Of a stretch of DNA of 33,362 bases, positions 1 to 33,362 are shown piece after piece (position 1 is the first letter of the stretch; the number at the start of each line of letters is the position of its first letter). The notes below the pieces were generated by a model that saw only the letters and a list, made by a program, of their open reading frames with translations, did not search any database and was not told the origin of the DNA. Both the position numbers and the translations under genes were made by a program. This DNA is from Gammaproteobacteria bacterium (GTDB lineage: Bacteria > Pseudomonadota > Gammaproteobacteria > GCA-001735895). The DNA lies in the NCBI GenBank assembly GCA_022340305.1, contig JAJDOF010000156.1, forward strand, positions 1 to 33,362, written 5' to 3'.

Positions 1-42
1 TCACACAATTCATTCTCAATCTATAAATCGTGGTCTGTCCCC
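1..42 (+). repeat. Dispersed repeat core, copy 1 (cut by window edge)
   Basis: This 42-base element recurs almost exactly at 6257-6298 and 6443-6484. It starts TCACACAATTCATTC and ends GTGGTCTGTCCCC. Here it is followed by short GAATACCCC-type reiterations and then, about 30 bases on, by the start of a cyclase-gene fragment. The left end of the unit is outside the window. I know of no named family for it. Confidence 0.85.
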
Positions 43-73
43 GAATACCCCGAATACCATAATTAGGTTATCA

Positions 74-199
74 ATGCTCGAGGACCGTCTATCAGGCAAA
101 CTCGCCGTTATCCTGCACGCCGATATTGCAGGCTCAACCGAGCTGGTTCAATTAGACAAACTGTCCTCGGAACCAGACACAAAACTCAACAATGCCTGA
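74..199 (+). pseudogene. Truncated N-terminus of class III adenylate cyclase-type protein
   Basis: A 41-codon frame starts at ATG 74. Its first 29 or so residues (DRLSGKLAVILHADIAGSTE) match the start of the full-length cyclase at 3802. This includes the first metal-binding Asp in the HADIAGST motif. Homology stops after the Asp-Lys pair near position 160 and the frame reaches TGA at 197-199, so the catalytic domain is missing. DNA differences from the 3802 copy are mostly at third codon positions, so this is an old paralogue remnant rather than a fresh duplication. The GTTATCAATG start context is shared by both. It is very unlikely to encode a working enzyme. Confidence 0.8.
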
Positions 200-209
200 C
201 GGCGTCAAT

Positions 210-833
210 CTAAGGAAAGTTCAGATTCCAAATCGTGTCGATCGCAGGTCGGTTCTTTACCGCATCACACAGCTTGCCGAGATTTGGATATCTCTCGACG
301 AGAGCGTCAGGTTCGGGATGCCACTGCGCAATCATGAGCAGACAGATATCCACTACCGAGTAACGATGTCCAAGTAGGTAAGGTCCATCGCCAATGGCTT
401 CAGCCACCATTTCCCAATATTGATCGAGATCATGACGCGCTTTCGCACGGATGCCTTCATAGTCCGACTTCTTCGCCGAGTAGTGATGAGTATCCGCGAT
501 ACGGCATCCCGCCTCATAAAGATTTACCGCACTGAACACCAGCCATCGATAGGCGATGGCACGATCGGTCTGTCCGACGTCAGGCATGAGACGTGATTCA
601 GGATGACAGTCGGCGATGTGCATCATCATGGCCACAGACTCAGTCATCGTGGTTCCGTCCGGCAATGTCAAAACCGGTACCTGCGCTCGCGGGTTTATCG
701 CCAGAAATTCCTCTGTATATTCCTGATTGGAGTCCAGATCGACTTCAACCAGTTGGTATGACGCGCCGGCCTCGTTAAGTGCGGCGTGCGGTGCGAACGA
801 CCCGCACCCTCTTGACCAGTGAAGTACATACAT
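210..833 (-). CDS. Glutathione S-transferase family protein
   Basis: The 207-residue product has the two-domain cytosolic GST layout. An N-terminal thioredoxin-like domain (about 1-75) carries the INPRAQVPVL cis-proline motif and the glutathione-contacting TESVAMMMHIA segment. An all-helical C-terminal domain (about 85-200) contains a YSVVDICLLM N-capping-box-like motif. GSTs conjugate glutathione to electrophiles or act as peroxidases; the substrate here cannot be read. I chose ATG 833 rather than the TTG nine codons upstream because MYVLHWSRG is a normal GST start and an AAGGA lies about 10 bases before it. The gene stands alone between two decayed regions. It looks intact. Confidence 0.88.
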   Translation of the reverse strand: MYVLHWSRGCGSFAPHAALNEAGASYQLVEVDLDSNQEYTEEFLAINPRAQVPVLTLPDGTTMTESVAMMMHIADCHPESRLMPDVGQTDRAIAYRWLVFSAVNLYEAGCRIADTHHYSAKKSDYEGIRAKARHDLDQYWEMVAEAIGDGPYLLGHRYSVVDICLLMIAQWHPEPDALVERYPNLGKLCDAVKNRPAIDTIWNLNFP

Positions 834-1195
834 AACGAGCAGTTCCTTTATAGTGGACAAACGCGAAATGGGCGTCCATAGCGTGACGGCTCCCGGGAAG
901 ACATCATTGTCTTTTGCGTCGAAGTTGACACATTTACCAGCAGTCCCTGGTTTGCTACCTCACTCAGATCAAGTCGATAGCGCATTCAGCGACCATTATG
1001 GCTGGGGTATTACTATTTGCGAGTGCGATATGCAATACAAACCACGATATTCAGGCTAGCAAAGAAAAACCGATGCGTATCAAGATGATTGGCGTCAGGG
1101 ATAGAATCGAACCATCGATGCAAGGATATTCAGTCAGGTTTGTATATTTTAACTTGATGAAAACAGCTAGTTACATGCTTCCCGTTTTCGCTTGG
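834..1195. other. Gene-free stretch
   Basis: I see no convincing coding frame, RNA or repeat here. Short open frames exist on both strands but resemble no family. The right part is downstream of the broken protease gene and probably contains its decayed tail. Confidence 0.5.
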
Positions 1196-1426
1196 GCTAG
1201 GGAAAGATTTGATCCAGTCCAACTCGATTTGCTTGTCAATTCAGAAGCCAGCACCTATGCCTGCGTAATTACCGTTGATTCCGTACGATGTCACCGCAAC
1301 GATCATGTTTGTGTTGTCCGCAAAGATTGGCCCGGCGGAATCCCCAAAGCATGTACCACCTGTATTTGCGTTGTTGGTCAGCCAAATAGAAGTTTTCGGC
1401 GGGATACCCGACGAACCACCAGCCAT
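1196..1426 (-). pseudogene. Remnant of trypsin-like (S1) serine protease, C-terminal part
   Basis: The frame from 1426 down encodes the S1 nucleophile region, GGTCFGDSAGPIF (normally GDSGGP), followed by IVAVTSYGINGNYAGIGAGF. A TGA at 1243-1241 then interrupts it. Translation past the TGA in the same frame gives IDKQIELDWIKSF, the usual C-terminal helix of these proteases, so the stop is a nonsense mutation inside the domain (a single C-to-T change from CGA would explain it). The His and Asp of the catalytic triad and the N-terminal half are absent, and a TGA also lies two codons before ATG 1426. The Cys expected in the NCAG motif is Tyr. It abuts the end of the next gene (TAATG overlap). Clearly non-functional. 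Confidence 0.8.
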
Positions 1427-3147
1427 TAATCAAAGATTTGGGAACGCGATCGTTGACTCGGACCCGATCCCAACCCGACCTTGAGCTCTACGTTGCGCTT
1501 GCGCGAGTCGGCAATCCCGTCGTTCGCGCGAAAGCTCAGCTTGTCGTTTCCGCTGAATCCCGGATCGGGCGTATAGAGTCCAACTCCAGTAACGCTATTG
1601 AGCATCAGAGTTCCGTGCGTGGGCAACTTGTCCAGGACGAAGAAAAGGGCGCCCCCATCCGAATCGAAACCGGTGAGCTGGAGCCAGAGAGGCTGCCCGA
1701 TGCCGGTGGTCAGCGTGTCCGCGAACGCCACTGGCTTGGTGTTGCCCGGGTTCGCGTCCTTGATGGCGTCTCGAGCCTTCTTCCACGCGTCCTTGTATTT
1801 GCCTATGGCCGTCTTGGGATCCCCATTGTCCAATGCCGTCTGCGCCTCGACCAACTTGTTGTCAGATTCGGCGAGCTTTTTGGTTGTCTTCTGACAAGCC
1901 TTGCCGAACGAGTCCGAACTGCACACCAGGATCGATTCGGCAAATGCCTTGGCATTCGCCGCGAAAGCAAGTCCGATATCGATGTCCACCAATGCGCCAA
2001 TGGCGCCAGAAACACCAGTAAGGCCATTTGTATTCCTGACCGCCAGCAGCCTTTCGACAGCATGCTCGTGTTCCTTGAAGACCTTGCCGCCCGCATTCTT
2101 GTTCGGGTTAGGAGTCGTTCGATCCAGCCACTGCCTGGGTTTCAAGCTCTTCTCGATATGAGCGATACTGTCTACGATCATATCCCGGTCGAGCGCGTCG
2201 TCACCCAAGACGCCTGGTGGTATGGCGTCCACCATCCGCTGCAGGTCGCTGATCACCGCGTGCACCCTCGTCATTACGGCTCTCGCATCGACCGCGATAC
2301 CGGTAGGATTCGTGGAGTCGACGTCATAGTCTTTGCTGTTGAAGACCGTGATCAAATCGCCCGTCACAGTGATGTGGTAGATTTTCTGTGAAGTAAGATG
2401 GGTCTGTGAAGTACGATCGGTCACCCACAAAGTCCCGTCCGATTCGTCGACACTGATGCCTTGAGGGTTGTTAGGGAGCCCCCCCCTCGCGTAGGCGCTC
2501 GCCTCGAACGAGGCAATCAGTTGCCCGTCTCGTTCGATGTTGTAAACCTTGTTCCACCTGTTGTCAGTCACCCACAACGTTCCGTCGAAGGGATCTGCGG
2601 CGATTGCCTGGGGGCTTCCGAACGCATCGCTGAAGTCCGTTGTTGGGAACGAGCCAAGCAAGGTACCGTCTTTTGCAATGTGGTAAACGGTCGCCCGCAC
2701 GCCGGGAATCATCAAATCCTCGGTGGTGGGGTCGTCAACTACCCATAGCGTGTCGTCAAAGTAATCGGCGGCGACGCCTTCGATAGAAAAGGCACCGATG
2801 TCCTCTGCAGGGATGTACCCCAGGAGGACACCATCCTTGCTAAAGTTGACCACGGCGCCGCGGGGTAAAACGGGGTTCAAAAACTTCCTTTCGGATGCAC
2901 CCCACAGGGTGTCGTCGTAAGGATCTACCGCGATTCCAGAACTGGCTGTCAGTACATGACCGAATTTGATTTCATGCATCAGCTTGGGCCCACCAGGCCC
3001 ATCATCCACCGTGACTTCATAAACGGTCTTACTCGTATCGTCGCTGATCCAAAGCACAGGTGTTGGTTGTTGCGCGTTGACCGTACCGACAATGGCAACG
3101 ACTACGATGGCACTCGTGATTCCGATTTTTTTGATTAACTGCCTCAT
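1426..3147 (-). CDS. Secreted beta-propeller / helical / Ig-like protein
   Basis: 573 residues beginning with a signal peptide (MRQLIKKIG, then a hydrophobic stretch ending TVNAQQ, cleavage near 25). Residues about 28-290 contain four to five NHL/Vgb-like blade repeats with the recurring pattern GIAVDP..DGTLWVTD. Residues about 290-470 are a charged, mainly helical region with two cysteines (VCSSDSFGKACQ). Residues about 475-560 are a bacterial Ig-like domain of the Big_9/cadherin-like type (NTKPVAFADT, GTLMLNS, LSFRANDGIADS). It should be exported and may bind a surface ligand or polymer; no catalytic motif is visible. Few blades are present for a closed propeller and the last turns straight into the helical part, so the gene may be internally shortened. 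The last 16 residues (GLGSGPSQRSRSQIFD) lie outside any domain and may be read from decayed DNA. Confidence 0.75.
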   Translation of the reverse strand: MRQLIKKIGITSAIVVVAIVGTVNAQQPTPVLWISDDTSKTVYEVTVDDGPGGPKLMHEIKFGHVLTASSGIAVDPYDDTLWGASERKFLNPVLPRGAVVNFSKDGVLLGYIPAEDIGAFSIEGVAADYFDDTLWVVDDPTTEDLMIPGVRATVYHIAKDGTLLGSFPTTDFSDAFGSPQAIAADPFDGTLWVTDNRWNKVYNIERDGQLIASFEASAYARGGLPNNPQGISVDESDGTLWVTDRTSQTHLTSQKIYHITVTGDLITVFNSKDYDVDSTNPTGIAVDARAVMTRVHAVISDLQRMVDAIPPGVLGDDALDRDMIVDSIAHIEKSLKPRQWLDRTTPNPNKNAGGKVFKEHEHAVERLLAVRNTNGLTGVSGAIGALVDIDIGLAFAANAKAFAESILVCSSDSFGKACQKTTKKLAESDNKLVEAQTALDNGDPKTAIGKYKDAWKKARDAIKDANPGNTKPVAFADTLTTGIGQPLWLQLTGFDSDGGALFFVLDKLPTHGTLMLNSVTGVGLYTPDPGFSGNDKLSFRANDGIADSRKRNVELKVGLGSGPSQRSRSQIFD

Positions 3148-3801
3148 CCCTTACTACCCCCCGACAGATGACAATTCAGAGCATTGAGCCCGCGTGGGAA
3201 GTTGATTACTGCCATACGGTTTCGATTGCTGATAATCTTAGTGCTAATCCTAAACAAAGTGAAATCGAATTCGCGGGGGAAAGTAAATTCGACCAACACG
3301 GTTTCGATTACCAATGAGTATAGAAGAATTAACACCCCATTTTTCTTATCCCGCCAAGAAAAGAAAGAGATTTCCGACGCCGATCCTGGCTCGGGGCATC
3401 CGAAATCCGCCCGATTCCTGCCGACACGCCCAATATTGCGCCTTCCCACCGGTCAATCCTGCCAAATTTCAGGCACCAGGCATACCGATTACCTGCCGCT
3501 ACTTTTGCTCGCCGCAATGTGCTGGGCTGGCTGAGTTATGACGATCTCGTTGGTTACCCTCAGCAACCTGTTTGGGGATGCTGATACATTAATTGGTGCA
3601 AGCAGTCAGCGTCTCAATTGAACTCACAGCACAAGTCGGCTGCTGAGATTTCAGGTTCGGCTTTCTTGAAAGGGACCCTGAATAGGCGTGGTCAGGAGGC
3701 AATCTACAGCCCGGAACTGACGCACATGGCTAAACCTGTTGGGCAATATACCAAAGTACCTGTGATATTATTTGCTGACTTTGATTCCTATTGAGTTATC
3801 A
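3148..3801. other. Long gene-free stretch upstream of the cyclase gene
   Basis: About 650 bases with no coding frame I can support. The frames at 3144-3449 (-) and 3184-3534 (+) have no recognisable domain. A 12-base direct repeat, ACGGTTTCGATT, occurs near 3214 and 3298. A GGTCAGGAGGCAATCT segment near 3690 resembles the start of the repeat units at 6204 and 6389, suggesting an eroded copy of that element upstream of the cyclase. Confidence 0.45.
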
Positions 3802-6108
3802 ATGGCAAAGGATCGTCTGTCAGGCAAACTTGCTGTTATCTTACATGCGGATATTGCTGGTTCAACCGAATTAGTCCAGCAAGATAAACAGCTAGCCCAT
3901 GAACGTATCCAGAATAGCTTTCGGCGTTTTAGCGACACCATCGGAAAGTATCAGGGCAAGGTGCTTGAACTGCGTGGTGACGCACTATTAGCCAGGTTTG
4001 AGCGTGCCTCGGACGCCGTAACGGCCGCAGTTTCATTCCAGATTGAACACTCCCATTACAACGATGAACTCGCAGACGATCTTCGACCTGGCATTCGAGT
4101 AGGCATCGCGATGGGAGAAGTCGTAATTGCCGACAACACTGTGACGGGTGCGGGAGTTGTTCAAGCTCAACGTATCGAGCAACTTGCGGACCCAGGCGGC
4201 GTATGCATTACCGCTGCAATTCACGAAGCGCTTTCAAAGCGTTTGCCGCTGGACTTCGCGAACCTCGGCGAGCAGCTGCTGAAGGGCTTCGATCACCCGG
4301 TACATGTATATCAGGTCGAGTTAAGACCGGGTGAATCAATTCCTCTACCAAAGCCGGGACAGCGATCCGCAATACGGCCAAAAAACTGGCGGTTGATGGC
4401 GGCGGTAGTAGGAATGGCGGTCGTCATTACAGGAGGTGCGATGTATTGGTTTGAATCGCGAGAGCCACCGGGTGAAGTGGCAGTGCCAGCGCGGATGGCG
4501 TTTCCTCTTCCTGACAGGCCCTCCATTGCAGTACTCCCGTTCGTTAATATGAGTAATGATGTGGAACAGGAATTTTTTGCGGATGGAATGACCGATGACT
4601 TGATTACCGATGTATCCAAACTATCTGGCTTATTCGTGATTGCCCGCAATTCTGTGTTTTCATATAAGAATAAAGCGATCAAGGTTCAGCAGGTAGCCGA
4701 AGAACTGGGCGTGCGCTATGTAATGGAAGGCAGTGTCCAGCGCGTGGGTAACCAGATACGCATCAACGCTCAATTAGTCGATGCGACTACCGGAGGCCAT
4801 GTCTGGGCAGAGCGCTATGACGGGTCGCTCGATGATGTTTTCACCATGCGAGATAACATCACCCGAAGAATTGTAACCGCCCTGTCTGTCACCCTTGTTG
4901 ATCAAGAAAAGAGCGGTCGGGCTCAAGCGGAAACCAGCAATGCTGAAGCCTATGATGCGTTTCTTAGAGGCTGGACCCACTATCGACTCTCCACACCGGA
5001 AGATTCCGTCAAGTCGATTCAATTTCTCGAAAATGCGGTCAAAACTGATCCGGGCTTTGGTCGCGCTCATGCCGCGCTGGCGGCCAATTATTGGAGAATT
5101 TATGACAATAACTGGGCAAAAAGCACAGGGATTCCTTACTCCGACGCCCTCGAAAAGACAAATCAACACCTGGAAGAGGCGTTGAAAAACCCGACGCCGT
5201 TGGCCTATCGAACCGCAGCCAAGCAGAACTTTTATTTCAAGCGTTCGAGTAAAGCGATGGCCCAGGCTGAACGGGCCATTGCCCAGGATCCGAACGATCC
5301 TAACGGCTACGAGGCGATGGGTTCAATTCTGGTCAATCTTGGCAGAGCGGCTGAAGGTCTTGACTACATCAAAAAAGCGATGCGGCTCGATCCTCAATCG
5401 GATTATCTATACCGTTTGGGTGAAGCCCAGTTTCATCTGGAGCGATACGAGGAGGCGGCGGCTACCATGTTGAGGGCGACCAAACGTAATCCGCAGAACG
5501 AATGGAACTACTTCCTTCTCGCTGCAGCCTACGGTCAATTGGGACGCGAATCGGAAGGAATGTCGGCAATTGCCAAATTTAACAAGACCTTTCACGACCC
5601 GACAGACCACCAACGACCGTTCACATTGGCTGACATAAATACCTATTTAAATAGTGATGTAGCAAATAAGGAACGCCTGCAAGAGGGTTTGCGCAAGGCC
5701 GGTGTTCCGGCAGGAGAACCTCCAGCCCCCGCCGATACCAGATACAAGGACCTGGTCAAAGTAACGGAGGGCACAATCGATGTCGAGGGAGCGATCAAGA
5801 TTGATGCAGTCGAGGCAAAAACCTTACACGATCGCGGTGTCACTTTCATAGACTCTCGTGGCAGTAGTCTCTATAAACGAGGGCATATTCCAGGTGCAAC
5901 GAATCTATTATTTCACCAGGTCTGGCACAGTCTTTCCCAGTATGTTGCCCCGGGTGATGAAGTCGTTTTTTACTGCGATGGTAAGGACTGCCATCTAGCT
6001 GCTATCTCGAGTGCGCAGGCACTCAGCCTGGGGCATACCAAAGTTTACTATTTCGCCGAAGGCTTCAAGTCCTGGAGTATCGCTGGCTACCCTGTAGAGG
6101 TTCGCTGA
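3802..6108 (+). CDS. Class III cyclase - TolB-like - TPR - rhodanese fusion protein
   Basis: 768 residues from ATG 3802. The TTG ten codons upstream is less likely because MAKDRLSGKLAV matches the paralogue fragment at 74. Residues about 10-175 form a class III nucleotide cyclase domain with metal-binding Asp17 (HADIAGST) and Asp60 (RGDALLARF). The usual transition-state Asn is Val in GAGVVQAQRIEQLADPGG, while Arg124 remains. One membrane helix is at about 197-216. A TolB/FlgO-like domain spans about 240-365 (SIAVLPFVNMS, GVRYVMEGSVQR), then TPR repeats about 380-610. A C-terminal rhodanese domain (about 670-768) has Cys725 in the loop YCDGKDCHLAA. It probably makes cAMP in response to a signal sensed by the large C-terminal part. 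The HDOD protein across the repeats has a cyclic-nucleotide-binding-like N-terminus. Whether catalysis is intact is uncertain. Confidence 0.85.
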   Translation: MAKDRLSGKLAVILHADIAGSTELVQQDKQLAHERIQNSFRRFSDTIGKYQGKVLELRGDALLARFERASDAVTAAVSFQIEHSHYNDELADDLRPGIRVGIAMGEVVIADNTVTGAGVVQAQRIEQLADPGGVCITAAIHEALSKRLPLDFANLGEQLLKGFDHPVHVYQVELRPGESIPLPKPGQRSAIRPKNWRLMAAVVGMAVVITGGAMYWFESREPPGEVAVPARMAFPLPDRPSIAVLPFVNMSNDVEQEFFADGMTDDLITDVSKLSGLFVIARNSVFSYKNKAIKVQQVAEELGVRYVMEGSVQRVGNQIRINAQLVDATTGGHVWAERYDGSLDDVFTMRDNITRRIVTALSVTLVDQEKSGRAQAETSNAEAYDAFLRGWTHYRLSTPEDSVKSIQFLENAVKTDPGFGRAHAALAANYWRIYDNNWAKSTGIPYSDALEKTNQHLEEALKNPTPLAYRTAAKQNFYFKRSSKAMAQAERAIAQDPNDPNGYEAMGSILVNLGRAAEGLDYIKKAMRLDPQSDYLYRLGEAQFHLERYEEAAATMLRATKRNPQNEWNYFLLAAAYGQLGRESEGMSAIAKFNKTFHDPTDHQRPFTLADINTYLNSDVANKERLQEGLRKAGVPAGEPPAPADTRYKDLVKVTEGTIDVEGAIKIDAVEAKTLHDRGVTFIDSRGSSLYKRGHIPGATNLLFHQVWHSLSQYVAPGDEVVFYCDGKDCHLAAISSAQALSLGHTKVYYFAEGFKSWSIAGYPVEVR

Positions 6109-6137
6109 CCAAAGGTCTCGCAGAGGCCGCTTTGGTC
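6107..6137 (+). terminator. Hairpin at the end of the cyclase gene
   Basis: An 8-base inverted repeat, GACCAAAG / CTTTGGTC, begins at the stop codon. Its loop holds a smaller CTC/GAG stem. There is no clear T-run after it, so it may be a 3' stabiliser rather than a Rho-independent terminator. Confidence 0.4.
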
Positions 6138-6203
6138 GGTTATTGCCGCTGCTTCATCGCGCTTGAGCGTCTGTCTCCTCGTGAGCAGATCCTCAGTGAA
6201 TAC

Positions 6204-6305
6204 TGGTAGGAGGCAATCTTCCAACAGAAGCGGGCACTCGTATTTATCAGTTCATGTCACACAATTCATTCTCAATCGATAAATCGTGGTCTGTCCCCAA
6301 ATACC
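6204..6305 (+). repeat. Dispersed repeat unit, copy 2
   Basis: A roughly 102-base unit closely matches 6389-6491. Both start CTGGTAG..GG.AATCT, continue through GGCA.TCGTATT.A.CAGTTCATG and end in the 42-base core also found at 1-42. The core occupies 6257-6298 and differs from the other two copies by a G for T within CAATCGATAAATC. It lies in the convergent gap between the cyclase and HDOD genes. Confidence 0.85.
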
Positions 6306-6312
6306 CCTAGCA

Positions 6313-6380
6313 GTCATCCCCGCGAAAGCGGGGATCTCCCTAATGGCCTGTTGTAAGATTCCCGCTTACGCGGGAATGAC
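6313..6380. repeat. REP-like palindromic doublet
   Basis: 68 bases bounded by inverted ends GTCATCCCCGC and GCGGGAATGAC. It contains two hairpins, CCCCGCGAAAGCGGGG and TTCCCGCTTACGCGGGAA. This is the widespread proteobacterial REP/dRS3-like type GTCATTCCCGC element, arranged head to head with about 25 bases between. It sits between two copies of the dispersed repeat, so it may have inserted there or moved with them. Confidence 0.8.
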
Positions 6381-6388
6381 GCACCAAC

Positions 6389-6491
6389 CTGGTAGCAGGG
6401 AATCTGCGGCCAGGCACCGGCATTCGTATTCACCAGTTCATGTCACACAATTCATTCTCAATCTATAAATCGTGGTCTGTCCCCAAATACC
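6389..6491 (+). repeat. Dispersed repeat unit, copy 3
   Basis: Second full unit of the element described at 6204-6305, in the same orientation, with its core at 6443-6484. It ends in CAAATACCC reiterations about 40 bases before the stop codon of the HDOD gene, so the repeat approaches that gene's 3' end. Confidence 0.85.
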
Positions 6492-6528
6492 CAAATACCC
6501 AGACCGACACGACCATGAGCAATCAATC

Positions 6529-7767
6529 TCAGGCAAATATTTTTTCTATGTTTCTTTTTACGGTGATTGATTCTCTTAAAGCGACAATGATTTCTTCAGG
6601 CGTTATTCCCAGTTTCCCCACTGCGGGAATAGAGCTGACCAGTGGCAGAGAATGATTTTTATCACTTTTCAACAAGCCGTAATAATTCGAGACCAGGACA
6701 AGATCGCACAAATCAGCCGAAGCTTGATGGTTACGTGTCCAGTCACCACACTCTTCAGCTACCAAAATTAGATCGTCACCAAAATTCCATCTGCGCAATA
6801 AAAGGCCCGAAATTTCGGGACGCATTATCTGAATGGCATGGTCAATTTCCAGATGATCCAGCATAAGATGATGATGCTCTAAAAGCTCGTCATCTATTAC
6901 CAATACACCAATGCCGTGGATCAAGCCCGCCAGCATGGCCAGGTCTGGTGAAAATGATCTGTTTCTTTTCGCCAGAATTCTGCTAATTGCGGCGACATTA
7001 AGGCAGTGTTCCCAATATGAGCCTATCCGCTGCATATGCTGCCTGGGCAGTCGATTAACAAGTTTACCAACCCCGTAGATCATGACTAGGCAATACACCG
7101 GCACAATGCCGAGGTGTCCAATAGAATAGCGAACCTTTTCCGCCGAACTCATGTCATCATTATTGGCACATCGGGCAATATTAAAAATTTTCCTCGAGAC
7201 ATCCGGATAAGATATCAGTATCTGTGCCATGGAATCCACGTCGGTATATTTGCCGTTGTAAATCTGTTGAATCCTGCCAGCCACTGAAGGTAACGAGGGC
7301 AATTGAATCCTGTTGTCCATCAAGTTGTGGTAAAGGTTGTTAACAATAGACTTGTCTTCTTCGTCGTAATCGGTAAACAGGGAATGCACGCTAATGTCAT
7401 TGACGGCTTCCTCCGATAGTTGCGCCAAATCGATAAGCTTCTGTCTTTCGATTTTCATGTAGTCGACTGTTCCGAGGGCCTTTACATCATAGATACAGGG
7501 TCGTAATTGGGCGACAGGTTTGAGCGCCTCGTTTTCATCGGATGCTATGATTCTGGATTTGCCATCGAGGGCGTTAAGTGCGACTTTTCCCTTGATGATA
7601 AAAAGACTGGAGTTCTCGGTGGAGCCAGCCTCAATTAGTAATTGTTTATTCTTTGCGGTGCATACTCTGAGTTGATTGGCGAGAGCAATCAGGTGGTCGT
7701 CTGATAATTCAGAAATCCCCTTGATGCGTCTGAGGGTGGATACGTCTGGGATCTTGAGTTCGGTCAA
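6529..7767 (-). CDS. HDOD domain protein with cyclic-nucleotide-binding-like N-terminus
   Basis: 412 residues. Residues about 1-130 resemble a CRP/cNMP-binding beta-roll (LSDDHLIALANQL, SSLFIIKGKVAL), but the phosphate-binding-cassette GE....R signature is not visible, so ligand binding is doubtful. Residues about 148-350 are an HDOD domain: LPSLPSVAGRIQQI, the ISYPDVSRKIFNIAR helix, YWEHCLNVAA, and LIHGIG where HD hydrolases have HD. HDOD proteins are non-catalytic signalling scaffolds. The only early start in frame is TTG 7767, with no strong Shine-Dalgarno site and with a TAA upstream, so expression may be weak. It converges with the cyclase gene across the repeat cluster, which suggests but does not prove a shared cyclic-nucleotide pathway. 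Confidence 0.8.
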   Translation of the reverse strand: MTELKIPDVSTLRRIKGISELSDDHLIALANQLRVCTAKNKQLLIEAGSTENSSLFIIKGKVALNALDGKSRIIASDENEALKPVAQLRPCIYDVKALGTVDYMKIERQKLIDLAQLSEEAVNDISVHSLFTDYDEEDKSIVNNLYHNLMDNRIQLPSLPSVAGRIQQIYNGKYTDVDSMAQILISYPDVSRKIFNIARCANNDDMSSAEKVRYSIGHLGIVPVYCLVMIYGVGKLVNRLPRQHMQRIGSYWEHCLNVAAISRILAKRNRSFSPDLAMLAGLIHGIGVLVIDDELLEHHHLMLDHLEIDHAIQIMRPEISGLLLRRWNFGDDLILVAEECGDWTRNHQASADLCDLVLVSNYYGLLKSDKNHSLPLVSSIPAVGKLGITPEEIIVALRESITVKRNIEKIFA

Positions 7768-7822
7768 TTCGTTTAATCTACTAAATTAGTTATAAATAAT
7801 ATCATTTAATGAGTTGGCATTT

Positions 7823-8110
7823 TCAACTTACCGGTGAATCGCCGAATCCTTTCTCGAGATCGGCGGACACTGGCAAGGTCGTGGCCTCGACAATCCTACG
7901 ACAATGCTCGAGCGTATCTGCGCGCGATACCGTACCCTCCTGCCAGCCAGGCGCAAAAGCCATACCGGCACTGGTAGTGGCGAGCGCCTCGAACCCCATG
8001 GACGCGAGAATGCGCGGGCTGCCGACATCCCAGGGATTGGGAATAACGAAGGCACCCTCACGTTGATGCAGTGCACGAAATACGCTACCCATGTTACTTG
8101 TTTCAATCAT
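7823..8110 (-). pseudogene. Truncated isocitrate lyase/PEP mutase family protein
   Basis: The 95-residue frame is the N-terminal third of a PEP phosphonomutase-family enzyme, normally about 270-290 residues. It has FRALHQREGAFVIPNPWD, ALATTSAGMAFAPGW, and SADLEKGFGDSP, which carries the metal-binding acidic motif. After GDSP the frame ends within three codons and nothing resembling the rest of the barrel follows. Only about 55 bases separate its end from the HDOD gene start. The lost C-terminal two-thirds looks like a deletion at an insertion boundary. It cannot form a TIM barrel. It lies directly downstream of selC on the same strand. Confidence 0.8.
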
Positions 8111-8146
8111 CAGCAGTCATCTCCATCGGAATCGACAGGCCACAGG

Positions 8147-8180
8147 AAAAAACCCCTTCACTGGGCAGCTGGCTGCCAGC
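8147..8180 (-). terminator. Possible terminator after tRNA-Sec
   Basis: Reading the minus strand just after the tRNA 3' end gives a GGCAGC/GCTGCC and overlapping GCTGG/CCAGC palindrome. AAGGGG and six T residues (8152-8147) follow. The hairpin and T-run are a little far apart for a classical terminator, so this is tentative. Confidence 0.4.
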
Positions 8181-8185
8181 AATAA

Positions 8186-8280
8186 TGGCGGAAAAGGGTG
8201 GGAATCGAACCCACCAGGGACGTTTAACGCCCCCCTCCGGTTTTGAAGACCGGGCGCCCCACCAGGGTACGATCCTTTCC
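8186..8280 (-). tRNA. selC: tRNA-Sec (UCA anticodon), selC
   Basis: A 95-base tRNA, the same length as E. coli selC, starts GGAAAGGATC and ends CCCTTTTCCG with encoded CCA. The anticodon loop is CTTCAAA (UCA, decoding UGA). The stem CCGGT/ACCGG, the long GC-rich variable arm and the GTGGG-TTCGATT-CCCAC T-arm are all visible. The long acceptor arm contains one G-U pair (position 6) and probably a mismatch at pair 8. The tRNA is charged with Ser, converted to Sec by SelA and delivered by SelB. It lies 21 bases after the selB stop, probably in the same transcript. Its 3' side borders the decayed region. Confidence 0.95.
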
Positions 8281-8301
8281 AGTGTAGATATTGCGACTTC
8301 A

Positions 8302-10290
8302 TCAAACAGCCGCCTGCAGTTTGGCAAACACGCCGCCCGCAGCGGGCAGCAGACGGCGGCCCTGCCCGCTACGGGAGGTTATGCCCCGCGCGTCAAAACA
8401 TTCGAGAATCTCGATACAGCGATTGCGACCGATACCCGATGCGTCACGGAACTCGGCCACACTGAAAATGCCAGCAGGGGCGTTACTCTGCAGGTCTGCA
8501 ACCAGTCTTTGCAGTTCGCCCAGTATCTGTGGCAACACCAGCAGCTCGGGTGATAATTTGACGAGCCAGCCGGCGCGGCTCACGCGTTCGATCAACGGTT
8601 TCAATTGAGTCGCGGATAATTGCGTCGCCTGCGCCAGCTCGCCGGGCGTCATCGGCCGTAAACCGTTTTCCGCCAACGCGGACTCGACTGACTTCCAGTG
8701 GCACGAATCCACCGGATTCAAGCTGATTTGTCGTGTGCCCAGCGAAATACCCGCGCTATCGACCCTGACCTGTCCCCGCTGCTGCAGCCGCTCGATGAAG
8801 CCCTGCAATAGCCGTGGTGGCAGTTTCGGCTCCAGTTGGCTGCACAAGCGCGCAAGCGAAAAACCGGGTTCATGCGGATAAATCCGATGGCAGCGCTCGA
8901 GCCCCTGCAAAACACGGGTACAGTGTGCGTCAGCTATGGCCTGCGAAAATGCCAGGCGCCGACCTTCAACAGTCAATACTACCATTTCAGTTGGCAGAGC
9001 CTGTGCCTGGGCATGCCTGCCCAGGTTACGGTTTGCGGCAAACTGTTGCAGATCGACGCCACTGCTGCTGGTGTCAATCAGTCCCTGCAGGGCTGCTGCC
9101 GGGTCTTCCCGTGTCATCTGCTGCAACCAGCCGAGTCGCCGTGCATGGGCACGGCCGCGTATGGGTGGAAAGATATCGAGCACGCGTCCGCCGCCGAGCG
9201 TGCGCCGCGCCGACTGATCGCGGATGATCAGCCGGTCGCCATGGGCGGCACCAAGCGCATGATCACTGACCAACTGCACCAGCCCCTGGTCTCCCGGCGC
9301 TATTGCACTGCCTGCCAGCACTGCCACGCGCGCCGTTGATTCCGCGGTAGCGAGGTGCAGGTGTACTGGCGTCCAGTGTTGCAACGGACGCGGGTTGTCA
9401 TTGACCACCCGGATTTCGGCATCGAAACGTCGTATCGGGGTTACCAGGCCGGGTGACGTCACCCAGCAACCACGCCCGACCTGCTCCTTGCGCAAACCGG
9501 CGCCGGCCAGGTTGAGTGCACAGCGTTGCCCGCGGTGAGCGCAAGAGCTGACCTCGTCATGCACCCTGAGGGTGCGCACACGTAGGCGCAGATCGCTGCC
9601 GGCGATCGTGACGAGATCATCTGCACGCACCCTGCCGTCAAACACGGTACCGGTGACCACCAGCCCTGCCCCCTTGATTTCAAAGGCGCGATCGACCGGC
9701 ATGCGGAACCGCGTCTCGCCTTCGCAATCATCGACCGCATACGCCTGATCATCAGCATCATCCTGGGCCCGGCACTGGGTCTGCAACTGCAGGCGCAGTG
9801 CATCCAGGCCCACAGTCGATACCGCAGACAGCGCAAAGGTCGGCCAACTGGCGAGCAGCGTATGCGTACGCAATAATTCGACATCGCGTCGCACAGTGGC
9901 AACCCGCTCAGCGCTTACTCGATCGATCTTGCTGATCACAACCGCACCACGGTGAATCCCGAGCAAGTCGATAATCGCCAGGTGTTCGCGGGTTTGCGGC
10001 ATGATCCCGTCATCCGCCGCCACCACCAGCAAGACGAAATCGGCGGCAGTCAGACCGCAAAGCGCATTCTTGACGAAGCGCTCGTGGCCGGGCACATCGA
10101 TGAAGCCGATACTTCCACTGTTGCCGGAAGCATGCGTGGGAAGGTTTGCAAGCGGCAGGTAGGCAAAACCGATATCGATGGTCAGACCACGTCTTTTCTC
10201 CTCGGCAAGGGTATCGGTATCGACCCCGGTCAGTGCCTGCACCAGGCGCGTTTTACCGTGGTCAACATGCCCGGCGGTAGCAACGATCAT
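8302..10290 (-). CDS. selB: Selenocysteine-specific elongation factor SelB
   Basis: 662 residues, slightly longer than E. coli SelB (614). The N-terminal GTPase domain has all G motifs: GHVDHGKT near residue 7, [23 protein letters not shown] and SKID. The EF-Tu-like domains 2 and 3 follow. The C-terminal 250 or so residues are the winged-helix array that binds the SECIS RNA hairpin. It carries Sec-tRNA to ribosomes paused at UGA codons next to a SECIS. The ATG overlaps the selA stop by four bases (ATGA), so the two are translationally coupled. Next to selC and a selenoprotein gene its role is certain. Confidence 0.96.
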
Positions 10291-11702
10291 GCGCCGAAAT
10301 CCAGGCGGGTCAATTGCGCCGAAAATTCGTCGGCGTCTTCGAGGCAGCGACAGTCGAGCAGGAACTCGCCCCTGTGGATACGACCGATCACCGGCACCGG
10401 CAGCTCGCGAAAGGCGCCTGCCAGCCGTTCCAGCGATTCATCATGAGTCAAACCCGAAGCCAACGGCCGCAGGGCGATGGCGCAGCTTGGTAAATGGCGA
10501 TCGGGCAGCGCCCCGGAGCCGATTTCGCTATCGCAGTCGACCAGGCTGACCGTCGCCAGGCCTTCCATTTGCTGCGCAAGACGTGCCGCAAGCGGTTGCG
10601 CCAGTGCCAGGATGTCAGCGTAGCTGCGCTTCATCATTCGCAGTAGCGGCAATTTCTCGGCGATCTGTTGCGGATGCTGGTACATTCGCAGCAAAGCGGA
10701 TAATGCCGCGATGGTCATCTTGTCACAACGCAGCGCCCGCTTCATCGGGTTGGCATTCAGTTTCTCTACCAGTTCACGGCGTCCGACAACGATGCCCGCT
10801 TGTGGCCCCCCCAGCATCTTATCGCCGGAAAAAGTGACCAGGTCGGCGCCACGAGCCAGCGCCTCCATCGGCGTCGGCTCGTGCGGTAAACCGTAGTCTT
10901 CCAGGTCGAGCAGTGCGCCACTGCCGAGATCGACGACAAAGGGAATACCCGACTCACCGCATAATTGCGCCAGTTCGCGCTCGTCCACTGTCGCGGTGAA
11001 TCCCTGGATAATGTAATTGCTCTGGTGCACCTTGAGAATCAAAGCGGTCTGGGTGCCGATAGCCGCGGCATAATCATGCCGATGAGTGCGATTGGTGGCG
11101 CCGACTTCGATCAGCCGACAACCGGAGCGTTCAATAATATCCGGGATTCGAAACGAGCCGCCAATTTCGACCAGTTCACCGCGTGACACCGGCACTTCCC
11201 TGCCCAACGCCAGCGTGTTCAACACCAACATGACGGCGGCGGCATTATTATTGACCACGGTGGCGGCCTGGGCGCCGGTTAACCGACACAGCAAGTCCTC
11301 GATATAAGCATCACGCTCACCGCGTCCGCCGCTGGCAAGATCGTACTCCAGGCTGGTGTTGGCGCGCATCGCCTGAACCACCGCATCGATCGCGGACTGG
11401 GGTAACAGCGCGCGCCCGAGATTGGTGTGCAGCAGGGTTCCGCTCAGGTTGATCACGCGACGCATCGCGCGACCGGCATCCGCTTCGATGGCACAGCGAA
11501 TACCGCGGCAGATAGCGTCAACACCGGGATCCACTACTTCCTCGCGCCGGATCGCCTCACGTAACAGGGTCAGGCAGAGCCTCGCGACCCGTTTGACCTC
11601 GTCGCGCCCATACTCGGTTACCATCACCTCGGCAGCCGGCGAATTCAGCAGGCGATCGATGGCAGGGAGTTGTGCTAGTTGAAATGCTTGCGGATCATTC
11701 AC
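10287..11702 (-). CDS. selA: L-seryl-tRNA(Sec) selenium transferase SelA
   Basis: 471 residues, full family length, starting at GTG 11702 with AGGA about 11 bases upstream. A PLP-dependent fold type I enzyme converting Ser-tRNA(Sec) to Sec-tRNA(Sec) with selenophosphate. Visible motifs: INLSGTLLHTNLGRALL near 84, NNNAAAVMLVLN near 151, VDLGSGAL near 257, and the PLP lysine Lys295 in TFSGDKMLGGPQAG. E. coli SelA also uses Lys295. It lies between the selenoprotein gene (92 bases upstream) and selB (4-base overlap). selD, which makes selenophosphate, is not in the window. Confidence 0.97.
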   Translation of the reverse strand: MNDPQAFQLAQLPAIDRLLNSPAAEVMVTEYGRDEVKRVARLCLTLLREAIRREEVVDPGVDAICRGIRCAIEADAGRAMRRVINLSGTLLHTNLGRALLPQSAIDAVVQAMRANTSLEYDLASGGRGERDAYIEDLLCRLTGAQAATVVNNNAAAVMLVLNTLALGREVPVSRGELVEIGGSFRIPDIIERSGCRLIEVGATNRTHRHDYAAAIGTQTALILKVHQSNYIIQGFTATVDERELAQLCGESGIPFVVDLGSGALLDLEDYGLPHEPTPMEALARGADLVTFSGDKMLGGPQAGIVVGRRELVEKLNANPMKRALRCDKMTIAALSALLRMYQHPQQIAEKLPLLRMMKRSYADILALAQPLAARLAQQMEGLATVSLVDCDSEIGSGALPDRHLPSCAIALRPLASGLTHDESLERLAGAFRELPVPVIGRIHRGEFLLDCRCLEDADEFSAQLTRLDFGA

Positions 11703-11794
11703 CGCTGATGTTATTCCTGCGCTTTGAATCGAGTGATTCTAACTGCTTTGACTCGCCAGTGATAACCCTTGCCGCACAGGTTACGACATGACGG

Positions 11795-12991
11795 CTATTG
11801 TTCCGGTGACTTCAATCCGTGCAGAAACCAGTCAGTGCGTTCCGCCGGTACCAGCGAACCGGCAATCAGCTGCAGGTTTTTATCGGCACTGACACGGGCG
11901 CGCTGCTGGAACTCGCGCAGCAGCTCACCGGCCAGTGTCCCGCTCCAGAACCATTCATGCAGTTGCCGCGCGGATGGCTGCCCGCCTTCGGCCATGGCGG
12001 CTTCGAGGTAAAACGCCTTGATGTCATCGACCGCAAAGCGCGCTCGCGATACCGGCGCCATGCCCTGCGGATTCGGCATCGGCTCGCTGTCATGGAAGCG
12101 AGCAATGAATTCCACTGCGGATTGGGGCGGGAGCCCACTGATACCGACCGTGGACCTGCCGATACGCTCACGCGCCAGCCGCCAGATCGGCATGACGCTG
12201 GCCGCTTCGGCCAGTACTCCGCTGTTATCCAGGCTACCGGGAAAGTGCCAGTTGCTGTCGTCATGAATCGGCGCCTCCTCGTTGAATTCCTCAAGATGTG
12301 GGGCCGTGAGCGTTTTATCCAGCAACGCCAGCGACGCCTGTAAAACCCGTCGCTGCAAGCCGCCATCGCCCGGTGTGCCGAAGGGGCGGCCGAGCTCGAA
12401 CGGCACCCATAAAGCCCGTGGTGGTCGCATTTTAACGATGTGCTCACGCACCAGCGCGACGATGACGGTGGCAAGACCTTCGTCTTCCAGGTAGTGGGCC
12501 AGCCCGCTCACGGCGCGCGTACAGGCGGGTCACACCGGGGCGAGAACGACCGTATTGACGCCAAGCGCCAGCATCGAACGCCCGAGTTCGCGCGCCTTGT
12601 CTTCGAGTTTTACCGGGCTGGTAGCCCCCATGAAAGCGTAGTGCGTATCGGCAGCTTTACCAATGCTACCCTCCTCTTCCAGCTCACGCAGGCGGTCGCG
12701 CGGCAGCACGACATCGAGGTCCTGCTGGAAACCGGTACGGTCGAAATTGGTCGACACGTGGCTGCACAGGATATCGCCGTCGTCTACCGTGGCGGCAATG
12801 GCGCGGTAGCCGGCTTCGTTGGCAAGCATGGGGCGTTCACCGCGCACGATAAGTCCAGCGGTCGACACGATCGCCACGTGGCGCAGAGCGGCCGCTACCG
12901 GGGTGACCGGGGAGGTATCCGCATAAACCGGGCAAGCGAGATCGGCAATTACCGTGCGTTCGGGTTCAGGAATATCGGCGAGTCTGACCAC
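11795..12991 (-). CDS. GrdB-like selenoprotein with in-frame UGA (Sec), UxxC motif
   Basis: One gene interrupted by TGA at 12532-12530, read as Sec. Upstream of it the frame ends GVNTVVLAPV; downstream it continues PACTRAVSGLAHYLEDEGLA without a frame change, giving U-P-A-C-T, the redox motif of the glycine/sarcosine/betaine reductase selenoprotein B-related family. Family motifs lie on both sides of the UGA: HVAIVSTAGL and NFDRTGFQQDLDVV before, RPPRALWVPFELGRPFG after. A GTG at 12991 (MVRLADIPEPER) fits the family start better than the frame opening at 13117 and gives 398 residues with Sec154. A SECIS-like hairpin follows the UGA. A cytosolic selenol redox role is likely; the substrate is unknown. 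No GrdA/GrdE-type partners adjoin it. It is co-directional with selA, 92 bases away. Confidence 0.9.
12503..12532 (-). promoter_or_regulatory. UGA Sec codon and bacterial SECIS-like hairpin
   Basis: Directly after the UGA (12532-12530) the RNA reads CCCGC (12529-12525), a loop of 17 bases, then GCGGG (12507-12503): five G-C pairs. An inner ACG/CGU pairing is possible. Bacterial SECIS elements lie immediately 3' of the UGA inside the coding region with the apical loop some 15-20 bases from it, which fits. The structure is judged by eye only. Confidence 0.65.
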
Positions 12992-13142
12992 ATCAATTAC
13001 CCAAACCCAGCGGGGCGGGGTAATCGCGGGTAGCAGCAGAGGCTTTAACAACAAACATGACCTAAATACTAGCCGATCGAAATACCACGGGCAAGCGCCG
13101 GAAACGACTGCAGGCAACCGTCAGCGGGTAATGTTGTTAGCG

Positions 13143-13367
13143 TTATGGGCCGTTGTTGAAATGCGCGTACAACAACAGCAAGCCGGCCACGATCGGCATT
13201 ATCGTATAACCAAACAGGTGGATCGAGTGACCCATTTTTTCACCATTGCGCTCGATCATTATCGTCAGCTTTTTAATTGTTTCCGGCGCAGTTTTGCGCT
13301 GATAAAAGCTATACAGCCCATATACGATCGCCAGCACGCCGAGAATTAAATTGAAACTGGTACTCAT
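13143..13367 (-). CDS. Small two-helix membrane protein, unknown function
   Basis: 74 residues with a hydrophobic segment at about 4-22 (FNLILGVLAIVYGLYSFY), a charged central loop (QRKTAPETIKKLTIMIERNGEKMG) and a second hydrophobic segment at about 52-68. The start ATG at 13367 has GGCGGG a few bases before it. I do not recognise a named family. It lies about 150 bases upstream of the selenoprotein gene on the same strand, but nothing ties it to selenium. Confidence 0.65.
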   Translation of the reverse strand: MSTSFNLILGVLAIVYGLYSFYQRKTAPETIKKLTIMIERNGEKMGHSIHLFGYTIMPIVAGLLLLYAHFNNGP

Positions 13368-13635
13368 TATCCCGCCATATTAACCGAGCTAATCAACAAA
13401 CAATACCGTCAAATCAATTTTTTGAACGAGCGTTGTCATCGCGCCGCTGCAACCGTCGTTAATGCCTGACCGCGGATCGAAACTGCAAACCAATGGTTTG
13501 ATGAAACCAGTCTTGAGTGCATTAGCCGCTATCAATCGGGGTTCGCCACGGCTCTGGACCACCTCACGGTTCAGGTTTACAGCCTGAGAGTGATGGACAA
13601 TAATTCACCGCGACTAGCTTTGACAGGCCCGCAGC

Positions 13636-14736
13636 ATGACACTGAAAATTCTGGCCCTGGGCGGCGACGGCATCGGCCCGGAAGTAGTGGCTGCAGCCCT
13701 CAGGGTGCTCGATGTCGCGGCGCACTCGGTCGGCCTTGACTTCGACCTGAGCGAAGATCTGTTGCACGGTGCCGCCTGGGAAAAATACGGTTGCTTCATT
13801 CGCCCGCAAACCCTCGATAAGGCAAAAGCCAGCGATGCTTTGCTGGTCGGTGCGACTGGCGGGCCTGCCTGGGATCACATCATCATCGACGGCGGCCCCG
13901 AGGAACAGGACGGCTTGATGAAGCTGCGCCACGAACTGGATGTGTTCGCCTGCGTCCGTCATGCGCGCGCCTGGGATGCCCTGCTCGATAAAACCCCGTT
14001 TCGAGCGCAAACCGTGCGCGGCGCCGACCTCGTTGTAATGCGCGAACTTTGCGGCGGTGCGATGTTTACCCGCACGCGCGGCCGCGAGATCCATGCCGAT
14101 GGCAGTCAGCGTGCCTTTGATCTCAACGAATACAGCAGCGCTGAAATCGAGCGTTTCGCCCGGGTCGGATTCGAGGTCGCGCGGCGACGGCGCAGCCAGG
14201 TGGTTTCGGTCGACAAGGCGAATGTTTTCATCGCTGGCAAACTGTGGCGTGAAGTCGTCGACGAAATCGGGAAATCAGAGTTTCCTGATGTCGAACTTGC
14301 GCATTTCTACGCCGACAACGCCAGCTACCAGCTGTGCTGTCAGCCGACCGCTTTCGACGTGATACTCGCCGACAACCTGTTTGGCGACCTGTTGTCCGAT
14401 CAGTCCGCGGCTATCGCCGGTTCGCTCGGCATGTTGCCATCGGCATCGTTAGCGGATTTACCGCGGACTGGCCGCGTACAGGGAACCGCCATCTACGAAC
14501 CGGTACACGGCAGTGCGCCCGATATCGCGGGCCGGGGGATCGCCAATCCGGTCGGCATGATCCTGTCGCTGGCGATGATGCTCGAGTACACGGCCGGCGA
14601 AGTAAACTGTGCGCGCAAAATCGAGGGGGCAGTCGACGCCGCGCTGAACATGGGTCACGCGACCAGGGACATCGGCGGAACCCTCGGCACCGATGCCATG
14701 GCCGATGCGGTCATCGCACAGTTCCGTGCCCTGTAA
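13636..14736 (+). CDS. Isopropylmalate dehydrogenase-like beta-decarboxylating dehydrogenase
   Basis: 366 residues with the complete IPMDH/ICDH fold: the N-terminal LALGGDGIGPEVV, LRHELDVFACVRHA, VMRELCGG, SVDKANVF with the catalytic Lys, ADNLFGDLLSD, GSLGMLPSAS and EPVHGSAPDIAGRGIANP for NAD binding. These enzymes oxidise and decarboxylate 2-hydroxy-3-carboxy acids. Two family residues differ from standard LeuB: the catalytic Tyr of GGIYFG is Met (GGAMFT), and NLRP is CVRH. No leuC, leuD or leuA is nearby. The acid oxidised may therefore not be isopropylmalate. Co-directional with an Ldh2-family dehydrogenase 71 bases downstream. Confidence 0.85.
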   Translation: MTLKILALGGDGIGPEVVAAALRVLDVAAHSVGLDFDLSEDLLHGAAWEKYGCFIRPQTLDKAKASDALLVGATGGPAWDHIIIDGGPEEQDGLMKLRHELDVFACVRHARAWDALLDKTPFRAQTVRGADLVVMRELCGGAMFTRTRGREIHADGSQRAFDLNEYSSAEIERFARVGFEVARRRRSQVVSVDKANVFIAGKLWREVVDEIGKSEFPDVELAHFYADNASYQLCCQPTAFDVILADNLFGDLLSDQSAAIAGSLGMLPSASLADLPRTGRVQGTAIYEPVHGSAPDIAGRGIANPVGMILSLAMMLEYTAGEVNCARKIEGAVDAALNMGHATRDIGGTLGTDAMADAVIAQFRAL

Positions 14737-14807
14737 CACCAGTCCGCAGCGAGTCTTCGCCGTGACCCAGCAACCCGCCTCCCTTTCCTGCTACAGGAGA
14801 CTCCCGT

Positions 14808-15851
14808 ATGAGTAAGCTACGCTACGACGGCCGGCGTCTCGACATTACAGCCGACACGGCGATCAGCACTTTGGCTGGTATTTTGCAGGGCTGTGGTTGC
14901 AACGAGAGGGTGGCGCGCATGGTCGCCGAACATCTCGCCGACGCGAGCCTCTGCGGCATCGAATCACACGGCCTGATGCGTGTAATTCAATACCACGATC
15001 AGTTCGGTAACGGCACGATGCGGGCAACCGCCAGCGCGCAATACAACCGATTGCCGAGCGGCGGACATGAAATTGACGGCAATCACGGTATCGGCATCCC
15101 GGCGATGCGACTGGCGATCGAATACGGCTGCCGGATAGCTGAGGACAACGGGATTTCAGCCATTGCGATACGCAACACCGGCCATACCGGCCGGCTGGGC
15201 GCCTTCGCCGAGCTTGCGGCAGAACTGGGTTTTCTCACCATCATGATGGGCGGCGGTAATCGCAAGACCTGGCGCCAGGTCGCCCCTTACGGCGGACGCC
15301 AGGCAATGTTGCCGACCAATCCCTACTGCATCGGGATTCCCGGCGGTGAGCGCGGATCGGTGGTGCTCGACTTCGCCACCTCGAAAATCGCCGGTGGCTG
15401 GATATATGCCGCGCAAAGCGCCGGCGCACTGCTGCCGGCAGGCGCCATCATCGATGCTGCGGGAAATCCGAGCGTCGATCCGCAGGACTATTTCAACGGT
15501 GGCGCGATCCTGCCGGCCGGAGGCGCCAAGGGCTATGCGCTGGCATTGATGGCGGAGTTAATTGCGGAAGCGATGCTCGGACCCGCGACGACCGAGTGTA
15601 ACTGGCTATTGATCACGCTGAGGACATCGCTGTATCGCGATACTTCAACCATGCAGAAAATTGCCGAGGAAATCCTCGACGAGATACGCCATTGCCCGCC
15701 GTCACCGGGTTTCGATCGCGTCGAAATTCCCGGTGAACGTGAACGCGAACATCGGCGCAATGCAAACGGCGTAATCGCAGTGCCCGAACTGACCTGGCAA
15801 CAGATTCTGGCGCTGGCTGATAAAATGGTGAATCCAGCGCGTTCTTTGTGA
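14808..15851 (+). CDS. Malate/L-lactate/ureidoglycolate-type dehydrogenase (Ldh2 family)
   Basis: 347 residues of the NAD(P)-dependent Ldh2/MDG2 oxidoreductase fold, unrelated to Rossmann LDHs. Motifs: ADASLCGIESHGLMRVIQY, IRNTGHTGRLGAFAE with the catalytic His, LPTNPYCIGIPGG, VVLDFATSKIAGG, and LPAGGAKGYALALMAELIA. Family members reduce or oxidise 2-hydroxy or 2-imino acids (malate, sulfolactate, delta-1-piperideine-2-carboxylate). The substrate is not deducible. ATG 14808 has CAGGAGA about 7 bases upstream. It forms a likely unit with the preceding dehydrogenase and the following oxygenase. Confidence 0.85.
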   Translation: MSKLRYDGRRLDITADTAISTLAGILQGCGCNERVARMVAEHLADASLCGIESHGLMRVIQYHDQFGNGTMRATASAQYNRLPSGGHEIDGNHGIGIPAMRLAIEYGCRIAEDNGISAIAIRNTGHTGRLGAFAELAAELGFLTIMMGGGNRKTWRQVAPYGGRQAMLPTNPYCIGIPGGERGSVVLDFATSKIAGGWIYAAQSAGALLPAGAIIDAAGNPSVDPQDYFNGGAILPAGGAKGYALALMAELIAEAMLGPATTECNWLLITLRTSLYRDTSTMQKIAEEILDEIRHCPPSPGFDRVEIPGEREREHRRNANGVIAVPELTWQQILALADKMVNPARSL

Positions 15852-15894
15852 CTTATACGGTGTATTATTTTGCGACATCTAACCAGGAACACCT

Positions 15895-16947
15895 TTGGAC
15901 CTGAAAAACATGCATAAACCCGATCCCTCACCGACATCTGCAAGTTTCGATCCTGTGGTAAAGGAGCGGCAACTGCGCTCGGAGTCAGATACCTGGGATA
16001 CGAGTCGGGTTGAAGACGCCCGGCCCGGCGACATTCCGGTGATCGATCTGCAAGCCTTCTTTTGTAATCCTGATGAAGCAGCACTCACGCAGCTCGCTGA
16101 TCAACTGCGTATTGCCTGTGAGACTGTCGGCTTTTTTTCGATTGTCGGCCACCAGGTACCGGCCTCGCTGATCAACTCGATGTTCGATTTCGCGCGAAAA
16201 TTTCACGCGCTGCCACTCGCAGAAAAGCAGGCCATTGCGATGGATCGGCCTGACTGGCCGGTCGGCGGTATGGGTTATTTACCGGTCAAACATCGCAAGC
16301 TACCGGCACGCGACAAAGGCAATCTGAACGAAGCATTCATCGTCAAATGTGACCACAAATTGGCGATGGACGACAACCAGTGGCCGAATGAGGCGAGCCT
16401 GCCCGGATTCCGCGATGCGGTAGAACGGTATGCGGTCGCGCTTGAAGCGCTTGGCAAACACCTGCTGCCACTCTTTGCGCGCGCACTGGACATGCCATCG
16501 GACTTTTTCGACGCGGCATTTGTATCACCGCTATACCGGCTGCGCATGACGCATTATCCGCCCCAGCACGATGTGCCCGCCGATGAATTCGGTATCGCAC
16601 CCCACGTCGATACCACATTTTGCACGATCCTGGCACAGGATCGACCCGGGCTCACCATCTTCAGCGAGCGGCGCCAGCAGTGGCTCAGGGCGCCACTGCT
16701 GGAAGATGCGTTTATCGTCAACAGTGGGGAATTATTACGCACCTGGACCAATGATCGCTTTATCAGCGTCAAGCATTTCGCCAATAACAATACCGGCAGT
16801 CAGTCCCGCTATTCGATTCCCTTTTTTCTGAATGCAAACTCGGACTATCGCATGACCTGCATTCCCAGTTGCTGTGGACCAGCCAACCCGGCAAAGTATC
16901 CTCCCATTTGCTACGCCGAAAGCCAGGCAGTCGTGCAGGGCGAATAA
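15895..16947 (+). CDS. 2-oxoglutarate/Fe(II)-dependent oxygenase, isopenicillin N synthase-like
   Basis: 350 residues. The N-terminal DIOX_N part (about 40-160) has IPVIDLQAFF and ACETVGFFSIVGHQVP. The C-terminal jelly roll has the Fe ligands His and Asp in IAPHVDTTF, the distal His in ISVKHFANN and the 2-oxoglutarate-binding Arg-x-Ser in SRYSIPFF. The facial triad is thus complete. It would hydroxylate, desaturate or cleave a small molecule, possibly an intermediate of the two preceding dehydrogenases. TTG 15895 is chosen because AGGA lies six bases before it; ATG 15910, five codons later, is an alternative with a weaker ribosome site. Confidence 0.87.
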   Translation: MDLKNMHKPDPSPTSASFDPVVKERQLRSESDTWDTSRVEDARPGDIPVIDLQAFFCNPDEAALTQLADQLRIACETVGFFSIVGHQVPASLINSMFDFARKFHALPLAEKQAIAMDRPDWPVGGMGYLPVKHRKLPARDKGNLNEAFIVKCDHKLAMDDNQWPNEASLPGFRDAVERYAVALEALGKHLLPLFARALDMPSDFFDAAFVSPLYRLRMTHYPPQHDVPADEFGIAPHVDTTFCTILAQDRPGLTIFSERRQQWLRAPLLEDAFIVNSGELLRTWTNDRFISVKHFANNNTGSQSRYSIPFFLNANSDYRMTCIPSCCGPANPAKYPPICYAESQAVVQGE

Positions 16948-16979
16948 CTCCTCCTAACTGAACTCCGGAATCCCTAAAT

Positions 16980-17252
16980 ATGGAATACAAAGTACTCATT
17001 ACCGTTTTCAGCGCGGTGTTTATTGCTGAACTCGGCGACAAAACACAACTCGCGACCATGCTGTTCGCCGCTGACAAAGAGGTCAGTAAATGGACGGTCT
17101 TCTTTGGCGCATCGCTCGCGCTGATCGTCGCCTCGGGCATCGGCGTGCTCGCCGGCAGCGCGATCAGCCAGTACGTGAGCGAAAAGCAGCTCGCCTACGT
17201 GGCTGGCATCGGCTTCATCGCCATCGGCGTCTGGACCCTCGCGAAGGCCTGA
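16980..17252 (+). CDS. Short TMEM165/GDT1 (UPF0016) family membrane protein
   Basis: 90 residues, three predicted membrane helices (about 5-22, 38-58, 68-88) and one copy of the signature EXGDKT (AELGDKTQLATMLFAA). Full-length relatives have two such halves and move Mn2+ or Ca2+. Single-repeat versions of this size are known in bacteria and presumably pair as dimers. The protein ends with a natural stop right after its third helix. It lies 32 bases after the oxygenase gene, so it may share a transcript. Confidence 0.85.
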   Translation: MEYKVLITVFSAVFIAELGDKTQLATMLFAADKEVSKWTVFFGASLALIVASGIGVLAGSAISQYVSEKQLAYVAGIGFIAIGVWTLAKA

Positions 17253-17446
17253 TCCGGTATTCCGATTTAACGCTCGAGTTCCCACGTAATATCGATGGCA
17301 GGGATTTCGGGACGCCCGATCCTTGACACCACTCCTGCCCAAGTTGAGAATGAATCGGTATTCGCGTAACAAACCCATCGACACTTCACGGGCCAGCGAT
17401 GTCCCGGGCACCCCGGATGGTAAGCGTAACGCCTAATAGAAAGCGG

Positions 17447-17474
17447 GAGATGACAACCTTCACGGCGTCATCTC
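17447..17474 (+). promoter_or_regulatory. Hairpin in the leader of the hydrolase gene
   Basis: A perfect 8-base inverted repeat, GAGATGAC / GTCATCTC, with a 12-base loop lies 28 bases before the GTG start of the following gene. No T-run follows, so an RNA leader structure or protein-binding site fits better than a terminator. Confidence 0.4.
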
Positions 17475-17502
17475 TCAGACAATAAAAACTGGAGAACCTA
17501 TC

Positions 17503-19752
17503 GTGAACAAACCATCCCTCGAAATCTGTCGGTTATCAAAAATCATCACCGGACTGTTAATCGGCGCACTGTTAATCGGCAGCAATGTCGCGCTCGCCGA
17601 TAAAAAACACAACTCTCAGGCACCGGATGAAATCGGCCCTTATTCCATCGGACATACGACGGTAATTCTGACCGACAGCTCACGCAACAACGATGGCTCC
17701 ACCCCGGCTATCGCCCCTGGTCGCTTCCTGCATCTTGACATCTGGTATCCCACCGACATCAAGACGGATGCGCGTATTCTGTATGACTGGAATAACCCGA
17801 TTTATAACGAGAATATGGATGGCCTGGCTTATCCCGGCCTGCCGGACCTGGCGCCGATGACCTGGGATGGCAGCCTGTCTACCAACACCATCGCGGAACT
17901 GGCGCCGCTGGCTCGCAAAGGCAAGTTCCCTTTGCTGATTGCCTCGCATGGCAGCACGGTTGCTTCAGCCAAGAACATGCCTGACACGCTGGAAATGCTC
18001 GCCAGCCACGGTTACGTGATCGCGTCGATCGAACACACCGGTAACAACGACGCCCAGTACCAGGCGGATTGGCTCGGCAGGCGGATAGGTCAGGACATCG
18101 GTCCCAACCCGAATCTGATCGCCAACGGCACAATCCTGCAACGCAGCAAGGATGTCAGTTTTGTCATTGACCAGGTGCTCGACGGCATTCTCGACCAGCA
18201 GACCGGCATCGATTTCAGCAAACGCCTCGATGAAGAAGCCATCGGCGTGCTCGGCTTTTCACTTGGCGGAATGACCAGCCTGGCCACCGTTGCCGGTATC
18301 GGTGTGCAGGACCACCCTGCGGATCGACGCGTCAAGGCGGCCCTGATGGGCGGCGGCAGCAATTACGGCCTGCTGCTGAACAAGGACGACTACGCCAATG
18401 CCCAGGTACCGTTGATGTTCCTCGGCAACGATACCGGTATCGTCTATGACAGCTTCAACGAATTCACGGGCACCAAATCCAAGTACCTCGTCGATATCGC
18501 CGATTTCAATCACCACGTCGGTGGCTACCAGACGAGTTGGTGCCAGGATTTCGTCAGCTCAATGGAGGCCGTCGATCCGAGCGTTTTCCCGGCTGTTTTT
18601 GGCGATCCAACTTCGGTGCCTGCTTCCGATTTCGCCAATTTTATCTTCCCCGCGACCTTTTACTGGACCTATACCGGACCTCGTAATTCAGGCATCTACG
18701 ACTACTGCGAACCGTCGGTGTTCGATAATCTCAGCGACGAGGTTCTGGTAGACGTACTGTTTTTCGATGCATCCATCCTCAGCGTACGCGATGAACTCAT
18801 CGGTTCGATGCCACTCAAGCCAGGGGCCTCGATCGCCGAGGTCACTCGTACGACCAACTGGTACGCGGTTTCTTTCTTCAACAATTACCTGAAAAATGAC
18901 AGCGGCTATAGCCGCTACCTGAGCGACTCGAAGCAGAACGAAAAAGCGAACCCGCTAGTCCACCTCGAAGTCGATTGCATGGTTGAAAAACCACGTCCGC
19001 TCGATTTATTGCCGACCGACAGGTTAAGCTTCGTCCCGGTCGGCGACTCCGGCTACGAAGTGAGCCTGACCTCCGGTGCCTCGTTCTATCCGATGGGTAA
19101 CTCGGTTGATGTCACGGGGGACGGTGTCAATTACCTGGAAACCACGGGATTCTCGTTTCCCGTACCCGGTATGGCGGACCCGGTTGAAAACCTGTTCGTC
19201 AGCAAAAACGGCGTGATTACCACTCGAACCACGTCCGACATCGGCGATATCGACGATAACGGCTCACCCTGGTACATGAAAGGACACCTGTTGCTGAGCG
19301 CGCAGTTCACCATTGGCGCCCTGATGAAGAACCTCTCCACCACGGGCGCTGATGTATTCGCCGATTACAACGTTGCCGAGGACCGCGTGGTCGTCACTTA
19401 CCTGGGTGTTAAGGCCGCCGGTACCACGGAGCCCAATACGCTGCAGATTGCGATCTATGGAAACGGCACCATCGAGATAATCATTGAAGAACTGGCCGCC
19501 ACTGGTGCAGCTTATTCACCGAGCATCCTCGGCACCATTGGTATTGCCGGCGGTCATACCGCAATCGAGGATCTGCGCAAGGTGAAGGCGACAGACTTCA
19601 GCAAGCTCAGGGACAACGGTTCGAAATTCATGAAATTCGGCCCTGAGGAAGCGATCTTTGAGCAGTTCTACGCGGGCACAGAAAATTCCTGCAAGGGTAA
19701 GAGTAAGAAAAATAAAAAGAGCAAGAAGAGTAAAAAAAGTAACAAGAATTAG
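17503..19752 (+). CDS. Secreted alpha/beta-hydrolase (PAF-acetylhydrolase-like) with beta-sandwich and Lys-rich tail
   Basis: 749 residues from GTG 17503, with GGAG about 8 bases upstream. A signal peptide (hydrophobic 15-30, cut near ALADKK) indicates export. The alpha/beta-hydrolase domain spans about 40-480: LHLDIWYPTD, FPLLIASHGS (oxyanion strand), the nucleophile Ser253 in GFSLGGM, and a likely His in DFNHHVGGY. It resembles PAF-acetylhydrolase and dienelactone-hydrolase-type lipases. Residues about 510-720 form a beta-rich domain resembling nidogen/PKD-associated sandwiches. The C-terminus is KSKKNKKSKKSKKSNKN, highly basic. Ester hydrolysis outside the cytoplasm is likely. The tail may bind anionic polymer, nucleic acid or cell surface. 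Confidence 0.82.
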   Translation: MNKPSLEICRLSKIITGLLIGALLIGSNVALADKKHNSQAPDEIGPYSIGHTTVILTDSSRNNDGSTPAIAPGRFLHLDIWYPTDIKTDARILYDWNNPIYNENMDGLAYPGLPDLAPMTWDGSLSTNTIAELAPLARKGKFPLLIASHGSTVASAKNMPDTLEMLASHGYVIASIEHTGNNDAQYQADWLGRRIGQDIGPNPNLIANGTILQRSKDVSFVIDQVLDGILDQQTGIDFSKRLDEEAIGVLGFSLGGMTSLATVAGIGVQDHPADRRVKAALMGGGSNYGLLLNKDDYANAQVPLMFLGNDTGIVYDSFNEFTGTKSKYLVDIADFNHHVGGYQTSWCQDFVSSMEAVDPSVFPAVFGDPTSVPASDFANFIFPATFYWTYTGPRNSGIYDYCEPSVFDNLSDEVLVDVLFFDASILSVRDELIGSMPLKPGASIAEVTRTTNWYAVSFFNNYLKNDSGYSRYLSDSKQNEKANPLVHLEVDCMVEKPRPLDLLPTDRLSFVPVGDSGYEVSLTSGASFYPMGNSVDVTGDGVNYLETTGFSFPVPGMADPVENLFVSKNGVITTRTTSDIGDIDDNGSPWYMKGHLLLSAQFTIGALMKNLSTTGADVFADYNVAEDRVVVTYLGVKAAGTTEPNTLQIAIYGNGTIEIIIEELAATGAAYSPSILGTIGIAGGHTAIEDLRKVKATDFSKLRDNGSKFMKFGPEEAIFEQFYAGTENSCKGKSKKNKKSKKSKKSNKN

Positions 19753-19767
19753 GCGTCAGGAAATACC

Positions 19768-19801
19768 GGAGGCAGTAAAACGGTTCAGTTTTGCTGCCTC
19801 C
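19768..19801. terminator. Bidirectional terminator-like hairpin between convergent genes
   Basis: GGAGGCAG-T-AAAAC, loop GGTTCA, GTTTT-G-CTGCCTCC gives a 14-pair stem with one wobble. It lies between the stop of the hydrolase gene (16 bases away) and the end of the convergent sterol-desaturase gene. The A-tract and T-tract lie inside the stem, so it can serve either strand, though no long T-run follows. Confidence 0.6.
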
Positions 19802-19866
19802 TCAATGCTGCAGATCGCCGGGACGCTTCCAGCAGCTTCCCTGCAGGCAAATCATTAGTTCTGAAG

Positions 19867-20904
19867 TCAAGCGGCGTTCTTCTTCTCGAACATACGCCGC
19901 CGGCGTTCCTTGATGTATTCATTGCCGGCTTCAGTGCCGTCGTGAAAACTGCCGAAAATTTTATCCCAGGGTGTCTCGTAGGAGCCGTAGTTGCAATCGA
20001 AATAACGATGGTGCAACTGGTGCATGAAGTCACCGAGTTTGAGCGAGAAAAAGCGTGTCAGCTTTACTTCGTGGTAACCACAGTGCGAGGTCGGACCGGC
20101 GATGGTGTGCAGCATTGCATTGAATATGACGTGGACCGGATGACTTGCCACCAGCCAGTGGATTGCGACATCCGAGTACAGAAACAAATGTTCGAGCGGG
20201 TGCATCGCATGTCCCGACCAGGGGCCGGTATTGATATTCTTGTGGTGCCAGGAGTGAAACCAGCGATACAGCGGGCCGATATGCAGCAGCCGATGGTACC
20301 AGTAGAAGTGCAAGCCACTCCACAGCGGGATAATCAGCATCCAGCCGACGAACCAGCCGGGATTTTCGGCGAAACTAATCATCGTGACATGGCCATTGGC
20401 ATAGCCCCACAGCAGCAGGCATTCCCATAGCGTACCAATAGGTACCGCACCAAACAGCGTCCAGAACATGTTGTCCCAGACCTGGTTGCCAAAGTGGAAC
20501 TGCTTCGAGTTACGCGCCAGTGGACGGGCATCGTAGCGGGTGTTATCGCCCTGTCGAGAAAAGGTAAACAGCAGCAGGTGCAGGCCACCCGCCACAACCA
20601 GCACGATCACCAGGTTCCGCAGACCAATTTCCAGCATCCAGTCGAATTGAAACTCGCGCGCGCGTTCCAGCGACGGCGTAAACCAGCTCCAGGCGGCGAT
20701 CGCGATCAGCAGGATTAAAAAACGCTGGTTGAAAGGGCGCCAGACATCGAACAGGTAACGCAGGCTTTCTCCGAGGCTGAAAGGCAGCTCGAAATAGGGT
20801 GCCTGGGTCACTGGCAATTCGGGGGTGTAGCTCCACACGCGCCGGCCTGCGCGTTTAACCGGCGAAGGCTGGTCTGCAGCCGCTGAAGCAATGGATTCGG
20901 ACAT
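19867..20904 (-). CDS. Sterol desaturase / fatty acid hydroxylase family protein
   Basis: 345 residues from ATG 20904, preceded by GGATG about 8 bases upstream; the TTG 20 codons earlier is less likely. A membrane di-iron oxygenase with at least four hydrophobic helices and the histidine boxes HRLLH, HSWHH and HQLHH, plus further His in NAMLHTIAGPTSHCGYH. Such enzymes hydroxylate or desaturate sterols, hopanoids, carotenoids or fatty acyl chains. It is divergent from the LysR gene at 21027, which is its likely regulator. Confidence 0.87.
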   Translation of the reverse strand: MSESIASAAADQPSPVKRAGRRVWSYTPELPVTQAPYFELPFSLGESLRYLFDVWRPFNQRFLILLIAIAAWSWFTPSLERAREFQFDWMLEIGLRNLVIVLVVAGGLHLLLFTFSRQGDNTRYDARPLARNSKQFHFGNQVWDNMFWTLFGAVPIGTLWECLLLWGYANGHVTMISFAENPGWFVGWMLIIPLWSGLHFYWYHRLLHIGPLYRWFHSWHHKNINTGPWSGHAMHPLEHLFLYSDVAIHWLVASHPVHVIFNAMLHTIAGPTSHCGYHEVKLTRFFSLKLGDFMHQLHHRYFDCNYGSYETPWDKIFGSFHDGTEAGNEYIKERRRRMFEKKNAA

Positions 20905-20986
20905 GGTCAGGGCATCCAGTAACGATTTCAGGCGAATTGAACCAAGATTGACGTTAACGATCAACCTGTGTTTTACTCTGCTTTGA

Positions 20987-21001
20987 TTAAGTAAAACTTA
21001 A
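20987..21001. promoter_or_regulatory. LysR-type operator candidate
   Basis: A perfect 15-base palindrome, TTAAG-TAAAA-CTTAA, has the T-N11-A form of LysR boxes. It lies in the divergent gap, 26 bases before the LysR ATG and about 83 bases from the hydroxylase ATG. This is where an autoregulating and target-activating LysR protein normally binds. Confidence 0.6.
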
Positions 21002-21026
21002 CTATCAATAACCGGGATATCGCACC

Positions 21027-21917
21027 ATGAAGCGCGGCATACCATCGTTAAACTGGCTGCGAGTATTCGAGGCGGCGGCGCGCATGGAAAGCTTTGCGCG
21101 CGCTGCCGAATTGCTGAACATGAGCACTTCCGCGGTCAGCCAGCAGATCAAGGCGCTGGAATCCCATTTCGGCGAGGACTTGTTCAAACGCGGACCACGA
21201 CACGTCGAGTTGACCGATGCGGGTCACGCCTTCCTGCCAACCGTCCGACAGTCACTGACAAGCGTCGAGGAAACCGCGGCTTCGTTGTTCGGCCAGGACA
21301 AGGACAACACGCTGACGCTGCAGGCGGACCTGAGCCTGACCCTGTCGTGGCTAACCGACCGGTTACCCGCGTTCTCAAAGCGTCATCCACAGATTCAACT
21401 GCACCTGAACGGCGCCTATCACGACATCGATTATCAGCGCCCCGGTTTCGAGTTGCGCATCCTGTTTGGCCCGGTGCACCGCAGCTGGGGGCAATGCGAC
21501 CGGCTTTACGATGAAGTCATTTACCCGGTGGCGAGCCCCGCGATCGCCGACTCGATCCACTCTGCAGATGATTTCCTGCAGCACCGCCTGATGCAGATCT
21601 CGACGCATCAGGTCAACTGGAACCAGATACTGCAATCCGTCGCTATCGACAGCGTCCCGACGCGTCAACTTTGCTTCACCGACTCGACCCAGGTATCGCT
21701 AAACCTGGCAGCTGCCGAGTACGGGATTGCGCTGGCGCGTGCACCGACGACCAACCGACTGGTCGACAAACTCGGCCTCAAACCCTGTCGCATCTGCCCT
21801 CGACTGCAAAGCAGCGAGGCCTACTATCTGAGTTATCGCAACCTGGAAAGCCTGTCGGGCGCGGCACGCGAATTTCGCCACTGGCTGCTCGCTGAAGTCA
21901 GCGAGCTGTGTGCGTGA
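21027..21917 (+). CDS. LysR-family transcriptional regulator (GcvA-like)
   Basis: 296 residues. The N-terminal winged helix (about 4-65) contains LNWLRVFEAAARMESFARAA, then MSTSAVSQQIKALESHFGEDLFKR, the recognition region typical of GcvA/AmpR-type members. The C-terminal part (about 90-290) is the periplasmic-binding-like effector domain. It is divergent from the sterol-desaturase-family gene with a good LysR palindrome between them, so control of that gene is likely; the downstream flavoprotein gene (115 bases on, same strand) could be a second target. The effector is unknown. Confidence 0.9.
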   Translation: MKRGIPSLNWLRVFEAAARMESFARAAELLNMSTSAVSQQIKALESHFGEDLFKRGPRHVELTDAGHAFLPTVRQSLTSVEETAASLFGQDKDNTLTLQADLSLTLSWLTDRLPAFSKRHPQIQLHLNGAYHDIDYQRPGFELRILFGPVHRSWGQCDRLYDEVIYPVASPAIADSIHSADDFLQHRLMQISTHQVNWNQILQSVAIDSVPTRQLCFTDSTQVSLNLAAAEYGIALARAPTTNRLVDKLGLKPCRICPRLQSSEAYYLSYRNLESLSGAAREFRHWLLAEVSELCA

Positions 21918-22031
21918 CCTGCTGCAAACCGGGGTTTTATCGTGGGGTGACAGGCGCCACTAAAAATGGCACCTTGCGCTTTTGCGATAAGATTACCTGC
22001 ACATAACCCAACCACCTGTCTGAGATAATCA

Positions 22032-24110
22032 ATGACTAGAGATTCGCGTTACGACGTTTTATTCGAGCCGGTAAAGATCGGCCCGGTCACGGCCAAGAAT
22101 CGCTTTTACCAGGTGCCGCACTGCACCGGCCTCGGCTGGCTGCGCCCGCGCATGGTAGCGGAGCTGCGCGGCATCAAGGCGGAAGGCGGCTGGGGCGTGG
22201 TGTGCACCGAGTATTGTTCGATTCATCCCGCCTCCGACGACCTGCCCCACCCCTATGCATCACTGTGGGATAAAGGTGACATCAAGGCGCACTCGCTGAT
22301 GACCGATCTGGTGCACGAGCACGGAGCACTGGCCGGGGCCGAGCTATGGGCTGGCGGTTCGCGCTCGGCCAATTTATTCACCAACGAAGTCGCCATGGAT
22401 GTCGCCAGCATGCCAAACATGGTGGGCATTCCCTACCAGACCCGCGCCATGGACAAGGCCGATATTCGTGAGCTGCGCCGCTGGCACCGCGAGGCGGCTT
22501 TGCGCGCGAAAGCTGCCGGTTTCGATATCGTCTATGTTTATGCCACCCACCATTACCTGCTGTCGCACTTCCTGTCGGCAAAAACCAATCAGCGCAGCGA
22601 TGAATACGGCGGTTCACTGGAAAACCGGGTACGCCTGGTGCGCGAGCTGATCGAAGAAACAAAAGACGCGGTCGGTGATCGCTGTGCGGTGGCGGTGCGC
22701 TTCTCGGCCGACCAGGACAGCCCGATCAACGGCCAACCGGTGATCGGTGAACACCGTGACATGCTGGCAATGCTGGCCGAGCTGCCGGACCTGTGGGATA
22801 TCAACATCAATGACTACTCCCAGGAAATGGGCGTATCCCGTTTCGTCAAGGAAGCGTCGCTGGAAGCGCACATGTCCTACGTCAAATCGATAACCAGCAA
22901 ACCCGTGGTGAGCGTGGGTCGCTTTACCTCGCCCGATACCATGGTGTCGCAGGTCAGGCACGGCATCGTCGATTTCATCGGTGCGGCACGGCCCTCGATC
23001 GCCGATCCTTTTCTGCCGAACAAGATCAGCGAAGGTCGACTGGACGACATCCGTGAATGTATCGGTTGCAATATCTGCTACACCGGCGACAGCAAGGCAA
23101 CGCCGATACGCTGCACACAGAACCCGACCATCAGCGAAGAATGGCGGCGCGGCTGGCATCCCGAGCACATCGCCGACAAGGGCTCCGATTCAACCGTGCT
23201 GGTGGTTGGCGCGGGTCCCGCCGGGCTCGAAGCGACACGCGCGCTCGGCAAACGCGGCTACCGGGTGCTGCTGGCCGAGGCCGAACAGTGGCTCGGCGGA
23301 CGCGTGACGCGCGAGAGCACACTGCCGGGTCTCAGCGAATGGGCGCGGGTGCGCGATTATCGCGTGCAGCAAATCCAGAAAATGGCCAATGTCGAGATTT
23401 ATCTCGATAACCGCATGAGCGCGGACGACGTGCTCGATATCGAAGCCGATCACGTGGTCATCGCCACCGGCGCGCACTGGCTCGGCGACGGCAAAGGCCG
23501 GTTCAACGAAAGCGCCCTGACGACATTGGGCCCTGCTGCACAGCTGTTCACCCCGGACGACATCATGGCCGGGCATTTACCCGCCGGTCCGGTGGTGATT
23601 TTCGACGACGACCACTACTACATGGCCAACGTTATCGCCGAACGACTGCGTGCCGAGGGTATCGCCGTTACGCTGGTAACACCGGCCAACCAGGTGTCGA
23701 GCTGGGGGATGCACACCTCTGAGCAGACTTTGATACATTGCCGAATGCTGGAAGTGGGTGTCGATATTATTACCGCGCATGGACTGGTTGCCTTCGACGG
23801 CCACGAAGCACAGATCGAATGCAGCTACAGCGGTAAACGCCGTGCGCTAGCCGCGCAATCACTGGTCAGCGTAACCCTGCGTGCGCCCGATGAGGTCCTG
23901 TATCGCGAGCTGCAACAACGCAGTAAAACCGGTGGCGACAGCATGCCGAAATCCATCACTCGCATCGGCGACTGCGAAGCGCCGTCAATCATCGCCGGCG
24001 CGGTATTCGCCGGCCACCGTTACGCCCGTGAACTCGATACCGATGTCGACCCCGACCATCGCATGCGCCACGACCGTGTCTTCCATGAAGAGACCCTTGC
24101 AGGCGATTGA
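22032..24110 (+). CDS. Trimethylamine/dimethylamine dehydrogenase-like flavoprotein
   Basis: 692 residues with the full TMADH layout: an Old-Yellow-Enzyme barrel (1-340), a 4Fe-4S segment and a C-terminal FAD/NAD-fold domain (about 385-690, VLVVGAGPAGLEATRALG). The residue equivalent to Cys30 of trimethylamine dehydrogenase, which holds 6-S-cysteinyl-FMN, is present as Cys31 in FYQVPHCTG. Active-site Tyr and His are kept in VYVYATHHYL. The cluster ligands are Cys343, 346, 349 and 361 (CIGCNIC, then RC). These enzymes oxidatively N-demethylate amines and pass electrons to ETF. The product is an N-demethylase for a methylated amine; which one is unclear, since close relatives act on tri- or dimethylamine or N-methylated amino acids. 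Confidence 0.88.
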   Translation: MTRDSRYDVLFEPVKIGPVTAKNRFYQVPHCTGLGWLRPRMVAELRGIKAEGGWGVVCTEYCSIHPASDDLPHPYASLWDKGDIKAHSLMTDLVHEHGALAGAELWAGGSRSANLFTNEVAMDVASMPNMVGIPYQTRAMDKADIRELRRWHREAALRAKAAGFDIVYVYATHHYLLSHFLSAKTNQRSDEYGGSLENRVRLVRELIEETKDAVGDRCAVAVRFSADQDSPINGQPVIGEHRDMLAMLAELPDLWDININDYSQEMGVSRFVKEASLEAHMSYVKSITSKPVVSVGRFTSPDTMVSQVRHGIVDFIGAARPSIADPFLPNKISEGRLDDIRECIGCNICYTGDSKATPIRCTQNPTISEEWRRGWHPEHIADKGSDSTVLVVGAGPAGLEATRALGKRGYRVLLAEAEQWLGGRVTRESTLPGLSEWARVRDYRVQQIQKMANVEIYLDNRMSADDVLDIEADHVVIATGAHWLGDGKGRFNESALTTLGPAAQLFTPDDIMAGHLPAGPVVIFDDDHYYMANVIAERLRAEGIAVTLVTPANQVSSWGMHTSEQTLIHCRMLEVGVDIITAHGLVAFDGHEAQIECSYSGKRRALAAQSLVSVTLRAPDEVLYRELQQRSKTGGDSMPKSITRIGDCEAPSIIAGAVFAGHRYARELDTDVDPDHRMRHDRVFHEETLAGD

Positions 24111-24244
24111 GCGCCGCTTTGTCCGTGCACGCAGTCTTGCGTAGAGGTTATCGCTGTTGGCCCGCGAGAACATCGAAGCCGTTCAGATCGACGCTTTCGG
24201 CACACGCCACCTGCTGCTGCGCGTCACAGCGCTTGCGGGTTGCA

Positions 24245-25555
24245 TCAGCGCCGCCTGGAAGCCGACCTGGTCGTTCCGGCGGTAATAGCGGAAACATCGA
24301 CCAGGTACATCTGCCGCTGCTGTTCGTGCACCGAGTCGATGCACAGCTGGCGCGCATCCGGGCTCCAGCGCGGATGCAGGTCACAACGATTCGGTTTGCC
24401 CAGATCCGGATCGGTGTAAAAACTGCCGATGTCGTAGCGCTGATCGTTGGCGACATCGTATAAAATCAACAGGCGCTCATTGCTCGTGCTATCCGGGTAG
24501 GTATCCGAGAGGATCCAGTTGCCATCCGGCGAATAAGTCATGTGCCCGTTCTCGGTCAGGCAATCCGCACCGATGACCTGAACTTCGCCGCTATGGTCGT
24601 TGTACAGGTGATAATGAATACTGTCGTTATGCGGGCCCCAGACGATAATTTCATCATCGTTCTTCCAGGCCGGATGTGAAATCTGGTACTCGGATTTCTC
24701 ATAATCGAAGGTACCGACCTGGTTCGCATCGAAGTTTTCCTCGAGCTGCGGCAATGGATGATCGGTACATTCCAGCAGCCGCAGATCCGAACCATCCGGA
24801 TTCATGGTAAACAAGCGATGCAGGAAACAGGTTTCGTCCTCGACCCGCTCGGTCCAGCGGTGAATGAACAGGAATCGCGTCGCAGCCGGATTAATTTCGA
24901 GGTGGGTAACCCAGTGGATGGCATTGTCCATGGACGGCAGCGGTTGAAATTGCGTCAGGTCGTACAGGCTCAAAATCAGCTCGGCATCACCCGTGTCAAT
25001 TTCCATGCGATATATGCCGTCGTCGTCGGGCGCATTGGTGAGAACCGGTTCACCGCAGCTCGCACGATAGCCGATAGTCGGGTGGGTCACCTCGAAACGC
25101 GAGTAATCGACGCACAGCGCCCATTTACTGTTGGGCGCCAACACGTAAATCGGCAGCGGATACTCAGTTCGAACCTGCTTGTCGACATCGACTGCGGTGG
25201 CGCGAAAATCCGCATAGGGGTAGTCGACATCACTACAGCTGGCACGCGTGTTATAGATCAGCTGCCGACCGGGCAGACCACTCAACCATTGCAGCTGGCT
25301 ACCCATTTGCCAGTTCCAGGTAGTGGTTTTGCCGACCACATAAAACCTGTCCGCGTCCTGTAGATCGAAAAAACCCACCTCGGCGACTTCCGCACCCGAG
25401 AGGTCAGCGCTCATCATCGGCACTCGCTGTGCCAGCAGGTAGCGTCCGGAGCGATCCCAGGGGTGCTTGTTGTAGTAGCCGAAAAAGTGATGCTGCGCTC
25501 CACCACCAACCCGGCGCAGCGGACAGGGATGCCAGATGGCGGAATTTTCAGGCAT
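24245..25555 (-). CDS. TolB/oligogalacturonate-lyase-like beta-propeller protein, unknown function
   Basis: 436 residues, no signal peptide, so probably cytoplasmic. The N-terminal motif HHFFGYYNKHPWDRSGRYLL and later blade motifs (GHMTYSPDGNWILSDTYPD, CDLHPRWSPDARQLCIDS) mark a TolB-like WD40/propeller with similarity to the fold of oligogalacturonate lyases. I see several His, as in GAQHHFFG and DLHPRW, that could bind metal, but no proven catalytic set. It converges with the TMADH-like gene and lies next to, but opposite in order to, the glutamate-transport operon. The last residues (TTRSASRRR) are outside the propeller. Confidence 0.7.
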   Translation of the reverse strand: MPENSAIWHPCPLRRVGGGAQHHFFGYYNKHPWDRSGRYLLAQRVPMMSADLSGAEVAEVGFFDLQDADRFYVVGKTTTWNWQMGSQLQWLSGLPGRQLIYNTRASCSDVDYPYADFRATAVDVDKQVRTEYPLPIYVLAPNSKWALCVDYSRFEVTHPTIGYRASCGEPVLTNAPDDDGIYRMEIDTGDAELILSLYDLTQFQPLPSMDNAIHWVTHLEINPAATRFLFIHRWTERVEDETCFLHRLFTMNPDGSDLRLLECTDHPLPQLEENFDANQVGTFDYEKSEYQISHPAWKNDDEIIVWGPHNDSIHYHLYNDHSGEVQVIGADCLTENGHMTYSPDGNWILSDTYPDSTSNERLLILYDVANDQRYDIGSFYTDPDLGKPNRCDLHPRWSPDARQLCIDSVHEQQRQMYLVDVSAITAGTTRSASRRR

Positions 25556-25645
25556 ACGCGATGGGTACTGAGTTCTTGACCGGTCGGTTTATTTGTCGAA
25601 TCCCGTGTGTGACTGGTGCTCTTTCAGGGTGATATTGAAAGCACA

Positions 25646-26374
25646 CTAGTGCTCGAGAATCTTGGAGAGGAAAATCTGCGCCCGTTCGCCACGCGTGGTG
25701 TTAAAGAATTCCTCCCTGGTACAATCCTCTTCGATGCGCCCCTCGTCCATGAAGATCACTCGATTGGCGACGCGGCGTGCGAAGCCCATTTCGTGGGTAA
25801 CCACCATCATGGTCATGCCGTCCTTCGCCAGTTCAACCATGACGTCGAGCACTTCGTTGATCATTTCCGGATCGAGCGCCGAGGTTGGCTCGTCAAACAG
25901 CATCGCGATCGGATCCATCGCCAGCGCGCGCGCAATCGCGACACGCTGTTGTTGCCCGCCGGAGAGTTGCGCCGGGTGCTTGTCCGCCTGGTCGGCGAGG
26001 CCGACACGATCGAGCAGACGCATGGCGTTTTTGTGCGCCTCGTCGTCGCTGCGTCCGAGTACTTTCAATTGCGCCAGCTTGATATTGTCGACCACCGAAA
26101 TATGCGGAAACAGCTCGAAGTTCTGAAACACCATGCCAATGCGCGAGCGCAGTTGCGACAGGTTGGTATCCTTGCCGCCGACGGAAACGCCGTCAACCGT
26201 GATCTCGCCCTGCTGAAACGGTTCGAGACCGTTGACACATTTGATCAGCGTTGATTTTCCAGAACCCGACGGGCCACAAACCACCACGACTTCGCCCTTT
26301 TCGACCTGGGTGCTGCAATCATCGAGCACCTGGAAGTCGCCGTACCACTTACTGATTTTTTTGAGATTTATCAC
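25646..26374 (-). CDS. gltL: Glutamate/aspartate ABC transporter ATPase GltL-like
   Basis: 242 residues from GTG 26374, overlapping the gltK stop (GTGA). The longer frame open to 26713 on this strand is an artefact, since only noise precedes [13 protein letters not shown]. Walker [11 protein letters not shown]-loop [10 protein letters not shown], signature LSGGQQQR, Walker [12 protein letters not shown] and switch His in VTHEMGFA are all present. It powers uptake through GltJ/GltK. Polar amino-acid family (GlnQ/GltL type). Confidence 0.95.
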
Positions 26375-27030
26375 CTGGCGAATTTCCTCTGCAGACGTTT
26401 GACCAGTAGCGATCCGGACAGGCAGATCACGAAATAGACCAGCGCCACGGTAGTGAACATTTCCAGGATGCGGTTCTCGCGATTGGCGACCAGGTCGGCG
26501 CTGACCAGAAAATCCTTGATACCGACGACGTAAACCAGCGAGGTATCCTGGAATAGAATAATGGCCTGGGTCATCAGGATCGGCACCATGTTGCGAAACG
26601 CCTGCGGTAACACCACGTAGCGCATGTTTTGCGCATAGCTGAGGCCCAGCGCCTGACCGGCATAGATCTGCCCCTTGCGCACGCTCTGGATGCCGGCGCG
26701 CATGATCTCGCAATAGTAAGCCGCTTCAAACATGACGAAAGCGACCAGTACCGAATAAAAACCACCCACCGGGCGCCCAACGACGTGCGGCACCAGGAAA
26801 TAGAACCAGAATATAACCAGTATCAGTGGCATCGAACGAAAGAAATTAACATAGCCACCGGCACAGAACGACAAGGCGCGAAAGCGCGACAGGCGCGCCA
26901 ACGCGAGCAAGGTACCCAGTATCAATCCGCCGCCAATGGCAATCAGGGTCAGTACCAGGGTGGTCTGCATGCCTTCCACGAGGAAGTGCAGATTGTCGAA
27001 GATGACACCGGTATCGAAGTCGCCAAACAC
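26371..27030 (-). CDS. gltK: Glutamate/aspartate ABC transporter permease GltK-like
   Basis: 219 residues, about five membrane helices, of the HisM/GltK permease family. The ATPase-coupling EAA loop is seen in [22 protein letters not shown]. It sits one base after gltJ and overlaps gltL by four bases, a tightly coupled operon. Confidence 0.93.
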
Positions 27031-27031
27031 G

Positions 27032-27754
27032 CTATTTTGCTCCCAGGGAAATCATGCCGGGAATGCGCACGCGACCTTCGATCAACTTCATCAACAGCAT
27101 GACGACCGAGGTGACGACGATATACAGCAGGGTCGCCGCGGTAAAGGCTTCAAACCCCTGGAAAGTGTATTCTTCGATCTGCCGCGCCTGGGCGGTAGTT
27201 TCGAGCACACCGATGGTAAGCGCCACCGAGGAATTCTTGAAGATGGTCAAAAACTCGCTGGTCAGCGGCGGTATGATAATCCGGTAGCTGACCGGCAACA
27301 AAACGTAACGGTACACTTGCGCTGGAGTCAGGCCAATGGCGAGCCCGGCATTACGCTGGCCCTGGCCAATCGCTTCGATGCCGGCGCGAACCTGCTCGGC
27401 AACCCTTGAGGCAGTATAAAGCCCCAGGCAAACCACCGCGGTGGTGAACTCCGGCATCGGTAGTTCGCGCTTGACCCACATGCCGGCGTCATAGGGCAGC
27501 AATTCAGGGAACACGAAATACCACAGGAACATTTGCACTAGCAACGGAATATTGCGGAAGGTTTCGACATAGCAGGTAGCGATGCCCCGGGCCCAGTCGT
27601 TGTCGACGGTGCGCGCGATACCGACGATCGAACCCAGCGTGAACGCCAGGATCCAGGCGGCAAGCGATACGGAAATAGTCCACAGGAAGCCCGAAATCAG
27701 CCAGTCCAGATACGGTTCGCGAAACAGAACGCCCCAGTCCCAGTTATAGTTCAT
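27032..27754 (-). CDS. gltJ: Glutamate/aspartate ABC transporter permease GltJ-like
   Basis: 240 residues from ATG 27754 (MNYNWDWGVLF), which has GGGGTAG upstream; the frame opens earlier, at 27811, but that part overlaps the intergenic hairpin. Membrane helices and the EAA loop GLAIGLTPAQVYRYVLLP are clear. It pairs with GltK to form the channel for acidic amino acids. Confidence 0.93.
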   Translation of the reverse strand: MNYNWDWGVLFREPYLDWLISGFLWTISVSLAAWILAFTLGSIVGIARTVDNDWARGIATCYVETFRNIPLLVQMFLWYFVFPELLPYDAGMWVKRELPMPEFTTAVVCLGLYTASRVAEQVRAGIEAIGQGQRNAGLAIGLTPAQVYRYVLLPVSYRIIIPPLTSEFLTIFKNSSVALTIGVLETTAQARQIEEYTFQGFEAFTAATLLYIVVTSVVMLLMKLIEGRVRIPGMISLGAK

Positions 27755-27774
27755 GACTACCCCGGTGGAATGAA

Positions 27775-27809
27775 GGCATTGAACCGGACAGGGTGTCCGG
27801 CTCAATGCC
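27775..27809 (-). promoter_or_regulatory. Strong intergenic hairpin between gltI and gltJ
   Basis: On the transcript a 16-pair stem (GGCATTGAGCCGGACA against TGTCCGGTTCAATGCC, one G-U) closes on a 3-base loop CCC. There is no T-run. Such hairpins after a binding-protein gene typically stabilise the upstream mRNA or cause partial termination, so that more binding protein than permease is made. Confidence 0.75.
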
Positions 27810-27828
27810 ATGGCAAGTTAAGGCGGAG

Positions 27829-28710
27829 TTAGTGCGGCAACGCCTGGATTTCAAACGCCGTACGCAGCGTATCGCTCATCGGCATATTGATTCCGGTCGG
27901 ACCCGGATTAAACCACTTGTCGTAAATCTTGTGGATTTCACCCGAGCGCATCATATCGGCCAATGTGGCGGTACCAAGGCGACGATACAGCGAGTCATTC
28001 TGTGGCACCATGATGCCGTAGGGATCGAAGCTCAGGAAACGCCCGGTGACCTGGAAGTCGGCAGGATTCTTCGACTTGGATACCAGCCCGTAGAGCAGTA
28101 CATCGTCCGAGGCATAGGCATCGGCACGACCGGTTTCAACGGAAAGCCAGCCCTGGGGATGATCTTTTACCATCAGGGTCTTGATGTTGATACCATTTGC
28201 CTCGGCAACACGTTTGATTGCCTTTTCATTGGTGGTGCCGAGTGACAGCGCCACGGTTTTACCTTCGAGATCTTCGATTTCGGTAATACCAGAGCCTTTC
28301 TTGGAAGCGATCTTGGTGCCGGTAATGAAGGTAGTGGGCAGGTAGTCGACCTGCTTCTGGCGCGTCAGGTTATTGGTGGTAGAACCACATTCCAGGTCAA
28401 TCGTGCCATTAGCCATCAACGCAATCCGGGTTTGTGAAGTAACCGGTACCAGGTTGATTTTCAGATCAGGCATTTCGATTTCGGCCTTGATGGCATCGAC
28501 GAACTTCATGCACAGGTCGATCGAGTATCCCTGGGGTTTGCCATCGTTACCGATGTAGGAAAACGGCACGGAGGATTCGCGATGACCCATGTTGATCGTA
28601 CCGCGCTCCTTGATGCGGTCCAGCACCATCGATCCCTCCGCATAGACGGACGTCGCCGCCGTGACTAATAGCGTTGCGCCCATTGCAACCAGACTTATTT
28701 TTTTGATCAT
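27829..28710 (-). CDS. gltI: Glutamate/aspartate periplasmic binding protein GltI-like
   Basis: 293 residues with a signal peptide (MIKKISLVAMGATLL, cleavage near SVYAEG). The solute-binding fold closely follows E. coli GltI: GHRESSVPFSYIGNDGKPQG, PVTSQTRIALMANGTIDLECGSTTNN, LSLGTTNEKAIK, and a C-terminal YDKWF. It captures acidic amino acids for the permease encoded downstream. ATG 28710 is preceded by CAGGAGAAAGGGC. First gene of the gltIJKL unit. Confidence 0.94.
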   Translation of the reverse strand: MIKKISLVAMGATLLVTAATSVYAEGSMVLDRIKERGTINMGHRESSVPFSYIGNDGKPQGYSIDLCMKFVDAIKAEIEMPDLKINLVPVTSQTRIALMANGTIDLECGSTTNNLTRQKQVDYLPTTFITGTKIASKKGSGITEIEDLEGKTVALSLGTTNEKAIKRVAEANGINIKTLMVKDHPQGWLSVETGRADAYASDDVLLYGLVSKSKNPADFQVTGRFLSFDPYGIMVPQNDSLYRRLGTATLADMMRSGEIHKIYDKWFNPGPTGINMPMSDTLRTAFEIQALPH

Positions 28711-28820
28711 GCCCTTTCTCCTGAGGAAATAAAATTTTTAGCTCCCAATTTTTTCTGATTTAAATTGATGAGCTGGATCAGCCGCCCGCCCGGGCAACAC
28801 AGCACCGAACAGGACAAAAT

Positions 28821-28849
28821 ATACTAGCCGAAGGCCTATTATTAAGCAA
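28821..28849 (-). promoter_or_regulatory. Candidate sigma-70 promoter for gltI
   Basis: On the minus strand TTGCTT (28849-28844), a 17-base spacer and TAGTAT (28826-28821) lie about 110 bases before the gltI ATG and just past the hrpB stop. Spacing is ideal; the -10 match is moderate. Confidence 0.45.
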
Positions 28850-28889
28850 ACGACGCTCGCCAATGGCAGCTGCAAAGCGGATTTGCGGG

Positions 28890-31568
28890 CTAGCGCGAAG
28901 ATCGTTTACGGGTATGACGCGTGGCAATCGCCACCAGCGGATCGTCCGGCCACGGATGTTTCGGGTAACGGCCCTTCATTTCCTTCTTGACCTCGTGATA
29001 GGACGAACGCCAGAAACCTGCCAGATCCTGGGTGATTTGCAGGGGTCGGCCCGCCGGTGATAACAGGTGCACCAGCAATGGCACCTTGCCCCCGGCAACC
29101 GTCGGTGTTTGTTCACAGCCGAACATTTCCTGCAGCTTGACCGCCAGTACCGGCGGCGATGCGGTATAGTCGATCTTGATCGCCGAACCCGAGGGTACCT
29201 CGAAACGAGATGGCGCCAGCCGCTCCAGCCGCTGCTGCTGATCCCAGGTCAGCTGTGCCTCGAGAATGCGGCCTAACTCGAGTTTGCCAAAATCCTGCAG
29301 CGACCTGACCGGGCCGAGAAAAGGTCCCAGCCACTCGTCAAGATTGGCCAGCAAACCCTCATGGCTGACATCCGGCCAGGCGTACTGCCGGTCTATCGAG
29401 CGCAGCAGGTTTACCCGCGCGCACCACTGCCGTTGTGCAGCAGTCCAGGGCAGTAGCTTGAGCTGCTCGTCCTCGAGGTATTTTATCAAGGCAAGCCGTT
29501 TTGCCTGCTCCGGCACCTCGCCCTGGGACTTGCGCTGCAATACCAGGGCGCCGATCCGCTGCTGCTGCTCGGCCACGAAGCGACCGGCCTTGCGATCCCA
29601 CTCGGCAATGGTTTGTTCTTTAATAAAGCCTTGCAGGGCAGCAGCGAAAAGGCTCTCATCGAGCGCGACCGCGGCACGAATCACGTCACTCCTGTTTCCC
29701 GCACTGCTGCTGACCTCGGCAACGACAAGCCAGCGATGCCTGGCGAGCGCTGCAGTGCCGACAAATACGGCGCTGCGGCCGTTGGCCAGTTGATATCCTC
29801 CCGAGTGACGCCGGCGCGCGATTCGATCCGGGTAAGCCTGGGCCAGCAGGCAGGCATTGACCTGTTCCGGCAGTAGCAGATAACTGGCATCCACACCGGG
29901 AAGCTTCGTTTTTTTGAGCTGTTGTTCGAACTGTGCAGCCAACTGCCGGGTGCGCGCCAGCCAGCCCTGCTGCGGCCGCGGGCACACCACCGCCCCGGCC
30001 AGCATTTCGAGGCGCTGACTGATATCCGCATCGTCGCGAAAAGGGTTGCGTTCGGACAGCAGGCTGGCGAGCAAGGTCGCGGTGCGCGTATAACCGCACG
30101 CCGCACCGTACAACAACATGTGGGCCAGGCGCGGATGTACGGGCAGCGCACTCATGGCCTCACCGTGAGGGCTCAACACCCAGGCATTGGCGCGCCGTTC
30201 CAGCGCGCCGAGTGACAGCAACAAATCCATCGCCTGTTGCCAGGGGCCGCGCGGCGGCGGGTCCAGCCACAGCAATTCCTGCGGATCGTCGACGCCCCAT
30301 TGCAGTAGCTGCAGGGCCAGCGGCGCCAGGTCGGCGCTCAGGATTTCTGCACTCCCCTGTGCGGCGAGCTGCTGCTGTTGTTCGGCCGACCACAGTCGAT
30401 AGCATTTGCCCGGTCGCAGGCGTCCGGCACGCCCGGCGCGTTGCTCGCTGGAGGATTTCGATATGCGCATGGTATGCAAACCGGTCATGCCGGTGCCGGG
30501 ATCGAAACGGGCAACGCGTTCAAGCCCCGAATCGACCACGATATCGACGCCATCGATGGTCAGGCTGGTCTCGGCGATGTTGGTCGCGAGCACCACTTTT
30601 TGATCCCGGGCCTCGTTACCGGCGAGGGCGGCAATCGCACGCTGCTGGGCGTCGATCGACAGGTTACCGAACAACGGCCGCAGGTGGACACCCGTGATTT
30701 TCCGTTCGCCTATCCAGTCCTGCAAGGCATTACTGCAACGCTGGATTTCACCCTGGCCTGGCAGGAAAGCCAGCACGCTGCTGTGCGGGTTTTCCAGCAG
30801 GGCTTGCTGAATCGTCGCCACGACACGTTCCACCGTGCGCTCGCCGGACTGCCGTGCGCGGCCGTAAACAATGTCGACGGGATAGGCCCTGCCCTCGCTT
30901 TTGACCACGGGTGCATCGTCCAGCAGAGTGGCAACCTGGTCACTGTCGAGCGTGGCCGACATGACCAGTATCTTGAGCTGGCCGACACCCTTGCCGATGT
31001 CATCGCCGAACAACGCCCGCCCCTTCAGACACAGCGCAAGCGCAAGGTCGGAGTCGAGACTGCGTTCGTGGAATTCATCGAAGATCACCAGCCCCACCGC
31101 CTCGAGCAACGGATCGCGTTGCAGCATTCGCGTCAGTATGCCTTCGGTGATGACTTCGATACGGGTCTGTGGCCCTGTTTTTGCCTCGAGACGCATACGA
31201 TAACCGACGGTCTGCCCGGGCTCCTCGCCGAGCAGGCTCGCCATGCGATAAGCGGCCGTTCGGGTAGCGATACGGCGCGGCTCGAGCATGATGATTTTGC
31301 GGCCCGCGAGCCAGGGTTGATCGAGCAGGGCGAGAGGTACCAGCGTAGTTTTGCCCGCACCCGGCGGGGCTTCGAGTACGACTTCGTCGCGTTCGGCAAG
31401 GCATCGCTTCAGTTCTTCGAGGCAATCCTCGATCGGCAGGCCCGGCCAGTTCAACACGCCAGGTCGGCCTTGCCAGACAACATCTTCGTGGTACCTGCCT
31501 TCGCGGTCACAACGCTCAGCCTCCATCAATTCCGGAATTGGGTTGCCAACGCTATCCTTTATTGTCAT
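28890..31568 (-). CDS. hrpB: ATP-dependent helicase HrpB
   Basis: About 892 residues from ATG 31568. DEAH/RHA-type helicase: Walker A APPGAGKTTLVP, motif Ia LEPRRIATRTAA, DEFH box FDEFHERSLDSDLA, motif III MSATLD, motif V TNIAETSLTIDG and motif VI QRAGRAGRLRPGKCYRLW, then the HA2 and HrpB C-terminal domains. It is a proposed RNA helicase of unclear cellular role. The family usually starts close to LPIEDCLEELK; here about 45 extra residues precede it with no Shine-Dalgarno site. GTG 31457 (just before LNWPGLP), with AAGG about 12 bases upstream, is a serious alternative start. Confidence 0.92.
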   Translation of the reverse strand: MTIKDSVGNPIPELMEAERCDREGRYHEDVVWQGRPGVLNWPGLPIEDCLEELKRCLAERDEVVLEAPPGAGKTTLVPLALLDQPWLAGRKIIMLEPRRIATRTAAYRMASLLGEEPGQTVGYRMRLEAKTGPQTRIEVITEGILTRMLQRDPLLEAVGLVIFDEFHERSLDSDLALALCLKGRALFGDDIGKGVGQLKILVMSATLDSDQVATLLDDAPVVKSEGRAYPVDIVYGRARQSGERTVERVVATIQQALLENPHSSVLAFLPGQGEIQRCSNALQDWIGERKITGVHLRPLFGNLSIDAQQRAIAALAGNEARDQKVVLATNIAETSLTIDGVDIVVDSGLERVARFDPGTGMTGLHTMRISKSSSEQRAGRAGRLRPGKCYRLWSAEQQQQLAAQGSAEILSADLAPLALQLLQWGVDDPQELLWLDPPPRGPWQQAMDLLLSLGALERRANAWVLSPHGEAMSALPVHPRLAHMLLYGAACGYTRTATLLASLLSERNPFRDDADISQRLEMLAGAVVCPRPQQGWLARTRQLAAQFEQQLKKTKLPGVDASYLLLPEQVNACLLAQAYPDRIARRRHSGGYQLANGRSAVFVGTAALARHRWLVVAEVSSSAGNRSDVIRAAVALDESLFAAALQGFIKEQTIAEWDRKAGRFVAEQQQRIGALVLQRKSQGEVPEQAKRLALIKYLEDEQLKLLPWTAAQRQWCARVNLLRSIDRQYAWPDVSHEGLLANLDEWLGPFLGPVRSLQDFGKLELGRILEAQLTWDQQQRLERLAPSRFEVPSGSAIKIDYTASPPVLAVKLQEMFGCEQTPTVAGGKVPLLVHLLSPAGRPLQITQDLAGFWRSSYHEVKKEMKGRYPKHPWPDDPLVAIATRHTRKRSSR

Positions 31569-31588
31569 TAGTCGCAATTACTTACTGC

Positions 31589-31606
31589 CCCCGCGTAGCT
31601 GCGGGG
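31589..31606. repeat. Short GC-rich palindrome upstream of hrpB
   Basis: CCCCGC-GTAGCT-GCGGGG, a 6-pair hairpin, lies in the divergent hrpB/ggt gap about 20 bases before the hrpB ATG. It could be an operator or a REP fragment (compare CCCCGCGAAAGCGGGG at 6317). No other feature is seen in this gap apart from the candidate ggt promoter. Confidence 0.4.
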
Positions 31607-31779
31607 TCATAGCTGAGGGGTCAGGCCTGACAATTGTCATCGGTAGAATTGCCATGGCTTGCCGGGATCACTTTATTTCCGTTCAGCAACCGATTTGATT
31701 TGGGATGAATGGCCTGAAACCATCGACGGGACCCTAATGGCGAATCAGCGGACGTTAGAAATTCGTAAATTTTTTGTGG

Positions 31780-31808
31780 TTTTTATTCAGTGACAACAGC
31801 TGTATAAC
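31780..31808 (+). promoter_or_regulatory. Weak candidate promoter for ggt
   Basis: TATAAC at 31803-31808 is a good -10 box; the element 17 bases before it (TTTTTA) is a poor -35. AT-rich sequence upstream (AAATTTTTTGTGGTTTTTATT) could act as an UP-like element. About 50 bases lie between the -10 and the ggt start, which has AAGGAG at 31845-31850. Confidence 0.3.
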
Positions 31809-31860
31809 CGCTGGGCAGTAACAAAACTGAACCTGAATAACTATAAGGAGAAACCTCACA

Positions 31861-33362
31861 ATGAAAATACGAATTCTCGCCGGCATTCCATTGCTGGCGT
31901 TACTGTTAAATCCGATAGCCTGGGCCGACCCGCTGCCGCAGGCAACCACCAACAAGAAGGAAATGGTGGTCAGCGCCAACCCGCTTGCCTCCCAGGCCGG
32001 TGCCGATGTCCTTAAGAAAGGCGGTACCGCCGCCGATGCGATGGTCGCCGTACAAACCGTGCTGGGCCTGGTGGAGCCCCAGTCCAGCGGCATGGGGGGT
32101 GGCGCTTTCGTCGTCTACTACGATGCCAAAACCGGCACCACCACGACTATCGATGCGCGTGAAAAAGCGCCCTCCACAGCGACCGAGGATCGGTTCGCGG
32201 GCCTGAGTTTCGTCCCCGCCTGGCAAAGCGGCCTGTCCGTGGGCGTGCCCGGAACACCACGCATGATGGAGTACCTGCAGCACAAATACGGTAAAAAGAA
32301 ATGGAAGGATTTATTCAAGGCGGCGGAAAAACTTGCCCGCCAGGGTTACCCGCTAACCGAGCGCACGAGTTCACAGGTAACCGGCCTGTTGATGCGCAAT
32401 CCATCCTGCGACGACAGGCTGTACTTTCGTGACCCCACCGCGTTCGAATATTTTGCCGACTACAGCAACGGTATTTGCGAAGCCAGGCCTGCTGGCACCA
32501 TCATCAGAAATCCGGCATATGCCGACACCATGAAAACGCTCGCAAAACATGGCGCCGATGGATTTTATACCGGTGAAATCGCCGAAAACATCGCTGCCGC
32601 GGTGCAGGGCGACCTGGCCATCGGTGGCGATATGACGGTCGAAGATCTTGCCAATTACGAGGTAGTGGAGCGCAAACCGGTCTGTATCGACTACCGCGGC
32701 CACCGTGTCTGCGGCATGGGACCACCCTCTTCGGGTGCGCTCGCCGTCGGGCAGATCCTCGGCATCCTGGAGACTTTCGATTTGAGCGGACTAGCTCCTC
32801 TCGATGTAGAAACCGTGCACCTGTTCACGCAGGCCGGACGCCTGGCCTTTGCCGATCGCGGCCTTTATGTTGCCGACACCGATTTCATTACGGTTCCGGT
32901 CGAAGGCATGCTGGACAAGGATTACCTCGCATCGCGTGCCGCGCTAATCACCGACATGGACATGGGTTCTGCGGCCCCGGGCACGCCGCCGGGCGAATTC
33001 GATCCGACCATGCCCGATCCGACGACAAAGAATTCAGGTACCAGTCATGTATCCATCGTCGACAAATGGGGTAACGCGCTGTCGATGACGACCACCATCG
33101 AGAGCTCGTTCGGCAACGGCGTCATGGTGAACGGTTTCCTGCTCAACAATGAGTTGACCGATTTTTCATTCAGCCCCTCCTCGAACGGCATCGCTGTTGC
33201 CAACCGGGTGCAGGCAAACAAGCGGCCGCGCAGTTCGATGTCACCGACCATCGTGTTCAATGCAGATGGTGAAGTCGAAATCGTCACCGGATCGCCCGGC
33301 GGTTCCCGCATTATCGGTTATACCGCGCAATCGGTGATGAACATGGTCGATTTCGGCCTGGA
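31861..33362 (+). CDS. ggt: Gamma-glutamyltransferase (partial, runs off window end)
   Basis: The first 500 residues are present; there is no stop before the window end. A signal peptide (MKIRILAGIPLLALLLNPIAWA) directs it to the periplasm. Family motifs follow: NPLASQAGADVLKKGGTAADA, the SSGMGGGAFVVYYD loop, and DAREKAPS with the Arg that binds the gamma-glutamyl carboxylate. The self-cleaving nucleophile is Thr394 in KNSGTSHVSIVD, splitting large and small subunits, followed by SSFGNG and the GSPGGSRII oxyanion region. It hydrolyses glutathione or transfers its gamma-glutamyl group. Divergent from hrpB. About 60-80 C-terminal residues are probably missing. Confidence 0.93.
   Translation, partial: MKIRILAGIPLLALLLNPIAWADPLPQATTNKKEMVVSANPLASQAGADVLKKGGTAADAMVAVQTVLGLVEPQSSGMGGGAFVVYYDAKTGTTTTIDAREKAPSTATEDRFAGLSFVPAWQSGLSVGVPGTPRMMEYLQHKYGKKKWKDLFKAAEKLARQGYPLTERTSSQVTGLLMRNPSCDDRLYFRDPTAFEYFADYSNGICEARPAGTIIRNPAYADTMKTLAKHGADGFYTGEIAENIAAAVQGDLAIGGDMTVEDLANYEVVERKPVCIDYRGHRVCGMGPPSSGALAVGQILGILETFDLSGLAPLDVETVHLFTQAGRLAFADRGLYVADTDFITVPVEGMLDKDYLASRAALITDMDMGSAAPGTPPGEFDPTMPDPTTKNSGTSHVSIVDKWGNALSMTTTIESSFGNGVMVNGFLLNNELTDFSFSPSSNGIAVANRVQANKRPRSSMSPTIVFNADGEVEIVTGSPGGSRIIGYTAQSVMNMVDFGL

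What the first reader, a model, noticed from the sequence alone, without database searches (positions are those of the whole stretch)
11795..12991. Hidden selenoprotein gene split by UGA, next to its own decoding machinery
Two adjacent same-frame segments (12991-12533 and 12529-11795) join across a single TGA to give the redox motif U-P-A-C-T of the GrdB-related family. The gene is followed by selA, selB and tRNA-Sec on the same strand. Standard gene callers would report two truncated hypothetical proteins. Proteins of this family occur outside classical Stickland clostridia, with no partner reductase subunits here, so the physiological role in this organism is open.
Basis: partly seen in the sequence, partly recalled or inferred. 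Interest (0 to 1): 0.88.

Follow-up and report, generated by a model that had tools for sequence, protein, structure and literature searches.

The report
PrdB-like selenoprotein beside selenocysteine machinery
This is a real bacterial gene whose internal stop codon is almost certainly read as the rare amino acid selenocysteine; it belongs to a known group of reductase-like proteins whose job outside amino-acid-fermenting bacteria is still unknown.

Summary
ORF 12991-11795 (-) reads through one TGA (12532-12530) to give 398 aa with Sec154 in a U-P-A-C motif. selA, selB and tRNA-Sec follow on the same strand. All 80 loci returned, of 191 relatives found in GTDB genomes, carry TGA at that site. 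Shorter relatives mostly have Cys there. Conservation continues after the TGA. Codons 158-160 (ACG CGC GCC) are the most synonymously constrained of 88 columns: 216 of 227 sites against 79 expected. This points to an embedded SECIS, although folding energy shows no excess. In the order, 10 of 41 genomes have selA, and all 10 have this gene. The protein is PrdB-like but misses the PrdB cut-off (87 of 300 bits), and its ~170-aa C-terminal part has no Pfam match. GrdE/PrdA and GrdA were not found in the 86%-complete genome. PrdB selenoproteins were reported from marine metagenomes in 2005 and 2008, so the kind is known. The substrate is not; a stand-alone UxxC reductase is the best guess.

The parts
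11795..12991 (-). Selenoprotein gene, 398 aa, PrdB/GrdB-like core (about residues 29-230) plus a C-terminal part (231-398) without a Pfam match
12530..12532 (-). In-frame UGA codon read as Sec154 (U of U-P-A-C)
12502..12518 (-). Proposed SECIS hairpin, conserved GU with 18 nt between it and the UGA; 5 of 7 proposed pairs form in this copy (G-G and C-A mismatches at the other two)
   Evidence: negative folding test
10287..11702 (-). selA, selenocysteine synthase
8302..10290 (-). selB, Sec-specific elongation factor (overlaps selA by 4 bases)
8190..8280 (-). selC, tRNA-Sec (UCA anticodon)

Best explanation
The gene is translated through UGA-154 by SelB and tRNA-Sec, directed by an RNA element in the coding sequence just after the UGA (strongly inferred from codon conservation; I put Sec decoding itself at about 0.97). 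The product is a stand-alone thiol-dependent selenoenzyme. Sec154 sits between a beta-strand and the start of a helix in an alpha/beta core (predicted) that is homologous in sequence to PrdB/GrdB. Its selenolate attacks an electrophilic small-molecule substrate and cleaves a bond at the attacked carbon, Cys157 resolves the intermediate as a selenenyl-sulfide, and a thioredoxin-type thiol recycles it (all inferred from recalled PrdB/GrdB chemistry). Substrate or activation must differ from proline and glycine reductases, because no pyruvoyl-type partner subunit was found. The gene tends to travel with selA-selB-selC and may be the reason these genomes keep the Sec machinery (inferred).
For: Sec column: 80 of 80 loci read have TGA followed by P-x-C. 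Short relatives: Cys in 3 of 3 in the genus, and in the phylum sample Cys in 15 of 17 loci and TGA in 2 of 17. RNA element: codons 158-160 rank 1-3 of 88 for synonymous constraint; 216 of 227 sites carry the consensus codon against 78.7 expected, variance 46.8; codon Sec+8 is NGC in 81 of 81 genes although it encodes Gly, Ser or Cys; hairpin pairing 84% against 26-61% in slid controls, with 4 double-change cells reached by 1 of 500 shuffles. Linkage: 10 of 41 genomes of the order have selA and all 10 have this gene; of the 31 without selA only G028 (gene in two pieces on two contigs) has it; gene and selA share a contig in 8 of those 10. AlphaFold2 mean pLDDT 93.8, pTM 0.92. Partners: PF09338 and PF04723 not found in G000 while both ring in G042 and G044; three other genomes that hold a family member (G041, G043, G045) also gave no PF09338.
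Against: No experiment. The minimum free energy of the 57 nt from the TGA is no lower than in synonymous shuffles (mean z -0.26 at 81 sites, -0.22 at 209 control sites). RNAalifold finds only a 3-pair consensus stem in another register, without double changes. In one search the percentage paired was reached by 29 of 500 shuffles, the number of pairs with double changes by 46 and the covariation score by 235. Substrate, bond cleavage and electron donor are inference; apart from sel genes no neighbour is widely shared. The genome is 86% complete, so absences are not final. Other selenoproteins were looked for in three families only.
Confidence: 0.55

Rival explanations
1. Pseudogene or sequencing error: the TGA is a true stop and the two halves are remnants.
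For: Only that no translation product is known.
Against: TGA at the same site in 80 of 80 loci read, from several phyla by their titles; conservation to the C-terminus; sel genes adjacent.
Confidence: 0.01
2. A true D-proline reductase subunit (PrdB) or GrdB working with PrdA/GrdE encoded elsewhere in the genome.
For: TIGR04483 hit over 205 of 238 positions, and a hit to it in 57 of 57 members scanned; PF07355 above its gathering score.
Against: 86.9 bits against a 300-bit cut-off; PF09338 (GrdE, and PrdA as recalled) and GrdA not found in the genome, with working controls; about 170 extra residues; no partner gene widely shared beside the 80 loci.
Confidence: 0.05
3. A general thiol:disulfide or peroxide-reducing enzyme acting through UxxC, not a bond-cleaving reductase for a small molecule.
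For: UxxC at a helix start after a strand; most prokaryotic selenoprotein families are thought to be involved in redox reactions (PMC9312934, start of abstract in listing).
Against: No thioredoxin-fold family hit; sequence kinship is to PrdB/GrdB, which cleave C-N bonds (PMC13188914, passages).
Confidence: 0.35
4. A separate question, not exclusive of the others: the conserved codons after the UGA reflect protein constraint or codon bias rather than a SECIS.
For: Folding energy is not in excess; L068, the gene of lowest GC3 (0.31), keeps the consensus at only 1 of 3 codons.
Against: In the 14 genes of lowest GC3 (0.31-0.50) the consensus codon stands at 34 of 39 sites, counted from the rows printed; Sec+8 varies among Gly, Ser and Cys but keeps NGC in 81 of 81.
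Confidence: 0.04

Closest known systems
D-proline reductase subunit PrdB (TIGR04483)
   Same: UxxC motif, homologous core over nearly the whole PrdB length; Sec-encoded; 'PrdB' selenoproteins counted in Sargasso Sea (42) and GOS (235) data (passages read)
   Different: Below the equivalog cut-off (87 of 300 bits), about 170 extra C-terminal residues, no PrdA-type partner found. Whether the surveys' PrdB are this long form was not tested
Glycine/sarcosine/betaine reductase selenoprotein B, GrdB/GrdF/GrdH (PF07355)
   Same: Homologous Sec-bearing end of the GrdB profile (226-345 of 347)
   Different: Lacks the N-terminal part of the profile; GrdA and GrdE not found in the genome
selA-selB-selC operon with a neighbouring selenoprotein gene (fdhA) in Alpha-, Betaproteobacteria and Pseudomonadales (PMC1794560, passages read)
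   Same: Same cluster design, proposed there as a unit of horizontal transfer
   Different: The passenger is a PrdB-like gene, not fdhA; 0 of 7 molybdopterin oxidoreductase matches in this genome has a stop in the matched stretch
Short Cys relatives (open frames mostly 310-340 aa, CPVCH/CPICH)
   Same: Cys at the Sec column in 15 of 17 phylum-sample loci and 3 of 3 in the genus
   Different: Match only the front half or so of the family model (to position 228-316 of 396); 10 of those 17 loci hold a CaiB/BaiF-like CoA-transferase gene (family name recalled)

Membership tests
Bacterial selenoprotein | In-frame UGA at a column where homologues have Sec or Cys | tested here: met
Bacterial selenoprotein | bSECIS just after the UGA: loop with G in its first two positions, often followed by G or U, 16-37 nt from the UGA (PMC13188914, passages) | tested here: inconclusive
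   GU at 18 nt and strong nucleotide conservation, but no excess folding energy and an unsettled register
Bacterial selenoprotein | SelA, SelB, SelD and tRNA-Sec in the genome | tested here: met
Bacterial selenoprotein | Sec shown in the protein | not testable with these tools
   needs 75Se labelling or mass spectrometry
PrdB, D-proline reductase | Score above the NCBIfam equivalog cut-off | tested here: not met
   86.9 of 300 bits
PrdB, D-proline reductase | PrdA/GrdE-type partner (PF09338; that it covers PrdA is recalled) | tested here: not met
   0 in G000; rings in 2 of 5 other genomes; G000 is 86% complete
PrdB, D-proline reductase | D-proline reductase activity | not testable with these tools
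   biochemistry
GRDB Pfam family PF07355 | Above gathering score | tested here: met
   36.8 against 22 bits, over profile positions 226-345 of 347 only
GrdB of glycine/sarcosine/betaine reductase | GrdB above its equivalog cut-off, with GrdA and GrdE | tested here: not met
   48.3 of 602 bits
Sec-decoding gene cluster with passenger selenoprotein | selA, selB, selC adjacent with a selenoprotein gene | tested here: met
   in 8 of the 10 selA genomes of the order, the window's included, selA and the gene are on one contig

The most novel reading that the evidence does not exclude
This is a Sec-only, stand-alone enzyme family distinct from proline and glycine reductases, with its own C-terminal domain and an unknown substrate, spread across several bacterial phyla as the passenger of a selA-selB-selC(-selD) cassette; in bacteria like this one it may be the sole reason the 21st amino acid is kept.
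Probability: 0.5. Interest if true: 0.65.

Novelty: new member of a known kind. Interest (0 to 1): 0.42.

Why it matters
Surveys give the name PrdB to UxxC selenoproteins of pfam07355. If they include this long form (not tested), the name is probably wrong for bacteria that, like this one, show no partner subunit. A gene with Sec in all 80 copies read that also tracks selA genome by genome makes 'why keep selenocysteine?' testable with one deletion. The near-invariant codons give a simple sequence tag to find missed family members.

Tried and rejected
Folding energy as evidence for the SECIS: no signal over synonymous shuffles. RNAalifold consensus: 3 pairs, no double changes; the longer version of that register, 14-18/26-30, has none either. 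Functional neighbours: clustering of flanking ORFs (80 loci, six further genus stretches, the window) gave selA and selB as the widest clusters, 18 and 16 loci, of which 13 and 12 are among the 80, plus selD in 6 of 80. The other clusters were small and pointed to no one function; some were antisense ORFs or pieces of further copies of the gene itself. A CaiB-like gene occurs also near 4 of the 80 long-form loci (L048, L081, L090, L115; 29-37% identity in the main piece), too few to build on. Solved structures: no significant sequence match (best E 0.52); Foldseek best E 7e-4 with TM 0.19-0.21, not credible. Viral contigs: none of 24 candidate stretches confirmed. Plasmids: one weak 35% match over 21% of the query. 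Other selenoproteins in the genome: SelW-type 0 matches, 0 of 7 molybdopterin and 0 of 18 AhpC-TSA matches with a stop in the matched stretch; for the first the Sec site may lie outside the Pfam stretch. Tree: the window's gammaproteobacterial clade (9 rows, support 100) falls in a 19-row set with 10 alphaproteobacterial rows (98), which suits transfer but does not prove it; two other gammaproteobacterial rows (L090, L102) lie elsewhere.

Full report
What is there. The minus-strand frame 12991-11795 translates to 398 residues with a single TGA at 12532-12530, read as Sec154 in ...LAPVUPACTRAVSGLAH.... By table 11 it appears as two ORFs, 13117-12530 (195 aa from a TTG) and 12511-11795 (238 aa from a GTG). 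After a 92-base gap come selA (11702-10287) and selB (10290-8302), overlapping by 4 bases, then tRNA-Sec (8280-8190), 21 bases after selB. The window is one whole contig (C130) of a 4.35-Mb genome in 169 contigs, 86.4% complete. The nearest named relatives are gammaproteobacterial MAGs. selD is on contig C131 and has the Cys form of its active site, CGGCGAK (read; the role of that motif is recalled).

Is it Sec? In the order, 41 genomes were searched and 12 matched. Orthologues (61-77% identity) lie in 11 genomes including the own one (in G028 as two pieces on two contigs), and paralogues at 40-45% in four of these (L013-L016). Every piece that spans the site has the TGA. Four further weak matches at 28-31% had no stop (L012, L018, L019, L020); the first three have Cys in a motif NCPVCH, the fourth covers only a C-terminal stretch. 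In GTDB genome contigs, 191 relatives were found and the best 80 kept. The search patterns do not touch the Sec codon, so Cys forms were not excluded by them, though only the 80 best of 191 were read. All 80 have TGA at codon 139-161, followed in all by Pro-x-Cys; my stricter motif fitted 55 of them. Four of the 80 have a further in-frame stop in the matched stretch: L058 mid-gene, L076, L083 and L104 near or past the C-terminal end. In 398 Pseudomonadota genomes drawn evenly, 16 matched: the own one with the full-length form, 15 over part of the model, ending at positions 228-234 in 14 of 17 loci and at 257, 289 and 316 in L146, L144 and L150. Of these 17 loci, 15 have Cys and 2, both in G184, have TGA at the site.

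SECIS. Aligned without gaps from the TGA, 57 sequences share a block close to TGYACGCGCGCCGTNNGCG. Among 88 columns with a conserved amino acid, codons 158, 159 and 160 have the largest departures from background codon choice (KL 1.21, 1.04, 1.09 bits; median 0.07). With each gene's own codon usage as background, 216 of 227 Thr, Arg and Ala sites carry the consensus codon against 78.7 expected (variance 46.8); related sequences are counted each. The eighth codon after Sec is GGC, AGC or TGC in 45, 32 and 4 of 81 genes, and the fifth is CGC, TGC or CGT (64, 14, 3): the amino acid changes while the GC pair mostly stays. A hairpin on columns 15-21/25-31 with loop GUN pairs in 84.0% of cells (slid controls 26-61%), with C-G to U-A at one pair in 3 sequences (L067, L111, L112, all betaproteobacterial, so perhaps one event) and G-C to A-U at another in 1. 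One of 500 shuffles reached that number of double-change cells, but 29 reached the percentage paired, 46 the number of such pairs and 235 the covariation score. Its GU has 18 nt between it and the UGA, within the 16-37 nt of the published bSECIS model (PMC13188914, passages read). Against this, folding energy is not lower than in synonymous shuffles. The free fold of a 66-nt stretch of the window's own copy has z -1.68, with 8 of 200 shuffles folding as well. In this copy two of the seven proposed pairs are mismatched. So an RNA-level element is well supported, while its exact fold is not.

What protein is it? All 57 members scanned match PrdB (TIGR04483) and four GrdB-type models at E 0.001 or better. 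For the window protein PrdB is the best (E 1.3e-24, 86.9 bits, cut-off 300), and PF07355 is above its gathering score over positions 226-345 of 347 of that profile. The core is thus PrdB-like, with about 170 further residues that match no Pfam family (best E 0.2). The model is confident (mean pLDDT 93.8, pTM 0.92; 7 of 398 residues under 70): an alpha/beta core with Sec154 just before helix 155-170, then a helical part from 259 on. No solved structure resembles it credibly. Invariant residues in 57 sequences include H78, D84, D91, H117, the Sec column, C157, T158, E169, R192 and R202.

Function. PF09338 (GrdE-type, and PrdA as recalled) and PF04723 (GrdA) were not found in the genome, while the same searches rang in G042 and G044. 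Of the five other genomes with a family member searched, two have PF09338 and three do not. So a classical proline or glycine reductase is unlikely here, with the caution that about 14% of the genome may be missing. The gene neighbourhood offers mainly selenium genes: selA or selB in 14 of 80 loci, many on short contigs, and selD in 6 of 80. In the order, all 10 genomes with selA carry the gene, and 30 of the 31 without selA gave no full-length gene (the exception is G028). Gene and selA share a contig in 8 of the 10. tRNA-Sec was seen in the stretches from G003, G004, G011, G016, G024 and G030 and in the window, not in those from G021, G022 and G028. Similar clusters with fdhA as passenger were proposed to move horizontally as a unit (PMC1794560, passages read); the tree fits an exchange with Alphaproteobacteria but does not prove it. 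The mechanism (selenolate attack, resolution by Cys157, thioredoxin recycling) is inference from recalled PrdB/GrdB chemistry. A GrdB-related protein (FarB, with FarE) was proposed to cleave the C-F bond of fluoroacetate in a Synergistota bacterium (PMC10838667, passages read), which suggests that the scaffold's substrates can vary; that system does have a GrdE-type partner.

Novelty. PrdB selenoproteins were counted in Sargasso Sea (42) and GOS (235) data (PMC1088965, PMC2398784; [quoted passage not shown] I could not test whether those are this long form. Searches for PrdB-like, GrdB-like, proline reductase-like or selenoprotein B family gave 2 papers, both on Synergistota, and searches for PF07355 gave 4, all surveys or reviews; I saw no report of a function for the long form in what I read of them. 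The finding is correct and typical of a known kind; its open part is the enzyme's substrate.

Noticed in passing
window 1-8000 against the rest: G+C is 47-52% left of 8 kb and 55-61% in the blocks to the right, with the jump at the end of the sel cluster: a possible boundary of an inserted or lost segment.
   Followed up: no
window 3772-6108 (+): Unusual fusion: cyclase catalytic domain, TPR repeats and a C-terminal rhodanese domain.
   Followed up: no
L140-L149: Ten of the 17 short-form loci hold a CaiB/BaiF-like CoA-transferase gene (82-100% identity to the L144 copy in nine, that copy included; 56% in the Sec-form locus L149): a possible clue to a CoA-linked pathway (family name recalled).
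   Followed up: partly
G184, loci L149 and L153: Two short-form genes with TGA in place of Cys (UPVCH) in one genome, so Sec and Cys also alternate in the short family.
   Followed up: no
G044 (genome of L077, titled Dehalococcoidia bacterium UBA2160): Eight PF09338 matches and a GrdA with an in-frame TGA in one genome.
   Followed up: no
L076 9235-10482; L072 downstream of the gene: Further pieces of the same selenoprotein family lie directly beside the gene, i.e. probable tandem copies.
   Followed up: no
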